In this document: piece after piece, positions 1-64,000 of the stretch
How positions within the stretch are numbered: position 1 is the stretch's first letter
Layout: each line of letters begins with the position of its first letter
Source of the DNA: Lapillicoccus jejuensis
GTDB lineage: Bacteria > Actinomycetota > Actinomycetes > Actinomycetales > Dermatophilaceae
Direction of reading: 5' to 3'
Length of the DNA: 64,000 nt
NCBI RefSeq assembly: GCF_006715055.1
Contig: NZ_VFMN01000001.1
Location: 3,410,001 to 3,474,000 of the forward strand
Translations under genes and position numbers: made by a program
Notes under the pieces: generated by a model
Databases searched by the model: none
What the model was told of the DNA's origin: nothing
The model's input: the letters and a program-made list of their open reading frames with translations, nothing else

Positions 1-1
1 C

Positions 2-1351
2 GCCCCGTGGGAGCTCGGCCTGGCCGAGACCCAGCAGACGCTGCGCCTCAACGGCCTGCGCGACCGGATCGTCGTGCAGACCGACGGGCAGCTGAAGACC
101 GGCCGCGACGTCGTCATCGCCGCGCTGCTCGGGGCCGAGGAGTTCGGCTTCGCCACCGCGCCGCTCGTCGTCTCCGGCTGCATCATGATGCGGGTCTGCC
201 ACCTCGACACCTGCCCCGTCGGCGTCGCGACGCAGAACCCCGACCTGCGGGCGCGGTTCTCCGGCAAGCCGGAGTTCGTCGAGACGTTCTTCGAGTTCAT
301 CGCGCAGGAGGTGCGCGAGTACCTCGCGCAGCTCGGCTTCCGCTCGGTCCAGGAGGCCGTCGGCCACGTGGAGTCGCTGCGGACCGAGCGGGCCGTCGCG
401 CACTGGAAGGCGTCCGGGCTCGACCTCGCGCCGATCCTCACCGCGGTGCAGGACCCGACGGGCGGGACGCCGTACGCCTCCGCCACGCAGGACCACGGCC
501 TGGAGAAGGCGCTGGACCACCAGCTCCTCGCCCTGGCCCGACCGGCGATCGAGGACGGCGAGCAGGTCCGCGCCGACATCGCGGTCCGCAACGTCAACCG
601 GACCGTCGGCACGATGCTCGGCCACGAGGTGACCAAGCGGCACCCCCACGGCCTGCCCGACGGCACCGTCGAGCTGACCCTCACCGGGTCGGGCGGGCAG
701 TCCTTCGGCGCGTTTCTCCCGAAGGGGGTCACCCTGGTCCTGCGCGGCGACTCCAACGACTACGTCGGCAAGGGCCTGTCCGGCGGCCGGATCGTCGTGC
801 GCCCCGACCTCGCGGCGCACCTGACGGCGGAGACCAACGTCATCGCCGGCAACGTCATCGGGTACGGCGCCACGGAGGGGGAGATCTTCCTGCGCGGCCA
901 GGTCGGCGAGCGCTTCTGCGTGCGCAACTCGGGCGCGACCGCCGTCGTCGAGGGCGTGGGCGACCACGGCTGCGAGTACATGACCGGTGGCGTGGCGCTC
1001 GTCCTCGGCGCGACCGGGCGCAACTTCGCGGCCGGCATGTCCGGCGGCGTCGCCTACGTGCTCGACCTCAACCCGCGGCTGGTCAACGCCGAGCTGGTCG
1101 ACCTGCTGCCGCTGCGCGAGCAGGACCTGCCCGTCGTGCAGGACCTGCTGCGCTCGCACCGCGAGTGGACCGACTCGGCCGTCGCCGACCGGCTGCTGCA
1201 GGACTGGGACACCGCGAAGGAGCGGTTCACCCTCGTCCTGCCCCGCGACTACCAGCGCGTCCTCGACGTGCGCGCCACCGCCGAGGCCGAGGGCCTCGAC
1301 CCGGACGGCGCCGAGGTCTGGGACCGGATCATGGAGGCATCCCGTGGCTGA
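2..1351 (+). CDS. gltB: Glutamate synthase large subunit, C-terminal part (5' end outside window)
   Basis: This is the C-terminal 449 residues of the large subunit of NADPH-dependent glutamate synthase, which makes two glutamates from glutamine and 2-oxoglutarate. The frame is open from base 2, so the amidotransferase domain and most of the FMN domain lie outside the window. Visible are the [11 protein letters not shown] segment of the FMN-binding barrel, the 3Fe-4S cysteine cluster ([16 protein letters not shown]) and the C-terminal glycine-rich beta-helix ([16 protein letters not shown]). The stop codon overlaps the gltD start by 8 bases, so the two subunits are translationally coupled. Confidence 0.97.
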
Positions 1352-2801
1352 CCCGCAAGGCTTTCTCAAGGTCCGCGAGCGCGAGCTCCCGGCTCGCCGG
1401 CCGGTGCCGGTCCGGATCAAGGACTGGCGCGAGGTCTACGAGGAGCAGGAGCTCGGCCAGCTGCAGCGGCAGGCCGGGCGCTGCATGGACTGCGGCATCC
1501 CGTTCTGCCACAACGGCTGCCCGCTGGGCAACCTCGTCCCCGAGTGGAACGACCTGGCCTGGCGCGGCGACTGGACCGAGGCCATCGAGCGGCTGCACGC
1601 GACGAACAACTTCCCGGAGTTCACCGGGCGGCTGTGCCCCGCGCCGTGCGAGGCGGCCTGCGTGCTGGGGATCAACCAGCCGCCGGTGACGATCAAGCAG
1701 GTCGAGGTGACGACCATCGAGCAGGCCTTCGCGTCCGGCTCGGTGCGCCCGCAGCCGCCGGAGCGCCTGTCCGGCAAGACGGTCGCCGTCGTCGGGTCCG
1801 GCCCGGCCGGGCTCGCCGTCGCCCAGCAGCTGACCCGCGCCGGGCACACCGTCGCGGTCTACGAGCGGGCCGACAAGCCCGGCGGCCTGCTGCGCTACGG
1901 CATCCCCGAGTTCAAGATGGAGAAAGCGGTCCTCGACCGCCGCCTCGCGCAGATGGAGGCCGAGGGCACGCGGTTCCGCAACGGCGTCGCGGTCGGCGAG
2001 GAGATCACCGGCCCGCAGCTGCAGGACCGGTACGACGCCGTCGTCCTCGCCGTCGGGGCCACGGTCCCGCGCGACCTCACCGTCCCGGGCCGCGAGCTCG
2101 CGGGGATCCACCAGGCGATGGACTACCTCCCGCCGGCCAACCGGGTCGCGCTGGGGGAGCAGGTCGAGGGCCAGGTCAGCGCGGAGGGGCTCGACGTCGT
2201 CATCATCGGCGGCGGCGACACCGGCGCCGACTGCCTCGGCACGGCGACGCGCCAGGGCGCCCGGTCGGTGACGCAGCTGGAGATCATGCCGCGCCCCACC
2301 GAGGAGCGTCCGGGCAGCCAGCCGTGGCCGACGTACCCGATGACCTACCGCGTGGCCAGCGCGCACGAGGAGAACGGCGAGCGCGTCTACGCCGTCAACA
2401 CCGAGTGCTTCCTCGGCGACGAGGACGGCCGGGTCCGGGCGCTGCAGCTGGTCGAGGTCGAGCTCGTCGACGGCCGGTTCCAGAAGGTCGAGGGCAGCGA
2501 GAAGGAGGTCCCGGCGCAGCTCGTGCTGCTGGCCATGGGCTTCCTCGGCCCGGAGAGGGCCGGTCTCGTCGAGCAGCTCGGGGTCGAGCTGGACGAGCGG
2601 TCCGCCGTGCGCCGGGACGCGTCGTACATGTCCTCGGTGCCGGGCGTCTTCGTCGCCGGCGACGCCGGCCGCGGGCAGTCGCTCATCGTGTGGGCCATCG
2701 CCGAGGGCCGGGCCTGCGCCAACGGCGTCGACGAGTACCTCACGGGCAGCAGCTCGCTGCCGCGCCCCATCAACCCGACCGACCGGCCGCTGGCGGTCTG
2801 A
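1344..2801 (+). CDS. gltD: Glutamate synthase small subunit
   Basis: This 485-residue flavoprotein passes electrons from NADPH to GltB. The GTG start at 1344 lies inside the end of gltB and gives the normal family length. The N-terminal cysteines C47, C50, C55 and C59, and a second group in CPAPCEAAC, bind Fe-S clusters. A GxGxxG FAD motif begins at residue 151 (GSGPAG), and a second dinucleotide fold carries [11 protein letters not shown]. The gene forms an operon with gltB that ends at the strong hairpin immediately downstream. Confidence 0.97.
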
Positions 2802-2816
2802 GAGTTCACCCGGAGG

Positions 2817-2844
2817 ACACCGGGGCGCCCGCGCGCCCCGGTGT
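2817..2844 (+). terminator. gltBD terminator hairpin
   Basis: A perfect 12-bp stem (ACACCGGGGCGC / GCGCCCCGGTGT) with a 4-base loop starts 15 bases after the gltD stop. There is no U-tract, as is common in actinomycetes. Confidence 0.8.
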
Positions 2845-2865
2845 AAGCCAGGTCACAGCACGCAA

Positions 2866-2877
2866 TAGGCTCGCGTC
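2866..2877 (+). promoter_or_regulatory. pyk leaderless promoter (-10 TAGGCT)
   Basis: TAGGCT at 2866-2871 is followed by 6 bases and then the pyk ATG, so the expected transcription start is the A of the start codon. No Shine-Dalgarno sequence fits in that space. No convincing -35 was found. Confidence 0.65.
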
Positions 2878-4338
2878 ATGCGTCGCGCGAAGATCGTCTG
2901 CACCCTCGGCCCCGCCACCTCCTCACCCGAGCAGGTCCGCCGCCTCGTCGACGCGGGCATGGACGTCGCGCGGCTCAACCTGTCGCACGGCGAGTACGCC
3001 GTCCACGAGGAGATCTACCGCTCGATCCGGGCCGCGGGCGACGCGACCGGACGCGCGGTCGGCGTGCTCGTCGACCTGCAGGGCCCGAAGATCCGGACCG
3101 GGCGCTTCCCCGACGGGCCCATCACCCTCGTCAGCGGCGACCGCTTCACGATCACCACGCTCGACGTGCCGGGCGACCAGACCCGGGTCAGCACGACGTA
3201 CAAGGGCATGCCGGGTGACGTCCGGCCCGGCGACAGCCTGCTCGTCGACGACGGCAAGGTGCACCTGCGGGCCCTCGAGGTCACGGCGACCGACATCCTC
3301 ACCGAGGTCGTCGAGGGCGGCGTCGTCTCCAACAACAAGGGGATCAACCTGCCCGGCGTCGCGGTGAGCGTGCCCGCGCTGTCGGAGAAGGACAAGGCCG
3401 ACCTGCGCTGGGCGCTGCACCTGCGCGCCGACATGATCGCGCTGTCCTTCGTGCGGTCGGCCGCCGACCTCGAGGACGTCCACGCGATCATGGACGAGGA
3501 GGGCGTGCGGCTGCCCGTCATCGCCAAGGTCGAGAAGCCGCAGGCCGTCGACAACCTCGCCGAGATCGTCGACGCCTTCGACGGGGTCATGGTCGCCCGC
3601 GGCGACCTAGGCGTGGAGATGCCGCTCGAGGACGTGCCGATCGTGCAGAAGCGCGCGGTCGAGCTGGCCCGGCAGTACGCCAAGCCGGTCATCGTCGCCA
3701 CGCAGGTGCTCGAGTCGATGATCGAGAACTCGCGGCCGACCCGCGCGGAGGCCAGCGACTGCGCCAACGCCGTGCTCGACGGCGCCGACGCGATCATGCT
3801 GTCCGGCGAGACGAGCGTCGGCGCCTGGCCGATCCAGGCGGTCCGCACGATGGCCCGGATCATCGAGAGCACCGAGGACCACGGCCTGGACCGGATCGTG
3901 CCGCTCGGCACCCGGCCGCACACCAAGGGTGGCGCCGTCACCTGGGCCGCGGTCGAGATCGGGATGCTGCTCGGCGTCAAGTACCTCGTGACGTTCACGC
4001 AGTCGGGCGACTCGGCGCAGCGGCTCAGCCGGATCCGGCCGCAGCTGCCGATGCTCGCCTTCACCCCGCTGCAGGACACCCGCTCGAAGCTGGCCCTCGT
4101 CTGGGGCGTGGAGACCTTCCTCGTGCCGATGGCCCGGCACACCGACCAGATGGCGCTCGAGGTCGACAACTCGCTGCTCGCCTCCGGTCGGGCGGTCGAG
4201 GGCGACCTCGTCATCATCGTCGCCGGCTCGCCGCCCGGGATCCCCGGCTCGACCAACGCGCTGCGGGTGCACCGGATCGGCGACGCGATCAACCGGGTCG
4301 CGCCGGCGTACGAGGACTTCGCGGCGCCCCAGGCCTGA
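2878..4338 (+). CDS. pyk: Pyruvate kinase
   Basis: This 486-residue enzyme converts phosphoenolpyruvate and ADP to pyruvate and ATP in the cytoplasm. The barrel opens with KIVCTLGPA and carries the substrate/Mg segment RLNLSHG, the catalytic lysine region IAKVEKPQAV and the signature MVARGDLGVEMP. A C-terminal allosteric domain completes a normal-length protein. It is monocistronic between the gltBD terminator and the tRNA gene. The ATG is supported by the -10 box 6 bases upstream. Glycolytic partners gap-pgk-tpiA lie 42 kb away in the same window. Confidence 0.97.
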   Translation: MRRAKIVCTLGPATSSPEQVRRLVDAGMDVARLNLSHGEYAVHEEIYRSIRAAGDATGRAVGVLVDLQGPKIRTGRFPDGPITLVSGDRFTITTLDVPGDQTRVSTTYKGMPGDVRPGDSLLVDDGKVHLRALEVTATDILTEVVEGGVVSNNKGINLPGVAVSVPALSEKDKADLRWALHLRADMIALSFVRSAADLEDVHAIMDEEGVRLPVIAKVEKPQAVDNLAEIVDAFDGVMVARGDLGVEMPLEDVPIVQKRAVELARQYAKPVIVATQVLESMIENSRPTRAEASDCANAVLDGADAIMLSGETSVGAWPIQAVRTMARIIESTEDHGLDRIVPLGTRPHTKGGAVTWAAVEIGMLLGVKYLVTFTQSGDSAQRLSRIRPQLPMLAFTPLQDTRSKLALVWGVETFLVPMARHTDQMALEVDNSLLASGRAVEGDLVIIVAGSPPGIPGSTNALRVHRIGDAINRVAPAYEDFAAPQA

Positions 4339-4368
4339 GGGCGCGTCGGCGGGGGGCGCGGGCTCCGC

Positions 4369-4380
4369 TACCCTCGGCTC
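4369..4380 (+). promoter_or_regulatory. Likely tRNA promoter (-10 TACCCT)
   Basis: TACCCT at 4369-4374 would start transcription near 4381, seven bases before the mature 5' end of the tRNA at 4388. It lies 30 bases beyond the pyk stop. Confidence 0.5.
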
Positions 4381-4387
4381 GGCGCCG

Positions 4388-4461
4388 GCCCCGGTATCCC
4401 AACCGGCAGAGGAAGCGGTCTCAAACACCGTCCAGTGTGGGTTCGAATCCCACCCGGGGCA
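4388..4461 (+). tRNA. tRNA with CAA anticodon (predicted Leu) but class I fold
   Basis: This 74-nt cloverleaf has a perfect 7-bp acceptor stem (4388-4394 with 4454-4460), a weak 3-bp D stem and a 5-bp anticodon stem whose loop is 4420-4426 with anticodon CAA at 4422-4424. A 5-bp T stem carries the loop TTCGAAT. The discriminator is A4461 and CCA is not encoded. CAA reads the leucine codon UUG, yet the variable region is only 5 nt (4432-4436) instead of the long arm normal for bacterial tRNA-Leu. Leucine identity is therefore an inference from the anticodon alone. The place between pyk and pdtaR matches, from memory, that of a Leu tRNA gene in mycobacteria. Confidence 0.9.
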
Positions 4462-4547
4462 CGTCCGGCGGCCCGCAGGCCGTCCCCGAGGGCGTCCACG
4501 AGGCGCTCACAGGGCGACCGCGTCGCGCCGCGGTCGCGGGGCCCCGA

Positions 4548-4560
4548 TAAACTCGCGCGC
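4548..4560 (+). promoter_or_regulatory. pdtaR leaderless promoter (-10 TAAACT)
   Basis: TAAACT at 4548-4553 sits 7 bases before the ATG at 4561, and no Shine-Dalgarno is present. This supports the 4561 start over the longer frame that would run back into the tRNA. Confidence 0.65.
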
Positions 4561-5199
4561 ATGACGACCACGCCCGACGCGACCGACGAGCAGCCCCAGG
4601 CCCCCGCCACCGAGCAGGAGCCGCAGCGGCTGCGCATCGTCGTGGCCGAGGACGAGGCGCTCATCCGCCTCGACCTCGCGGAGATGCTCGGCGAGCTGGG
4701 GTACGACGTCGTCGGCCAGGCCGGCGACGGCGAGCAGGCCGTCGAGCTGGCCCGCGAGCACACCCCCGACCTCGTGATCATGGACGTGAAGATGCCGGTG
4801 CTCGACGGCATCAGCGCCGCCGAGGTCATCGGCAAGGAGCACATCGCCCCGGTCGTCATGCTCACCGCCTTCAGCCAGAAGGAGCTCGTCGAGCGGGCCC
4901 GCGACGCCGGCGTCATGGCCTACATCGTCAAGCCGTTCACCCAGGCCGACCTCGGCCCGGCCATCGACATCGCCCGGTCGCGGTGGACCGAGCTGACCGC
5001 GCTCGAGGCCGAGGTCGCCGACCTCGGGGAGCGGCTGGAGACCCGCAAGGCGGTCGACCGGGCCAAGGGCATCCTCATGACCCAGCTCAAGCTCAGCGAG
5101 GCCGACGCCTTCCGCTGGATCCAGAAGACGGCGATGGACCGCCGCCTGGGCATGCGCGAGGTCGCCGACACCGTCATCAAGGGCCTGGCCAAGAAGTAG
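4561..5199 (+). CDS. pdtaR: ANTAR-domain response regulator, PdtaR type
   Basis: This 212-residue protein has a receiver domain (about 25-145) and a C-terminal ANTAR RNA-binding domain (about 150-205). The acidic pair E30/D31, the phosphoacceptor D75 (IMDVKMP), T102 and K124 are all present. Known family members work downstream of a PdtaS sensor kinase as phosphorylation-controlled transcription antiterminators that bind paired RNA hairpins. No kinase gene is in the window, so the partner must be encoded elsewhere. About 24 variable residues precede the receiver fold. The stop is TAG, rare here. Confidence 0.9.
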   Translation: MTTTPDATDEQPQAPATEQEPQRLRIVVAEDEALIRLDLAEMLGELGYDVVGQAGDGEQAVELAREHTPDLVIMDVKMPVLDGISAAEVIGKEHIAPVVMLTAFSQKELVERARDAGVMAYIVKPFTQADLGPAIDIARSRWTELTALEAEVADLGERLETRKAVDRAKGILMTQLKLSEADAFRWIQKTAMDRRLGMREVADTVIKGLAKK

Positions 5200-5269
5200 G
5201 CGGCGGCCGGCGAGGGACGCGTCCTCGCTGATTTCGCTGATCCCCTTCCGGCAGCGGCCTCCTCGGTCC

Positions 5270-5303
5270 TAGAGTCGGGGCACCCGGGGTGACGTCCCGG
5301 GTG
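5270..5303 (+). promoter_or_regulatory. -10 box and 5' hairpin upstream of the GNAT gene
   Basis: TAGAGT at 5270-5275 predicts a start near 5282, almost exactly where an 8-bp hairpin begins (CACCCGGG 5281-5288, loop of 7, CCCGGGTG 5296-5303). The remaining leader to 5400 is GC-rich and holds a second possible stem around GCCGCCC and GGGCGGC. Its function is unknown. Confidence 0.45.
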
Positions 5304-5400
5304 TCGTCACGGGGAACGACGACGGCCGCCCGGGGGTCCCGACGGGGCGGCACGGTCCACCACCGACGTGTGTCCGTTCCTCGTAGCCCAGGAGGCTCGT

Positions 5401-6000
5401 GTGTCCCGTCCCCAGGTGCTCGTGCGCCGGATCGACAGCTCGCAGACCCCGTCGCTGGCGCCGCTCTGGCTGGCGCAGCGGGTCGAGAGCGGGACCAGCG
5501 CGGAGGCCGCGGAGCGGGCGCTGAGCGAGGGCACCCTCGAGCAGGCGCTGGCCCGCCCGGAGGTCGTCGCGTTCCTCGCGACGACGGACGCCGGGGAGGC
5601 CGTCGGCTACGCCGTGCTCACCGACACGACCGGCGCGGTCTTCAGCGACGCGCCGAGCGTCGGGCTCGACCAGCTCTTCGTCGCCACCGCGTGGCGCCGG
5701 CACGGCGTCGCCCGGCACCTGCTGTCGGCGGCGGCGACGTACGCCGACCGGTCGGGGGCCGAGCAGATCGTCGGCCACGTCCCCGCCGGGCAGCGCGACG
5801 CCAACCGCTTCTTCGCCCGCCTGGGGTTCACCCCGACGACGGTGCGCCGGGTCACGACCCCCGCCGCGCTGCAGCGGCGGCTCGCGGCCGCGACGTCGGG
5901 GGCGGTGAGCCGCGCCCCGCTCGGCAGCCTCGAGCAGGTGCTGCTGCGGCGCCGCTCGGCCCGCGGGCGCGCCCTGCGCGAGGCCGCCGGGGCGCGCTGA
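5401..6000 (+). CDS. GNAT-family N-acetyltransferase
   Basis: This 199-residue protein carries the GNAT fold. The acetyl-CoA loop lies in LFVATAWRRHGVARHLL (R/Q-x-x-G-x-A type), and NRFFARLGFTP is the usual C-terminal alpha4-beta7 element. The start chosen is GTG 5401 because AGGAGG ends 5 bases upstream; a frame opening at 5368 would ignore that site. The substrate cannot be predicted. The C-terminal tail is Arg/Ala-rich. The gene sits alone between pdtaR and polA with its own promoter and a leader of about 120 nt. Confidence 0.85.
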   Translation: MSRPQVLVRRIDSSQTPSLAPLWLAQRVESGTSAEAAERALSEGTLEQALARPEVVAFLATTDAGEAVGYAVLTDTTGAVFSDAPSVGLDQLFVATAWRRHGVARHLLSAAATYADRSGAEQIVGHVPAGQRDANRFFARLGFTPTTVRRVTTPAALQRRLAAATSGAVSRAPLGSLEQVLLRRRSARGRALREAAGAR

Positions 6001-6033
6001 CGCACGACCCGCGCGCCGTCGGGGCCGTCGGGG

Positions 6034-6056
6034 CTGTCGGCGCCGTGGCCTAGGCT
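6034..6056 (+). promoter_or_regulatory. polA promoter, PafBC-like (CTGTCGGCG-N8-TAGGCT), leaderless
   Basis: CTGTCGGCG at 6034-6042, 8 bases, then TAGGCT at 6051-6056 and the GTG start 7 bases later. It differs from the copies at uvrA, uvrB and uvrC by C for T in the GTG element, so regulation by the same factor is likely but weaker in evidence. Confidence 0.6.
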
Positions 6057-6063
6057 CCTGGCC

Positions 6064-8766
6064 GTGGCTCGACTGCTCCTGCTGGATGGACACTCGCTGG
6101 CGTACCGCGCGTTCTACGCGCTGCCGGCGGAGAACTTCGCGACGAAGACGGGGCAGACGACCAACGCGGTCTTCGGCTTCACGTCGATGCTCATCAACAT
6201 GCTGCGCGACGAGGAGCCGACGCACGTGGCGGTCGCCTTCGACCGGTCGCGGCAGACGTTCCGGCTGGAGGAGTACGCGGAGTACAAGGCCGGTCGCGCG
6301 CAGACGCCGTCGGAGTTCTCCGGGCAGATCCCGCTCATGCGCGAGGTCCTCGACGCCCTGCGGATCCGGCACGTCGAGGCCGACGGGTTCGAGGCCGACG
6401 ACATCATCGCCACGCTGACGACGGCGGGGGAGGCGCAGGGCCTCGAGGTCCTCATCTGCTCCGGCGACCGCGACGCGTTCCAGCTGGTGAGCGACAAGGT
6501 GACGCTGCTCTACCCGGTGCGCGGGGTGTCCGAGGTGTGGCGGATGACGCCGGCCGCGGTGACCGAGCGGTACGGCGTGCCCCCGGAGCGCTACAGCGAC
6601 CTGGCCGCGCTGGTCGGGGAGTCCTCGGACAACCTGCCGGGGGTGCCGGGGGTGGGGCCGAAGACGGCGGCCAAGTGGATCACCCAGTACGGCGACCTGC
6701 CGGGCCTGGTCGCGCACGTCGACGAGGTCAAGGGCAAGGCGGGTCAGTCGCTGCGCGACCACCTCGACGCGGTGCTGCGCAACCGGCGGCTCAACCAGCT
6801 GGTGCGCGACGTGCCGCTGGGCATCGAGGTCGACGAGCTGGAGCGGCAGGCGTGGGACCGCGAGCAGGTCCACCAGGTCTTCGACGGCCTGGAGTTCCGG
6901 GTCCTGCGCGAGCGGCTGTTCGCGACGCTGGAGTCGGCGGTGCCGGAGGCGGAGTCCGGGTTCGACGTCCTCGGCGAGGTCCTCGAGGCCGGTGACGTGC
7001 CGGGCTGGCTGACGGAGCACGCGAAGCCGGGGGAGCGGGCCGGGGTCTCGGTCGTGGGCCGGTGGGCGCGCGGCACGGGGGACGTGGCGGCGCTGGCGCT
7101 GGCCACGGCGGACGGGCACGCGGCCTACGTCGACGTGACCCGGCTCGACGAGCCGGGGGAGCAGGCGGTCGCGGCGTGGCTGGCCGACCCGGACCGGCCC
7201 AAGGCGCTGCACGACGCGAAGGGACCGCTGCAGGCGCTGACCGCGCGCGGGTGGACGCTGGGCGGCCTGACGAGCGACACGGCGCTGGCGGCCTACCTCG
7301 TGCGCCCCGACCAGCGCTCCTACGACCTGGAGGACCTCGCGCTGCGGATGCTCAAGCGCGAGCTGCGCAACGACACCGAGGTCGCCGGCGACACCGTCCA
7401 GGGCACCCTCGACTTCGACGGCGAGGAGGACGGCGAGCAGGCGCAGGCCCGCGCGTCGATGGTCGTGGCGCGGGCGGTGCTCGAGCTGGCCGACGCGCTC
7501 GACGGCGAGCTGGCGACGCGGGCGGCGGCGGGGCTGCTGCGCGACGTCGAGCTGCCGCTGGTGCACGTGCTGGCGCGGATGGAGCGGGCGGGGATCGCGG
7601 TCGACGTGCCGGCGCTGGAGGCGCTGGACGCCGACTTCGCCCAGCAGGTGTCCCGGGCGCAGCAGGCCGCGTGGGACGCGATCGGTGACGACACGGTCAA
7701 CCTCGGCTCGCCCAAGCAGCTGCAGGAGGTGCTCTTCGAGCGGCTGTCGCTGCCGAAGACCAAGCGGACCAAGACGGGGTACACGACCGACGCGGACGCG
7801 CTGGGCGAGCTGGGCCGCAAGGTCGACCACCCGTTCCTCATGGGGGTGCTGGCCTTCCGCGACGCGTCGCGGCTCAAGGTCACCGTCGAGGGGCTGCTGA
7901 AGTCCGTGGCCGAGGACGAGCGGGTGCACACGACGTACCTGCAGACCATCGCGGCGACCGGCCGGCTCAGCTCGACCGACCCCAACCTGCAGAACGTGCC
8001 GATCCGCACGGAGGAGGGGCGCCGGATCCGCGGGATGTTCGTCGTCGGTCGCGGGCCGGGGGAGCCGTTCGAGTCGCTGATGTCGGTCGACTACAGCCAG
8101 ATCGAGATGCGGGTCATGGCCCACCTGTCGAAGGACGCGGGGCTCATCGAGGCGTTCCGCACCGGGGAGGACCTGCACAGCTTCGTCGGGGCGCGGGTCT
8201 TCGGCGTCGGGATCGACGAGGTCACCCTCGCCCAGCGCTCCAAGGTCAAGGCGATGTCGTACGGCCTCGCCTACGGGCTGTCGGCGTACGGGCTGTCGAA
8301 GCAGCTGACGATCTCGACCGGCGAGGCCAAGGAGCTGATGGACGAGTACTTCCAGCGGTTCGGCGGGGTGCGGGACTACCTGCGCGAGCTCGTCGTCGAG
8401 GCCCGCGCGACGGGCTACACCGCGACGATGCTCGGCCGGCGCCGCTACCTGCCCGACCTCACCTCGGACAACCGGCAGCGCCGCGAGATGGCCGAGCGGA
8501 TGGCGCTCAACGCCCCGATCCAGGGCTCCGCGGCGGACATCATGAAGGTGGCCATGCTCGGGGTCGAGCGCCGGCTGCAGGAGTCCGGCGCCCGCTCGCG
8601 GATGCTGCTCCAGGTCCACGACGAGCTCGTCCTCGAGATCGCCCCGGGCGAGCGCGAGGACGTCGAGGCGCTCGTGCGCCACGAGATGGGCCACGCCGTC
8701 GAGATGGACGTCCCCCTCGACGTCAGCGTCGGGGTCGGCCGCTCCTGGCACGACGCCGCCCACTGA
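6064..8766 (+). CDS. polA: DNA polymerase I
   Basis: This 900-residue enzyme fills gaps after nucleotide excision repair and replaces Okazaki primers. The N-terminal 5' nuclease (about 1-300) has LLLDGHSLAYRAFYALP and the acidic cluster FEADDIIATL, then helix-hairpin-helix VPGVGPKTAAKW. The middle domain keeps the exonuclease fold position but lacks the metal-binding D-x-E signature, so proofreading is probably absent, as in other actinobacterial Pol I. Polymerase motif A contains D676 (VDYSQIEMR), motif B is RSKVKAMSYGLAYG, and motif C is VHDE with H852/D853. The GTG start follows a leaderless -10 box. Confidence 0.97.
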   Translation: MARLLLLDGHSLAYRAFYALPAENFATKTGQTTNAVFGFTSMLINMLRDEEPTHVAVAFDRSRQTFRLEEYAEYKAGRAQTPSEFSGQIPLMREVLDALRIRHVEADGFEADDIIATLTTAGEAQGLEVLICSGDRDAFQLVSDKVTLLYPVRGVSEVWRMTPAAVTERYGVPPERYSDLAALVGESSDNLPGVPGVGPKTAAKWITQYGDLPGLVAHVDEVKGKAGQSLRDHLDAVLRNRRLNQLVRDVPLGIEVDELERQAWDREQVHQVFDGLEFRVLRERLFATLESAVPEAESGFDVLGEVLEAGDVPGWLTEHAKPGERAGVSVVGRWARGTGDVAALALATADGHAAYVDVTRLDEPGEQAVAAWLADPDRPKALHDAKGPLQALTARGWTLGGLTSDTALAAYLVRPDQRSYDLEDLALRMLKRELRNDTEVAGDTVQGTLDFDGEEDGEQAQARASMVVARAVLELADALDGELATRAAAGLLRDVELPLVHVLARMERAGIAVDVPALEALDADFAQQVSRAQQAAWDAIGDDTVNLGSPKQLQEVLFERLSLPKTKRTKTGYTTDADALGELGRKVDHPFLMGVLAFRDASRLKVTVEGLLKSVAEDERVHTTYLQTIAATGRLSSTDPNLQNVPIRTEEGRRIRGMFVVGRGPGEPFESLMSVDYSQIEMRVMAHLSKDAGLIEAFRTGEDLHSFVGARVFGVGIDEVTLAQRSKVKAMSYGLAYGLSAYGLSKQLTISTGEAKELMDEYFQRFGGVRDYLRELVVEARATGYTATMLGRRRYLPDLTSDNRQRREMAERMALNAPIQGSAADIMKVAMLGVERRLQESGARSRMLLQVHDELVLEIAPGEREDVEALVRHEMGHAVEMDVPLDVSVGVGRSWHDAAH

Positions 8767-8792
8767 GCCCGTTCCCGGGCCCGGACGACGGA

Positions 8793-8826
8793 GGACCGGG
8801 TGGGTCTGGAGTGGCCCACCCGGTCC
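8793..8826 (+). terminator. polA terminator hairpin, possibly bidirectional
   Basis: A perfect 12-bp stem (GGACCGGGTGGG / CCCACCCGGTCC) with a 10-base loop is followed by TTCT. It lies 26 bases after the polA stop, and the convergent methyltransferase gene ends about 170 bases further on. Confidence 0.85.
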
Positions 8827-8940
8827 TTCTGTCCCGCAGGGGCGGGGAGCCGTCACCTCCCCGCGACGACCCCCGTCACACGCTGCAAGGTGCTTCCGGT
8901 AGCAGGACCGACTCTAGGGCCTGCGGACCCGTCGTGGGGC

Positions 8941-9000
8941 GAAACATTGAGTAAGAAAATGGCAAATTTCCGGACTGTTGCGGTCAAGTCCGACTTAACG
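8941..9000. other. AT-rich island with inverted repeat behind polA
   Basis: This 60-base block is about 43% GC in a genome that is roughly 73% GC. It contains the arms CGGACT and AGTCCG separated by 10 bases, and an AAATTT core. It abuts the TAA stop of the convergent methyltransferase gene. On the minus strand it includes TTGACC, a fair -35 match, but no good -10 at the right distance. I cannot name a function. Confidence 0.5.
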
Positions 9001-9825
9001 CCCAGGTCGGCGCAGCACGAAGATCGCCGTCCCGGGCACCAGACGGCCGCGCAGGGGGGACCAGCCACCCCACACCGCGTCGTTCGCGGGCGGCCACTCG
9101 GGCTCGACGACGTCGAGGACCTCGAGCCCGGCGGCCACCGCCTCCCGGACCCGGTCGCCCAGGGTGCGGTGGTGCTCGACGTACGTCGCCCGGCCCGTGC
9201 CGTCCTGCTCGACGTACGGCGTCCGGTCGAAGTAGGAGTGGCGCACCCGCAGCCCCTCCTCGCCCGGGTCGTCGGGCAGGGCCCAGCGCAGCGGGTGCGT
9301 GGTCGAGAAGACGAACCGGCCGCCGGGGCGCAGGACGCGCGCGGCCTCGCGCATGACCGCGGCCGAGTCGGCGACGAAGGGCACGACGCCGTACGAGGTG
9401 AAGACGACGTCGACGCTGGCGTCGGCGAGCGGCAGCGTCACCCCGTCGCACTGCACGAGCGGGACGGCGGGGGCGGCGGGGTCGCGGCGTCGTACGGCGG
9501 CGTCGATGAGCTGCGAGCGGCGCAGCATCTGCCGGGAGAGGTCGCTGGCGAGCACCTGCGCCCCCTGCCCGGCCAGCCAGCGCGAGCACTGGGCGGCGCC
9601 GGCGCCGATCTCGAGGACCCGGCGGCCGCGGACGTCGCCCAGCAGGCGGGCGTCGGCCTCGCGCAGCCCCTCCGGGCCCCAGCAGAAGTCGTCGTCGCCG
9701 AGGAAGCCGCCGTGCTCGGCGTAGTAGTCGACGGCCTCGCCGTCCCACCAGTCGCGGTTGGCCGAGGCCGACTCGTCCTGGTCCGCGTCGCGACGGGTCG
9801 CCGACCGCCCGAGGTCCTCGCTCAT
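8995..9825 (-). CDS. Class I SAM-dependent methyltransferase
   Basis: This 276-residue protein has a Rossmann methyltransferase core. Motif I is VLEIGAGAAQCSRWL, the acidic residue ending strand 2 lies in VLASDLS, and LPLADASVDVVFTSYGVVPF is the motif IV region. The N-terminal part is highly charged and ends in an aromatic stretch (DWWDGEAVDYYAEHGGF). The substrate is unknown. Its place between polA and rpsA, on the opposite strand, appears common in actinomycetes, but that is from memory. It uses a TAA stop, the only one found in the window. Its start lies 11 bases after GACACT, a weak -10. Confidence 0.88.
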   Translation of the reverse strand: MSEDLGRSATRRDADQDESASANRDWWDGEAVDYYAEHGGFLGDDDFCWGPEGLREADARLLGDVRGRRVLEIGAGAAQCSRWLAGQGAQVLASDLSRQMLRRSQLIDAAVRRRDPAAPAVPLVQCDGVTLPLADASVDVVFTSYGVVPFVADSAAVMREAARVLRPGGRFVFSTTHPLRWALPDDPGEEGLRVRHSYFDRTPYVEQDGTGRATYVEHHRTLGDRVREAVAAGLEVLDVVEPEWPPANDAVWGGWSPLRGRLVPGTAIFVLRRPGR

Positions 9826-9843
9826 GGGCCCAGTGTCGCGGTT

Positions 9844-9872
9844 TTGCCGTCACCGCGGCGCACGGATAGGCT
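9844..9872 (+). promoter_or_regulatory. rpsA promoter (TTGCCG-17-TAGGCT) with leader
   Basis: A -35 TTGCCG (9844-9849) and -10 TAGGCT (9867-9872) are separated by 17 bases, the clearest sigma-70-type pair in the window. The transcript would start near 9879 with a leader of about 115 nt. The leader holds a small hairpin (GTCACC, 3 bases, GGTGAC at 9927-9941) and then a pyrimidine-rich run before GGAG and the ATG. S1 autoregulation at such a leader is plausible but inferred. Confidence 0.7.
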
Positions 9873-9994
9873 GGAGTGTCGGCCACGTGTGCGTGCACCT
9901 TCGCACCCACGGCCCATCCGCCACCCGTCACCTCGGGTGACACCCATCGTTGTTCTCTTCCCTACATCCTGTCCACCATCGGAGTTCCTCCTAC

Positions 9995-11482
9995 ATGACT
10001 GCTACAACGGTCGCCAAGACCGCCCCTCAGGTCGCCATCAACGACATCGGTTCGATGGAAGACCTGCTCGCCGCGATCGACGCGACGATCAAGGACTTCA
10101 ACGACGGCGACATCGTCGAAGGTCGCATCGTCAAGGTCGACCGGGACGAGGTCCTGCTCGACATCGGCTACAAGACCGAGGGCGTCATCCCCTCGCGCGA
10201 GCTGTCGATCAAGCACGACGTCGACCCGTCCGAGGTCGTCGCCGTCGGCGACGAGGTCGAGGCCCTCGTCCTCCAGAAGGAGGACAAGGAGGGTCGTCTG
10301 ATCCTGTCCAAGAAGCGCGCCCAGTACGAGCGCGCCTGGGGCACGATCGAGAAGATCAAGGAGGAGGACGGCGTCGTCACCGGCACCGTCATCGAGGTCG
10401 TCAAGGGTGGTCTCATCCTCGACATCGGCCTGCGCGGCTTCCTGCCCGCCTCCCTCGTCGAGATGCGTCGCGTCCGCGACCTGCAGCCGTACGTCGGCCG
10501 CGAGATCGAGGCGAAGATCATCGAGCTCGACAAGAACCGCAACAACGTGGTCCTGTCGCGCCGCGCCTGGCTCGAGCAGACCCAGTCCGAGGTCCGCACG
10601 ACCTTCCTCAAGGAGCTCCAGAAGGGGCAGGTCCGCGAGGGCGTCGTCTCCTCGATCGTCAACTTCGGTGCGTTCGTGGACCTCGGCGGCGTCGACGGTC
10701 TCGTCCACGTCTCCGAGCTGTCGTGGAAGCACATCGACCACCCGTCCGAGGTCGTCGAGGTCGGCGACAAGGTCACGGTCGAGGTCCTCGACGTCGACAT
10801 GGACCGCGAGCGCGTCTCCCTGTCGCTCAAGGCGACGCAGGAGGACCCGTGGCAGCACTTCGCCCGGACCCACGCGATCGGTCAGGTCGTCCCGGGCAAG
10901 GTCACCAAGCTCGTCCCGTTCGGTGCGTTCGTCCGCGTCGACGACGGCATCGAGGGTCTGGTCCACATCTCGGAGCTGGCCGAGCGCCACGTCGAGCTGC
11001 CGGAGCAGGTCGTCACGGTCGGCCAGGACATCTTCGTCAAGGTCATCGACATCGACCTCGAGCGTCGCCGGATCTCGCTGAGCCTCAAGCAGGCCAACGA
11101 CTCGGCCCAGCTCGCGGAGTTCGACCCGACCCTCTACGGCATGGCCGCGGAGTACGACGAGCAGGGGAACTATAAGTACCCCGAGGGCTTCGACCCCGAG
11201 ACCAACGAGTGGCTCGAGGGCTACGAGACGCAGAAGGAGAAGTGGGAGGGCCAGTACGCCGAGGCCCACTCCCGCTGGGAGGCCCACAAGGCCCAGGTCG
11301 AGGCCGCGGCCAAGGCCGACGAGGAGGCGGGCAACGACGTCGCCCCCACCTCGTACTCCTCCGCCTCGAACGACTCCGAGAGCACGAGCAACGCGGGGTC
11401 GCGTCCCCAGCCGGCGGCCGAGGGCACCCTCGCCTCCGACGAGGCGCTCGCCGCGCTGCGCGAGAAGCTCACCGGTCACTGA
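9995..11482 (+). CDS. rpsA: 30S ribosomal protein S1
   Basis: This 495-residue protein binds mRNA at the small ribosomal subunit. Four S1 OB-fold repeats are visible at about 38-105, 123-189, 208-276 and 293-362, the last two with the strong signatures VNFGAFVDLGG and VPFGAFVRVDDG. That is two fewer than E. coli S1 and normal for actinobacteria. The C-terminal 130 residues are acidic and low in complexity. ATG 9995 follows GGAG at 9981-9984; an upstream ATG at 9950 has no such site. The gene is monocistronic and ends at a strong bidirectional hairpin. Confidence 0.97.
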   Translation: MTATTVAKTAPQVAINDIGSMEDLLAAIDATIKDFNDGDIVEGRIVKVDRDEVLLDIGYKTEGVIPSRELSIKHDVDPSEVVAVGDEVEALVLQKEDKEGRLILSKKRAQYERAWGTIEKIKEEDGVVTGTVIEVVKGGLILDIGLRGFLPASLVEMRRVRDLQPYVGREIEAKIIELDKNRNNVVLSRRAWLEQTQSEVRTTFLKELQKGQVREGVVSSIVNFGAFVDLGGVDGLVHVSELSWKHIDHPSEVVEVGDKVTVEVLDVDMDRERVSLSLKATQEDPWQHFARTHAIGQVVPGKVTKLVPFGAFVRVDDGIEGLVHISELAERHVELPEQVVTVGQDIFVKVIDIDLERRRISLSLKQANDSAQLAEFDPTLYGMAAEYDEQGNYKYPEGFDPETNEWLEGYETQKEKWEGQYAEAHSRWEAHKAQVEAAAKADEEAGNDVAPTSYSSASNDSESTSNAGSRPQPAAEGTLASDEALAALREKLTGH

Positions 11483-11503
11483 GCCGGACGGCACAGCACA
11501 GGT

Positions 11504-11541
11504 CCGACGGCCCGGTCCCCGCGAGGGGGCCGGGCCGTCGG
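11504..11541. terminator. Bidirectional terminator between rpsA and the SDR gene
   Basis: Twelve-base arms (CCGACGGCCCGG / CCGGGCCGTCGG) enclose a further CCCC/GGGG stem and a GCGA loop. It sits between two convergent genes and can serve both. Confidence 0.8.
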
Positions 11542-11572
11542 CCTGTCCCGGGCCGTCGACGGCCGTCGAGGG

Positions 11573-12343
11573 TCAGCCGCGGCCGACGAGCGCGCCGCCG
11601 TTGACCGGCAGGATCTGGCCCGTCGTCCAGCCCGCGAGCGGCGAGGCGAGGTGGGCCACCGCCTCGGCGACCTCCTGCGCCGTCCCGGCCCGGCCGGTCG
11701 GGATGGCGGCGAGCCGGGAGGCGGCCAGGCCCGGGTCGCGCGCGATCCGGTGCCGCCAGAAGTCGGTCTCCGGGACGAAGCCGGGGGCGACCGCGTTGAG
11801 GGTGACACCCGAGGGCGCCAGCACCGGGGCCGTGGCCCAGACCCAGGCGTGCACGGCGGCCTTCGCGGCGCCGTACGAGCCCCCGCCGCGCTCCCCGGCG
11901 ATGGAGCCCATCGCGACCACCCGCGCCCCCGGCGTGGTGAGGTGGCCCCGCAGCGCCTCGAAGGGCAGGACGGTCGTCAGCACGTTGAGGTCGAGGTCGA
12001 CGCGCCAGGCGGCGGCGACCCGTGCTAGCCGGCCGACCTCGCCCGTCGGCTCGGGGCCGTCCGGCGCCGGGGCGTTGCCGCCGGCGTTGAGGACGAGGAC
12101 GTCGACCGTCCGCCCCTCGCGCAGGGCGGCGGCGAGGCGTGCGACGTCGGCCGGGTCGCGCAGGTCCGCGGGGTGCGTCGTCACGCGGCCCGCGGCGTCC
12201 GCCTCGAGGGCGGCGCGCGCCTGGTCGAGCACCTCCGCCCGGCGGCCGACGAGGACGACCTCGTCGCCGTCGGCGAGGAAGCGGGCCGCGCAGGCCCGTC
12301 CGATGCCGGTTCCCCCGCCGGTGATGACGACCCGTCGTGACAT
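11573..12343 (-). CDS. Short-chain dehydrogenase/reductase
   Basis: This 256-residue NAD(P)-dependent oxidoreductase has the cofactor motif TGGGTGIG at the N terminus, the structural NAGG motif, and the catalytic Y157-x3-K161 pair with a serine at 147. GTLVGRR-type residues after beta2 (LVGRR) suggest NADPH preference, but this is weak. The substrate is unknown. The ATG at 12343 is supported by TATCCT 6 bases upstream. It is transcribed divergently from the DUF1275 gene. Confidence 0.88.
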   Translation of the reverse strand: MSRRVVITGGGTGIGRACAARFLADGDEVVLVGRRAEVLDQARAALEADAAGRVTTHPADLRDPADVARLAAALREGRTVDVLVLNAGGNAPAPDGPEPTGEVGRLARVAAAWRVDLDLNVLTTVLPFEALRGHLTTPGARVVAMGSIAGERGGGSYGAAKAAVHAWVWATAPVLAPSGVTLNAVAPGFVPETDFWRHRIARDPGLAASRLAAIPTGRAGTAQEVAEAVAHLASPLAGWTTGQILPVNGGALVGRG

Positions 12344-12355
12344 GCCCCGAGGATA
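12344..12355 (-). promoter_or_regulatory. SDR leaderless promoter (-10 TATCCT)
   Basis: On the minus strand TATCCT (12355-12350) is followed by 6 bases and the ATG. The divergent DUF1275 gene starts 72 bases away, so both promoters share this short gap. Confidence 0.6.
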
Positions 12356-12415
12356 GGTCGGGGCCGTCGGTGCGAGGATCCACGTCGACGACGGTGGTGG
12401 CCGCAGGAGGACGAC

Positions 12416-13141
12416 GTGAGCGACGAGCACGCCAGGCCGTGGTGGCGCGACTACGTCGAGCACCCGCGCCACGGGCCGCTGCCCGGCCTGCTCGTGCTGC
12501 TCACGGTGGCGACCGGGCTCGTGGACGGGGTGAGCATCCTCGCCCTCGGCCGCGTCTTCGTCGCCAACATGACCGGCAACGTCGCCTTCCTCGGCTTCGC
12601 CCTGGGCGGCGCGCCCGGCTTCTCGCTCGACGCCTCGGTGGTCGCGCTCGGCGCCTTCCTCGTCGGGGCCGGGCTCGGCGGGGCCCTCGTGCGTCGCCGG
12701 CGCGCCCACCGCGGCCGGCTGCTGCGCGACGCCACCGTGCCGGTGATCGGCCTGCTGGTCGCCGCGGTCGTCGTGCTCGCGGTGGCACGCCCGCCGTACG
12801 ACGGCGCGGTGCAGGTCCTCGTCGTCGCGCTCAGCGCCCTCGCGCTCGGCCTGCAGAACGCCGCCGTGCGCGGGCTCGCCGTGCCGGACCTCACGACGAC
12901 CGTGCTGACGATGACGCTGACCGGGGTCGCGGCCGACCTGCGCGGCGGCGACCACCGCACCACGACCCGGCGCGTGCTCGCCGTCGTGGCGATGCTGGTC
13001 GGCGCGCTGGTCGGCACGCTGCTGGTGCGCGGCCCCGGCGCCGCCGTCGCGCTCGGGGTGGCGGTCCTGCTCGAGGCGGTGGTGCTCGGCGCGGTGGCGG
13101 CCGCGAGCCGTCGTACGGCGTCCTGGCAGTCCGGCCCCTAG
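12416..13141 (+). CDS. DUF1275 (YoaK-family) membrane protein
   Basis: This 241-residue protein has six or seven hydrophobic segments and the family features GLVDGVSILALGRVFVANMTGN and LGLQNAAVRGLAVPDLTTTVLTMT (quoted as separate short motifs near residues 35-57 and 144-167). Function in the family is not established. An AGGAGG ribosome site precedes GTG 12416 by 7 bases. The stop codon TAG is also the first three bases of the coaE -10 box. Confidence 0.85.
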   Translation: MSDEHARPWWRDYVEHPRHGPLPGLLVLLTVATGLVDGVSILALGRVFVANMTGNVAFLGFALGGAPGFSLDASVVALGAFLVGAGLGGALVRRRRAHRGRLLRDATVPVIGLLVAAVVVLAVARPPYDGAVQVLVVALSALALGLQNAAVRGLAVPDLTTTVLTMTLTGVAADLRGGDHRTTTRRVLAVVAMLVGALVGTLLVRGPGAAVALGVAVLLEAVVLGAVAAASRRTASWQSGP

Positions 13142-13150
13142 GCTCGGGCC
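13139..13150 (+). promoter_or_regulatory. coaE leaderless promoter overlapping the previous stop codon
   Basis: TAGGCT at 13139-13144 begins with the TAG stop of the DUF1275 gene and is followed by 6 bases and the coaE GTG at 13151. Confidence 0.65.
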
Positions 13151-14368
13151 GTGCTGAGGGTGGGGCTGACCGGCGGGATCGGGGCGGGCAAGTCGACGGT
13201 CGCCCGTCGCCTCGAGGAGCTCGGGGCGGTCGTCACCGACGCGGACGCCGTGGCCCGCGAGGTGATGGAGCCGGGGGAGCCCACGCTGGCCGCGGTCGCC
13301 GAGCGGTTCGGTGCCCACCTGCTGCGCGCCGACGGGACGCTCGACCGGGCGGCGCTCGCCGCCGTCGTCTTCCCGGACCCGGCCGCGCTCGCCGACCTCG
13401 ACGCGATCACGGGCCCCGCCATCGCGCAGCGGGTCGCGGCGCGACGGGCGCAGGTCCCTGCGGACCGGGTGTCCGTCTTCGACATGCCGCTGCTCGTCGA
13501 ACGCCGCCTGTGGGTGCACGAGCACCTCACCCTCGTCGTCGACGCCCCGGTGGGGACCAGGGTGCGGCGGCTCGTCGAGCAGCGCGGCCTCGACGAGGGC
13601 GACGCCCGGCACCGGATCGCCGCCCAGGCGGACGACCGGCAGCGCCGGGCCGCGGCCGACCTGTGGGTCGACAACGGGGGCGACCCGGACGCCACCCGGG
13701 AGCAGGTCGACGCGCTGTGGCGCGACCGTCTGGCGCCGTACGACGACGCGCTGCGCACCGGCCGCCGCAGCCGACGCCCCGAGCACGGGCCGATCCTGCA
13801 CGAGCCCGACCCGACCTGGCCCGCCCAGGCCGCCCGGCTCGTCGCGCGGCTGCACGACGCCCTCGACCCGGTCGTGCCCGGGGTCCGCGTCGACCACATC
13901 GGCTCGACGAGCGTGCCAGGCCTGCCGGCCAAGGACGTCCTCGACCTGCAGGTCGGCGTGCCCGACCTGGCGCTCGCGGACACGCCGGTCTTCCGGGGCG
14001 CGATGGACGGGCGGGGGTTCGTCCGCTCGGAGGGGAACGAGGTGGACCACCCGCACGGTCCGGACCCGTGGTGGGAGAAGCGGTTCCACGGGTCGGTGGA
14101 CCCGGGGCGGTCCGCGAACGTGCATGTCCGCGCCGTCGGGTCGCCGGGGTGGACCTTCGCGCTCGCCTTCCGCGACCGGCTGCGCGCCGACGACGCGTGG
14201 CGGGCGGAGTACGCCGCGGTGAAGGCGCGGCTCGCGCGGGAGGCGACGTCGACGACGGCGTACGTCGACGCGAAGGAGCCGTGGTTCGAGCCGGCCTGGC
14301 ACGCCGTGCAGGACTGGGTCGTCGCGACCGGGTGGCGACCCCCGCCGGAGCCCACCGGGTTGACCTGA
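13151..14368 (+). CDS. coaE: Dephospho-CoA kinase fused to a GrpB (UPF0157) domain
   Basis: This 405-residue protein catalyses the last step of coenzyme A synthesis, ATP-dependent phosphorylation of dephospho-CoA. The N-terminal 200 residues are a normal CoaE: P-loop GLTGGIGAGKS at 5-15, DADAVAREV, and a lid with conserved arginines. Residues about 215-400 form a GrpB-like nucleotidyltransferase-fold domain (VDHIGSTSVPGLPAKDVLDLQ, HVRAVGSPGW). The same fusion is found in mycobacterial CoaE; the role of the added domain is not established to my knowledge. Confidence 0.95.
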   Translation: MLRVGLTGGIGAGKSTVARRLEELGAVVTDADAVAREVMEPGEPTLAAVAERFGAHLLRADGTLDRAALAAVVFPDPAALADLDAITGPAIAQRVAARRAQVPADRVSVFDMPLLVERRLWVHEHLTLVVDAPVGTRVRRLVEQRGLDEGDARHRIAAQADDRQRRAAADLWVDNGGDPDATREQVDALWRDRLAPYDDALRTGRRSRRPEHGPILHEPDPTWPAQAARLVARLHDALDPVVPGVRVDHIGSTSVPGLPAKDVLDLQVGVPDLALADTPVFRGAMDGRGFVRSEGNEVDHPHGPDPWWEKRFHGSVDPGRSANVHVRAVGSPGWTFALAFRDRLRADDAWRAEYAAVKARLAREATSTTAYVDAKEPWFEPAWHAVQDWVVATGWRPPPEPTGLT

Positions 14369-14370
14369 GG

Positions 14371-14389
14371 TTAGGTGAGGCTTACCTTA
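14371..14389 (+). promoter_or_regulatory. DtxR/IdeR iron box over the -10 of the SIP gene
   Basis: TTAGGTGAGGCTTACCTTA matches the 19-bp iron-box consensus at 16 of 19 positions. The -10 candidate TACCTT (14383-14388) lies inside the box and is followed by 6 bases and the GTG start, so the transcript should be leaderless. Fe(II)-loaded repressor would block RNA polymerase directly. Confidence 0.85.
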
Positions 14390-14394
14390 GCGGG

Positions 14395-15258
14395 GTGACG
14401 ATCGCCCCGGTGCGCACCGCCTACTCCGTCTTCCGGGCCCGCGTGGCCGCCGTCCACGACCTCACGCCGTCGCTGCGCAGGGTCGCTCTCGAGGGCGACG
14501 GGGACGGCGCGCTGGACGACCTCGGCGATCCTGGCCTCGACACCCGCATCAAGCTCGTCTTCGCCGACGGTCCCGTGGCCGACGTCCTCGCCGAGGCGGG
14601 GGAGCAGTGGTACGCCGCCTGGCTCGCGCTGCCCGACGCGGCGCGGCCGGCGCTGCGCACCTACACCACCCGGCGCGTGCGCGAGACGGCCGGCGGTCGG
14701 GTGCTCGAGGTCGATCTGGTCCGCCACCCCGACCCCGGACCGGCGGGCGCGTGGGCGGAGGCGGCCGCGCCCGGGGACCGGGTCCTGGTCTGCGCCCCGG
14801 TGCGCGGGGTCCCGCCCCGCCACCTCGGGGCCGCGTTCGCGCCGCCGGCGGACACCGGCAGCGTGCTGCTGGTCGGCGACGAGACCGCGCTGCCGGCCGT
14901 GTCCCGGACGCTGGAGGACCTCGCGGACGACCCGGTCGGCCTCGGGGCGGTCGCCGTCCACGTCCTGCTCGAGGTGCCGACGGCGGCCGACCGGCTGCCG
15001 CTGCGGGTCCCGGAGGGGGCGCGGGTGACCTGGCTCCCGCGCGACGGGGCGCCGTACGGCGGGCCGCTGCTGGCGGCGCTGGGTGACTGGACCCCGGTCG
15101 GCTGCGCGACGTCGACCGCGCGGGCCGGGCTCTACGCGTGGGTCGCGGGGGAGGCGGCCGTCGTCCGCGCGGCCCGGCGGCACCTGGTCCGCGAGGCCGG
15201 GGTGGCCCGCGAGCGGGTGACGTTCATGGGGTACTGGAGGCTCGGCGGACCGCTCTGA
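14395..15258 (+). CDS. Siderophore-interacting protein (FAD-binding ferric-siderophore reductase family)
   Basis: This 287-residue cytoplasmic protein belongs to the SIP/ViuB family, which reduces ferric siderophores to release iron. An FAD-binding barrel (about 1-125) contains the R-x-Y-T motif (RTYT, 88-91), and a reductase-type C-terminal half contains [18 protein letters not shown]. The family ending GYWRLGG is present. The GTG at 14395 is set by the -10 and the iron box just upstream. Induction under iron starvation is strongly suggested. It is a single gene between coaE and uvrB. Confidence 0.9.
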
Positions 15259-15275
15259 GGGCGGACGGGAGGGCG

Positions 15276-15298
15276 TTGTCGGTGGTCGGCCTTACGGT
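15276..15298 (+). promoter_or_regulatory. uvrB promoter, PafBC type (TTGTCGGTG-N8-TACGGT), leaderless
   Basis: TTGTCGGTG at 15276-15284, 8 bases, TACGGT at 15293-15298, then 6 bases to the ATG. This is an exact fit to the published mycobacterial RecA-independent DNA-damage consensus TTGTCRGTG-N8-TANNNT. Confidence 0.8.
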
Positions 15299-15304
15299 GG
15301 GGAC

Positions 15305-17440
15305 ATGCGTCCGACAACCGACATCAAGCGAACCGTGGCCCCGTTCCGCGTGGAGTCGGAGTTCTCCCCGAGCGGTGACCAGCCGAGCGCCATCGCGGAG
15401 CTCGCGCGACGGGTGAAGGACGGCGAGGAGGACATCGTCCTGCTGGGCGCCACCGGCACCGGCAAGTCGGCGACGACCGCCTGGCTCATCGAGCAGGTGC
15501 AGCGCCCCACGCTCATCATGGCGCCCAACAAGACGCTGGCCGCCCAGCTGGCCAACGAGTTCCGCGAGCTGCTGCCCAACAACGCCGTCGAGTACTTCGT
15601 CAGCTACTACGACTACTACCAGCCCGAGGCGTACATCCCGCAGACGGACACCTACATCGAGAAGGACTCCTCGATCAACGAGGAGGTCGAGCGGCTGCGG
15701 CACAGCGCGACGAACTCGCTGCTGACCCGCCGCGACGTCGTCGTCGTCGCCTCCGTCTCGTGCATCTACGGCCTGGGCACCCCTCAGGAGTACGTCGACC
15801 GCATGGTGCGGATGCGGGTCGGCGACCGGCTCGACCGCGACGAGCTGCTGCGCCGGTTCGTCCAGATGCAGTACACCCGCAACGACCTCGCCTTCACCCG
15901 CGGCACGTTCCGGGTGCGGGGCGACACCGTCGAGATCATCCCGGTCTACGAGGAGCACGCCGTCCGGATCGAGCTGTTCGGCGACGAGGTCGAGCGGATC
16001 TACACGCTGCACCCGGTCAGCGGCGAGATCATCCGCGAGGAGGAGGAGATGTACGTCTTCCCCGCCACGCACTACGTCGCCGGCCCGGAGCGGATGGAGC
16101 GGGCGATCAAGGGCATCGAGCTCGAGCTCGCCGACCGCCTCTCCGAGCTGGAGCGGCAGGGCAAGCTGCTCGAGGCGCAGCGGCTGCGGATGCGCACGAC
16201 GTACGACATCGAGATGATGCGCCAGGTCGGCTCGTGCAGCGGCATCGAGAACTACTCGCGACACATCGACGGTCGCGCCCCCGGGTCCGCCCCCAACTGC
16301 CTGCTCGACTACTTCCCCGAGGACTTCCTGCTCGTCATCGACGAGTCGCACCAGACCGTGCCGCAGATCGGCGCGATGTACGAGGGCGACATGTCCCGCA
16401 AGCGGATGCTCGTCGACCACGGCTTCCGGCTGCCCAGCGCGACCGACAACCGGCCGCTGAAGTGGGAGGAGTTCCTCGAGCGGATCGGGCAGACGGTCTA
16501 CCTGTCGGCGACGCCGGGCGACTACGAGCTGGCCAAGTCCGGCGCCCCGGTGGAGCAGATCATCCGCCCGACCGGGCTCGTCGACCCCGAGATCGTGCTC
16601 AAGCCGACCAAGGGCCAGATCGACGACCTGCTGCACGAGATCTCGACGCGCACCGAGCGCAACGAGCGCGTCCTCGTCACGACCCTGACGAAGAAGATGG
16701 CCGAGGACCTCACCGACTACCTCCTCGACAAGGGGGTGCGGGTGCGCTACCTGCACTCCGACATCGACACGCTGCGCCGCGTCGAGCTGCTGCGCGAGCT
16801 GCGGATGGGCGAGTTCGACGTCCTCGTCGGCATCAACCTGCTGCGCGAGGGTCTCGACCTGCCCGAGGTGTCGCTGGTGAGCATCCTCGACGCCGACAAG
16901 GAGGGGTTCCTGCGCTCCACGCGATCGCTCATCCAGACCATCGGCCGCGCGGCGCGCAACGTCAGCGGCCAGGTCCACATGTACGCCGACAAGGTCACGC
17001 CGTCGATGCAGCAGGCGCTCGACGAGACCGACCGCCGCCGCGAGAAGCAGATCGCCTACAACCTCGAGCGGGGCATCGACCCGATGCCGCTGCGCAAGAA
17101 GATCGCCGACATCACCGACCTGCTCGCGCGCGAGGACGCGGACACCGAGGCGCTGCTCGGCAGCGGGCGCGCCCAGTCGCGCGGCAAGGGCGGCCGCAAG
17201 AACGGCGGCGCGCCGTCCGCGGGCGGGCGAGGGGCGATGGCGGCCGACGTCGCGACGAGCGGGTCCGGCGGCGACGCCGGCTCGATGGCCGCGGCCGACC
17301 TCGCCTCGCTCATCCAGGAGCTCACCGCGCAGATGCACCAGGCGGCGGCCGAGCTGCGGTTCGAGCTCGCGGCCCGGCTGCGCGACGAGCTGGGCGACCT
17401 CAAGAAGGAGCTCCGCCAGATGCAGCGCGCCACCTCCTGA
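15305..17440 (+). CDS. uvrB: UvrABC system protein B
   Basis: This 711-residue helicase-like protein verifies DNA damage and recruits UvrC. The P-loop is GATGTGKS near residue 44, and the beta-hairpin that inserts between strands contains [20 protein letters not shown]. Helicase motifs include [18 protein letters not shown] and [10 protein letters not shown]. The C-terminal UVR domain that binds UvrC is at about 670-707. A glycine/alanine-rich linker of about 45 residues before it makes the protein slightly long. The next gene begins one base after the stop. Confidence 0.97.
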
Positions 17441-17441
17441 C

Positions 17442-18782
17442 GTGAGCACCGCCTCGGTCGTGAGCACCCTCCCGCTGCGCGCCGACCGCGACTTCCGTCG
17501 CTACTGGTGGGCGCGGGTCGTGTCGGTGACCGGCACGGTGGTCACCACGGTCGCGCTGCCGGTGCTGGTCTACCGGCTGACCGGGTCCCCCGGGCTCACC
17601 GCGCTGACGACGACGCTCGAGGCGCTGCCCTACCTGCTTGTCGGGCTCGTCGCCGGGGCGGTCGCCGACCGGGTCGACCGGCGCCGGCTGATGGTCGCCG
17701 CCGACCTGGTCAACGTGGTCGTCGTCGGGTCCGTGCCCCTGGCGTGGTTCCTCGGGCACCTCACCGTGCCGCACGTCCTCGTGACGGCCTTCCTCGTCCA
17801 GACGGTGTTCACGTTCTACGACGGCGCGAACTTCGGCGCGCTGCCGGTGCTCGTCGGCACCGCCCGGGTCGCCGACGCCAACGCCGCGGTGTGGAGCGTC
17901 GGCGGGGTCGTCGACCTCGTCGGGCCGGCCGCCGCCGGGGCGGTGCTCGCGGTGCTGCACCCGGCCGAGCTGCTCGTCGTCGACGCGGCGTCGTACGCCG
18001 TCTCCGCGGTGCTCGTGGCCCGGATCGGTCGTCCGCTCTCGCGGACCCGGGAGCGACGGGGCGGCCGGGCCGCCGTCGTGGGGGAGGTCCGCGAGGGGCT
18101 GGGGTTCCTCTGGCGGCACACGGGGGTGCGGACCCTGACCTTCATGGGGACCCTGCAGTCCGCGGCCGGCGGCGGGTTCATGGCCCTCTTCGTCCCGTGG
18201 TCGGACCGGGTGCTCGGGATCGGGACGTCCGGGTGGCGGTTCGGGCTGGTCTACAGCGTGTGGGGGATCGGTGGTGTCGCCGCGGCGACGGCCAGCGCCC
18301 GGCTCCAGCGACGGCTCGGGGCGACGCGGGTGTGCCTGCTCGCGATGCCGCTGTCCGCGGCGGCGGGCATCGCGGCCACCCTCACCCGCTCGTGGGTCGT
18401 CGCGGCGCTCGTCCTCGTCGCCTGGGGGGTGGCCTACCAGCTCGTCCTCGTCGCGAGCATCACCTACCGGCAGACGGTGACCCCGGAGCACCTGCTCAGC
18501 CGCGTCAACACGACCGCGCGGATGCTCGCCTGGGGCGTCGGCTGGTCGCTGGGGGCGGTGGCCGCCGGCGCGCTGGCCGGCGGGCTGGGCGTCCAGCGCA
18601 CGATGCTCGTCCTCGCCTGCGCGAGCGTCCTCGCGGCCCTGCTGGGCTGGTTGTCCCCCTTGCGCTCGGGCGACCCGCACGACCGTGCCGAGCGGGCCGG
18701 GCGGGCGGACGGCTCGCCGGACGACCATCTGGTGGGCGCCCCCGACGGGTCGCCGCGGGGGGCTGAGAGCATGGACGCGTGA
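17442..18782 (+). CDS. MFS transporter
   Basis: This 446-residue protein has about twelve hydrophobic helices and the MFS loop 2-3 signature GAVADRVDRRRLM. It resembles the enterobactin-exporter-like (MFS_3) group; the substrate is unknown. It starts with GTG one base after the uvrB stop and overlaps the next start by 4 bases (GTGA). It is thus cotranscribed with uvrB and would share the damage-inducible promoter. The last 40 residues are hydrophilic. Confidence 0.85.
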   Translation: MSTASVVSTLPLRADRDFRRYWWARVVSVTGTVVTTVALPVLVYRLTGSPGLTALTTTLEALPYLLVGLVAGAVADRVDRRRLMVAADLVNVVVVGSVPLAWFLGHLTVPHVLVTAFLVQTVFTFYDGANFGALPVLVGTARVADANAAVWSVGGVVDLVGPAAAGAVLAVLHPAELLVVDAASYAVSAVLVARIGRPLSRTRERRGGRAAVVGEVREGLGFLWRHTGVRTLTFMGTLQSAAGGGFMALFVPWSDRVLGIGTSGWRFGLVYSVWGIGGVAAATASARLQRRLGATRVCLLAMPLSAAAGIAATLTRSWVVAALVLVAWGVAYQLVLVASITYRQTVTPEHLLSRVNTTARMLAWGVGWSLGAVAAGALAGGLGVQRTMLVLACASVLAALLGWLSPLRSGDPHDRAERAGRADGSPDDHLVGAPDGSPRGAESMDA

Positions 18783-19975
18783 AGGCGCTCCTGCTCGAGA
18801 AGATCCACCCCGACGCCCGCGCGACCCTCGAGGCCTCCGGCTACGAGGTCCACGAGCACCCGGGAGCGATGGACGAGGCCGAGCTCGTGGCGGCGCTGCC
18901 GGGCGTGCACCTGCTCGGCATCCGCTCCGGCACCCGGGTCACCCCGGCGGCCCTCGACGCCGGGACCGACCTGCTCGCGGTCGGGGCGTTCTGCATCGGC
19001 ACCAACCAGATCGACCTCGAGGCGACGACCGCGCACGGGGTGGCCGCCTTCAACGCGCCGTTCTCCAACACCCGCAGCGTCGTCGAGCTGGCCATCGCCG
19101 AGATGATCGCGCTCACCCGGCGGCTGACCGAGAAGAGCGACGCGCTGCACCGCGGCCTGTGGGACAAGTCCGCCAAGGGCGCGCACGAGATGCGCGGCCG
19201 CACACTCGGCATCATCGGCTACGGCAACATCGGCAGCCAGCTCTCCGTCCTCGCCGAGGCGCTCGGGATGGGCGTCGTCTACGTCGACGGCGACGACAAG
19301 CTGCCGATGGGCAACGCCCGGGCGCTCCCGTCGCTCGAGGAGCTGCTCCAGGTCGCCGACGTCGTGAGCATCCACGTGGACGGGCGGATCGGCAACGCCG
19401 GGCTGTTCGGGGCCAAGGAGTTCGCGGCGATGAAGCCCGGCTCGGTCTTCCTCAACCTCTCGCGCGGGTTCGTCGTCGACACGGCCGCGCTCGCCGACGC
19501 CGTGCGCAGCGGCCACCTCGCCGGCGCCGCCCTCGACGTCTTCCCCGTCGAGCCCAAGGCGCAGGGCGACGGCTTCGAGTCCGAGCTGCGCGGGCTGCCC
19601 AACGTCATCCTCACCCCGCACGTCGGCGGGTCGACCGAGGAGGCGCAGCGCGACATCGGCCGGTTCGTCTCGGGCAAGCTGCGCGACTACGTCGAGCGCG
19701 GCAGCACCTCGCTGAGCGTCAACCTGCCGACGGCGCTGCTCGACGGCCCGCCGTCGGCGCACCGGCTCGCGCTGCTGCACAGCAACGTCCCCGGCGTCCT
19801 CGCCCGCGTCAACCAGCTGCTCTCCGAGCACGACGTCAACATCGAGGGCCAGGTGCTGGCCACCCGCGGCGAGCTCGGCTACGTCGTCACCGACATCGCC
19901 GCCGCCCCGTCCCCCGAGGCCGTCACCGCCCTCGAGGCCATGGCCGAGACGGTCCGCCTGCGCCGCCTGGGCTGA
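18779..19975 (+). CDS. serA: D-3-phosphoglycerate dehydrogenase, E. coli SerA type
   Basis: This 398-residue enzyme oxidises 3-phosphoglycerate, the first step of serine synthesis. It has the D-2-hydroxyacid dehydrogenase fold: NAD motif GIIGYGNIGSQ, catalytic arginine in LNLSRGFVV, and catalytic histidine in LTPHVGGSTEEAQ. A C-terminal ACT domain (about 325-398) suggests feedback inhibition by serine. It is the short E. coli-like form, without the extra domain of the roughly 530-residue mycobacterial SerA. Because of the 4-base overlap with the MFS gene, expression is tied to the uvrB operon. Confidence 0.92.
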   Translation: MKALLLEKIHPDARATLEASGYEVHEHPGAMDEAELVAALPGVHLLGIRSGTRVTPAALDAGTDLLAVGAFCIGTNQIDLEATTAHGVAAFNAPFSNTRSVVELAIAEMIALTRRLTEKSDALHRGLWDKSAKGAHEMRGRTLGIIGYGNIGSQLSVLAEALGMGVVYVDGDDKLPMGNARALPSLEELLQVADVVSIHVDGRIGNAGLFGAKEFAAMKPGSVFLNLSRGFVVDTAALADAVRSGHLAGAALDVFPVEPKAQGDGFESELRGLPNVILTPHVGGSTEEAQRDIGRFVSGKLRDYVERGSTSLSVNLPTALLDGPPSAHRLALLHSNVPGVLARVNQLLSEHDVNIEGQVLATRGELGYVVTDIAAAPSPEAVTALEAMAETVRLRRLG

Positions 19976-19978
19976 CGC

Positions 19979-19998
19979 GCGCCGCCGTACGGCGGCGC
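19979..19998. terminator. Palindromic terminator between serA and the terC-family gene
   Basis: GCGCCGCCGTACGGCGGCGC is a perfect 20-base palindrome placed between two convergent stop codons only 29 bases apart. Confidence 0.65.
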
Positions 19999-20004
19999 CT
20001 GCGG

Positions 20005-20994
20005 TCAGGCGACGGGGGTGGCCTGCCGCTCGTCGTGGCGGGTCTTGAGCAGGCTGGCGACGGTCGTCGTGCCGAGGATGACGACGATGGCGCCGAGCGA
20101 CACCGAGATGGGGATCTCGGGGACGGGCAGGCCCTCGCCGCCGTTGACGAACGGCAGCGTGTTCTCGTGCAGGGCGTGCAGGACGAGCTTGACGCCGATG
20201 AAGGCGAGCAGCACGGCCAGGCCGAGGCTGAGGTAGACGAGCTTCTTGAGCAGGCCGCCGATGAGGAAGTACAGCTGCCGCAGACCCATGAGGGCGAAGA
20301 GGTTGGCTGCGAGGACGAGGTACGGCTCCTTGGTCAGACCGTAGATCGCCGGGATCGAGTCGAGCGCGAAGAGCAGGTCGGTCGTGCCCAGCGCGAGGAT
20401 GACGATGAACATCGGCGTGACGAGCCGCTTGCCGTCGACCCGCGTCGTCAGGTGCGCCCCGGCGAACTCCTTCGTCGCCGGCAGGCGCCGCTCGACCCAG
20501 GCGAGGAAGCGGTTCTCCTGGTACTCGTCGTCGTCGCTCTCGCCGCCGGTGGCCAGCTTGACCGCGGTGTAGACCAGGAACGCGCCGAAGAGGTAGAAGA
20601 CCCAGGCGAACTGGTTGATGACGACGGCACCCAGCGCGATGAAGATGCCGCGCAGCACGACGGCGATGATGATGCCGACGAGCAGCGCCGTCTGCTGCAG
20701 CTTCTCGGGCACCTTGAAGCTGGCCATGATGAGCAGGAAGACGAAGAGGTTGTCGACCGAGAGGCTGTACTCGGTCAGCCAGCCGGCGTAGAACTCGCCC
20801 GCGTAGCGCCCTCCGGCCAGCGCCCAGACGCCGACCCCGAAGGCGACGGCCAGCCCGACGTAGAAGCCCAGCGCGATGGCGCACTCGCGCATCGACGGCA
20901 CGTGCGGGCGCCGCCCGATGACGACGACGTCGACGGCGAGAGCCAGCGCCATGACGGCGATGGTGGTGATCCAGACCCAGGTGGGGACGTTCAC
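20005..20994 (-). CDS. TerC-family integral membrane protein (predicted Mn exporter)
   Basis: This 329-residue membrane protein has about nine hydrophobic segments and the TerC hallmarks LTEYSLSVDNLFVFLLIM and TDLLFALDSIPAI, with membrane-embedded aspartates. Characterised homologues (Alx, MeeY/MeeF) export manganese or help metallate exoenzymes. The GTG at 20994 follows GGAAGG by 10 bases; a longer frame would run through the riboswitch. Regulation by a yybP-ykoY riboswitch upstream agrees with a manganese role. Confidence 0.92.
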   Translation of the reverse strand: MNVPTWVWITTIAVMALALAVDVVVIGRRPHVPSMRECAIALGFYVGLAVAFGVGVWALAGGRYAGEFYAGWLTEYSLSVDNLFVFLLIMASFKVPEKLQQTALLVGIIIAVVLRGIFIALGAVVINQFAWVFYLFGAFLVYTAVKLATGGESDDDEYQENRFLAWVERRLPATKEFAGAHLTTRVDGKRLVTPMFIVILALGTTDLLFALDSIPAIYGLTKEPYLVLAANLFALMGLRQLYFLIGGLLKKLVYLSLGLAVLLAFIGVKLVLHALHENTLPFVNGGEGLPVPEIPISVSLGAIVVILGTTTVASLLKTRHDERQATPVA

Positions 20995-21029
20995 GGGCGG
21001 GCAGCCTTCCGGTCGGCGACATGGCGTAT

Positions 21030-21155
21030 CGACCGAAGGTCTCTCCCACCGCGTCCGGTGCGGGACGGCGGCCGGCTCCCCGGGCGGCCGCTGGGGACCG
21101 CCGTGATGACGAGGACACCGTGGAGGGGATACTCCCCTTCGCGAGGTCCAGCATG
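21030..21155 (-). promoter_or_regulatory. yybP-ykoY (Mn2+) riboswitch with promoter, upstream of terC-family gene
   Basis: Reading the minus strand, the conserved GAAGGGGAGTA begins at 21140 and AGAGACCTTCGG closes the aptamer near 21034. P1 is CGAAGG (21141-21136) paired with CCTTCG (21039-21034). A -10 candidate CATGCT (21155-21150) starts the RNA almost at P1. The 3' strand of P1 (CCTTCGGTC) can alternatively pair with GACCGGAAGG (21014-21005), which contains the ribosome site, giving 9 bp with one bulge. Mn2+ binding would stabilise P1 and free the ribosome site, turning translation on. Confidence 0.88.
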
Positions 21156-21189
21156 GCACAGGGGTGTGCTGCGGACCGCCGAGGGAACG

Positions 21190-21227
21190 CCCTGTGGACA
21201 GGGATTGTTCCCAGCCGGCCCACAGGG
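21190..21227 (-). terminator. Terminator of the NlpC/P60 gene
   Basis: Outer arms CCCTGTGG and CCACAGGG enclose an inner GGGA-TTGT-TCCC stem, 6 bases beyond the stop of the NlpC/P60 gene. It separates that gene from the riboswitch transcript. Confidence 0.7.
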
Positions 21228-21232
21228 AGCGC

Positions 21233-22024
21233 TCAGAGTGGCAGCACGAACCGTCCGGCGCCGCTCAGCGTCTCCTGCCGGGGTGGGGTGAGCGCCTCCT
21301 CGACCAGGCCCTGCCCGGTCTCCGGGGCGTGCACCATGGCGCCGGGCCGGACGACGACCCCGACGTGGTACGCCCGGGTCGCGCCCGGCTTGGTGAAGAA
21401 GTACAGGTCGCCGGGTCGCACCTCGTCCAGGTCGACCGGCTCGGCCGCGTCCTGCTGGTCGTCGGCGTCGCGGGGGACGACGAGCCCGAGGGCGCGGAAC
21501 CCGTGGTGGACCAGCCCGCTGCAGTCGAGCCCGTACGGCGTCGCGCCCGCCCAGAGGTAGGGCAGGCCGAGATGGCGCCGGGAGACGCCCAGCAGCGGGT
21601 GCTCGGCCTCGGCGGCGAGGCGCGCGACCTGCGGGTCGACGTCGGGGAGGGGTGGGACCCCCGCCTCGCCCGGGTCACCCGGCTCGCTCAGGTGGGCGGC
21701 GCGCACCCAACCGGGGTAGCCGCGCGGGTCGAGCGAGCTCGGCTGCCACGGCGCCACGACGTGCACCCACCCGGGCAGGTCGGGGTCCTCGTCGTCGACG
21801 AGCACCGGCTCGCCCAGGGCGAGCTGGGTGTCGAGGCGGCCGTGCAACCCCAGCCGCCCGTCACCGTCGTGGCCGTCGGTGGGGCGCTCGTCGAGCAGCG
21901 CCAGCCACCCGGTCACGTCGGGCGAGGCGGCCGTCGCGGCGGCGTCCACCGCCCGCGGGGAGTCGGCCCTCGTCCACACGTTGGCGACCGGGACGGTGAC
22001 GTGGGCGAGCCGGGAGGACGTCAT
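21233..22024 (-). CDS. NlpC/P60-family cysteine peptidase
   Basis: This 263-residue protein has an N-terminal SH3-like region (about 5-115) and a C-terminal NlpC/P60 domain. The catalytic cysteine is C168 (YGLDCSGLVHH), followed by H220 (YHVGVV) and a polar third residue near H232. The layout resembles YkfC-type gamma-D-glutamyl-L-diamino-acid endopeptidases that recycle cell-wall peptides. No signal peptide is evident, which fits cytoplasmic peptide recycling rather than wall hydrolysis. The ATG at 22024 begins the conserved part; an upstream ATG adds 28 Gly/Pro-rich residues. Confidence 0.85.
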   Translation of the reverse strand: MTSSRLAHVTVPVANVWTRADSPRAVDAAATAASPDVTGWLALLDERPTDGHDGDGRLGLHGRLDTQLALGEPVLVDDEDPDLPGWVHVVAPWQPSSLDPRGYPGWVRAAHLSEPGDPGEAGVPPLPDVDPQVARLAAEAEHPLLGVSRRHLGLPYLWAGATPYGLDCSGLVHHGFRALGLVVPRDADDQQDAAEPVDLDEVRPGDLYFFTKPGATRAYHVGVVVRPGAMVHAPETGQGLVEEALTPPRQETLSGAGRFVLPL

Positions 22025-22094
22025 CCCGCCATCCAAACACGGACCGCCCGACCCGCCGAGCCGGGAACCGCCGTCGACCGCGACCGGGCTGGGC

Positions 22095-22106
22095 CAGACT
22101 GGCGGC
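22095..22106 (+). promoter_or_regulatory. Possible leaderless promoter of the FMN oxidase gene (-10 CAGACT)
   Basis: CAGACT is followed by 6 bases and ATG 22107, and no ribosome site is seen. The hexamer lacks the usual first T, so this is tentative. Confidence 0.4.
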
Positions 22107-23186
22107 ATGCTGCCGCTGCTCCAGGACGTCCGCCGGCGCGCTCACCAGGTCGTGCCCGCCCCCGCCCTCGACTACCTCGAGACCGGGTCGGGGCAGGAGG
22201 TCACCCTCGGCGAGGCGGAGCAGGCCTGGCGCGACTGGCGCCTCGTCCCGCAGATCCTCGCCGGCGTCGGACCGCTCTCGAGCATCTCGACCGCGACGCG
22301 CGTCCTCGGCGACGTCGTGGCGACCCCGGTGCTGGCCGCGCCGACGGCGTACCACCGCTTCGTCCACGACGAGGGCGAGCTCGCGACCGCGCGGGGCGTC
22401 GCCGCGGCGGGCTCGCTCATGGTGCTCTCCTCGCGGGTGACCGTGCCGCTCGAGGACGTCGCCGACGCGCTCCGGGCCGGTGGCACCCCGTGGTGGTGGC
22501 AGTCCTACCTCGTCGGCGAGCGCGCCGTCACCGCCGGCCTCGCCGAGCGCGCCGTCGCGGCGGGGGCCACCGCGATCGTGCTCACGGGCGACACGCCGTA
22601 CGTCTCCGTCCGCACCCGCACCGCGTCGGGCCCGGTGCCCGTCGACGAGGAGGTGCTCGCCGTCAACATGGCCCGCCACGTGCCGCGCGGGGCCGACCTG
22701 TCCACCGCGCTCGCGCAGGCGCCGGCGAACCTGGCCGACATCCGCTGGCTGCACGAGCTCACCGGCCTGCCGGTCCTCGTCAAGGGCGTCCTCGGCGGCG
22801 AGGACGCGCAGCGCTGCCTCGAGGCGGGCGCCGCCGGGGTCGTCGTCAGCACCCACGGCGGACGCCAGCTCGACCGGGTCGTCGCGAGCGCCCACGTGCT
22901 GCCCGACGTCGTCGAGGCGGTCGGCGGGGCGGCGCCGGTCCTCGTCGACGGCGGGATCCGCACCGGGATCGACGTGCTCGTCGCGCTCGCGCTCGGCGCC
23001 GACGCCGTCCTGCTCGGGCGACCCGTCGTGTGGGGTCTCGCGGCCGGTGGTGCTCAGGGGGTGGGCGACGTCCTCGGCGCGGTGACGGCCGACCTCGCCC
23101 ACGGGATGGGCCTGCTCGGCGCCGCCGACGTCGCCGGGGTCCGCGCGGCGCGGCACCGGGTCGTCCCGGCCGGCCTGCGCCGATGA
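22107..23186 (+). CDS. FMN-dependent alpha-hydroxy-acid dehydrogenase/oxidase
   Basis: This 359-residue flavoprotein is related to lactate oxidase, lactate dehydrogenase and glycolate oxidase. It has a (beta/alpha)8 barrel with the catalytic pair H250/R253 in STHGGRQLD (Thr replaces the usual Asn), the FMN lysine in LVKGVLGGEDA, and the phosphate site VDGGIRTGIDVL and LLGRPVVWGL. The exact substrate is open. It is the first gene of a five-gene run: its stop overlaps the next ATG by 4 bases. It is divergent from the NlpC/P60 gene with 82 bases between the starts. Confidence 0.88.
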   Translation: MLPLLQDVRRRAHQVVPAPALDYLETGSGQEVTLGEAEQAWRDWRLVPQILAGVGPLSSISTATRVLGDVVATPVLAAPTAYHRFVHDEGELATARGVAAAGSLMVLSSRVTVPLEDVADALRAGGTPWWWQSYLVGERAVTAGLAERAVAAGATAIVLTGDTPYVSVRTRTASGPVPVDEEVLAVNMARHVPRGADLSTALAQAPANLADIRWLHELTGLPVLVKGVLGGEDAQRCLEAGAAGVVVSTHGGRQLDRVVASAHVLPDVVEAVGGAAPVLVDGGIRTGIDVLVALALGADAVLLGRPVVWGLAAGGAQGVGDVLGAVTADLAHGMGLLGAADVAGVRAARHRVVPAGLRR

Positions 23187-24067
23187 CCGTCCCCGCGCTG
23201 CCGGGCGGCGCGGTGCAGCGCCTGCGCGACCTCGTCGCCGCCGCGCCGGGCGAGGTCGCCCTCGCCGTACGGCGCCACGACGGCGCGGCCCTCGACGTGG
23301 GCGCCGACCGGGTCGTCCCCTCGGCCAGCACGATCAAGGTGCCCGTCCTCGTCGCCGTCCTGCGCGCCGTCCAGGACGGCCGGCTCGCCCTCGACGAGCC
23401 GGTGCCGCTGCCGCCGCCGGGGGAGCGGGTCGGGGGCAGCGGCCCGCTCGAGCTGCTGCCGTCGCTGACCGCCCTGCCCGTGCACGAGCTGCTGCTGCTG
23501 ATGATCTGCCTCAGCGACAACGACGCGACCAACGTCCTGCTCGACCGGCTCGACGAGGTCGTCGGCCCCGGCGCGGTCGCCGCCGCGCTCGCGCTCGTGC
23601 CGACCCGCGCGACCCACCTACGCCGCCGGCTCATGGACGCGCAGGCCGCGGCACGCGGCCTGCAGAACGAGACGACCGCGGCCGACCTGGTCGACCTGCT
23701 CGTCGCCCTGCGCGAGAGGCGCCTGCTCGACCACGAGCGCACCGGGGTCGCGCTCGACGTGCTGGGCCGGCAGCAGTTCCGCGAGGGCCTGCCCGCCTAC
23801 CTGCCCGAGTCGGTGCCTGTCGCCTCGAAGACCGGCGAGATCTTCGGGGTCCGCGCCGACGTGGCGCTGGTCGAGCCCCAGCCGGGCCGGTGGGCGGTCG
23901 TGGCCGTCGTCGCGACCGGGCTCGGGCGCGGCGGGTCGGGCACCGACATCGTGTCCGCCGCGGGCCGCGACCACGGGACGAGCGTCCTGCCGACCTTCGC
24001 CGCGGTGGGGGAGGTCGTCGCGTCCCTCGTCGGCGTGGGACATGCGAGCGAAACACGGGCTCACTAG
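23183..24067 (+). CDS. Class A beta-lactamase-like serine hydrolase
   Basis: This 294-residue protein has the three penicillin-recognising motifs: S49-T-I-K52, S111-D-N113 and K216-T-G218. The class A deacylation motif E166-x-x-N is not recognisable; the matching stretch reads THLRRRLMDAQAAARG. No signal peptide is present, so it probably stays in the cytoplasm. Both points argue against a resistance enzyme and for a peptide or ester hydrolase of unknown substrate. The 4-base overlap with the gene before, and the ATP-grasp gene 10 bases after, place it in a peptide-related cluster. The TAG stop doubles as a -10 box. Confidence 0.82.
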   Translation: MTVPALPGGAVQRLRDLVAAAPGEVALAVRRHDGAALDVGADRVVPSASTIKVPVLVAVLRAVQDGRLALDEPVPLPPPGERVGGSGPLELLPSLTALPVHELLLLMICLSDNDATNVLLDRLDEVVGPGAVAAALALVPTRATHLRRRLMDAQAAARGLQNETTAADLVDLLVALRERRLLDHERTGVALDVLGRQQFREGLPAYLPESVPVASKTGEIFGVRADVALVEPQPGRWAVVAVVATGLGRGGSGTDIVSAAGRDHGTSVLPTFAAVGEVVASLVGVGHASETRAH

Positions 24068-24077
24068 GGTCGGCGAC
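24065..24077 (+). promoter_or_regulatory. Leaderless promoter of the ATP-grasp gene, overlapping a stop codon
   Basis: TAGGGT at 24065-24070 starts with the TAG stop of the serine hydrolase gene. Seven bases later comes GTG 24078, which favours this start over the ATG at 24042. Confidence 0.65.
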
Positions 24078-25667
24078 GTGAGCGCGCCGTTCGAGGTGTA
24101 CGAGGCGAGGGGACCGGTCGAACCGACGCCGGACACGCCGTACGACGAGATGTTCGCGCCCGACGCGAGCGTGCGACCCGGGTACGCCGCCCTGGGCCGG
24201 CGGGTGCAGCAGATCGGCCCCGAGGACCTGCACGTGCGGGCCGAGTCGCTCTCCCGCTCGTACGTCGACCAGGGCGTCACCTTCGACCTCGGCGGCGTCG
24301 AGCGGCCCTTCCCGCTCGACCTCGTCCCGCGGCTCATCGAGCCCGACGTGTGGGCGCCGGTCGAGCGCGGCGTCGCCCAGCGGGTGCGGGCCCTCGAGGC
24401 GTTCCTCGACGCCGTCTACGGCGAGGGCCGGCTGTTCCGCGACGGGGTGATGCCGCGGCACGTCGTGCTCTCCTCGCCGCACTTCCACCGCGTCGTCCAC
24501 GGGCTGGAGCCGGTCGGCGGGGTGCGGGTGCACGTCGCCGGGATCGACCTGGTCCGCGACAACGCCGGCACCTTCCGCGTCCTCGAGGACAACGTGCGGG
24601 TGCCGTCCGGCGTGTCGTACGTCATGACCAACCGCCGGGCGATGGCGACGGCGCTGCCCGAGGTGTTCGCCGACCACCGGATCCGCCCGGTGGCGCGCTA
24701 CCCGCGCCAGCTGCTCGCCGCGCTGCGGGCGACCGCCCCGGCCGGGGTCGCCGACCCGACGGTCGTCGTCCTCACCCCGGGCGTCTACAACTCGGCCTAC
24801 TTCGAGCACGCGCTGCTCGCGCGGCTCATGGGGGTCGAGCTCGTCGAGGGCCGCGACCTCGTCTGCCGCGGCGGTCGGGTGCTCATGCGGACGACGAACG
24901 GGCTCGAGCCGGTCCACGTCATCTACCGCCGCGTCGACGACGAGTTCCTCGACCCGGTCCACTTCCGCGCCGACTCGCTGCTGGGCGTCGCCGGGATCGT
25001 CAACGCCATGCGGGTCGGCAACGTCACCGTCGCCAACGCGCTCGGCAACGGCGTCGCCGACGACAAGCTCGTCTACACCTACGTGCCGGACCTCATCCGC
25101 TACTACCTCGCCGAGGACCCCGTCCTGCCCAACGTCGACACGTGGCGGATGGAGGAGCCGGCGCACCGCGAGGAGGTGCTCGACCGGCTCGACGAGCTCG
25201 TCCTCAAGCCGGTCGACGGCTCCGGCGGCAAGGGCATCGTCATCGGCCCGCGCGCGAGCCGCGCCGAGCTCGACGAGCTGCGCGCGAAGGTGCTCGCCGA
25301 CCCGCGCGGCTGGATCGCGCAGCCCGTCGTCCAGCTCTCCACCCACCCGACCTTCATCGACGGGGCGCTGCGGCCGCGGCACGTCGACCTGCGCCCGTTC
25401 GCCGTCAACGACGGCCGCGAGGTGTGGGTGCTGCCCGGCGGCCTGACCCGGGTCGCCCTGCCCGAGGGCGAGCTCATCGTCAACTCCAGCCAGGGCGGCG
25501 GGTCGAAGGACACCTGGGTACTGTCGCGCTCGGCCCTGCCCGGCGCCACCGCGCGGCTCGTCCAGGAGCCGCCCACCGGCCGCCTGGATCTGCGGCAGAT
25601 GGAGCAGCAGCAGCAGCAGTCCGGCGGGGCGCCGTACGGCGACGTCGTGGGGGGTGCGCCGTGCTGA
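24078..25667 (+). CDS. Circularly permuted ATP-grasp protein (DUF404/DUF407 type)
   Basis: This 529-residue protein is a circularly permuted ATP-grasp. Family features are PYDEMFAPD near the N terminus, the RVLEDNVRVPSGVSYVMTNR block, and LVLKPVDGSGGKGIVIGP, the nucleotide-binding segment. Related proteins are predicted ligases forming peptide or amide bonds, but no reaction has been firmly assigned to this subgroup that I know of. A glutamine run (MEQQQQQ) lies near the C terminus. The stop overlaps the alpha-E gene start by 7 bases. Confidence 0.9.
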   Translation: MSAPFEVYEARGPVEPTPDTPYDEMFAPDASVRPGYAALGRRVQQIGPEDLHVRAESLSRSYVDQGVTFDLGGVERPFPLDLVPRLIEPDVWAPVERGVAQRVRALEAFLDAVYGEGRLFRDGVMPRHVVLSSPHFHRVVHGLEPVGGVRVHVAGIDLVRDNAGTFRVLEDNVRVPSGVSYVMTNRRAMATALPEVFADHRIRPVARYPRQLLAALRATAPAGVADPTVVVLTPGVYNSAYFEHALLARLMGVELVEGRDLVCRGGRVLMRTTNGLEPVHVIYRRVDDEFLDPVHFRADSLLGVAGIVNAMRVGNVTVANALGNGVADDKLVYTYVPDLIRYYLAEDPVLPNVDTWRMEEPAHREEVLDRLDELVLKPVDGSGGKGIVIGPRASRAELDELRAKVLADPRGWIAQPVVQLSTHPTFIDGALRPRHVDLRPFAVNDGREVWVLPGGLTRVALPEGELIVNSSQGGGSKDTWVLSRSALPGATARLVQEPPTGRLDLRQMEQQQQQSGGAPYGDVVGGAPC

Positions 25668-26611
25668 GCCGGATCGCCGAGTCGTTCTTCTGGATCGGGC
25701 GCTACCTCGAGCGGGCCGACGCCACCGCCCGGATCCTCGACAGCCACCTCAGCACCCTCGTCGAGGACCCGTCGGTCGAGGAGGCCGCGGCGTCGCGGAC
25801 CCTGCTCGAGGTCATGGGCATCGAGGCCGTCGACCTGCCGGCCGGCACCCGCGTCGACAACGCCCTCGTCCTGCGGCTGCTCGGCCACGACCCCGACTCG
25901 GGCAGCTCGACGGTCTACGCCATCGGGTGCGCCCGCGAGTCCGCCCGGCGCGCCCGCGAGACGGTGTCGGCCGAGGTGTGGGAGGCCATCAACACGACCT
26001 GGCACGCGGTCGCCCACGGGCAGCTGCAGGCGATGCGCCCGCACCTCGCGTCGCGGCTCGTCGTCGAGCGCGTCGCGATGATCTCCGGGCTCGTCGAGGG
26101 GACGGTCACCCACGACGAGAGCTGGCAGTTCCTCGTCCTCGGCCGCAGCATCGAGAGGGTCGACATGACGGCGCGGCTGCTGTCCAACGCGTCGCTGTCC
26201 GCCGGCACCGCCACCGTGTGGGGCACCACGCTGCGGGCCTGCGGGGCGCTCGAGGCGTTCACCCGCACCTACCGCGGCCGGCTCGCGCAGCGCGAGGCGG
26301 CCGAGTTCCTCCTGCTCGACCCGCTCTTCCCCCGGTCGGTGCTGCACTCGCTGCAGCAGGCCGAGGCGTGCGTCGCCGCGCTCGACTACGGCGCCCCGCG
26401 CCGGGGCGGGCCCGGCACGCACGGCGAGGCGGCGCGGCTCCTCGGCCGCGCGCGGGCCGAGCTGGAGTACCGGCCGCTCGCCGACGTGCTCACCGACCTC
26501 GCCGGCGAGATGGAGCGGATCCAGCAGCGGGCGACCAGGGCCAGCGAGGCCATCGCGGCCCGGTGGTTCCCGACGCCGGCGACGCCCGGCTGGCGGGTGG
26601 GCGACCTGTGA
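25661..26611 (+). CDS. Alpha-E domain protein (DUF403)
   Basis: This 316-residue, mostly helical protein starts with the family motif VLSRIAESFFWIGRYLERAD and contains INTTWHAVAHGQLQ and LGRSIERVDMTARLL. Alpha-E proteins always accompany circularly permuted ATP-grasps and are thought to assist or carry the product. The biochemical role is unproven. The GTG overlaps the ATP-grasp stop, and the gene end overlaps the transglutaminase start by 4 bases, so the three are translated as a unit. Confidence 0.9.
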   Translation: MLSRIAESFFWIGRYLERADATARILDSHLSTLVEDPSVEEAAASRTLLEVMGIEAVDLPAGTRVDNALVLRLLGHDPDSGSSTVYAIGCARESARRARETVSAEVWEAINTTWHAVAHGQLQAMRPHLASRLVVERVAMISGLVEGTVTHDESWQFLVLGRSIERVDMTARLLSNASLSAGTATVWGTTLRACGALEAFTRTYRGRLAQREAAEFLLLDPLFPRSVLHSLQQAEACVAALDYGAPRRGGPGTHGEAARLLGRARAELEYRPLADVLTDLAGEMERIQQRATRASEAIAARWFPTPATPGWRVGDL

Positions 26612-27453
26612 GCGCGCGCCTCGTCGTCCGGCACCGCACCGGCTACCGCTACCCGCAGGGCGCCCTCGTCTCCTTCGACGAGGTGCGTCTCACCCCGCCG
26701 ACGACGGCCGAGCAGACCGTCTTCTCCACGCGGGTCGAGGTGACGCCCACGCCGTGGTCGTTCCAGTACGTCGACTACTGGGGCACCCACGTCACCGCCT
26801 TCGAGCTGCACGAGCGGCACGAGCAGCTCGTCGTCACCGCGACGTCGTCGCTCGACGTGCACCGCCCGCCGCGCACCGGGCAGGGCCTGACCTGGGACGC
26901 GCTCGCCGCCGCGTCGGTCGGGTCCGAGCCGTGCGAGTACCTCGCCGTCACCGACCGCGTCGCGCCGCCGCCGGACCTCGCCGCCCGGGTCGCCGACCTG
27001 CGCCGTACGGCGTCCTCCCCGGCCGCGCTGGTCGACGCGGTCGTCGGGCTCGTCCACGACGAGGTGCGCTACGAGACCGGCTCGACCCACGTCGCCTCGA
27101 GCGCGGCCGACGCGTGGGCCGCCCGGGCCGGGGTGTGCCAGGACCTCACGCACCTGACCATCGGCGCGCTGCGCTCCGTGGGCGTGCCCACCCGCTACGT
27201 CTCCGGCTACGTCCTGCCCGACCCCGAGGCACCGCTGGGCGAGCCGGTGCCGGGGGAGTCGCACGCCTGGGTCGAGTGGTGGGACGGCACCTGGCTCGGC
27301 ATCGACGTGACGAACCTCGTCGTCCCCGGCGACCTGCACGTCGAGGTCGCCCACGGCCGCGACTACGCCGACGTCCCGCCGCTCACCGGCGTCTTCACCG
27401 GCGCCCCCGCGTCCGACATGTTCGTCGAGGTGACCGTCACGCGCACCGCGTGA
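26608..27453 (+). CDS. Transglutaminase-like cysteine protease/peptidase
   Basis: This 281-residue protein has an N-terminal beta domain typical of bacterial transglutaminase-like proteins (VRHRTGYRY..., residues 7-14) and a papain-like core with the triad C177 (AGVCQDLTH), H219 (ESHAWVEW) and D233 (GIDVTN). No signal peptide is seen. It completes the ATP-grasp/alpha-E/transglutaminase trio and could cleave or cross-link the peptide made by the ligase. It converges with the MBL gene, 12 bases between stops. Confidence 0.9.
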   Translation: MSARLVVRHRTGYRYPQGALVSFDEVRLTPPTTAEQTVFSTRVEVTPTPWSFQYVDYWGTHVTAFELHERHEQLVVTATSSLDVHRPPRTGQGLTWDALAAASVGSEPCEYLAVTDRVAPPPDLAARVADLRRTASSPAALVDAVVGLVHDEVRYETGSTHVASSAADAWAARAGVCQDLTHLTIGALRSVGVPTRYVSGYVLPDPEAPLGEPVPGESHAWVEWWDGTWLGIDVTNLVVPGDLHVEVAHGRDYADVPPLTGVFTGAPASDMFVEVTVTRTA

Positions 27454-27465
27454 CGGTCACCGTCG

Positions 27466-28173
27466 TCACCAGCCGCGCTCGCGCCACTCCGGCAGGTGCG
27501 GGCGCTCGGCGCCGAGGGTCGTGTCGCCGCCGTGGCCGGGGTAGACCCAGGTGTCGTCGTCGTAGACGTCGAAGACGCGCTCGGTGACGTCGGCGATGAG
27601 GTCCTCGAAGCTCTGGCCCTCGTTCTTCGTGTTGCCGACGCCGCCGGGGAAGAGCGAGTCGCCGGTGAAGAGGTGCGTGCGGCCGTCGGCGTCCTCGTAG
27701 GCCAGCGCCACCGACCCGGGGGTGTGGCCGCGCAGGTGGACGACGTCGAGGGTGACGTCGCCGAAGGTCACGGTGTCACCGTGCGCGAGGCGCCGGTCGG
27801 GCGCGACGGGCAGCGCGTCGGCGTCGTCCTCGCCGGCGGCGCTGCGGGCCCCGGTCGCGTCGAGGACGGCGGCGAGGGCGCGGTGGTGGTCCCAGTGCTG
27901 GTGGGTCGTGACGACCTTGACCAGCCGCCCGCCGGCCTCGGCGACGAGGGCGAGGATGGCCTCCGCGTCGTCGGCGGCGTCGACGAGCAGCTGCTCGCCG
28001 GTCGCCGTGTCGGTGAGCAGGTAGACGTTGTTGCTCATCTCCGACACGGCCAGCTTGCGGATGGTCAGCCCGGGCAGCTCGCGCACCTGCGCGGGGCCGC
28101 CGGGGGCGACGTCGCCGTCGTACGACGACGCGGGGGCACCCGAGGGCGCGGCGGGGGTCTGGGAGTCGGTCAT
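27466..28173 (-). CDS. Metallo-beta-lactamase-fold hydrolase, glyoxalase II-like
   Basis: This 235-residue protein has the di-zinc motif H91-x-H93-x-D95-H96 (THQHWDHH), then H150, the GDSLFPGGVG loop and H214 (YPGHGG). The set matches hydroxyacylglutathione-hydrolase-like enzymes; in an organism that uses mycothiol the thiol in the substrate is likely mycothiol, as for the uvrA-linked homologue in mycobacteria (from memory). The start is 5 bases after the stop of the mycothiol-dependent enzyme gene, so they are cotranscribed. Confidence 0.88.
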   Translation of the reverse strand: MTDSQTPAAPSGAPASSYDGDVAPGGPAQVRELPGLTIRKLAVSEMSNNVYLLTDTATGEQLLVDAADDAEAILALVAEAGGRLVKVVTTHQHWDHHRALAAVLDATGARSAAGEDDADALPVAPDRRLAHGDTVTFGDVTLDVVHLRGHTPGSVALAYEDADGRTHLFTGDSLFPGGVGNTKNEGQSFEDLIADVTERVFDVYDDDTWVYPGHGGDTTLGAERPHLPEWRERGW

Positions 28174-28178
28174 GGGGG

Positions 28179-28913
28179 TCAGCCTCCGAAGGGCAGGGTG
28201 GGGAGGTCGCCGTCGGCGGCGACCCCGTCGGTCAGTCCCCGGGTGCTCCACCCGAGGAGCGCGGCCCGTGGGCCGCGCAGCGTGACGGTCGGGCCCCCGG
28301 CCTCGGTCGTCACGAGGTCGTCGCCCTCGTCGCTGAGCAGCCGTACGGCGACGCCGCCGACGCCGAGCCGCGCCGCCTGGTCGACGAGGAGGTCGTGCTG
28401 CAGGTCCGGCGGCAGGGCGTCGTACGCGAAGCCGGCGTCGAGGTCGAGGTGGTGGACGACGACCTCGCGCAGGCGCATCCACGGCAGGTCGCGCGCGGGG
28501 AGGGTGCGGCCGGCCCGGGCGGTGACCTGCTCGTCGCCGAGCCACTCCTCGGTCCCGAGCGGGGCGGCGTACGCGGCGAAGCGCTCGCTCGCCAACCGCA
28601 GGTCGTCCTCCTGCTCGTGGGCGGGCCGTGGGGCACCCTGCTCGATCTCCTGGTCGCGGGCCTCCTCGGAGGCGTACATCGGCAGGCGGTCGCCGGTGAG
28701 GACCGTGCGGGTGAGGCGTCGCAGCGCGTCGGCGTTGCGGGCCAGGTGGGTGACGACGTGGCCGCGGGTCCAGCCGGCGCAGGCGCTCGGCGCGGCGACC
28801 GCGGCGTCGTCGAGCCCGGCCACCGTCGCGAGCAGCCGCTGCGTCTCGGTCGCCAGCAGCTCGAGGTCCGTCGCCGGGCGTCGAGGAGCCGGGGTCGCGC
28901 CAGTGGGACTCAT
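28179..28913 (-). CDS. Maleylpyruvate isomerase family mycothiol-dependent enzyme
   Basis: This 244-residue protein belongs to the DinB-like/MDMPI superfamily. The N-terminal four-helix part shows CAGWTRGHVVTHLARNAD with a metal-ligand histidine, and VVVHHLDLDAGF supplies further histidines. Such enzymes use mycothiol as thiol cofactor; the reaction here is not predictable. ATG 28913 fits both homology and the -10 TAGGGT 7 bases upstream. It is followed closely by a glyoxalase-II-like hydrolase, suggesting a two-step thiol-dependent detoxification. Confidence 0.85.
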   Translation of the reverse strand: MSPTGATPAPRRPATDLELLATETQRLLATVAGLDDAAVAAPSACAGWTRGHVVTHLARNADALRRLTRTVLTGDRLPMYASEEARDQEIEQGAPRPAHEQEDDLRLASERFAAYAAPLGTEEWLGDEQVTARAGRTLPARDLPWMRLREVVVHHLDLDAGFAYDALPPDLQHDLLVDQAARLGVGGVAVRLLSDEGDDLVTTEAGGPTVTLRGPRAALLGWSTRGLTDGVAADGDLPTLPFGG

Positions 28914-28926
28914 GACGCCAACCCTA
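28914..28926 (-). promoter_or_regulatory. Leaderless promoter of the mycothiol-enzyme gene, overlapping the GH15 stop
   Basis: On the minus strand TAGGGT (28926-28921) begins with the TAG stop of the GH15 gene and lies 7 bases before the ATG. Confidence 0.65.
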
Positions 28927-30891
28927 GACGTCGGCGGTGTCGCGCCCCGCCGCGGCGCGGGCGGTCGCCAGCTGGCGGGCGGCGCCGATGAGGGCCAGGT
29001 GCGAGAAGGCCTGCGGCATGTTGCCGGCCATCCGGTCACCCTGCGGGTCGTACTCCTCGGACAGCAGCCCGACGTCGTTGGCGAGCCCGACCAGCCGGTC
29101 CATCAGGGCGTGCCCCTTGTCGAGCTGCCCGGTGCGCGCGTAGGCGTCGACGAGCCAGAAGGAGCACGCGAGGAACGGGTGCTCGTCGCCGCCGAGCCCG
29201 TCGACGCCGCTGTCCGTGCGGTAGCGCAGCACCAGCCCGTCGCGCAGCAGGTCCTCCTCGACCGCCTTCACCGTGCCGAGGAAGCGCGGGTCGTGCGGCT
29301 CGACGAAGCCGCACTGCGCGAGGACGAGCAGGCTGGCGTCGACCTCGCGGGTCTGGTCGTGCTGGACGAAGGTGCCGCGCTCGGCGTCGTACCCCTTCTC
29401 CAGCACCCGCGCCCGTACGGCGTCCCGCACCGACCGCCAGCGCGCCACCGTCTCCTCCGGCGCGGGCAGGCCCTGCTCGACGGCCTTCACCGCGCGGTCG
29501 AAGGCGGCCCACACCATGACCTGCGAGTGGGTGAAGTGGCGCTGCGGCCCGCGGATCTCCCACAGGCCGTGGTCGGGCTCCTGCCACCGCTCGGCGAGCT
29601 CGTCGACCAGAGCGGTCTGGATCCGCCACGCGCGGGTGTCGTCCTCGAGGCCGGCGTCGCGGCCCTCGGCGAGGGCGATCATCACCTCGCCGAGGACGTC
29701 GGTCTGGCGCTGCCCGACGGCGCCGTTGCCGACCCGGACGGGACGCGAGCCGGCGTAGCCGGGCAGGTGGTCGAGGGTCTGCTCGGGCAGCTCGCGGGCC
29801 CCGTCGACGGCGTACATGATCTGCAGGTCCTCGGGGTCGCCGGCGACGGCCCGGATGAGCCAGCGGCGCCACAGCGCGGTCTCCTCGACGTAGCCGTGCG
29901 AGACGAGGGCGCTGAGCGTGAGGGAGGCGTCGCGCAGCCAGCAGAAGCGGTAGTCCCAGTTGCGCTCGCCGCCGAAGTCCTCCGGCAGGCTCGTCGTCGG
30001 CGCGGCGACGATGCCGCCGGTCGTCGAGCTGGTGAGCAGGCGCAGGACGAGCAGGGAGCGGACGACGGCGTCGTGGTAGCGGCCCTCGTGGCGGATGCCG
30101 TGGGCCCAGTCCTCCCACCAGTCGAGGGTGACCCGGACGGTGGCGTCGGTGGCGACGTCGTGGGGGACCGGCAGGTGGGAGGGCAGCCAGGTCGTCGAGA
30201 AGGCGAGCCGGTCGCCGGCGGCGACGTCGAACACGTCGACGTGGCGGCCGTCGACGGGACGGGGCAGCCGCGACCCGCGCAGCACGAGCAGGTCGGGCCC
30301 GGCGACGGCGGTGATGACCCGGTCGGCGTCGCCGCCGGGGCCGAGGCCGCGGCTGACCCACGGCTTGATCCGGCCGTAGCCGAACCGGACGACCCACTCG
30401 TGCCGCATCCGGACCGTGCCCTCGACGCCCTCGACGATCCGGACGATGTCGTGGCGGTGGTCGCCCAGCGGCATGGCGTCGACGACCCGGACGGTCCCGG
30501 TGGGGGTGACGTGGGTCGTCTCGAGCACGAACGTCTCGCCGACGTAGCGGCGGGTCGTCGTCACGCCCTCGGGGTCGGCCGGGCCGAGCAGCCACCGGCC
30601 GTGGTCGGGGGTCCCGAGCAGGGCGGTGAAGCACGAGGGGGAGTCGAAGCGGGGCAGGCACAGCCAGTCGACCGAGCCCTGGCGGCTGACCAGCGCGCAC
30701 GACTGGAGGTCGCCGATGACGGCGTACTCGCTGATGGGGACGGTCTCGGGCGGGGTCGAGGAGGCGGCGTGACCGGGCTGGGAGGCCGGGCGCTCGTCGC
30801 GCTGGCCGGGGCCCGTGGTGGCGCCCGAACCGCTCGACCGGTGGGGGGCTCCGCCGTGCGGAGCCGGGTGCGCGTCCTCGCTGGCGGGCAT
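28924..30891 (-). CDS. Glycoside hydrolase family 15 protein (trehalase or glucoamylase type)
   Basis: This 655-residue protein has a disordered first 65 residues (Ser/Gly/Pro-rich), an N-terminal beta domain beginning ISEYAVIGDLQSCALVSRQG with SVDWLCLPRFDSPSCF, and an (alpha/alpha)6 catalytic domain with NWDYRFCWLRDASLT and GLLSEEYDP, where the acidic pair is expected. Mycobacterial relatives are trehalases; others are glucoamylases or glucodextranases. Cytoplasmic location is likely since no signal peptide is seen. ATG 30891 is set by the -10 box 6 bases upstream. Confidence 0.9.
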   Translation of the reverse strand: MPASEDAHPAPHGGAPHRSSGSGATTGPGQRDERPASQPGHAASSTPPETVPISEYAVIGDLQSCALVSRQGSVDWLCLPRFDSPSCFTALLGTPDHGRWLLGPADPEGVTTTRRYVGETFVLETTHVTPTGTVRVVDAMPLGDHRHDIVRIVEGVEGTVRMRHEWVVRFGYGRIKPWVSRGLGPGGDADRVITAVAGPDLLVLRGSRLPRPVDGRHVDVFDVAAGDRLAFSTTWLPSHLPVPHDVATDATVRVTLDWWEDWAHGIRHEGRYHDAVVRSLLVLRLLTSSTTGGIVAAPTTSLPEDFGGERNWDYRFCWLRDASLTLSALVSHGYVEETALWRRWLIRAVAGDPEDLQIMYAVDGARELPEQTLDHLPGYAGSRPVRVGNGAVGQRQTDVLGEVMIALAEGRDAGLEDDTRAWRIQTALVDELAERWQEPDHGLWEIRGPQRHFTHSQVMVWAAFDRAVKAVEQGLPAPEETVARWRSVRDAVRARVLEKGYDAERGTFVQHDQTREVDASLLVLAQCGFVEPHDPRFLGTVKAVEEDLLRDGLVLRYRTDSGVDGLGGDEHPFLACSFWLVDAYARTGQLDKGHALMDRLVGLANDVGLLSEEYDPQGDRMAGNMPQAFSHLALIGAARQLATARAAAGRDTADV

Positions 30892-30903
30892 GCGGCGAGC
30901 GTA
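30892..30903 (-). promoter_or_regulatory. GH15 leaderless promoter (-10 TACGCT)
   Basis: On the minus strand TACGCT (30903-30898) is followed by 6 bases and the ATG. It stands back to back with the uvrA promoter. A dyad (GGGGTCC 30913-30919, GGACCCC 30930-30936) lies between the two. Confidence 0.6.
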
Positions 30904-30935
30904 TCCGCGAGGGGGGTCCCCGTCCTGGAGGACCC

Positions 30936-30958
30936 CTGTCGGTGGGCCCACCTAAGGT
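30936..30958 (+). promoter_or_regulatory. uvrA promoter, PafBC type (CTGTCGGTG-N8-TAAGGT), leaderless
   Basis: CTGTCGGTG at 30936-30944, 8 bases, TAAGGT at 30953-30958, 6 bases, GTG 30965. Spacing is identical to uvrB and uvrC. Confidence 0.8.
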
Positions 30959-30964
30959 TGAGGG

Positions 30965-34102
<3,138 letters not shown>

Positions 34103-34129
34103 CCGCGCCGACCGCCTCCGTACGCGGTC

Positions 34130-34161
34130 GCGCCCGGCCCCCCGCGTGGGGGACCGGGCGC
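34130..34161. terminator. Bidirectional terminator between uvrA and livF
   Basis: GCGCCCGG and CCGGGCGC arms enclose a CCCCC/GGGGG stem with a GCGT loop, between two convergent genes. Confidence 0.8.
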
Positions 34162-34186
34162 GGCGTCGTACGGGCGGGGGTGGTGC

Positions 34187-34899
<713 letters not shown>

Positions 34900-34903
<4 letters not shown>

Positions 34904-35781
34904 GCGCGACCCTCCTTCTCGTCCCGTACGGCGTCCTGCGGGTCGGCCGCGGGTACGTCGTCCTCGTCGTCGTCCCCCTCGTCACCGGTGCCGATGTAGG
35001 CCTCGATGACCCGCGGGTCGGACTGGACCTCGCCCGGCGTGCCCTCGATGAGGGTCTCGCCGCGCACCAGGCAGAGCACCCGGTCGCACAGGTTGAAGAT
35101 GAACCGCATGTCGTGCTCGATGACGACGACGGCGATCCCGGAGTCGCGGATCCGGAAGATCAGCTCCATCGCCTCGCGGGTCTCCTGCGGGTTCATGCCC
35201 GCCGTCGGCTCGTCGAGCAGGAGCACCTTGGGGTCGGTCGCGAGGGCGCGGGCGATCTCCAGGCGCCGCTGGTCGCCGTACGGCATGTTGCGGGCCAGCA
35301 GCTCGGTCGAGGAGCCGAGCCCGACGTAGTCGAGCAGCTCCTGGGCCCGGGCCCGGGTCTCGGCCTCCTCGCGCCGGAACTTCGGCCCGCGGATGATCGA
35401 GGTGAGGGCCGCCGCGCTCGTGCGGCAGTACCGCCCGACCATGACGTTCTCCAGCGCGGTCATGTTGCCGAAGAGCCGGATGTTCTGGAACGTGCGGGCC
35501 ATGCCGGCGAGGACGACCTTGCGCGGCTTCGGCGGCAGCACCGCCCCGCGGAAGGTCACCTGCCCCTCGGTGGGCAGGTAGAGCCCGGTGAGGCAGTTGA
35601 AGAACGTCGTCTTGCCGGCGCCGTTGGGCCCGATGAGGCCGACGATCTCGCCCTCGCGGACGGTGAGGTCGACGTCGTTGACCGCGGTGAGGCCGCCGAA
35701 GCGCATGACGACGCCGCGGGCCTCCAGCACCGGGGCGCCGAGGTGGCGGTCGGCCGGGGCCTGCTCGAGGGAGGCGGTCAT
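34900..35781 (-). CDS. livG: Branched-chain amino-acid-type ABC transporter ATPase LivG
   Basis: This 293-residue ATPase has Walker A GPNGAGKTT, the LivG-type degenerate signature PYGDQRRLEIARAL and Walker B LLLDEPTAGMN. The C-terminal 30 residues are an acidic tail (DEGDDDEDD). ATG 35781 overlaps the livM stop by 4 bases. Confidence 0.94.
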
Positions 35782-37511
35782 GCCTTGGCTCCTTCCTCTT
35801 CGAGGTGGACCTGTTCGATCCGGCTCGCCAGCCGCTCGTCGTCCTCGTGGAACTCCAGGCGCCGCCGCTGGCTGGGCACGAGGCCCTCGGGGCGGAAGCG
35901 CATGACGAGGACGAGCAGGATGCCGAAGATGAGGTAGCGGTAGTCGGAGATGAAGCGCAGCTTCTCCGGCAGCAGCCGCAGGATCGCCGCCCCGACGAGG
36001 ACGCCACCGACCGTGCCCATGCCACCGAGGACGATGGCGGCGAGCAGGAAGGCCGACTCGAGGAAGACGTACTGGTCCGGCGTCACCGACACGTCCTGGT
36101 GCGCCTTGATCGTGCCCGCCATGCCAGCGAGGAACGCGCCGCTGGCGAAGGCGAACAGCTTGAGGCCGAAGACGTTGACGCCCATGGCCTCGGCCGCCTT
36201 CTCGTCCTCGCGGATGGCCACCCAGCCGCGGCCGATCCGGCTGTTGTTGAGCCGGGTGAAGACCGTGATGATGACCGCCGCGACGACGAGGAGCAGGAAG
36301 TAGTAGTTCGCGAACCGGCCCAGCGGGATGCCGAGGACGGTGTGCGTGTCGCCGAAGTTGAACGACCCGATGGCCAGGTCCGGGATGGCGGGGATGCCGT
36401 TCGGGCCGTTGGTGAGGTCGGGGCCGTTGTCGCCGTCGAAGTTGCCCATGGCCAGGCGGAAGATCTCGCCGAAGGCCAGCGTGACGATGGCGAGGTAGTC
36501 GCCCGACACCCGCAGCGTCGGCGTGCCGATGATGAGGCCGAGCGTGGCCGAGAACAGCGCGCCGACGAAGACGACGACGATGAACGGCGGCTTCCACGAG
36601 ATCGTCGCGAAGGCCGACATCGAGAGCGTCGCACCGACGTAGGCGCCCGCCCCGAGGAACGCGATGTACCCCAGGTCCAGCAGGCCGGCGAGCCCGACGA
36701 CGATGTTGAGGCCGAGCGCGGTGACCGCGAAGATGATGACCTGGGTGGCGATCGACATGTTGGCGTCCGACCCGTTCTGGGTGAACGGGAAGAGGAACGC
36801 GACGACGAACGCCCCGAGGGTCAGCACCTCGCGGTGCTTCTGGGCGATGATCCCCACCCAGGCGAAGAACCCGCAGCGGACCAGGCCCGCGACGAGGGTC
36901 CCCGCGAAGACGAGGAACAGCACGAAGATCGTGCCGTCGTCCTGCCCGAGGGCGAAGGCCGCCCCGAAGAGCGCCACCGCGAGCAGCACGACGATCGTGG
37001 CGATCTCGACCCAGCCGGGCAGCCTCGCGTGGATCGCGTCGCGCCGGTCGGTGGAGGGCAGGAGGTAGGCACCGGCCAGGAGCAGCAGCGCGCCCACGAA
37101 GGACACCCAGCCGCCCGGGTCGACGTTGACCAGGCCGCCGGCCTGGATGCCGCCCGCGACGACGACGAGCAGCATGTAGATGCTCGCGCCGACGCCCACG
37201 GCCGTCAGCCCGGAGGCGACGTCGAGCCACTCGCCGAGGCGGTGCAGCGGTCCGCGGTAGGCCAGCAGCAGCACGATCGCGGCGACCGCCACGATGATCA
37301 TGAGGATCTGCAGCGGGCCCGGGTAGAAGTAGATCGACAGGTCGCCGAGGACGGTGGTGTCGTAGTTCCACGACAGCAGGCACCCGACGAGGAGCAGGAC
37401 GGCGCCGGCGAGGGCGACCGGCCACGCGAGGTGCGCGTAGCGACGTCGTACGGCCTGGATGCCGGTGGGCTCGTCGGGGGTCACGGCGGGGGAGGCGGTG
37501 GAGGTGCTCAT
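35778..37511 (-). CDS. livM: Branched-chain amino-acid-type ABC transporter permease LivM
   Basis: This 577-residue membrane protein is much longer than E. coli LivM (about 425). The C-terminal 320 residues hold the permease core with GLNIVVGLAGLLDLGYIAFLG and GRGWVAIREDEKAAEAMG, the EAA-like loop that contacts the ATPases. The extra N-terminal 230 residues add about five or six hydrophobic segments of unknown role. It overlaps livH by 4 bases. Confidence 0.92.
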   Translation of the reverse strand: MSTSTASPAVTPDEPTGIQAVRRRYAHLAWPVALAGAVLLLVGCLLSWNYDTTVLGDLSIYFYPGPLQILMIIVAVAAIVLLLAYRGPLHRLGEWLDVASGLTAVGVGASIYMLLVVVAGGIQAGGLVNVDPGGWVSFVGALLLLAGAYLLPSTDRRDAIHARLPGWVEIATIVVLLAVALFGAAFALGQDDGTIFVLFLVFAGTLVAGLVRCGFFAWVGIIAQKHREVLTLGAFVVAFLFPFTQNGSDANMSIATQVIIFAVTALGLNIVVGLAGLLDLGYIAFLGAGAYVGATLSMSAFATISWKPPFIVVVFVGALFSATLGLIIGTPTLRVSGDYLAIVTLAFGEIFRLAMGNFDGDNGPDLTNGPNGIPAIPDLAIGSFNFGDTHTVLGIPLGRFANYYFLLLVVAAVIITVFTRLNNSRIGRGWVAIREDEKAAEAMGVNVFGLKLFAFASGAFLAGMAGTIKAHQDVSVTPDQYVFLESAFLLAAIVLGGMGTVGGVLVGAAILRLLPEKLRFISDYRYLIFGILLVLVMRFRPEGLVPSQRRRLEFHEDDERLASRIEQVHLEEEGAKA

Positions 37512-38506
37512 GCCCGGTCCACCACCCGCGCGCCGAGGAGGCCCTGGGGCCGGAAGACCAGGACGATGATGAGGAGCACGAAGGCCCACACGTCCTTCCA
37601 GGCCGAGCCGCCGAACTGACCGGGGATGTACGTCGAGGCCATCGCCTCGACGACCCCGAGGAACAGGCCGCCGACGACGGCCCCCTGGATGTTGCCGATG
37701 CCGCCGAGGACGGCGGCGGTGAAGGCCTTGAGGCCCGCGAGGAAGCCGATCCGGTAGTCGATGTTCGCGTTCTGCAGACCCTGCGCGACACCGGCGACGG
37801 CGGCGAGCACCGCGCCGAGGACGAACGCGACGACGATGATCCGGTCGACGTTGATGCCCATGAGCTTGGCGGTGTCGGGGTCCTGCGAGACGGCCTGCAT
37901 CGCTCGGCCGAGCTTGGTGCGGTTGACGAAGTACCACAGCAGCGCGGCGCAGACGGCCAGCGCGACGACGGTGAAGATCGCGGACTTCTGGATCGTCACG
38001 CCACCGATCGTCGGGCCGGGGCCGGTCACGCCGTCGATCTGCGGGAAGGGGATCTTGCTCTTGGCGTCCGGGAAGGCGCCCCAGAAGGTCAGCGGGTTCC
38101 CATCGCGGAAGTTCTCCGAGAAGCAGACCCGGCTGAAGCAGTTGAGGCGCACGAACTCCTGGAGGAACACCGACACGCCGATGGCGGTGATGAGCGGCGC
38201 CAGGCGTGGCGCGTTGCGCAGCGGCCGGTAGGCGAAGCGCTCCATGAGCACCGCCACGAGGACCGAGCAGGCGACCGCGCCGACGATCATCACCGGCAGG
38301 ACCCACAGGGCGGTCGTGACGTTGGTGACGGACGACAGCACCGTCCACGTCCCGAAGGCGCCGAAGGCGCCGATCATGAAGACCTCGCCGTGGGCGAAGT
38401 TGATGAGCTGGACGATGCCGTAGACCACGGTGTAGCCCACCGCGATCAGCGCGTAGAGCGCGCCGAGGCTCAGCCCGATCACGAGCTGGTTGAAGAACTC
38501 CGTCAT
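37508..38506 (-). CDS. livH: Branched-chain amino-acid-type ABC transporter permease LivH
   Basis: This 332-residue permease has about eight hydrophobic segments with the family start LVIGLSLGALYALIAVGY and GIVQLINFAHGEVFM. An insert of about 45 residues near 125-170 contains two cysteines (LNCFSRVCFSENF) and probably forms an external loop. ATG 38506 is supported by AGGAG four bases upstream; an in-frame start 18 codons earlier lacks it. Confidence 0.92.
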   Translation of the reverse strand: MTEFFNQLVIGLSLGALYALIAVGYTVVYGIVQLINFAHGEVFMIGAFGAFGTWTVLSSVTNVTTALWVLPVMIVGAVACSVLVAVLMERFAYRPLRNAPRLAPLITAIGVSVFLQEFVRLNCFSRVCFSENFRDGNPLTFWGAFPDAKSKIPFPQIDGVTGPGPTIGGVTIQKSAIFTVVALAVCAALLWYFVNRTKLGRAMQAVSQDPDTAKLMGINVDRIIVVAFVLGAVLAAVAGVAQGLQNANIDYRIGFLAGLKAFTAAVLGGIGNIQGAVVGGLFLGVVEAMASTYIPGQFGGSAWKDVWAFVLLIIVLVFRPQGLLGARVVDRA

Positions 38507-38574
38507 GGTGCTCCTGGATCTCTCGTCACGACCCGGGTCGGGCCCTGCCCCGGGGGACATGCGGGGACATGCGG

Positions 38575-38610
38575 GACGGCAGGCGAGGGCTCGCGCCCCC
38601 GCCTGCCGTC
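38575..38610 (-). terminator. Intercistronic hairpin between livK and livH
   Basis: Arms GACGGCAGGC and GCCTGCCGTC form a 10-bp stem in the 117-base gap. Without a U-tract it may be a partial terminator or RNA stabiliser that lets livK be expressed above livHMGF. Confidence 0.6.
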
Positions 38611-38623
38611 ACCCGATGTCGGC

Positions 38624-39853
38624 CTACTTGAACTCGTCGGTCTTGTCGGCAGCCCAGGCGCCGCTCGTGACCTTGTAGACGGTGAGGATCTTGCTCGTCG
38701 TGTCGCCGTACTCGTCGAAGGCGACCTTGCCGGTCACGCCGTCGAAGGAGACCTTGCCGACCGCGTCGACCGTGGCCTGGCGGGCGGACTTGACGTCCGA
38801 GGCGCCCGAGAGCGACGTCTTCAGCGCGGCGATGATGGCGTTGGCGGCGTCGTAGGAGTAGCCGCCGTAGGCCGCGGCGGGCTCGGCGTAGCCGGCCGCC
38901 TGGTACGACGCGAGGAACTTCTTGCCCGCGTCGGTGCTCTCGGTCGGCGCACCGACCGAGGTGGCGAGGTCGCCGTCGGACTTGGCGCCGGCGAGCTTGA
39001 TGTACTGCGGGTCGTAGATGCCGTCGCCGCCCATGAGCGGGACGTTGAGGCCGGCGGCCTTCATCTGCTGCGAGAGCGGACCGGCCTGCGGGTACTCACC
39101 GCCGTAGTAGACGGCCTTGGGGCTCGTCGCGGCGGCCTGCGAGACGACGGTCTGGTAGTTCGACTCGTCCGGGTTGATGGTGAAGGCGCCGGTGATGGTG
39201 CCGCCACCCTTCTTGAACTCGGTCGTGAAGGCGTTGACCAGGCCCTGGCCGTAGGTCTTCTTGTCGTTGATCGTCGCGACCTGCTTGATGCCCTGGGCGA
39301 GCAGGTACTGCGCCGCGAACGGGCCCTGGACCGCGTCCGTCGTGCAGGTGCGGAAGTAGGTCTTGTAGGTGCGCTTCGGGCTGGCCGAGTCCGCGCCGAT
39401 GGTCAGCGAGGGGTTGGTGTTGGCCGGCGAGATCTGGGTGATGTTCGCGGCCGCGAAGATCGGCTGCGTCTGCTGCGAGACGCTGGAGTTGAGGTCACCG
39501 ACGACCCCGACGACCTGGTCGTCCGCCGCGAGCTTGGTCGCGGCGTTCTTGCCGACGTCGGCCTTCGCCTCGTCGTCGACGGGCTCGACCTCGAGCTTCC
39601 AGCCCGGGACGGTGTTGTTGGCGTTGGCCTCCTTGACGGCCAGCTCCACGGAGTGCTGGATGCCCTTGCCGAGCGCCGACAGGTCGCCGGACAGGGGCGC
39701 GATGACGCCGATCTTGACGGTCTTGGTCGAACCGCCGCCGCCGGACGAGCCGCCGCTCGAGCCGTTGTCGCCGCCGCGGGAGCCGCAGGCGGACAGGGCG
39801 AGCGCGGCGACCGCGAGCGGGACGCCGAGCCGGACGATGGAGCGCTGCTGCAC
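38624..39853 (-). CDS. livK: Branched-chain amino-acid-type substrate-binding lipoprotein
   Basis: This 409-residue lipoprotein captures substrate outside the membrane for LivHMGF. The signal peptide ends in the lipobox LSAC with Cys23 as the lipidated residue, then a Gly/Ser linker. The type 1 periplasmic fold follows (VKIGVIAPLSGDLSALGKGI). GTG 39853 is fixed by AGGAGGAAGCA directly upstream; a longer frame spoils the signal peptide. Ligand may be Leu/Ile/Val, but amides or urea are possible for this family. Confidence 0.92.
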   Translation of the reverse strand: MQQRSIVRLGVPLAVAALALSACGSRGGDNGSSGGSSGGGGSTKTVKIGVIAPLSGDLSALGKGIQHSVELAVKEANANNTVPGWKLEVEPVDDEAKADVGKNAATKLAADDQVVGVVGDLNSSVSQQTQPIFAAANITQISPANTNPSLTIGADSASPKRTYKTYFRTCTTDAVQGPFAAQYLLAQGIKQVATINDKKTYGQGLVNAFTTEFKKGGGTITGAFTINPDESNYQTVVSQAAATSPKAVYYGGEYPQAGPLSQQMKAAGLNVPLMGGDGIYDPQYIKLAGAKSDGDLATSVGAPTESTDAGKKFLASYQAAGYAEPAAAYGGYSYDAANAIIAALKTSLSGASDVKSARQATVDAVGKVSFDGVTGKVAFDEYGDTTSKILTVYKVTSGAWAADKTDEFK

Positions 39854-40176
39854 TGCTTCCTCCTGAGTGGTACGCCCGGCGGACGTGCCGGACACTCGCG
39901 ATACCCGCGAGACGTGTGGGCAGGACAGTAGTCCGCAGAGCGAGGGAGGGTCGGGAAGCCACGGGAGTGTGTCCCATCTGTGACATGTGACGGTGGTGTT
40001 TCGCCGGCCGGGGTGCTGCGACGACGCAGGACTGTCGCGAACTCCCGCGCGTGCGTGAACGTTTCACGGCGGGGCGAGGTGGTGAACCGCCCGTGCGGCA
40101 CCGCCGTCTCCCTCGACGAACCCCCCGTACGACGCGTCGTACGGACCCCCATCCCCGAGCCCCACGAGGACCCCTC
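39854..40176. other. Intergenic region between livK and the Rieske gene, with two dyads
   Basis: This 323-base gap carries the divergent controls of livK and the Rieske gene. A dyad CGTGAA-CGT-TTCACG lies at 40054-40068 and a perfect 20-base palindrome CCGTACGACGCGTCGTACGG at 40125-40144. TACTGT near 39929-39924 could be the livK -10. No small ORF with coding character was seen. Confidence 0.5.
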
Positions 40177-40710
40177 ATGACGGACAGCACCGACCAGCGC
40201 CGCACCCCCGCCCCGACCTCGTCCGACCTGCCGCGCCGCACGCTCCTGCGCGGCGCCGGCGTCGCCGGTGCCGCGGCGGTCGGCGTGGGCGCCCTCGCCG
40301 CGTGCGGCTCGACCTCGGACGGCACCCGGAGCGGCTCGGGCGCCGGTGCCGGGTCCGGCTCGGGCGGCTCGTCCTCGAGCGCGGGCGGCTCGTCGAGCTC
40401 GACGGCGGCCGGCGGGTCCGGCGGCGCGTCCGGACCGTCCGTCGCGACGGCCGACGTCCCTGTCGGCGGCGGCAAGATCCTCGACGGCGTCGTCGTCACG
40501 CAGCCGACCCAGGGCCAGTTCAAGGCGTTCAGCTCGGTCTGCACGCACCAGGGCTGCCCGGTCACCCAGATCCAGGGCACGAGCATCGAGTGCATGTGCC
40601 ACGGCAGCAAGTTCGACATCGCGACCGGCGCCGTCGTCCAGGGCCCGGCCACCCAGCCGCTGGCCGCCAAGACCGCGACGGTGGAGGGCGACAAGGTCGT
40701 CGTGTCCTGA
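40177..40710 (+). CDS. Rieske [2Fe-2S] protein, Tat-exported lipoprotein
   Basis: This 177-residue protein has a twin-arginine signal (R20 R21, RRTLLRG) that also contains a lipobox (LAAC, Cys43). A Ser/Gly linker of about 40 residues leads to the Rieske fold, with cluster ligands C122/H124 (CTHQGC) and C139/H142 (CMCHGS) and the C127/C141 disulfide pair of the high-potential class. The export signal suggests a folded, membrane-anchored electron carrier outside the cell. No partner oxidase or bc1 subunit adjoins it, so its role is open. Confidence 0.9.
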   Translation: MTDSTDQRRTPAPTSSDLPRRTLLRGAGVAGAAAVGVGALAACGSTSDGTRSGSGAGAGSGSGGSSSSAGGSSSSTAAGGSGGASGPSVATADVPVGGGKILDGVVVTQPTQGQFKAFSSVCTHQGCPVTQIQGTSIECMCHGSKFDIATGAVVQGPATQPLAAKTATVEGDKVVVS

Positions 40711-40744
40711 CGCGCGACCGCCCGGGGCCGCCCCCGGGGCAGCC

Positions 40745-40777
40745 CCGGGTCCGCCCCGGGTCCGCCCCGGGTCCGCC
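40745..40777 (+). repeat. 11-bp tandem repeat x3 upstream of uvrC
   Basis: CCGGGTCCGCC is repeated exactly three times, flanked by CCCCGGGG-type palindromes. It lies between the Rieske stop and the uvrC promoter and could fold as a terminator. Confidence 0.75.
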
Positions 40778-40795
40778 CCGGGGCGCCCCGCCGGC

Positions 40796-40818
40796 CTGTC
40801 GGTGGGGCGACCTAGGGT
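40796..40818 (+). promoter_or_regulatory. uvrC promoter, PafBC type (CTGTCGGTG-N8-TAGGGT), leaderless
   Basis: CTGTCGGTG at 40796-40804, 8 bases, TAGGGT at 40813-40818, 6 bases, GTG 40825. It matches uvrA in 9 of 9 upstream-element bases. Confidence 0.8.
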
Positions 40819-40824
40819 TGGACG

Positions 40825-42873
40825 GTGGCCGACCCGTCGACGTACCGCCCCAAGCCGGGCGAGATCCCTACCGACCCGGGCGTCTACCGCTTCCGCGACA
40901 AGGACGGCCGCGTCATCTACGTCGGCAAGGCCAAGTCGCTGCGGCCGCGGCTGTCGTCGTACTTCCAGGACATCACCGCGCTGCACCCGCGCACCGCGAC
41001 GATGGTGCGCACCGGCGCCAGCGTCGAGTGGACCGTCGTCGGGACCGAGGTCGAGGCCCTCCAGCTGGAGTACAGCTGGATCAAGGAGTTCGACCCCCGT
41101 TTCAACGTCAAGTACCGCGACGACAAGTCGTACCCGTTCCTCGCCGTGACGATGGGGGAGGAGTACCCGCGCGCCCAGGTCATGCGCGGCGCGAAGCGGC
41201 GCGGCACCCGCTACTTCGGGCCGTTCTCGCACGCCTGGGCCATCCGCGAGACCCTCGACCTGCTGCTGCGCCCCTTCCCGGTGCGCACCTGCAGCGGCGG
41301 GGTCTTCAAGCGGGCCAGCATGAGCGGTCGCCCCTGCCTGCTGGGCTACATCGACAAGTGCTCCGCGCCCTGCGTCGGCCGCGTCTCCGCCGAGGAGCAC
41401 CGGGCGATCGCCGAGGACTTCTGCGACTTCATGGCCGGCAACACGACGAAGTTCGTCAAGCGGCTCGAGCGGCGGATGAAGGAGGCCTCGGACGAGCTGG
41501 AGTTCGAGCAGGCGGCACGGCTGCGCGACGACATCGGCGCGCTCGAGAAGGCGCTGGAGAAGAACGCCGTCGTCCTCGGGGACGCCACCGACGCCGACGT
41601 CTTCGCCCTGGCCGACGACGAGCTCGAGGCCGCCGTCCAGGTGTTCTTCGTCCGCGGCGGCCGGATCCGCGGGCAGCGCGGCTGGGTGGTGGAGAAGGAG
41701 AGCGAGGACCTCCCCGAGCTCGTCGGCCACCTCCTCCAGCAGGTGTACGGCGACCCGTCCGAGGGCACCACGGACGCCGTCCCCCGCGAGGTGCTCGTCC
41801 CCGTGCTGCCGGCCGACTCCGACAGCGTCCAGGAGTGGCTGACCCGGCTGCGCGGCGCCAACGTCGACCTGCGCGTGCCGCAGCGCGGCGACAAGAGGGC
41901 GCTGGCCGAGACCGTCCGCCGCAACGCCGAGCAGTCCCTGGCCCGGCACAAGGTCACCCGGGCGGGCGACCTCACCGCCCGCAGCGTCGCGCTCCAGGAG
42001 CTGCAGGAGGCGCTCGACCTGCCCGAGGCGCCGCTGCGGGTCGAGTGCTTCGACGTCAGCCACGTCCAGGGCACCAACGTCGTCGCGTCGATGGTCGTCT
42101 TCGAGGACGGGCTGGCCCGCAAGGCGGAGTACCGCCGCTTCATCGTCCGCGGGGCGACGTCCGGGGGCGACGACGGCACCCCACCGGTCGTCGACGACAC
42201 GGCGGCCATGCACGAGGTGCTGACCCGCCGCTTCCTGCGCTACCTCGACGAGCGCGACAGGGCGACCGACGTCGAGGTCGGCGACGACGGCGCGGCCGAC
42301 GAGCGGGCGGGCGGCGTCGAGGAGGTCGGCGGGCCGCGGGCCAGCGGGCCGATCGACGAGGAGACCGGCCGTCCGCGCCGGTTCGCCTACCCGCCCAACC
42401 TCGTCGTCGTCGACGGTGGCCTGCCGCAGGTCAACGCCGCCCAGCGGGCCCTGGCCGACCTCGGCATCGACGACGTCGCCGTCGTGGGGCTGGCCAAGCG
42501 CCTGGAGGAGGTGTGGGTGCCCGGCCAGGACTACCCGGTCATCCTGCCGCGCACCTCCGAGGGCCTCTACCTGCTGCAGCGGGTGCGCGACGAGGCGCAC
42601 CGCTTCGCCATCACCTTCCACCGCCAGCGCCGCAGCAAGGCGATGACCGTCTCCGCCCTCGACGGCATCCCGGGGCTGGGCGAGACGCGGCGCAAGGCGC
42701 TGCTCAAGGCCTTCGGGTCGGTCAAGCGGCTGCGGACGGCGACCGTCGAGGAGGTCGAGGCCGTCCCCGGCATCGGGCCGACCCTGGCCGCCACCGTCGT
42801 CGAGCGGCTGCACGCCGACGAGGCGACCCGCGTCCCGGCCGTCAACCTCACGACGGGCGAGGTGCTCGACTGA
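40825..42873 (+). CDS. uvrC: UvrABC system protein C
   Basis: This 682-residue nuclease makes both incisions in excision repair. It has an N-terminal GIY-YIG domain ([19 protein letters not shown]), a UVR domain ([19 protein letters not shown]), an RNase H-like domain with FDVSHVQGT and [10 protein letters not shown], and C-terminal helix-hairpin-helix pairs ([13 protein letters not shown]). A Gly/Asp-rich insert of about 40 residues near 485-520 lengthens it relative to E. coli. It heads a uvrC-rapZ-yvcK-whiA series, although rapZ also has its own -10 box. Confidence 0.97.
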
Positions 42874-42893
42874 GCACCACGGCGCCGTCCCCG

Positions 42894-42906
42894 TAGGCTC
42901 GGGCCC
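42894..42906 (+). promoter_or_regulatory. rapZ leaderless promoter (-10 TAGGCT)
   Basis: TAGGCT at 42894-42899 lies 7 bases before ATG 42907; no ribosome site is seen. Confidence 0.6.
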
Positions 42907-43794
42907 ATGAGCCAGCCCCCCGGCCAGCGCATGGTGGTCCTCACCGGCATGAGCGGCGCCGGCCGCTCGACGGCGGCCAACGTCCTCGAGGACCGCGGGT
43001 GGTACGTCGTCGACAACCTCCCGCCGCAGATGCTGCCCGCGCTCATGGAGCTGCACGCCGACTACGACCGGCGGCTGGCCGACGGCGTCGTCCCCGCGCT
43101 CGCGGCCGTCGTCGACGTGCGCAGCCACGGCATCTTCGCCGACTTCAACTCGATCCTGTCCGAGCTCAGCCGGTCCGGGCACCGCCCCCGGATCGTCTTC
43201 CTCGACGCCACCGACGAGGCCCTCGTGCGGCGCTTCGAGAGCGTCCGGCGCCCGCACCCGCTGCAGGGCCGCGGCCGGCTGCTCGACGGCATCCTGCGCG
43301 AGCGGCAGCTGCTCGGCGAGCTGCGCTCCGAGGCCGACGTCATCCTCGACACCTCCGGGCTCAACGTGCACCAGCTGAGCGCGAAGGTGTCCTCGCTGTT
43401 CGAGGACGGCGGGCGAGCGCAGCTGCGGATCGCCGTGATGTCCTTCGGGTTCAAGTACGGCGTCCCGCTCGACGCCGACTTCGTCCACGACATGCGCTTC
43501 CTGCCGAACCCGTTCTGGGTGCCCGAGCTCCGCCCGCTCACCGGGCGCGACGCGCCCGTCGCCGACTACGTCTTCGCGCAGCCCGGCGCCGTCGAGTTCG
43601 TCGAGGGCGTCGTCGACCTCATGCAGCCGGCGGTGGAGGGCTACGTCCGCGAGGGCCGGCGCTACGTCACCGTCGCCGTCGGGTGCACGGGCGGCAAGCA
43701 CCGCTCGGTCGCGACGGCCGAGCGGCTCGCGCGGATGCTCGCCTCGGACCGCGTGGAGACCTTCGTCGTCCACCGCGACCTCGGACGGGAGTGA
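42907..43794 (+). CDS. rapZ: RapZ-family RNase adapter / nucleotide-binding protein
   Basis: This 295-residue protein has the P-loop GMSGAGRST with Arg20 in place of the usual Lys, the signature GWYVVDNLPPQMLP, and the C-terminal domain with FGFKYGVPLDADFVHDMRFLPNP and GCTGGKHRSV. E. coli RapZ senses glucosamine-6-phosphate and targets a small RNA to RNase E; in actinobacteria the role is less clear. The rapZ-yvcK-whiA trio is conserved across Gram-positives. Seven bases separate it from yvcK. Confidence 0.93.
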   Translation: MSQPPGQRMVVLTGMSGAGRSTAANVLEDRGWYVVDNLPPQMLPALMELHADYDRRLADGVVPALAAVVDVRSHGIFADFNSILSELSRSGHRPRIVFLDATDEALVRRFESVRRPHPLQGRGRLLDGILRERQLLGELRSEADVILDTSGLNVHQLSAKVSSLFEDGGRAQLRIAVMSFGFKYGVPLDADFVHDMRFLPNPFWVPELRPLTGRDAPVADYVFAQPGAVEFVEGVVDLMQPAVEGYVREGRRYVTVAVGCTGGKHRSVATAERLARMLASDRVETFVVHRDLGRE

Positions 43795-43801
43795 CGAGGC
43801 C

Positions 43802-44749
43802 GTGACCGACCCCCGCGTCGCCGCCCTCGGCGGCGGGCACGGCCTCGCCTCGTCGCTGGCCGCGCTCAAGCTCGTCACCGAGCGGGTCACCGCCGTCGTC
43901 ACCGTCGCCGACGACGGCGGCTCGTCCGGGCGGCTGCGCGACGAGCTCGGCGTGCTGCCGCCCGGTGACCTGCGGATGGCCCTCGCCGCCCTGTGCGACG
44001 ACTCCACCTGGGGCCACACGTGGCGCGACGTCCTCCAGCACCGCTTCGCGGGCGAGGGCGCGCTCGCCGGCCACGCGCTGGGCAACCTGCTCATCGTCTC
44101 GCTGTGGGACCTGCTGGGCGACACCGTCGGCGGGCTCGACCTCGTCGGCCGGCTGCTCAACTCGCGCGGCCGCGTCCTGCCGATGGCCGCCGTGCCGCTG
44201 GCCATCGAGGCGGAGGTCCTCGGCCCCGACGGCGCCGTGCACACGGTCCACGGCCAGCACCGCGTGGCGACCGCGCGGGGCCAGGTCCGGGCGGTGCGGC
44301 TGCTCCCGGAGGACCCCGAGTGCCCCCCCGAGACGCTGCAGGCCGTCCAGGACGCCGACTGGGTCGTCCTCGGCCCCGGGTCGTGGTTCACCTCGGTGCT
44401 GCCGCACGTCCTCGTCCCCTCGCTGCGCGAGGCGCTGGCGACGACCCGCGCGCGCAAGCTGCTCAACCTCAACCTCGAGCTGCACACCGACGAGACCAAG
44501 GGCTACCGGGCCAGCGACCACCTCGCCTCGCTCGCCCGTCACGCGCCGGGGCTCACCCTCGACGTCGTCCTCGCCGACCCGTCCTGCCTGGGCGACGACG
44601 GCGACCCGCGGGCGGCGCGGGCCGAGCTCGAGGCCGCGGCCCGCGAGCTCGGCGCCGAGCTCGTCGTCTCGACGGTCTCGCGCACCAGCCACCGGGGTCA
44701 GCACGACTCCCTGCGCCTCGCCGCGGCCTACCGCGACGTGTTCGGCTAG
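43802..44749 (+). CDS. yvcK: YvcK/CuvA-type gluconeogenesis factor (CofD-like fold)
   Basis: This 315-residue protein has the CofD-like nucleotide-sugar-binding fold: ALGGGHGLASSLAAL, VVTVADDGGSSGRLRDELG and VVLGPGSWFTSVLPHVLVP. Homologues bind UDP-GlcNAc and affect cell shape and growth on gluconeogenic carbon sources. It begins with GTG 7 bases after rapZ. The stop TAG is also the start of TAGGGT, a candidate -10 for whiA. Confidence 0.92.
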   Translation: MTDPRVAALGGGHGLASSLAALKLVTERVTAVVTVADDGGSSGRLRDELGVLPPGDLRMALAALCDDSTWGHTWRDVLQHRFAGEGALAGHALGNLLIVSLWDLLGDTVGGLDLVGRLLNSRGRVLPMAAVPLAIEAEVLGPDGAVHTVHGQHRVATARGQVRAVRLLPEDPECPPETLQAVQDADWVVLGPGSWFTSVLPHVLVPSLREALATTRARKLLNLNLELHTDETKGYRASDHLASLARHAPGLTLDVVLADPSCLGDDGDPRAARAELEAAARELGAELVVSTVSRTSHRGQHDSLRLAAAYRDVFG

Positions 44750-44861
44750 GGTCACTCGATCGAGGGACAGGGCGGTCCCGTGGCAGTGACAGGTGGGCGA
44801 CAGCCCCGGGTCCGACGGGGGTCGACCCTCTCGACGACGGCAGTGACAGGATGGCGCGCGG
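44747..44861 (+). promoter_or_regulatory. whiA upstream region: TAGGGT -10 and GGCAGTGACAGG direct repeat
   Basis: TAGGGT (44747-44752) overlaps the yvcK stop and could start a whiA transcript with a leader of about 100 nt. GGCAGTGACAGG occurs at 44782-44793 and 44839-44850, 57 bases apart. CAGGAT (44847-44852) is a second, weaker -10 close to the ATG. The repeat might be an operator; this is inference. Confidence 0.4.
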
Positions 44862-45839
44862 ATGGCGATGACGGCCAAGGTGAAGGACGAGCTGAGCCGT
44901 CTGCCGGTGACGAAGCCGTGCTGTCGCAAGGCGGAAGTGGCTGCCACCCTGCGGTTCGCCGGCGGCCTGCACATCGTCGGCGGCCAGATCGTCGTCGAGG
45001 CCGAGCTCGACACCGCGATGGCGGCGCGCCGGCTGCGCGGCTTCATCGGCGAGGTCTACGGCCACCGCGCCGACATCCTCGTCATGTCCGCCGGCGGCCT
45101 GCGCAAGGGCAGCCGCTGGGTCGTGCGCGTCGACCAGGACGGCGCGACCCTCGCCCGGCAGACCGGGCTCGTCGACTCCCGCGGCCGCCCCGTGCGCGGC
45201 CTGCCGCCCAAGGTCGTCAGCGGCTCGGCCTGCGACGCCGAGGCCGCCTGGCGCGGGGCCTTCCTCGCGCACGGCTCGCTGACCATGCCCGGCCGCTCGT
45301 CCTCGCTCGAGGTGACCTGCCCCGGTCCGGAGGCCGCGCTCGCCCTCGTCGGCGCAGCGCGCCGGCTCGGCATCCAGGCCAAGGCGCGCGAGGTGCGCGG
45401 CGTCGACCGGGTCGTCATCCGCGACGGCGACGCCATCGCCGCCATGCTCACCCGGCTGGGCGCCCACGACGCGGTCCTGGCCTGGGAGGAGGGGCGGATG
45501 CGCCGCGAGGTGCGCGCCACCGCCAACCGCCTCGCCAACTTCGACGACGCCAACCTGCGCCGCTCCGCCCGGGCCGCCGTCGCCGCCGGCGCCCGCGTGG
45601 AGCGCGCCCTCGAGATCCTCGCCGAGGACGTGCCGGAGCACCTGCGCGAGGCCGGACGGCTGCGCCTGGAGCACAAGCAGGCCTCGCTCGAGGAGCTCGG
45701 TCAGCTGGCGTCGCCCCCGATGACCAAGGACGCCGTCGCCGGCCGGATCCGCCGCCTGCTGGCGATGGCCGACAAGAAGGCCGAGGACCTCGGCATCCCG
45801 AGCACCGAGGCCAGCCTCACCGCCGACATGCTGGACTGA
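44862..45839 (+). CDS. whiA: WhiA sporulation/cell-division regulator
   Basis: This 325-residue protein combines a degenerate LAGLIDADG homing-endonuclease fold (about 1-220) with a C-terminal helix-turn-helix (about 240-325: [37 protein letters not shown] in parts). In Streptomyces it works with WhiB to switch on cell division genes; non-sporulating relatives keep it. ATG 44862 gives [10 protein letters not shown], matching family starts; ATG 44868 is possible. Confidence 0.94.
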
Positions 45840-45918
45840 TCGGGCGCAGGCCCCGGCGCGACGCCGTACGGCGTCCTCCCGACGAGTCCGTAGCGGGACC
45901 CCCACTGGGCCGCCCACC

Positions 45919-46071
45919 CGAATCGGATTCCTGCCACTCGGCTCCCGTCACGACCCGAGCCGAGCGGACCGAATCCGATTCGCGGAGGTCGGCTCGAGCC
46001 GACACGGATCGGGGTCCTGCCACTCGGCTCCCGTCACGACCCGAGCCGAGCGGACCGAATCCCATTCGCGG
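45919..46071. repeat. 57-bp direct repeat x2, each a large imperfect hairpin
   Basis: Bases 45929-45985 and 46015-46071 differ at one position out of 57 and lie 86 bases apart. Copy 1 with its flank forms a nested hairpin: outer arms CGAATCGGATTC (45919-45930) and GAATCCGATTCG (45971-45982), inner arms CTCGGCTC (45937-45944) and GAGCCGAG (45957-45964). Copy 2 has lost its left outer arm. It resembles a REP/BIME-like interspersed element. Confidence 0.85.
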
Positions 46072-46177
46072 GGGCTGGCTCGGGCTCCGGGTGCGGGGGA
46101 GGGGTACGGCGCCGACGGGACGTCGTACGGCGTCCCGCGGGCCCGCCCACCGGCTGGACCGGCGTCAGGCGGTGTGA

Positions 46178-47272
<1,095 letters not shown>

Positions 47273-47277
47273 GCCGG

Positions 47278-48492
47278 ATGAGGACGCTCGACGACCTGCT
47301 GACGGCGGGCGTCGCGGGCACGCGCGTGCTCGTGCGCTCGGACCTCAACGTCCCGCTCGACGGCGACAGCATCACCGACGACGGCCGGATCCGGGCGTCG
47401 GTGCCGACCATCAAGGCCCTCTCCGAGGCGGGCGCACGCGTCGTCGTGTGCGCCCACCTCGGGCGGCCCAAGGGCGCACCCGAGGACCGCTACTCGCTCG
47501 CGCCGGCCGCCCGCCGGCTCGGCGAGCTGCTCGGCCGCGAGGTGGCGCTGGCCGCCGACACCGTCGGCGACGACGCCCGGGCCAAGGTCGAGGCCCTGGA
47601 CGACGGCGACGTCGTCATGCTCGAGAACCTCCGGTTCAACCCGGGGGAGACGGCCAAGACCGACGAGGAGCGGGCGGAGTTCGCGCAGGCCCTCGCCGGC
47701 CTCGCCGACGCGTTCGTCTCCGACGGCTTCGGCGTCGTCCACCGCAAGCAGGCGTCGGTGTACGACGTCGCCCGGCTCCTGCCCGCCTACACCGGCGGCC
47801 TCGTCCGCGACGAGGTTCAGGTGCTGGAGCGGCTCACCAAGGACCCGCAGCGGCCCTACGTCGTCGTCCTCGGGGGCGCCAAGGTCTCGGACAAGCTCGG
47901 CGTCATCGGCAACCTCCTGCAGACCGCCGACCGGCTGCTCGTCGGGGGCGGCATGGTCTTCACGTTCCTCAAGGCGCAGGGTCACGAGGTCGGGAAGAGC
48001 CTGCTCGAGGAGGACCAGGTCGAGACGGTCAAGGGCCACCTGGCCGACGCGGCCGAGCGGGGCGTCGAGATCGTCCTGCCCGTCGACGTCGTCGCGGCCG
48101 ACGCCTTCTCGGCCGACGCCGCCCACGACGTCGTCGGGGTCGACGCGATCCCCGCCGACCGGATGGGCCTCGACATCGGCCCGGAGTCGGCCCGGCTCTT
48201 CGCCGAGAAGGTCGCCGACGCCCGCACCGTCTTCTGGAACGGGCCCATGGGCGCGTTCGAGATGGCGCCGTACGCCGACGGGACGAAGGCCCTCGCCCAG
48301 GCGCTGGTCGAGGCCACCTCGGCCGGCGCGCTGACCGTCGTCGGCGGCGGGGACTCCGCCGCCGCGGTGCGGCAGCTCGGCTTCGAGGACGCCCAGTTCG
48401 GCCACATCAGCACCGGGGGCGGGGCGAGCCTGGAGTACCTCGAGGGCAAGCAGGTGCCGGGGCTGACCGTCCTGGACGAGGAGCGGTCCTGA
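47278..48492 (+). CDS. pgk: Phosphoglycerate kinase
   Basis: This 404-residue enzyme makes ATP from 1,3-bisphosphoglycerate. It carries [11 protein letters not shown], the substrate motif [16 protein letters not shown]-type [19 protein letters not shown] and the nucleotide loop [11 protein letters not shown]. It starts 5 bases after gap and shares one base with the tpiA start (TGATG). Confidence 0.98.
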
Positions 48493-49304
48493 TGGCCGCG
48501 TCGACCGCTCCCGCCGGCGGGCGCACCCCGCTCATGGCCGGCAACTGGAAGATGAACCTCGACCACCTCCAGGCCACCCACCTCGTGCAGAAGCTGGACT
48601 GGACGCTGCGCGACGCCAAGCACGACTTCGCCGCGGTCGAGGTGGCCGTCCTGCCGCCCTTCACCGACCTGCGGTCGGTCCAGACGCTCGTCGACGGCGA
48701 CCGGCTGTCGCTGCGGTACGGCGCCCAGGACCTCTCGGTCCACGCCTCGGGTGCCTACACCGGCGAGATCTCGGGCGCCTTCCTCGCCAAGCTCGGCTGC
48801 ACGTACGTCGCCGTGGGGCACAGCGAGCGGCGCGAGTACCACCACGAGACCGACGAGGTCGTCGGGGCGAAGGTCCGCGCGGCCTACGCCCACGGGCTGA
48901 CCCCGATCCTGTGCTGCGGCGAGGGCCTCGAGGTGCGCAAGGAGGGCGGGCAGGTCGAGCACGTCCTCACCCAGCTGCAGGCCGCCCTCGACGGCGTGAC
49001 GGCGGCGCAGGCGCGCAGCATCGTCATCGCCTACGAGCCCGTCTGGGCCATCGGCACCGGCGAGGTGGCCACCCCGGACGACGCGCAGGAGGTCTGCGCG
49101 GCCATCCGCACGCTGCTCGCCGAGCTGTGGAGCGGTGACGTCGCCGACGCCGTCCGCGTGCTGTACGGCGGCTCGGTCAAGGCCGCGAACGTCGCCGCGA
49201 TCATGGCCCAGGAGGACGTCGACGGCGCCCTCGTGGGCGGCGCGGCGATCGACCCGACCGAGTTCGCCTCGATCTGCCGGTACCGCGACCACGTCGCGCT
49301 CTGA
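48492..49304 (+). CDS. tpiA: Triosephosphate isomerase
   Basis: This 270-residue barrel enzyme interconverts the triose phosphates. It contains NWKMN with the catalytic Lys, the His in [10 protein letters not shown], the catalytic Glu in [11 protein letters not shown], and [10 protein letters not shown]. About ten residues precede the usual start. It closes the gap operon at a strong hairpin. Confidence 0.98.
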
Positions 49305-49324
49305 GCCGGTCGCGGGACGCTCCC

Positions 49325-49357
49325 GACGACGGGCCCGGGACCCCCGGGCCCGTCGTC
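49325..49357 (+). terminator. gap-pgk-tpiA terminator
   Basis: A perfect 15-bp stem (GACGACGGGCCCGGG / CCCGGGCCCGTCGTC) with a 3-base loop starts 20 bases after the tpiA stop. Confidence 0.85.
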
Positions 49358-49386
49358 GAGCGGTCTGAGACGCCGGTCACGTGAGG

Positions 49387-49399
49387 TAACCTGTCGGGC
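49387..49399 (+). promoter_or_regulatory. secG leaderless promoter (-10 TAACCT)
   Basis: TAACCT at 49387-49392 lies 7 bases before GTG 49400, just beyond the tpiA terminator. Confidence 0.6.
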
Positions 49400-49645
49400 G
49401 TGACTGCGGTGAAGATCGGGCTCGAGGTCCTGCTCGTGCTGGCCAGCCTCTTCCTGACCCTGCTCATCCTCATGCACAAGGGGAAGGGCGGCGGTCTGTC
49501 GGACATGTTCGGCGGGGGGATGTCCAGCTCGCTGGGCGGCTCCACCGTCGCCGAGCGCAACCTCGACCGGTTCACCATCGCCATCGGCATCATCTGGTTC
49601 GTGACGATCGTCGGGCTCGGGCTCATCGCCCGGTTCTCCAGCTGA
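49400..49645 (+). CDS. secG: Preprotein translocase subunit SecG
   Basis: This 81-residue membrane protein has two hydrophobic helices (about 8-25 and 58-76) joined by the conserved loop HKGKGGGLSDMFGGG. It is part of the SecYEG export channel. It is usually downstream of tpiA in actinobacteria, as here. Confidence 0.95.
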   Translation: MTAVKIGLEVLLVLASLFLTLLILMHKGKGGGLSDMFGGGMSSSLGGSTVAERNLDRFTIAIGIIWFVTIVGLGLIARFSS

Positions 49646-49714
49646 CCCCGGCGCAGCGGCGGCCGCGGCCGTCGGGACGACGTACGACACCCATCGGAAG
49701 GAACGCAAGGACAC

Positions 49715-50065
49715 ATGGCGGGCGGTAACGCGATCCGAGGCAGCCGGGTGGGCGCCGGGCCGATGGGTGAGGCGGAGCGCGGCGAGTCCGCGCCGCGCAC
49801 GATCATCAGCTACTGGTGCTCCAACGGGCACGAGACCCGACCCAGCTTCGCGCAGGAGCCCGGCCTGGCGCTCCCCGAGACCTGGGACTGCCCCCGCTGC
49901 GGCTTCCCGGCCGGCCAGGACCGCGAGAACCCGCCGGCCCCGCCGAAGGTGGAGCCCTACAAGACGCACCTGGCCTACGTGAAGGAGCGGCGCTCGGACG
50001 CCGACGGCGAGGCCATCCTCCAGGAGGCCCTCTCGACGCTGCGGGAGCGCGGCCTCATCCAGTGA
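49715..50065 (+). CDS. rbpA: RNA polymerase-binding protein RbpA
   Basis: This 116-residue actinobacterial transcription factor binds RNA polymerase and group 1/2 sigma factors and stabilises the open complex. The N-terminal tail MAGGNAIRGSRVGAGPMGE, the zinc-linked core (CSNGH, CPRCGFP) and the C-terminal sigma-interaction helix (ILQEALSTLRERG) are all present. GGAAGGA precedes ATG 49715. It may read on from secG, 69 bases upstream. Confidence 0.97.
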   Translation: MAGGNAIRGSRVGAGPMGEAERGESAPRTIISYWCSNGHETRPSFAQEPGLALPETWDCPRCGFPAGQDRENPPAPPKVEPYKTHLAYVKERRSDADGEAILQEALSTLRERGLIQ

Positions 50066-50077
50066 GCTGAGCAACCA

Positions 50078-50114
50078 CGAAGCGGGCCGCCCCCTCAGGG
50101 GGCGGCCCGCTTCG
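50078..50114. terminator. Bidirectional terminator between rbpA and pgl
   Basis: A perfect 17-bp stem with a TCA loop (arms 50078-50094 and 50098-50114) separates the convergent rbpA and pentose-phosphate operons. Confidence 0.92.
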
Positions 50115-50132
50115 TCGTCCGGCGTGCCGGGC

Positions 50133-50870
50133 TCAGCGCGGCAGCCGGCTCGCGGCGGCCTCGTCCACCAGCCACCGGGTCGCCTCCTCGCCGCGGACGC
50201 CCGACGCGGGGACGTCCCAGCGGTCGGCCCCCGGGGCCAGCGCCGCGGCCACGGCCTCGCCCTTGTCGTCCCCCGCGACGAGGAACCAGACCTCGCGGGC
50301 CCGGGCGAGGGCCTCGAAGGTCAGCGAGACCCGGTCCGGCGGCGGCTTGGGGGAGTCGTGGACGGCCACGGTGATCGCCCCCTCGGTGCGCTGCGCGGGG
50401 TGGTGCGGGAAGAGCGACGCGACGTGCCCGTCCGGGCCCACACCGAGCAGGACGACGTCGAAGGAGCCCTGCCCGTGCTCGCGGACCGTCTGCGCGTACG
50501 ACGCCGCGCTGGCCTCCGCCGAGTCGCTCGCATCCGGGCCGGCGACCCGGAAGACGCGCTGCGGGTCGAGGCCCAGCGAGGACAGCCCGGCCTCGTCGTT
50601 CTGGGTGTCGTTGCGCTCGCCGTCGCCGGCGGGCAGGTAGCGCTCGTCGCCCCACCACAGGTCGACCCGCGACCAGTCGACGGACGACCGGCCGGGCGTC
50701 TGCAGCACGGAGCCCCAGACGGCCGAGCCCATCGACCCGCCGGTGAGGACGAGCTGGGCCCGTCCGCCGCGGGCCTGCGCGTCGACCGCGGCGGCGACGA
50801 GCCGGGCCGCCACCGCGTCGGCGAGCTGCTGCTTGCCGGGGTGGACGACCACCTGCGGCTCGGCGCTCAC
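50133..50870 (-). CDS. pgl: 6-phosphogluconolactonase
   Basis: This 245-residue enzyme hydrolyses 6-phosphogluconolactone. It has LVLTGGSMGSAVW, WWGDERYLPAGDGERND and LLGVGPDGHVASLFP with the expected catalytic His. The GTG overlaps the opcA stop by 4 bases. It is the last gene of the pentose phosphate operon. Confidence 0.95.
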   Translation of the reverse strand: MSAEPQVVVHPGKQQLADAVAARLVAAAVDAQARGGRAQLVLTGGSMGSAVWGSVLQTPGRSSVDWSRVDLWWGDERYLPAGDGERNDTQNDEAGLSSLGLDPQRVFRVAGPDASDSAEASAASYAQTVREHGQGSFDVVLLGVGPDGHVASLFPHHPAQRTEGAITVAVHDSPKPPPDRVSLTFEALARAREVWFLVAGDDKGEAVAAALAPGADRWDVPASGVRGEEATRWLVDEAAASRLPR

Positions 50871-52120
50871 GACGTGGCCTTCTTCGCGGTCCGCTTGGCG
50901 GTCGTCCTCGTCGCGGCCGCCTTCGTGCTCGCCTTCGGGGTCGCCGTCCGCTTCGCCGTCCTCTTCGCGGGCGCCGCCAGGGCGCCGAGGTCCTGCTCGC
51001 GCGGGGTCGGCTCGTCGGCGAGCTTGGCCGCGGTGGCGGTGCGGACCTGGTCGGTGTCGCCGGTCTCCGGCGCGGTCGGGGCGGTGACCATGGCCGACGC
51101 GGCCGCGGCGTGGTGGTCGCGGGCGAGCCGGCGCTGGGTGCGACGGGCCTCCTCGACCGAGGGCGCCTCGCCGGCGGCGGCGGCCTCGCTGGCCGTCTTC
51201 GTGGCGGGGGTGAGCAGCTCGAGGCCGGTGACCAGCGTCTCGGCGTACACCTCGTCGTTGTCGAGCCGACGCAGCTCGTCGGCCAGGCACTCGGCCAGGC
51301 CACGGCGCTTGAGGCTGATCCGCCGGTCCGGCTGGCCGGGCTGGGACAGCGTGGCGACAGTGCCGTCGGGGCGGACGAGGTCGATGGGCCCGTTGGACCG
51401 CTCGAGCCGCACGCCGACGACGCCGGAGCCGGCCCGGGTCCGCACCCGCTGGACGGGGACCCGCAGGGTCGAGCCCAGCCACGCGGCGAGCAGGTCCGAG
51501 GACGGCGAGTCCACGGCCCCCTCGACGACGGCCTCGGTGACGGGCAGGTACGGCGGCCCGTCGAGGGCCGCCGCGAGCAGCCCGCGCCACAGCGTGACGC
51601 GGGTCCAGGCGAGGTCGGTGTCGCCGGGGCTGAACGTCCTCGCCTGCCGCTTGAGCGCGGCCTTGGGGTTGCTCGACTCGGCGGCGTCGGTGATCCGGCG
51701 GTGCGCCATGACCGCGATCGGGTCCTTGCGCAGGTCGGCCGGGGCCTCGTGCGGCCACCACGCCACGACAGGCGAGTCGGGCAGCAGCAGCGGGACGACG
51801 ACGCTCTGGCCGTGATTGGCCAGGGGCCCGTAGAGCCGCAGGACGACGACCTCGCTCGCGCCGGCGTCGCCGCCGACGCGGATCTGCGCGTCCATCCGGT
51901 TGGCGCCGCGGCGGTTGCCGGCGACGACGACGAGGATCCGGCAGGGGTGCTGCCGGCTCGCGTCGTTGGCCGCCTCGATGACGTCCTCGGCCTGGGTGTC
52001 CTCGACGACGATGACGAGGGTGAGGACGCGCCCCAGGGTCATCGCGCCGACGTCGTTGCGCAGGCTCACCAGCTTCTTGCTGACGGCGACGCTCGTCGTC
52101 TTGGGAAGGTCGACGATCAC
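50867..52120 (-). CDS. opcA: OpcA, glucose-6-phosphate dehydrogenase assembly protein
   Basis: This 417-residue protein supports assembly or activity of Zwf in cyanobacteria and actinobacteria. The family start VIVDLPKTTSVAV sets GTG 52120; a frame back to 52204 would overlap zwf. Further features are RILVVVAGNRRG and PVVAWWPHEAP. The last 35 or so residues are Lys/Ala/Thr-rich (AKRTAKRTATPKAST), like a histone-H1 tail, which is unusual for this family. It starts 55 bases after zwf. Confidence 0.93.
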   Translation of the reverse strand: MIVDLPKTTSVAVSKKLVSLRNDVGAMTLGRVLTLVIVVEDTQAEDVIEAANDASRQHPCRILVVVAGNRRGANRMDAQIRVGGDAGASEVVVLRLYGPLANHGQSVVVPLLLPDSPVVAWWPHEAPADLRKDPIAVMAHRRITDAAESSNPKAALKRQARTFSPGDTDLAWTRVTLWRGLLAAALDGPPYLPVTEAVVEGAVDSPSSDLLAAWLGSTLRVPVQRVRTRAGSGVVGVRLERSNGPIDLVRPDGTVATLSQPGQPDRRISLKRRGLAECLADELRRLDNDEVYAETLVTGLELLTPATKTASEAAAAGEAPSVEEARRTQRRLARDHHAAAASAMVTAPTAPETGDTDQVRTATAAKLADEPTPREQDLGALAAPAKRTAKRTATPKASTKAAATRTTAKRTAKKATS

Positions 52121-52175
52121 CGGGGTCCCCGTCCAGTAGCGGAGCGAGGAACGAGCGGAGAACTGGGTGGGGTGG

Positions 52176-53717
52176 TCAAGGCATCCTCCAGGTGCGGCCG
52201 TCACGGGCCATCATGTCGTCGCTCGCGGCGGGACCCCAGCCACCGGCGGGGTAGGGCTGCGGCTTGCCGTGCTGGCCCCACCACTGCTCGATCGGGTCGA
52301 GGATCTTCCAGGAGAGCTCGACCTCCTCGTGGCGGGGGAAGAGCGGCGGGTCGCCGAGCAGGACGTCGAGGATGAGCCGCTCGTAGGCCTCGGGGGAGGA
52401 CTCGGTGAAGGCGTTGCCGTAGCCGAAGTCCATCGTCACGTCGCGCACCTCCATCTGCGCGCCCGGCACCTTTGAGCCGAAGCGCATGGTGATGCCCTCG
52501 TCGGGCTGCACCCGGACGACGATGGCGTTCTGGCCCAGCTCCTCGGTCGCGGTGTCGTCGAAAGGCAGGTGCGGCGCCTTCTTGAAGACGACGGCGATCT
52601 CGGTGACCCGCTTGCCCAGCCGCTTGCCGGTGCGCAGGTAGAACGGCACGCCCGCCCAGCGGCGGGTGTCGACCTCGAGCTTGACCGCGGCGTAGGTCTC
52701 CGTGGTGGACGTCTTCGCGACCCCGTCCTCCTGCAGGTAGCCGACGACCTCCTCGGCGCCCTGCCACCCGGCGGCGTACTGGCCGCGGGCGGTGGCCGCG
52801 CCGATGTCCCTGGGCACCCGGACGGCCGAGAGGACCTTCTCCTTCTCGGCGCGCAGGTCGTCGGCCCGGAACGAGACCGGCTCCTCCATCGCCGTGAGGG
52901 CGAGCAGCTGGAGCAGGTGGTTCTGGATGACGTCGCGGGCGGCGCCGATGCCGTCGTAGTAGCCCGCGCGCCCGCCGATGCCGATGTCCTCGGCCATGGT
53001 GATCTGCACGTGGTCGACGTAGTTCGCGTTCCACACCGGCTCGAACATCTGGTTCGCGAAGCGCAGCGCCAGGATGTTCTGGACCGTCTCCTTGCCGAGG
53101 TAGTGGTCGATCCGGAAGACCGAGTCGGCCGGGAAGACGCTCTCGACGATGGAGTTCAGCTCGCGGGCGCTGGGCAGGTCGTGCCCGAAGGGCTTCTCGA
53201 TGACGACGCGGCGCCACGAGTCGGTCGCCGCCGTCGCGAGGCCCGAGCGCTCGAGCTGCTCGCAGACCATGGAGAACGAGCCGGGCGGGATGGACAGGTA
53301 GAACGCGAGGTTGCCGCCCGTCCCGCGCTCCTGCTCGAGCTGGTGGACGGTCTGGGCGAGCAGGTCGAAGGCGGCCGGGTCGTCGAAGGTGCCAGGGACG
53401 AACCGGAAGCCCTCCGAGAGGTTGCGCCACACGTCCTCGCGGAAGGGGGTGCGCGCGTGCTGCTTGACCGACTCGTAGACGACCTGCCCGAAGTCCTGGT
53501 CGGCCCAGTCGCGGCGGGCGAAACCGACGAGCGAGAAGCCCGGCGGCAGCAGGCCGCGGTTGGCCAGGTCGTAGATGGCCGGCATGAGCTTCTTGCGCGA
53601 CAGGTCACCCGTCACGCCGAACAGCACCATGCCGCAGGGGCCGGCGATGCGCGGCAGCCGCCGGTCCCTCGCGTCGCGCAGCGGGTTCCGGCCCGCCGCC
53701 ACCGTGGCCGCGCTCAT
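52176..53717 (-). CDS. zwf: Glucose-6-phosphate 1-dehydrogenase
   Basis: This 513-residue enzyme starts the oxidative pentose phosphate pathway and makes NADPH. It has the NADP motif LFGVTGDLSRKKL, the substrate/catalytic RIDHYLGKETVQN and VIEKPFGHD. ATG 53717 overlaps the pgi stop by 4 bases. Confidence 0.98.
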   Translation of the reverse strand: MSAATVAAGRNPLRDARDRRLPRIAGPCGMVLFGVTGDLSRKKLMPAIYDLANRGLLPPGFSLVGFARRDWADQDFGQVVYESVKQHARTPFREDVWRNLSEGFRFVPGTFDDPAAFDLLAQTVHQLEQERGTGGNLAFYLSIPPGSFSMVCEQLERSGLATAATDSWRRVVIEKPFGHDLPSARELNSIVESVFPADSVFRIDHYLGKETVQNILALRFANQMFEPVWNANYVDHVQITMAEDIGIGGRAGYYDGIGAARDVIQNHLLQLLALTAMEEPVSFRADDLRAEKEKVLSAVRVPRDIGAATARGQYAAGWQGAEEVVGYLQEDGVAKTSTTETYAAVKLEVDTRRWAGVPFYLRTGKRLGKRVTEIAVVFKKAPHLPFDDTATEELGQNAIVVRVQPDEGITMRFGSKVPGAQMEVRDVTMDFGYGNAFTESSPEAYERLILDVLLGDPPLFPRHEEVELSWKILDPIEQWWGQHGKPQPYPAGGWGPAASDDMMARDGRTWRMP

Positions 53718-55357
53718 GCGACCCCGAGCGCGGCGAGGACCTGGGCCAGCCCCGACGCGTGGTCGGTGAGGTGCAGGCGCAGCACCGGGCGGCCGTGGTC
53801 GGCGAGGACCCCGGCGTCACCGGCGGCCTGGGCCGCGATGAACTGCCCGAAGGTGAAGTCGCGGCCGGGGATCTCCAGGTCCTCCTGCGGATCGGCCGTG
53901 ATCTGCAGGTAGACCCCGACGCGGGGGCCGCCCTTGTGGAACTGGCCGGTCGAGTGCAGGAAGCGCGGGCCCCACCCGAACGTCGTCGGGCGCTCCGTGC
54001 GCAGGGCGAGCGCGCGCCGGCAGTCGGCCAGCGGCGCGTCCTCGAGGCGGTCGAGGTAGGCCATGACGGCGAGGTAGCCCTGCTCGGGGTCGAGCTGGGC
54101 CAGCAGCGCGTCGACCGCGGCCGGGACGGTGGTGGCGTCCCCGAGCCAGCCGTCGGTGCCGCCGATGGCGCGGATCTGCACGTCGCCGTCGGTGGCGTCG
54201 GGCTCGCCCGCCGACCCGATGCCCTGGTCGAGCAGCTCGCGGGCCGCGGCCTTGGCGCTCTCGACGTCGGGCTGGTCGAACGGGTTGATCCCGAGCAGCC
54301 GCCCGGCGGCCGCGGTGGCGACCTCCCACAGCAGCATCTGCGCGCCGAGGCTGCCCCCGACCCACACCGCGCTGCGGTGGCTCTCGCCCTCGACGGTGGC
54401 GTTCGACTCGTCGGCGTCCACGTCGATGAGGTGGGCGACGGTGACGTCGTGCGCGGGGACGCGGACCTCCGGGTCGGCGTCGTCGTGGACGACGACCGGG
54501 AGCAGACCGGTGCCCTGCTTGCCGGTGGACTCGGCGATGAGCTGCTCGGCCCAGTCGGCGAACCCGACGATGCCCGACCCCTCGTCGACGAGGGCGAGCT
54601 TGTCGCGCAGCGGGTCGGTGCCGGCGATGGCGGCGCCGAGCCGCAGGCCCGGGTTGCCGTCGTCGTCGGCGGCCAGCAGGTCGGCGACCGACTCGGCGTC
54701 GTCGAGCAGCGCCTCGACGTCGACCCCGGCCAGACCGCTGGGCACGAGCCCGAACGCGGTGAGGGCCGAGTAGCGCCCGCCGACGTTCGGGTCGGCGTTG
54801 ACGACGCGGAACCCCTTCTCGCGGGCGTCCTGGTCCAGCGGGCTACCGGGGTCGGTGACGACGACGATGCGCGTCGTCGGGTCGATCCCCGCGTCGCGGA
54901 ACGCGGCTTCGTACGCCCGCCGCTGCGAGTCGGTCTCGACGGTGGAGCCGGACTTGCTCGACACGACGACGATCGTGCGGTCGAGCCGGTCGGTGAGGGC
55001 CGAGCGGACGTAGTCCGGGTCCGAGGAGTCGAGGACGGTCAGCGGCTTGTGCGCGGTCGCGCAGATGACCTCGGGGGCGAGCGACGAGCCGCCCATGCCG
55101 CAGAGGACGACGTGGTCGACCTGGTCGGACATGAGGTCGTCGCGCAGGGCCGCGATCTCCCCGACGAGCGGGCGGGAGCTGCGCGGCAGGCCCACCCAGG
55201 ACAGGCGCTTGGCCGACTCGCTCTCCGCGTCGGAGCCCCACAGCGTGGGGTCCTGCGCGAAGAGCTTCGAGGCGAAGCCCGCCTCGACGAGTCCGGGGAC
55301 GTGCTGGCTGACCGCGTCGGCCGCAGGGCCGGACGCGGTGACGGAGAGCGTGCTCAC
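53714..55357 (-). CDS. pgi: Glucose-6-phosphate isomerase
   Basis: This 547-residue protein is a PGI with SIS-type sugar-phosphate sites: [40 protein letters not shown], and [11 protein letters not shown] near the C terminus. It is the form found inside actinobacterial tal-zwf operons. GTG 55357 overlaps the tal stop by 4 bases. Confidence 0.95.
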
Positions 55358-56487
55358 TGGTCCGAGCCCACCTTGCCCTGCGCCGCGCCGTCGAGGTTGG
55401 CCTTGACCTCGTCGAGGAGCTGGCCCCAGGCCTTCTCGAACTTGTCGACGCCCTCGACCTCGAGCTGCTGGACGACGTCGGCGTAGGAGACGCCGAGCGC
55501 CTCGAGCCGGTCGAGGACGTCCTGCGCCTCGGCGTAGTGGCCGGTGATGGTGTCGCCGGTCACCTGGCCGTGGTCGGCGGTGGCGTCGAGCGTCTTCTCC
55601 GGCATGGTGTTGACGACGCCCTGGGCGACGAGCTCGGTGACGTAGAGGGTGTCGGGAAGGCTCGGGTCCTTGACCCCGGTCGAGGCCCACAGCGGGCGCT
55701 GCGGGCGGGCGCCGGCGGCGGCGAGGGACTCCCAGCGCGGGGTCGAGAAGACCTCTTCGTAGGCCTGGTAGGCCAGGCGCGCGTTGGCGACGCCGGCCTT
55801 GCTCTTGAGCGCCTTCGCCTCGTCGGTGCCGATGGCGTCCAGCCGCTTGTCGATCTCGGTGTCGACGCGGGAGACGAAGAACGACGCGACCGAGACGAGG
55901 GTCGAGACCTCCTTGCCGTTGGCCTTGGCCTGCTCGACGCCCTCGAGGAAGGCGTTCATCACGGCGCGGTAGCGCTCGAGGGAGAAGATCAGCGTGACGT
56001 TGACGCTGATGCCCTCGGCGAGGACGGCGGTGATGGCCGGCAGGCCCTCGACGGTCGCCGGGATCTTGATGAGGACGTTGTCGCGGCCGACGGCGTCGCG
56101 CAGCTGCTTGGCCTGCTCGACGGTCTTCTCGGTGTCGTGGGCCAGACGCGGGTCGACCTCGATCGACACGCGGCCGTCGACGCCGTCGGTGGCCTCGAAG
56201 ACGGGCTGCATGACGTCGCACGCGTTGCGGACGTCCTGTGTCGTCATGAGGAAGACGGCCTCCTCGACGCTCTTGCCGTCGGCGGCGAGCAGGGCGACCT
56301 GCTCGTCGTAGGCGGTGCCCTGGGACAGGGCCGCCTGGAAGATCGACGGGTTGGTCGTCACGCCGGTGACGTTGCGCGTCTTGACCAGCTCGGCGAGGTT
56401 GCCGCTGTTGAGGCGGTCGCGGGAGAGGTCGTCGAGCCAGATGGAGACGCCGGCGTCGGCGAGGGCTTGCAGGTTCTGGTTGGTCAT
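55354..56487 (-). CDS. tal: Transaldolase
   Basis: This 377-residue enzyme transfers a three-carbon unit in the non-oxidative pentose phosphate pathway. It has [10 protein letters not shown] and the Schiff-base lysine in [13 protein letters not shown], and [18 protein letters not shown] precedes ATG 56487. It starts 49 bases after tkt. Confidence 0.97.
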
Positions 56488-56536
56488 GGTTCTTCGCTTC
56501 CTGTGGCTGGTGGAGCCGGGAGAGGGGCGGGGCGCG

Positions 56537-58867
56537 TCAGCGCGCGCCGGAGCCGGCCTTGAGGGCGGCGGGCTCGGAGCCCGTGCCGGCGGCGTCGTAC
56601 GGGGGCACCTCGTCGAGCGCGCCGTCGGTCTCGGTGCGCGGCGCCGTGCCGTCGAGGACGGGCACCCGGGGCTGCCCGGCCGCCGTGGCCGCCTTGAGGG
56701 AGGCCTTGGCCTCCTTGACGACGACCTCGGCCGTCAGGCCGAACTCGCGGTAGAGGGTCTTGGCGTCGGCCGAGGCGCCGAAGTGGTCGATGCCGATGGC
56801 CCGGCCGGCGTCGCCGACGATGTCGTGCCACCCGAGGGTGGCCCCGGCCTCGATGCTCACGCGCGCCCGTACGGCGCTCGGCAGCACCTTCTCCTGGTAG
56901 CCGCGGGTCTGCTCCTGGAACCACTCGCGGCACGGCATGGAGACGACCCGGGTCGCGATGCCCGACCGCTCGAGGCGCTCGCGCGCGTCGAGCGCGATCG
57001 GGACCTCGGAGCCGGTCGCGACGAGGATGACGTCGGGGGTGCCGCCGTGGCCGGCGTCGGCCAGGACGTAGGCACCCTTGGCGACGCCCGACGCCTTGGC
57101 GTAGACCTTGCGGTCGACGACGGGGAGGTTCTGGCGGCTGAGGGCCAGACCGGCGGGGCGGGCCTTCTCGAGGATGGTGCGCCAGGCGACCGCGGTCTCG
57201 TTGGCGTCCGCGGGGCGTACGACGTCGAGGCCGGGCATCGCGCGCAGCGAGGCGAGCTGCTCGACCGGCTGGTGGGTCGGGCCGTCCTCGCCGAGACCGA
57301 TCGAGTCATGGGTCCACACGAAGGTGACCGGCAGACCCTGGATGGCCGCGAGGCGCACGGCGCCGCGCATGTAGTCGGAGAAGGTGAGGAAGGTGCCGCC
57401 GTACGGGCGGGTGAGGCCCTCGAGCGCGATGCCGTTGAGGATCGCGCCCATGCCGAACTCGCGGATGCCGAAGTGCAGGGTGCGGCCGTAGGGCCCGCCC
57501 TTCCATGCGTCGGTCTGCTTGCCGGCGGGGATGAAGGACGGCTGGCCCTCCATCGTCGTGTTGTTGGACTCGGCCAGGTCGGCCGAGCCGCCCCACAGCT
57601 CGGGCATGACCTCGGCGAGCGCGCCGAGGACCTTGCCGGACGCGGCGCGGGTGGCCAGGCCCTTCTCGGTGTCGGTCGGGAAGACCGGCAGCGCCTTGAC
57701 CAGCCCGGCGGGGAGCTCCCCGGCGACGAGGCGGTCGAGCAGGGCGGCGGAGTCCTTGTTGGCCTTGCGCCAGGCCTTGTAGGCCTTGTCCCACTCGCGG
57801 TGGGCGGCCTTGCCGCGCTTGACGACCTCGCGCGCCCGGGCCAGGACGGGCCGCTCGACGGTGAACGCCTTCTCGGCGGGGAAGCCGAGCAGCTCCTTGG
57901 TCGCGCGGACCTCGTCGGGGCCGAGGGCGGAGCCGTGGGCCTTGCCGGTGTCCTGCTTGGTCGGGGCCGGCCAGGCGATGATCGTCTTGAGCAGCACGAG
58001 GGTCGGCTTGTCGAGGACCTTCTCCCCGGCGCGGATGGCGGCCAGCAGCGCGTCGACGTCCTCGACGTAGGTGTGCCCGCCCTGCCCGTCGGCGGCCTGC
58101 TGGCGCCAGTCGACCACGCGCACGTCCCAGCCGTAGGCCTCGTAGCGCTTCGCGACGTCCTCGGAGAACGAGATGTTGGTGTCGTCCTCGATGGAGATGT
58201 GGTTCTGGTCGTAGACGACGGTGAGGTTGCCCAGCTCCTGGTGGCCGGCCAGCGCGCTCGCCTCGTGGCTGACGCCCTCCATGATGTCGCCGTCCGAGGC
58301 CAGCACGTAGACGTGGTGGTCGAACGGGCTGGTGCCCGGCTTCGCGTCGGGGTCGAGCAGGCCGCGCTGGCGACGCTGCGCCATGGCCATGCCGACGGCG
58401 GACGCGAGACCGGACCCGAGCGGGCCGGTGGTGATCTCGACGCCCTTGGTGTGGTGGACCTCCGGGTGGCCCGGGGTGAGGCTGCCCCAGGTCCGCAGCG
58501 CCTCGAGGTCGCTCAGCTCGAGCCCGTAGCCGGACAGGAAGAGCTGGACGTACTGGGTGAGGCTGGAGTGGCCGCACGACAGGACGAAGCGGTCCCGGCC
58601 GAGCCAGGTCGGGTCGCTCGGGTCGTGGGTCATCACCTGCTGGTAGATCAGGTAGGCCACCGGCGCGAGGGACATCGCGGTGCCGGGGTGGCCGTTGCCG
58701 ACCTTCTGCACGGCGTCGGCCGCGAGGAGGCGGGCGGTGTCCACGGCCCGCACGTCGAGGTCCGTCCACCCCGCCTTCGTGGCCACGGGGGCCGGCAGGT
58801 CCGGGCTGCGCCCGGCGAGGGGGGAGGCGGCGCGCTTCAAGGCGCGGGTGGCCGTGGTGGTCGTCAC
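56537..58867 (-). CDS. tkt: Transketolase
   Basis: This 776-residue thiamine-diphosphate enzyme has [15 protein letters not shown], the cofactor motif [33 protein letters not shown] and HFGASA near the end. GTG 58867 is chosen because AAGGAGAC precedes it by 8 bases; an ATG 11 codons upstream overlaps that site. A C-terminal extension of about 45 low-complexity residues exceeds the usual length. It leads the tkt-tal-pgi-zwf-opcA-pgl operon. Confidence 0.96.
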
Positions 58868-58918
58868 AGGTGTTGTCTCCTTCGGAGGTCTGGCGTTCAC
58901 TCCCAGGCGGTCGCTCCG

Positions 58919-58924
58919 AGCCTA
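58919..58924 (-). promoter_or_regulatory. tkt operon -10 (TAGGCT)
   Basis: TAGGCT on the minus strand predicts a start near 58912. Unlike most genes here, tkt has a leader and a good ribosome site. Confidence 0.55.
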
Positions 58925-59085
58925 GTCCCCCGTGTGACGCGGGTGACATCTCGGCCCGAGGGCTGGCGCAGGGGGCTCTTCATGTGCAAGTCGGGACGGG
59001 GTCGTGGTGTTCCGGCCCGCCCGACGACCCCCCGGTGCCTCCGTGGTCGGGCCGGGGGGCGGCGGGTCACCGGGGAAGTGCCCGT

Positions 59086-59091
59086 TAGACT
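59086..59091 (+). promoter_or_regulatory. ctaB -10 (TAGACT)
   Basis: TAGACT predicts a start near 59098, giving a leader of about 75 nt before GTG 59173. Confidence 0.5.
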
Positions 59092-59172
59092 GAGGTCGCA
59101 CTCGCGGGAGGGGCCTGTCAGGTCGCCGTACCGCCGCCGGTGCGAGACGACCGCCCAGCCGACAAGGACACC

Positions 59173-60129
59173 GTGACCGCTCTGGACCCGCGCGCCGGGC
59201 TCTCCGCCCCGCGGACCGGACGTCCCCTCGGACCGTGGTCGACGGTCGGCCAGTACGTCGCCCTCACCAAGCCGCGGATCATCGAGCTGCTGCTCGTGAC
59301 GACCGTGCCGGTGATGTTCCTCGCCGACCGCGGCATCCCGTCGCTGTGGCTCATCCTCGCCACCCTGGTCGGCGGCTCGCTGTCGGCGGGCGCGGCCAAC
59401 ACGCTCAACTGCGTCATCGACCGCGACATCGACGCGGTCATGCACCGCACGAGCAACCGGCCGCTCGTCACCGGGACGATCTCGCCCCGGGCGGCCCTCG
59501 TCTTCGGTCTGGTGCTCACGGTGGCCTCGACCCTGTGGCTGGGGCTGCTGGTCAACTGGCTCGCCTCGGGCCTCGCGCTCGCCGCGCTGGTCTTCTACGT
59601 CGGCGTCTACACCGCCCTGCTCAAGCGCCGCACCGCGCAGAACATCGTCTGGGGTGGGGCGGCCGGCTGCATGCCGGTGCTCGTCGGCTGGGCCGCGGTG
59701 ACGCACTCCGTGTCGTGGGCGGCCGTCATCCTCTTCGCGGTCGTCTTCTTCTGGACCCCGCCGCACTACTGGCCGCTGTCCATGCGCTTCCGCGAGGACT
59801 ACGAGGCCGCGCACGTGCCGATGCTGCCCGTCGTCGAGCAGTTCGTTGTCGTCGCCAAGCAGGTCGTCGCCTACTCGTGGGCGATGGTCGCGGCGACGCT
59901 GCTGCTCGTGCCCGTCGCCGACATGGGCTGGGTCTACGTCATCGGCGCCGTCGCCGCCGGCGGTCTGTTCCTCGCCGAGGCGCACCGGCTGCTCGCGCGG
60001 GCCAAGGCCGGCGCCGCTGAGGCCGTGCTCAAGCCGATGCGGCTGTTCCACTTCTCGATCAGCTACCTCACGGTGCTGTTCCTCGCGGTCGCGATCGACC
60101 CGTTGCTGCACCTGCCGTTCCGCTTCTGA
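59173..60129 (+). CDS. ctaB: Protohaem IX farnesyltransferase (haem O synthase)
   Basis: This 318-residue UbiA-family membrane enzyme adds farnesyl to haem B for cytochrome oxidase. It has about eight helices, the Mg/diphosphate motif [15 protein letters not shown] and [19 protein letters not shown] 59173 follows AAGGA closely; a GTG 11 codons upstream (59140) lacks a ribosome site. It converges on ctaA across the tandem repeat. Confidence 0.95.
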
Positions 60130-60147
60130 GTCGGGCCGGCGCGGCGC

Positions 60148-60333
60148 TGACATCCATCAATCGTTGGATGTCAGCAGACCGCCCTGCACACGTGTTGCTG
60201 AAGTCCATCAATTGTTGGATGTGAGCGGACCGCCCTGCACACGTGTTGCTGAAGTCCATCAATTGTTGGATGTCAGCGGACCGCCCTGCACACGTGCTGC
60301 TGAAGTCCATCAATTGTTGGATGTCAGCAGACC
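60148..60333. repeat. 51-bp tandem repeat (3 full and 1 partial copies) with internal dyads
   Basis: Copies start at 60153, 60204, 60255 and 60306, exactly 51 bases apart, with 1-3 differences each. Each begins TCCATCAATTGTTGGA, a near-palindrome centred on CAATTG, and includes ACACGTGT. The first copy has perfect 9-base arms TGACATCCA/TGGATGTCA. The unit is about 55% GC, far below the surroundings. The array fills the 214-base gap between the convergent ctaB and ctaA. Confidence 0.95.
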
Positions 60334-60343
60334 CCGTCGTGGG

Positions 60344-61276
60344 TCAGGCGGAGGCGCCCACCCGGCGACCGGGGTCGCGGTCGACGACCGGCACGTCCTG
60401 CTGCGGGGCGTGGGTGACGACGAGGACCCAGGTCACCGCGGCGACGAGGACGCAGGCACCGACGAGGTGCAGGGCGACAACGGCGACGGGCAGGCCGGTG
60501 AAGTACTGGACGAACCCGACGACGCCCTGGGCCAGCTCGACGGCGAGCAGGACGACGGCGGAGCGGGTGGCGGACCCACCGGCCCGGCGCAGCACGACGA
60601 CCGTCGCGAGCGTGAGGGCGACGAGCAGGTAGACGCTCCAGGCGTGCACGTGGCTGACGGTCTGCGTGTCCAGCCCGTTGCGGCGCGCGTCGAGGTCACC
60701 CGCGTGCGGGCCGGCGCCGGTCACGACGGTCCCGAGCCACACGGCGACCCACGCGACGACGTACGACGCCGCGGCGAGACGCCGGGCGGCCAGCGGCGCC
60801 CGGGCACCGGCGCCGCGGGTCAGCCGCCGTACGCGCAGCACGAGCCACGCGGACGCGGAGACGAGGACCATCGACAGGATCATGTGCAGCCCGACGACCC
60901 ACGGGTTGAGCCTGGTCAGCACGCTGATGCCACCGATGACCCCCTGGAGCGGGATGCCGGCGAGCAGCAGCCCGGCGTGCCACCGCAGCGACCGCGAGGT
61001 CCGCGCCCAGCGCCAGACGACGACGAGGGTGCCGAGGACGACGAGGATGAGGACGTAGGTCAGCAGCCGGTTGCCGAACTCGATGGCCCCGTGGATGCCC
61101 AGCTGCGGGTGGGCGACGAAGGACTCGTCGGTGCACCGCGGCCAGGTCGGGCAGCCGAGGCCGGAGCCGGTGAGCCGGACCAGCCCGCCCGTGAGGACGA
61201 TGGCGGCGTTGGCCACGAGCGCGGCCCAGGCGCCCCGTTCGACGAGACGGTCCGAGGGGGTCGCGCGCAGGTCCAC
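60344..61276 (-). CDS. ctaA: Haem A synthase (COX15/CtaA)
   Basis: This 310-residue membrane enzyme oxidises haem O to haem A. It has eight helices, the Cys pair in GLGCPTWPRC, and haem-ligand histidines in IHGAIEFGNR, GLHMILS, SHVHAW and ALHLVGA. GTG 61276 is set by TACCCT 6 bases upstream. Confidence 0.94.
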   Translation of the reverse strand: MDLRATPSDRLVERGAWAALVANAAIVLTGGLVRLTGSGLGCPTWPRCTDESFVAHPQLGIHGAIEFGNRLLTYVLILVVLGTLVVVWRWARTSRSLRWHAGLLLAGIPLQGVIGGISVLTRLNPWVVGLHMILSMVLVSASAWLVLRVRRLTRGAGARAPLAARRLAAASYVVAWVAVWLGTVVTGAGPHAGDLDARRNGLDTQTVSHVHAWSVYLLVALTLATVVVLRRAGGSATRSAVVLLAVELAQGVVGFVQYFTGLPVAVVALHLVGACVLVAAVTWVLVVTHAPQQDVPVVDRDPGRRVGASA

Positions 61277-61288
61277 CCCTTCAGGGTA
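61277..61288 (-). promoter_or_regulatory. ctaA leaderless promoter (-10 TACCCT)
   Basis: On the minus strand TACCCT (61288-61283) is followed by 6 bases and the GTG. Confidence 0.6.
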
Positions 61289-61309
61289 GGCGAGCCGGAC
61301 GACGCGCCC

Positions 61310-61819
61310 TCACCCCGCTCGGCCCAGCTCCTTGACCATGAGCCCGACGACGTGACCGGGGTCACCGAGGCGGCCGACCTCGTCGTACCCCCGGCCGCGG
61401 TGGAAGGCGAGCGAGGGCTCGTTCGGCGGGTCGACGTTGACCTCGAGGGCCATCCGACCGCGGGCGGACGCCTCGATCTCGTCGTACACCCGGCGGGCCA
61501 GACCACGGCGGCGGAAGCGCTCACCGACGACGACCCGGTCGAGGTAGGTGAAGTCGTCGTACCGCTGCGAGAACCAGCGGTAGTTCTCCGAGTCGTACGC
61601 CGTCCCGGGGGCGAAGGTGAGCACGAAGCCCGCCAGCTCCTCGCCGACGTCGAGGACGAGGGCCCGGTCGGCCCACCCGCGCAGGAGCCGCAGCCGGGAC
61701 GCGTCGAGCGGGGAGAGCAGCTCGACGTCGCGGGCGTTGAGGTCGAGGACGGTGAGGACGTCGTCGTCCGTCATCGGCCGCAGGTCGAGGGGGAGCAGGT
61801 GGTCGGTGCGGTCCGTCAC
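61310..61819 (-). CDS. GNAT-family N-acetyltransferase
   Basis: This 169-residue protein has the GNAT acetyl-CoA motif VVVGERFRRRGLARRVYDE and the C-terminal PSLAFHRGRGYDEVG. The substrate is unknown. It lies between ctaA and an ABC exporter; a weak -10 (CAGGAT, 61832-61827) stands 7 bases before the GTG. Confidence 0.88.
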   Translation of the reverse strand: MTDRTDHLLPLDLRPMTDDDVLTVLDLNARDVELLSPLDASRLRLLRGWADRALVLDVGEELAGFVLTFAPGTAYDSENYRWFSQRYDDFTYLDRVVVGERFRRRGLARRVYDEIEASARGRMALEVNVDPPNEPSLAFHRGRGYDEVGRLGDPGHVVGLMVKELGRAG

Positions 61820-61847
61820 GGACCCGATCCTGTCAGCCCGTCGGGAC

Positions 61848-62642
61848 TCAGTCGGACCAGCGGAAGGTGCGCCGGGCGAGCAGCGTCGCGACGACGCCCC
61901 AGCCGACGAGCACGAGCAGCGACCCCGCCGCGAGCGTGCCGGTCACGAAGGCGCCGCGCAGGCCGTCGGCCAGGGCGGACGAGGGGAGCAGGAGGGCGAT
62001 GTGGGACAGCCCGGCCGGCAGCTCGGAGCGGGGCACGAGCACCCCGCCGAGGCCGACGAGCAGGATCCACACGAGGTTGGCGACGGCGAGCACGCCCTCG
62101 GCGCGGAGGGTCCCCGCGAGGAGGAGGGCGAGGGCGACGAAGGCCCAGGTCCCGACGAGCAGGAAGACCAGCGCGGGTGCCCACCCCAGCGCCTCCGGGC
62201 GCCAGCCGAGCAGCGCGGCGACCACGCCGATGACGAGCCACTGGAGGACCTCGACGGCCAGGGTCGCCACCGCCTTGGCGGCGAGCAGCCCGTCGCGCCC
62301 CAGCGGGGTCGTGCCGAGCAGCCGCAGGACGGCGTACCGGCGGTCGAAGCCGGTGGCGATGGCCTGCGAGGTGAAGGCGGCCGAGACCACGCACAGGGCG
62401 AGCACGCCCGGGGTGGCGACGTCGACCCGTCGCCCGTCGCCCAGCGACGGCACGGAGGCGAGGACGAGGCCGACGAGGGCACCGAGGGGCAGGACGAGCG
62501 AGACGAGCAGCTGCTCGCCGTTGCGCAGCAGGGTGGCGGCCTCGAAGCGCGCCTGCGCGAGCACCCGCGCGCGGGCGGGGGCCGGCCCGGCGTGGGTGGC
62601 GCCGCCGGCACCGACGGTGGGCGACAGGTCGGGCGTCGTCAC
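61848..62642 (-). CDS. ABC-2 type transporter permease
   Basis: This 264-residue protein has six hydrophobic segments with a large N-terminal cytoplasmic part, typical of ABC-2 permeases. It overlaps the ATPase gene by 4 bases, so they form one exporter. Mycobacteria have a similar pair near ctaA-like genes (from memory). Substrate unknown. Confidence 0.85.
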   Translation of the reverse strand: MTTPDLSPTVGAGGATHAGPAPARARVLAQARFEAATLLRNGEQLLVSLVLPLGALVGLVLASVPSLGDGRRVDVATPGVLALCVVSAAFTSQAIATGFDRRYAVLRLLGTTPLGRDGLLAAKAVATLAVEVLQWLVIGVVAALLGWRPEALGWAPALVFLLVGTWAFVALALLLAGTLRAEGVLAVANLVWILLVGLGGVLVPRSELPAGLSHIALLLPSSALADGLRGAFVTGTLAAGSLLVLVGWGVVATLLARRTFRWSD

Positions 62643-63358
62643 CGGCGCATCCTCCTCGTGAGGTCGAAGTAGACGTCCTCCAGCGAGCCGTCCCCGACGA
62701 CGTCGGCGACGGGACCCTCCGCGACCGTGCGGCCCTCGCTGACGATGACGAGGTGGTCGGCGAGTCGCTCGGCCTCCTCGAACGAGTGCGTCGTCACGAC
62801 GACCGTCGTGCCGTCGTCACGCAGCCCGCGGACCAGGTCGTAGACGTCGAGCCGGGCGTGCGGGTCGAGCCCGGCCGTCGGCTCGTCGAGGAAGACGACC
62901 TCGGGGCGCCCGACGAGGGCGGCCGCCAGCGCCACCCGCTGCCGCTGCCCGCCGGAGAGCCGGCGGACCGTGGTCCGGGCGAAGCCGTCGATCCCGAGCG
63001 CCGCGGCGAGGGCGTCGACGTCGGCGGGGGCCGCGTAGAGCGACGCGAGGTGGCGCAGCAGGCGCAGCGCCGTCGTGCCGTTGGGCAGACCGCCGGACTG
63101 GAGCATGACCCCGACCCGGGCGCGGTGCCCGGCGGGGGAGTGCCAGGGGTCCTCGCCGAGGACGCGCACGGTGCCGCCGTCCGGGCGCTGCAGGCCGACG
63201 GCGCACTCGACCGCGGTCGTCTTGCCGGCCCCGTTGGGGCCGAGCAGGGCGGTGACGCTGGACGCGGCGGCCGACCAGGTCATCGCGTCGACCGCGGTCA
63301 AGTCGCCGAACCGGCGGACGACGCCCTCGAGGGCGACGGCGGGGGGCGGGACGGGCAC
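62639..63358 (-). CDS. ABC transporter ATP-binding protein
   Basis: This 239-residue ATPase has Walker A GPNGAGKTT, signature RLSGGQRQRVALA and Walker B VVFLDEPTAGLDP. It resembles the drug/lipid exporter group (DrrA/CcmA-like) and drives the permease encoded next to it. Confidence 0.92.
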   Translation of the reverse strand: MPVPPPAVALEGVVRRFGDLTAVDAMTWSAAASSVTALLGPNGAGKTTAVECAVGLQRPDGGTVRVLGEDPWHSPAGHRARVGVMLQSGGLPNGTTALRLLRHLASLYAAPADVDALAAALGIDGFARTTVRRLSGGQRQRVALAAALVGRPEVVFLDEPTAGLDPHARLDVYDLVRGLRDDGTTVVVTTHSFEEAERLADHLVIVSEGRTVAEGPVADVVGDGSLEDVYFDLTRRMRR

Positions 63359-63471
63359 GAGGTCCGATCGTAGGCGACGCGTTTGTCACCTCGCGCGCGA
63401 GGGAATCCATCACCGTGCTCGGGCCCCCGGGTCCGACCCGCGTACCCGACGACCGTGAGGAGCACCACACC

Positions 63472-64000
63472 ATGAGCACCACCAGCCGCGTCACCGGCGC
63501 GAACGGCGTCCAGCTGCACGTCGAGGACTCCGGCGGCGACGGTCGCCCCGTCGTCCTCGTCCACGGCTGGCCGCTCAGCGGCGCCTCCTGGGAGAAGCAG
63601 GTCCCCGCCCTCACCGGCGCCGGCCTGCGCGTCGTCACCTACGACCGGCGCGGGTTCGGTCGGTCCGACAAGCCCGCGGACGGCTACGACTACGACACCT
63701 TCGCCGCCGACCTCAAGGGCGTCGTCGACGGGCTCGGGCTCACCGACGTCTCCCTCGTCGGCTTCTCGATGGGCGGCGGCGAGGTCGCGCGCTACGTCGG
63801 GACGTACGGCGAGTCGGGCGTCCACAGCGTCGCCTTCGTCGCCGCCGTGCCGCCGTACCTGCTCAAGGGCGGGGACAACCCGGACGGCGCGCTCGACGAG
63901 GCCGCCGTGCAGGGGATGAAGGACGGGCTGGCCGCCGACCGTGACGGGTTCTTCCCGCAGTTCACCCGCGACTTCTTCTCGGTGGACGGCGAGCTCGAGG
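63472..64000 (+). CDS. Alpha/beta hydrolase (chloroperoxidase-like), 3' end outside window
   Basis: The first 176 residues are visible and the frame runs off the window. It has VHGWPLSGASWEKQ (oxyanion site), YDRRGFGRSDKP and the nucleophile elbow GFSMGGGEVARY, with Ser as nucleophile. Most like cofactor-free haloperoxidase/esterases. GAGGAG lies upstream of ATG 63472. Confidence 0.88.
   Translation, partial: MSTTSRVTGANGVQLHVEDSGGDGRPVVLVHGWPLSGASWEKQVPALTGAGLRVVTYDRRGFGRSDKPADGYDYDTFAADLKGVVDGLGLTDVSLVGFSMGGGEVARYVGTYGESGVHSVAFVAAVPPYLLKGGDNPDGALDEAAVQGMKDGLAADRDGFFPQFTRDFFSVDGELE

Follow-up and report, generated by a model that had tools for sequence, protein, structure and literature searches.

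The tRNA gene at positions 4388-4461 of the window (the whole 64,000-nucleotide stretch of DNA analysed, G000:C1:3410001-3474000) is the sole tRNA-Leu(CAA) of Lapillicoccus jejuensis, built on a class I body; it is very probably charged with leucine by a single LeuRS and decodes UUG, and the class I gene probably displaced a class II one. The genome (G000) is a complete, single-contig, 4.58-Mb actinobacterial genome. The features on which this reading rests are collected in the table.

A leucine tRNA with a short variable region

ARAGORN called a tRNA-Leu(caa) at 4388-4462, and the covariance-model scan proposed in the first-pass annotation returned a full-model match to Rfam RF00005 at 4388-4461 (53.0 bits against a gathering score of 29; E 1.5e-8). 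That annotation had described a CAA tRNA with a 5-nt variable region and no long variable arm, and both programs, together with direct reading of the sequence, bear it out. Also upheld by direct reading are the perfect acceptor stem (GCCCCGG/CCGGGGC, 7 bp) and the perfect T arm (stem GTGGG/CCCAC, 5 bp; T loop TTCGAAT). The anticodon stem is GCGGT/ACCGT, A37 lies 3' of the anticodon and A73 is position 4461. The D stem indeed has three base pairs (U10-A25, C11-G24 and C12-G23, with C13.A22 open), yet this is not odd in itself, because the class II leucine tRNAs of the same genome likewise have three pairs, with G13.A22.

What sets the molecule apart from bacterial class II tRNA-Leu is the missing long arm, with CCAGT in place of the 13-17 nt arm of the genome's class II leucine tRNAs, and a core with A9, C12-G23 and C13 where class II has G9, G12-C23 and G13. 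It shares with the class II kind a leucine anticodon, A73, A14, the A15:U48 trans-Levitt pair, G18G19 and A20a but not the long variable arm (at least 10 nt), and since its variable region has only 5 nt it is filed as class I. It has every feature of the class I tRNA-Leu(UUR) kind of Actinomycetota and phages: the short variable region, A9, C12-G23, C13.A22, A15:U48, A20a and A73. The acceptor branch is split 7/5, which rules out an allo-tRNA, whose 12-bp branch is split 8/4 or 9/3.

Features of the window around the tRNA-Leu(CAA) gene
Feature	Position	Strand	Basis
pyk, pyruvate kinase, conserved upstream neighbour of tRNA-Leu(CAA)	2878..4338	+	gene-order comparison
TANNNT -10-like element TACCCT, 13 nt upstream of the tRNA, tentative	4369..4374	+	by eye
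Class I (short variable region) tRNA-Leu(CAA), mature part without CCA	4388..4461	+	ARAGORN, Rfam RF00005, conserved in relatives
Anticodon CAA (C34A35A36), reads UUG	4422..4424	+	sequence, ARAGORN
Variable region CCAGT (44-48), 5 nt, U48 pairs with A15	4432..4436	+	sequence, Rfam match, tRNA comparison
pdtaR-like response regulator with receiver domain, conserved beside tRNA-Leu(CAA) throughout the phylum	4561..5199	+	gene-order comparison
polA, DNA polymerase I, in conserved pyk - tRNA-Leu(CAA) - pdtaR - polA order	6064..8766	+	gene-order comparison

In a congener whose neighbouring proteins are 83-87% identical, the tRNA gene itself is 100% identical. The -10-like element is echoed, by eye, in relatives; a sigma-70 consensus scan gave no match. 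The MFE fold of the lone transcript differs from the cloverleaf, which says little about a GC-rich tRNA folded as unmodified.

An Rfam scan found 45 tRNAs in the genome, five of them tRNA-Leu. All three CUN leucine tRNAs (UAG, CAG and GAG) are long-armed, with variable regions of 13-17 nt, and those with CAA and UAA have 5 nt. The sole tRNA-Leu(UAA) (G000:C1:2467352-2467425, L037) is class I, with a D arm as in tRNA-Leu(CAA). The class II UUR leucine tRNA pattern had no match in G000, so that UUA and UUG are read there only by short-armed tRNAs. Within the genome, the closest relative of tRNA-Leu(CAA) is the other class I tRNA-Leu (75%), followed by tRNA-Lys (71%), and Met, Pro and Ala tRNAs are absent from its best eight matches. 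The first-pass annotation had named two facts that would mark an ordinary leucine tRNA. One, that this be the only CAA tRNA, stands, with no second CAA tRNA in G000; the other, normal charging with leucine, is what the identity signals described below would predict.

Leucine signals, LeuRS and the meaning of UUG

In Escherichia coli, leucine identity resides in A73, A14, A15:U48, G18G19 and A20a, the long arm is dispensable, and a minimal tRNA-Leu deprived of both the long arm and the anticodon arm is still active (reviewed in PMC9976931). This reported set is carried by both short-armed tRNAs, CAA and UAA. When the tRNAs of G000 were scored for A14, A15:U48, the D-loop triplet Y20-A20a-G21 and A73, the combination was present in exactly the five tRNA-Leu and in none of the others parsed; the two tRNAs outside the parse, Ala-GGC and Thr-GGT, fail the set because both have G15. 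Across cells and phages, A73 and U48, which played no part in the search pattern, each occur in 269 of 270 distinct class I UUR tRNAs. The same signals recur in a set of tRNA-Leu(CAA) genes (25 class I and 43 class II) that were gathered by way of the adjacent pdtaR and are therefore unbiased by tRNA sequence: A14, A20a, A22, U48 and A73 are common to all 68 genes of both classes, A15 is found in 67 and G21 in 66. At positions 9, 12, 13 and 23, by contrast, A9, C12-G23 and C13 in class I stand against G9, G12-C23 and G13 in class II, with at most one exception per group. The long arm is thus exchanged for a core of class I type, and the leucine signals are retained.

The LeuRS of G000 is of the bacterial type (TIGR00396, 857 bits against a cut-off of 548), and further TIGR00396 matches are weak and under the curated cut-off; with this sole match above it, a dedicated second LeuRS is rejected. 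Each of 22 genomes whose class at the locus is known likewise has one LeuRS match, no alignment column of LeuRS separates class I from class II genomes among these 22, and congeners that differ in tRNA class have LeuRS proteins 78-84% identical, all of which argues that short-armed tRNA-Leu would need no special LeuRS. LeuRS type is independent of tRNA class, a short type being common to the class I genome G049 and the class II genome G050. In some members of the order (G040, G050, G049 and G055; L546-L549) this shorter LeuRS, about 50% identical, takes the place of the common long actinobacterial one.

In the sampled genes of G000, TTG accounts for 21 of 30,201 conserved codons (0.07%) and TTA is absent. 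The majority residue in relatives is leucine at 13 of the 21 TTG sites, with few comparisons from other genera; against other genera only, 3 of 12 aligned pairs are leucine, and the rarity of UUG makes this own-genome test weak. A stronger version of the codon test used the mycobacteria-like genomes G197 and G147, both of which have class I CAA beside pdtaR, class I UAA and no class II UUR match; they are probably mycobacteria, because named Mycobacterium contigs contain tRNA-Leu(UAA) sequences that match those filed under their genus code exactly or almost exactly. With TTG masked ahead of the alignment and with CTG and CTC as the partner codons in the window genome, the masked positions align to leucine in 60.6% of cases (n=142), compared with 61.6% for CTG and 56.2% for CTC; masked TTA positions were few (n=17) and noisy. 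By these alignments, UUG acts as a codon for leucine in mycobacteria-like genomes that have class I only. It makes up 0.6% of codons in mycobacteria-like genomes in which class I CAA is the only CAA tRNA found. The tRNA-Leu(UAA) could read UUG too, by wobble, so that tRNA-Leu(CAA) may not be essential in G000. As a side observation in the window and in L460-L461, rare TTG could serve as a rare-codon switch, comparable to bldA/TTA in Streptomyces.

Charging by another synthetase and a role outside translation, both raised in the first-pass annotation, gained no support. A class I body under a leucine anticodon is also how a chimeric tRNA would look, that is, the body of another isoacceptor with a changed anticodon and a foreign identity; human Leu-CAA-5-1 closely resembles a tRNA-Met whose anticodon has changed (PMC8450103), and Streptomyces has tRNA-ProX (PMC11415595). 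We nevertheless regard a chimera as very improbable, given that the tRNA has A15:U48, A20a and G21 and not the G15:C48 of tRNA-Met and tRNA-Pro, that its best relative within G000 is the other class I tRNA-Leu, that UUG aligns with leucine in class I-only genomes and that, with a single CAA and a single UAA tRNA, a chimera would leave UUR without any leucine tRNA. The 15:48 pair and the D loop rule out a mutated tRNA-Met, tRNA-Pro or tRNA-Ala. Less probable still is a tRNA that serves outside translation, such as a regulatory decoy or a donor of aminoacyl groups to a peptide or lipid: the near absence of UUG from G000 speaks for such a role, but the gene is the sole CAA tRNA and occupies a site where relatives keep an ordinary class II tRNA-Leu(CAA), its T loop, A37 and anticodon are intact, and the class I kind is the only CAA tRNA found in the mycobacteria-like genomes that do use UUG. 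Nothing except the odd class speaks for a pseudogene or annotation artefact, which the full identity in a congener, the intact stems, the sole-copy status and the completeness of the single-contig genome render negligible. The option left from the first-pass annotation, tolerance by LeuRS, is strongly favoured: the tRNA is very probably a normal LeuRS substrate that inserts leucine at UUG in L. jejuensis, because the leucine set is present, there is one LeuRS and UUG reads as leucine in class I-only genomes.

As a normal substrate, the tRNA would be recognized by LeuRS through A73 and the tertiary core, namely A14, the A15:U48 trans-Levitt pair, G18G19 and A20a in an enlarged D loop, none of which should need the long arm. 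A normal 5-nt variable region would replace that arm, with the core re-packed through A9, C12-G23 and C13 for G9, G12-C23 and G13, and the very rare UUG would be decoded by tRNA-Leu(CAA) together with the equally short-armed tRNA-Leu(UAA).

Class switching at the pdtaR locus and across the phylum

Gene order at the locus is gltB-gltD-pyk-tRNA-pdtaR-(GNAT)-polA, where the gltB, gltD, GNAT and polA names come from reading of the translations and the pdtaR-like product is presumably an ANTAR protein, a name that we assign from synteny and family knowledge. We located pdtaR in 54 genomes (G000 included), then in 28 more distant genomes, and read the adjoining tRNA where present. The linkage pyk - tRNA-Leu(CAA) - pdtaR is ancient. 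A tRNA is present at 74 loci, 31 of them class I and 43 class II, and the PdtaR tree requires about 15 class changes, 8 of them forced by well supported branches; the class has switched in both directions. Switches occur within genera: G000 and G002 (class I) against G001 (class II), G057 against G039, G347, G158 and G079 against G216, and G308 against G302. The class II tRNA-Leu(CAA) of the congener G001 shares with the class I gene its anticodon, A73, A14, A15:U48, G18G19, A20a, G21 and A22, as well as the locus and the gene order. At the pdtaR locus of G036, a tRNA-Leu(CAA) with the class I-like A9 and C12-G23 has a long arm nonetheless (L179), and may be an intermediate or a gene-conversion chimera. 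The class I tRNA-Leu(CAA) genes at this locus in the Streptomyces-like G158 and G079 (L486 and L488) have an enlarged D loop, GGTTAGAG, and are missed by the strict search pattern.

Class II tRNA-Leu(CAA) at the locus would have been displaced by a class I gene, as many times in the phylum. Replacement is favoured over deletion of the arm in place because congeneric tRNA-Leu(CAA) genes of different class match at just 43-61% of the non-class-defining columns, compared with 82-95% among class I CAA genes of different species, often of different families. Loss of the arm separately in every class II gene, which concerns only the origin of the short-armed form, could draw on the G036 gene as a possible intermediate; the column agreements, and the fact that it is the same four core columns that change every time, make it unlikely, if less remote than the rivals weighed above. 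Displacement by an incoming class I gene therefore remains our preferred account of the origin, and its likeliest vehicle would be tRNA-Leu genes on phages, inserted at host tRNA genes or taking their place.

Such a route has a parallel in tRNA-dependent lysogeny, in which a phage inserts itself into a tRNA gene essential to the host, leaves that gene unrestored and provides a tRNA of its own (PMC10865867). In the part of that paper used here, attB-11 of Mycobacterium smegmatis is a tRNA-Leu-CAA gene, which cluster J phages restore via a 44-bp core, whereas phage Gaia leaves it disrupted and encodes its own tRNA-Leu-CAA; in that same part tRNA class goes unremarked, and the tRNA requirement was tested directly for tRNA-Lys phages, not for Gaia. 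We read the class of the host gene from the attP of Thibault (Omegavirus), a relative of Omega: lying beside a tyrosine integrase (L551:1499-1545), it equals the 3' half of a tRNA-Leu(CAA) of class I, the variable region being 5 nt long, and for that reason the attB-11 gene of M. smegmatis is probably class I. The tRNA-Leu(CAA) of Gaia (L550:39120-39203) is class II, with a long arm and 84 nt in all. With a long-armed phage tRNA and a class I host gene, the Gaia lysogen, which is viable, appears to be a natural class swap in which a class II phage tRNA stands in for a class I host tRNA. No integrase was seen near the tRNA-Leu(CAA) locus in 11 related genomes of G000's family, and we accordingly only infer phage displacement in the G000 lineage. 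Tentatively, the tRNA-Leu(CAA) beside pdtaR might be a recurrent exchange site, where integrating phages with their own tRNA-Leu(CAA) (Gaia-like) repeatedly replace the host gene by one of the other class, so that the isoacceptor flips between classes I and II while LeuRS stays unchanged.

The first-pass annotation had mentioned remodelled leucine tRNAs in actinobacteria, which points in the right direction; the type is widespread in the phylum. At least 79 of 296 genomes of the phylum sample match the strict class I UUR pattern, a lower bound given that slightly deviating CAA genes of mycobacteria and Streptomyces-like genomes are not caught by it. CAA and UAA switch class separately: most genomes of G000's family combine class I UAA with class II CAA, the combination is inverted in family f45, and in G000 both are class I. 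Where class II matches were listed, a genome with one anticodon in class I nearly always has the other in class II only, the exception being G114. Named carriers among the matches listed are Nocardia, Mycobacterium, Gordonia, Rhodococcus, Corynebacterium, Microbacterium, Nocardioides, Bifidobacterium, Salinispora and one Streptomyces; the matches listed also include a few non-actinobacterial contigs, some of them tRNA arrays. Class I tRNA-Leu(UUR) also occurs in large tRNA arrays of Asanoa, cyanobacteria and a Chloroflexaceae MAG (L220, L233, L267 and L284). Among phage contigs (IMG/VR) the class I body is widespread, and phages that infect Erwinia, Salmonella and Pseudomonas are among its carriers. 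Nor is the short body confined to UUR, since class I leucine tRNAs with GAG and UAG are found in Mycobacterium phage Bonray (L555) and Lactobacillus phage ATCC 8014-B2 (L554), respectively.

Relation to known leucine tRNAs and significance

Among the closest counterparts are the class I tRNA-Leu(UUR) of mycobacteria and other actinobacteria, which have the same body, with CAA at the same locus, and differ in sequence details only. Short-armed phage tRNA-Leu also share the body but have more varied acceptor stems and anticodons and are phage-borne, in contrast to the chromosomal gene studied here. The tRNA-Leu(TAG) of Mycobacterium mucogenicum/phocaicum is alike in its leucine anticodon, short variable loop and actinobacterial host, but is an extra isoacceptor beside a normal long-loop one and lies in a tRNA gene cluster (PMC6582537). 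Human mitochondrial tRNA-Leu(UUR) also lacks the long arm and takes its identity from A73 and A14 (PMC9976931); it differs in being organellar, in having an anticodon branch that is partly unfolded and in being served by a separate mitochondrial LeuRS. PMC11541572, in the part used for this comparison, mentions neither class nor anticodons. Our search of the open literature, with subscription papers outside its scope, found no description of class I tRNA-Leu(UUR) as a general actinobacterial feature; the gene thus represents a widespread structural variant of a known tRNA, apparently undescribed as such in the literature searched.

These findings contrast with a review according to which the arm is absent only in animal mitochondria. 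Short-armed tRNA-Leu(UUR) are the only decoders of UUA and UUG in G000, and apparently likewise in mycobacteria, and so provide a natural experiment on the requirements of LeuRS. They bear on the isotype calling of tRNA genes, on the engineering of small leucine tRNAs and on the swapping of essential host tRNA genes by phages. The necessity of the long arm in leucine tRNAs, a long-standing question, becomes testable with natural pairs of sister species.

Follow-up and report, generated by a model that had tools for sequence, protein, structure and literature searches.

The excision nuclease genes uvrA, uvrB and uvrC lie at three positions in a 64-kb window (the whole stretch of DNA analysed here, C1:3410001-3474000 of a 4.58-Mb single-contig genome), and a reading of the sequence alone had proposed that they share one DNA-damage promoter with identical spacing. 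The analysis asked which promoter class these genes belong to, which regulator may act on them and how far the same arrangement extends in the genome and among its relatives. The promoter used for comparison is the RecA-NDp/PafBC promoter of mycobacteria, given as TTGTCRGTG-N8-TANNNT in the passages of PMC5656591 and PMC8223512 that cite Gamulin 2004 and Muller 2018.

The shared element at uvrA, uvrB and uvrC

Direct reading of the window places TGTCGGTG-N8-TANNGT-N6 followed by the start codon at uvrB (15277), uvrA (30937) and uvrC (40797). The identities of UvrB, UvrA and UvrC were assigned with NCBIfam curated equivalog models over their cut-offs. The features are as follows:

15276-15304, + strand: putative PafBC-type promoter of uvrB; -26 element TTGTCGGTG at 15276-15284, N8, -10 TACGGT at 15293-15298, N6, ATG at 15305
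15305-17440, + strand: uvrB (PRK05298.1 and TIGR00631, over cut-off)
30936-30964, + strand: putative PafBC-type promoter of uvrA; CTGTCGGTG at 30936-30944, N8, -10 TAAGGT at 30953-30958, N6, GTG at 30965
30965-34102, + strand: uvrA (PRK00349.1 and TIGR00630, over cut-off)
40796-40824, + strand: putative PafBC-type promoter of uvrC; CTGTCGGTG at 40796-40804, N8, -10 TAGGGT at 40813-40818, N6, GTG at 40825
40825-42873, + strand: uvrC (PRK00558.1-5, over cut-off)

The TTGTCRGTG -26 element is exact at uvrB, and exact except for the first T at uvrA and uvrC, and the 8-nt spacer to a TANNNT -10 is present at all three genes. The pattern TGTCGGTG-N8-TANNGT has exactly three matches on both strands of the 64 kb, while 100 dinucleotide shuffles of the window gave a mean of 0.00 and a maximum of 0; the identity of motif and spacing that had been claimed is exact. 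A chance origin is rejected on the basis of these shuffles and of the genome controls, which gave 0 for both the strict and the relaxed patterns. Copying of one locus, which the sequence-only reading had also discounted, is rejected as both the genes and the spacers differ. At uvrA, GTG 30965 is the sole in-frame start 5' of the conserved UvrA N-terminus, and the 6-nt spacing there is thus independent of the choice of start codon. No TTGACA-like hexamer is present 17 bp 5' of the -10 at any of the three uvr genes (agggcg, ggaccc and gccggc are found there), and a sigma-A -35/-10 promoter at the uvr genes is rejected by spacing.

Three tandem repeats were also noted in the window. A GC-rich 11-bp repeat (6.4 copies, 40721-40790) lies directly 5' of the uvrC promoter, a 51-bp repeat (3.7 copies, 94% matches, 60146-60333) carries the near-palindrome TCCATCAATTGTTGGA in each copy and an 86-bp repeat (1.9 copies, 92% matches) spans 45922-46082.

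Three further genes of the window are relevant, namely polA, with an element that was absent from the earlier list of the same window, and the two genes downstream of uvrB:

6035-6063, + strand: putative relaxed PafBC-type promoter of polA; TGTCGGCG at 6035-6042, N8, -10 TAGGCT at 6051-6056, N7, GTG; genome C1:3416035-3416066
6064-8766, + strand: polA, DNA polymerase I (PRK05755.1 and TIGR00593, over cut-off)
17442-18782, + strand: MFS transporter, possible read-through from uvrB, 1 nt after the uvrB stop
18779-19975, + strand: phosphoglycerate dehydrogenase (serA), possible read-through, 4-nt overlap with the MFS gene

The MFS gene and serA had been suggested to join the regulon by read-through from uvrB. 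Such read-through is plausible from the 1-nt gap and the 4-nt overlap, rather than from conservation: in 27 class-wide relatives neither gene was found beside uvrB within about 1.5 kb, and the two genes are rejected as conserved operon partners of uvrB.

Distribution of the element in the genome

The strict pattern TGTCGGTG-N8-TANNNT has 26 exact sites in the genome as against 0 for the reversed control pattern; at 12 of them precisely 6 nt separate the -10 from a start codon. The genes 3' of the strict sites, called by reading frame and composition and by Pfam/NCBIfam, include the repair genes uvrA, uvrB, uvrC, mfd, recA, recC, sbcD and a DEDD exonuclease with a GIY-YIG domain, together with six DUF222 genes, two ABC transporters, an EmrB-type MFS pump, TelA, an F420-type oxidoreductase, an acyltransferase and a glyoxalase-like protein; a few sites have no clear gene. 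The relaxed pattern TGTCNG-N10-TANNNT-N6/7-RTG has 29 sites (control 0) and adds polA, radA, recR, a RecQ-family helicase (recQ), a LigD-type polymerase, a RecB-like PD-(D/E)XK nuclease and dop, as well as genes without a repair link. Of these 29 leaderless sites, 18 belong to repair genes, DUF222 genes or dop, and a fair share of the sites genome-wide precede genes of no known repair role.

Pooling of the strict and relaxed sets gave 43 sites with 14 repair genes. The DUF222 genes were left out of this count, as several of the paralogs have near-identical promoters and copying of one locus applies to them. The enrichment of repair genes corresponds to a hypergeometric p of about 2e-16 to 3e-13, for an assumed baseline of 60-100 repair genes of about 4200, and together with the 26 sites against 0 it bears out the expectation that the motif is commoner at repair genes than at random. 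The proposal that all excision nuclease genes form one PafBC regulon is too narrow, since recA, recC, mfd, polA, sbcD, recQ, recR and radA carry it as well. At 39 of the 43 sites TGTC is preceded by C or G; the positions that the search patterns themselves prescribe are uninformative in this comparison.

The DUF222 genes are split between two kinds of upstream sequence. Six (one of the DUF222 set has an HNH domain) lie behind PafBC-type promoters whose -10 is 6 nt from the start, and perfect LexA-type boxes are found near the starts of three others. Elsewhere, two PafBC-type elements stand back to back, about 75 bp apart (C1:4055677-4055795), one facing the DEDD/GIY-YIG nuclease gene and the other a divergent ORF.

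Distribution of the element among relatives

Conservation was examined in a class-wide sample of 30 genomes, one per family, in which uvrA relatives were found with a 250-aa N-terminal query. At uvrB, TGTC-N12-TANNNT is present in 23 of 28 genomes, and 22 of the 23 have 6-8 nt between the -10 and the start. At uvrA it is present in 20 of 28 genomes at varied distances from the start, commonly 36-60 nt, and hence this genome, with its predicted leaderless uvrA, departs from the common pattern of the class. At uvrC the TGTC element is found in 5 of 27 class-wide genomes and in 41 of 80 named relatives, the best of which is Intrasporangium (78%). When the 113 uvr promoters of relatives with a -10 at 6-7 nt were considered, TGTC lay exactly 16 nt 5' of the -10 in 68, while the remaining offsets between 4 and 40 accounted for only 11 occurrences in total. 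The uvrC promoters of Streptomyces fit TGTC-N12-TANNNT-N7-ATG in 12 of 13 cases as against 2 in 65,000 shuffles, these being related sequences and not 12 independent events; an initial search in S. venezuelae did not find the PafBC motif (PMC9380542).

PafB is nearly universal in the sample (28 of 30 genomes), with exceptions to its association with the motif in both directions. Two genomes (G004 and G025) have PafB and lack the TGTC element at uvrB, while one without a PafB match (G029) keeps TGTCGG-N10-TACCCT at uvrA and lacks the element at uvrB and uvrC.

The candidate regulator, the alternatives and known systems

The sequence-only reading had named PafBC as the activator, and both of its subunits are encoded in the genome. 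Among five WYL matches, two adjacent ones are pafB (218 bits to the PafB chain of 9fnd) and pafC (212 bits to the fused 6sj9 and 193 bits to the PafC of 7p5x, with PF19187 HTH_PafC), the others being three further WYL-domain genes. The pair sits in the Pup-proteasome locus, 3' of dop and a PafA-like ORF and 5' of a TatC-like ORF, the PafA-like (N-terminus) and TatC-like ORFs having been named by eye. The segment RMFERDK-ELR-LGIPL of the N-terminal DNA-binding part of PafB is kept in most genomes of the class.

The dop gene of this locus carries TGTCGGAG-N8-TAGGGT 7 nt before its ATG (C1:3676132-3676163). A feedback between PafBC and the Pup-proteasome through this element is possible.

The presence of pafB and pafC, the genome-wide enrichment of repair genes and the lack of LexA boxes support the original interpretation, and the element at uvrA, uvrB and uvrC is very probably a DNA-damage promoter of the PafBC-dependent (RecA-NDp) class. 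Counting against this reading are the inexact match between PafB and motif across genomes, the low share of uvrC genes with TGTC in the class-wide sample and the sites before genes of no known repair role. In M. smegmatis the PafBC regulon already includes UvrABC, and the motif is known beyond mycobacteria (PMC8223512). PafBC activated by single-stranded DNA takes up a position between promoter DNA and domain 4 of sigma-A, with PafB reading the -26 element (PMC11804915). By this mechanism, damage would generate single-stranded DNA that activates the WYL-domain heterodimer PafBC; PafB would read the -26 element TGTCGGTG while PafBC bridges to sigma-A domain 4, and the housekeeping RNA polymerase would then initiate at a promoter that has a -10 and lacks a -35. 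With exactly 6 nt separating the -10 from the start codon, the mRNA of the three genes should begin at or next to that codon and be leaderless. PafBC binding, the start sites and damage induction at these genes are what we infer from the sequence.

Recognition of the element by some other activator of this promoter class, such as ClgR or another WYL regulator of this genome, is considered very unlikely. A passage of PMC5656591 cites a report of ClgR recognising the mycobacterial recA P1 region, and the three further WYL-domain genes and the imperfect correlation between motif and PafB across genomes would also suit such an activator. However, the action of PafBC at this motif is backed by the M. 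smegmatis regulon and by structural data (PMC8223512, PMC11804915), and PafB and PafC here are the WYL pair of the Pup locus and match PafBC of known structure, with a DNA-binding segment that is conserved. It is also very unlikely that the element represents a promoter type common to leaderless genes in general, of the extended -10 class or with an alternative sigma factor, rather than a damage-specific one. Several sites precede non-repair genes (glyoxalase-like, alpha/beta hydrolases, thymidylate kinase, DUF3099), and many relatives retain a -10 at 6-7 nt in the uvrC promoter without the TGTC element; against this, the composition of the 18 sites among the 29 leaderless ones favours damage specificity, and TGTC stands at a constant 16 nt from the -10, like the -26 element of PafBC promoters, a distance that does not fit -35/-10 spacing. 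That the uvr genes are ordinary LexA/SOS genes is extremely unlikely: LexA is encoded and LexA boxes lie near lexA, recA and several DUF222 genes, but no box of the TCGAAC-N4-GTTCGA type with up to 2 mismatches occurs from -300 to +50 at uvrA, uvrB, uvrC or polA; the absence claimed for the three uvr genes holds within these limits, and their control by LexA is rejected.

For the PafBC-dependent promoter, it is well supported from sequence that the uvr genes here use a known system and not a new one, as all the sequence features defining the class are present. The leaderless geometry, which many relatives retain at uvrB and uvrC, and the presence of the element in Streptomyces are less well documented. 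In much of the class Actinomycetes, including Streptomyces, a relaxed PafBC promoter may be locked 6-7 nt before the start of uvrB and uvrC and deliver the damage response as leaderless mRNA, with dop in the same regulon here closing a feedback loop; this generalisation is put forward tentatively, as somewhat short of probable. Translation initiation on leaderless messages differs from that on messages with a Shine-Dalgarno leader, and leaderless delivery could matter under damage for this reason. The leaderless lock at uvrB and uvrC, the Streptomyces promoters and dop are worth following. The analysis traces a damage pathway known from mycobacteria into a further lineage of actinobacteria, with a concrete list of genes, and provides a more precise search rule (a -10 at 6-7 nt from the start, with TGTC 16 nt ahead of that -10), which may help decide on a working PafBC response in Streptomyces and others, a question left by PMC9380542.

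Among known systems, the LexA/SOS regulon of actinobacteria is likewise damage-responsive and has recA in common, but differs in that uvrA, uvrB and uvrC here lack a LexA box. DriD of Caulobacter, as described in a passage of PMC12340889, is similarly a WYL-domain activator triggered by single-stranded DNA, although it is another protein in another organism. The closest likeness is to the mycobacterial RecA-NDp system, in the -26 sequence, the 8-bp spacer and the -10, in the gene classes (uvrABC, recA, recBCD) and in the position of pafBC in the Pup-proteasome locus. The two also agree at recA, which here has a PafBC element plus a one-mismatch LexA box and in mycobacteria is under the dual control of a PafBC element and LexA (PMC8223512). 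In contrast to the mycobacterial promoter, the first T of TTGTC is rarely kept here (2 of 43 sites), a relaxed TGTCGG core occurs at additional repair genes, the distance between -10 and start is fixed at 6-7 nt for most repair-gene sites (leaderless) and dop carries the element.
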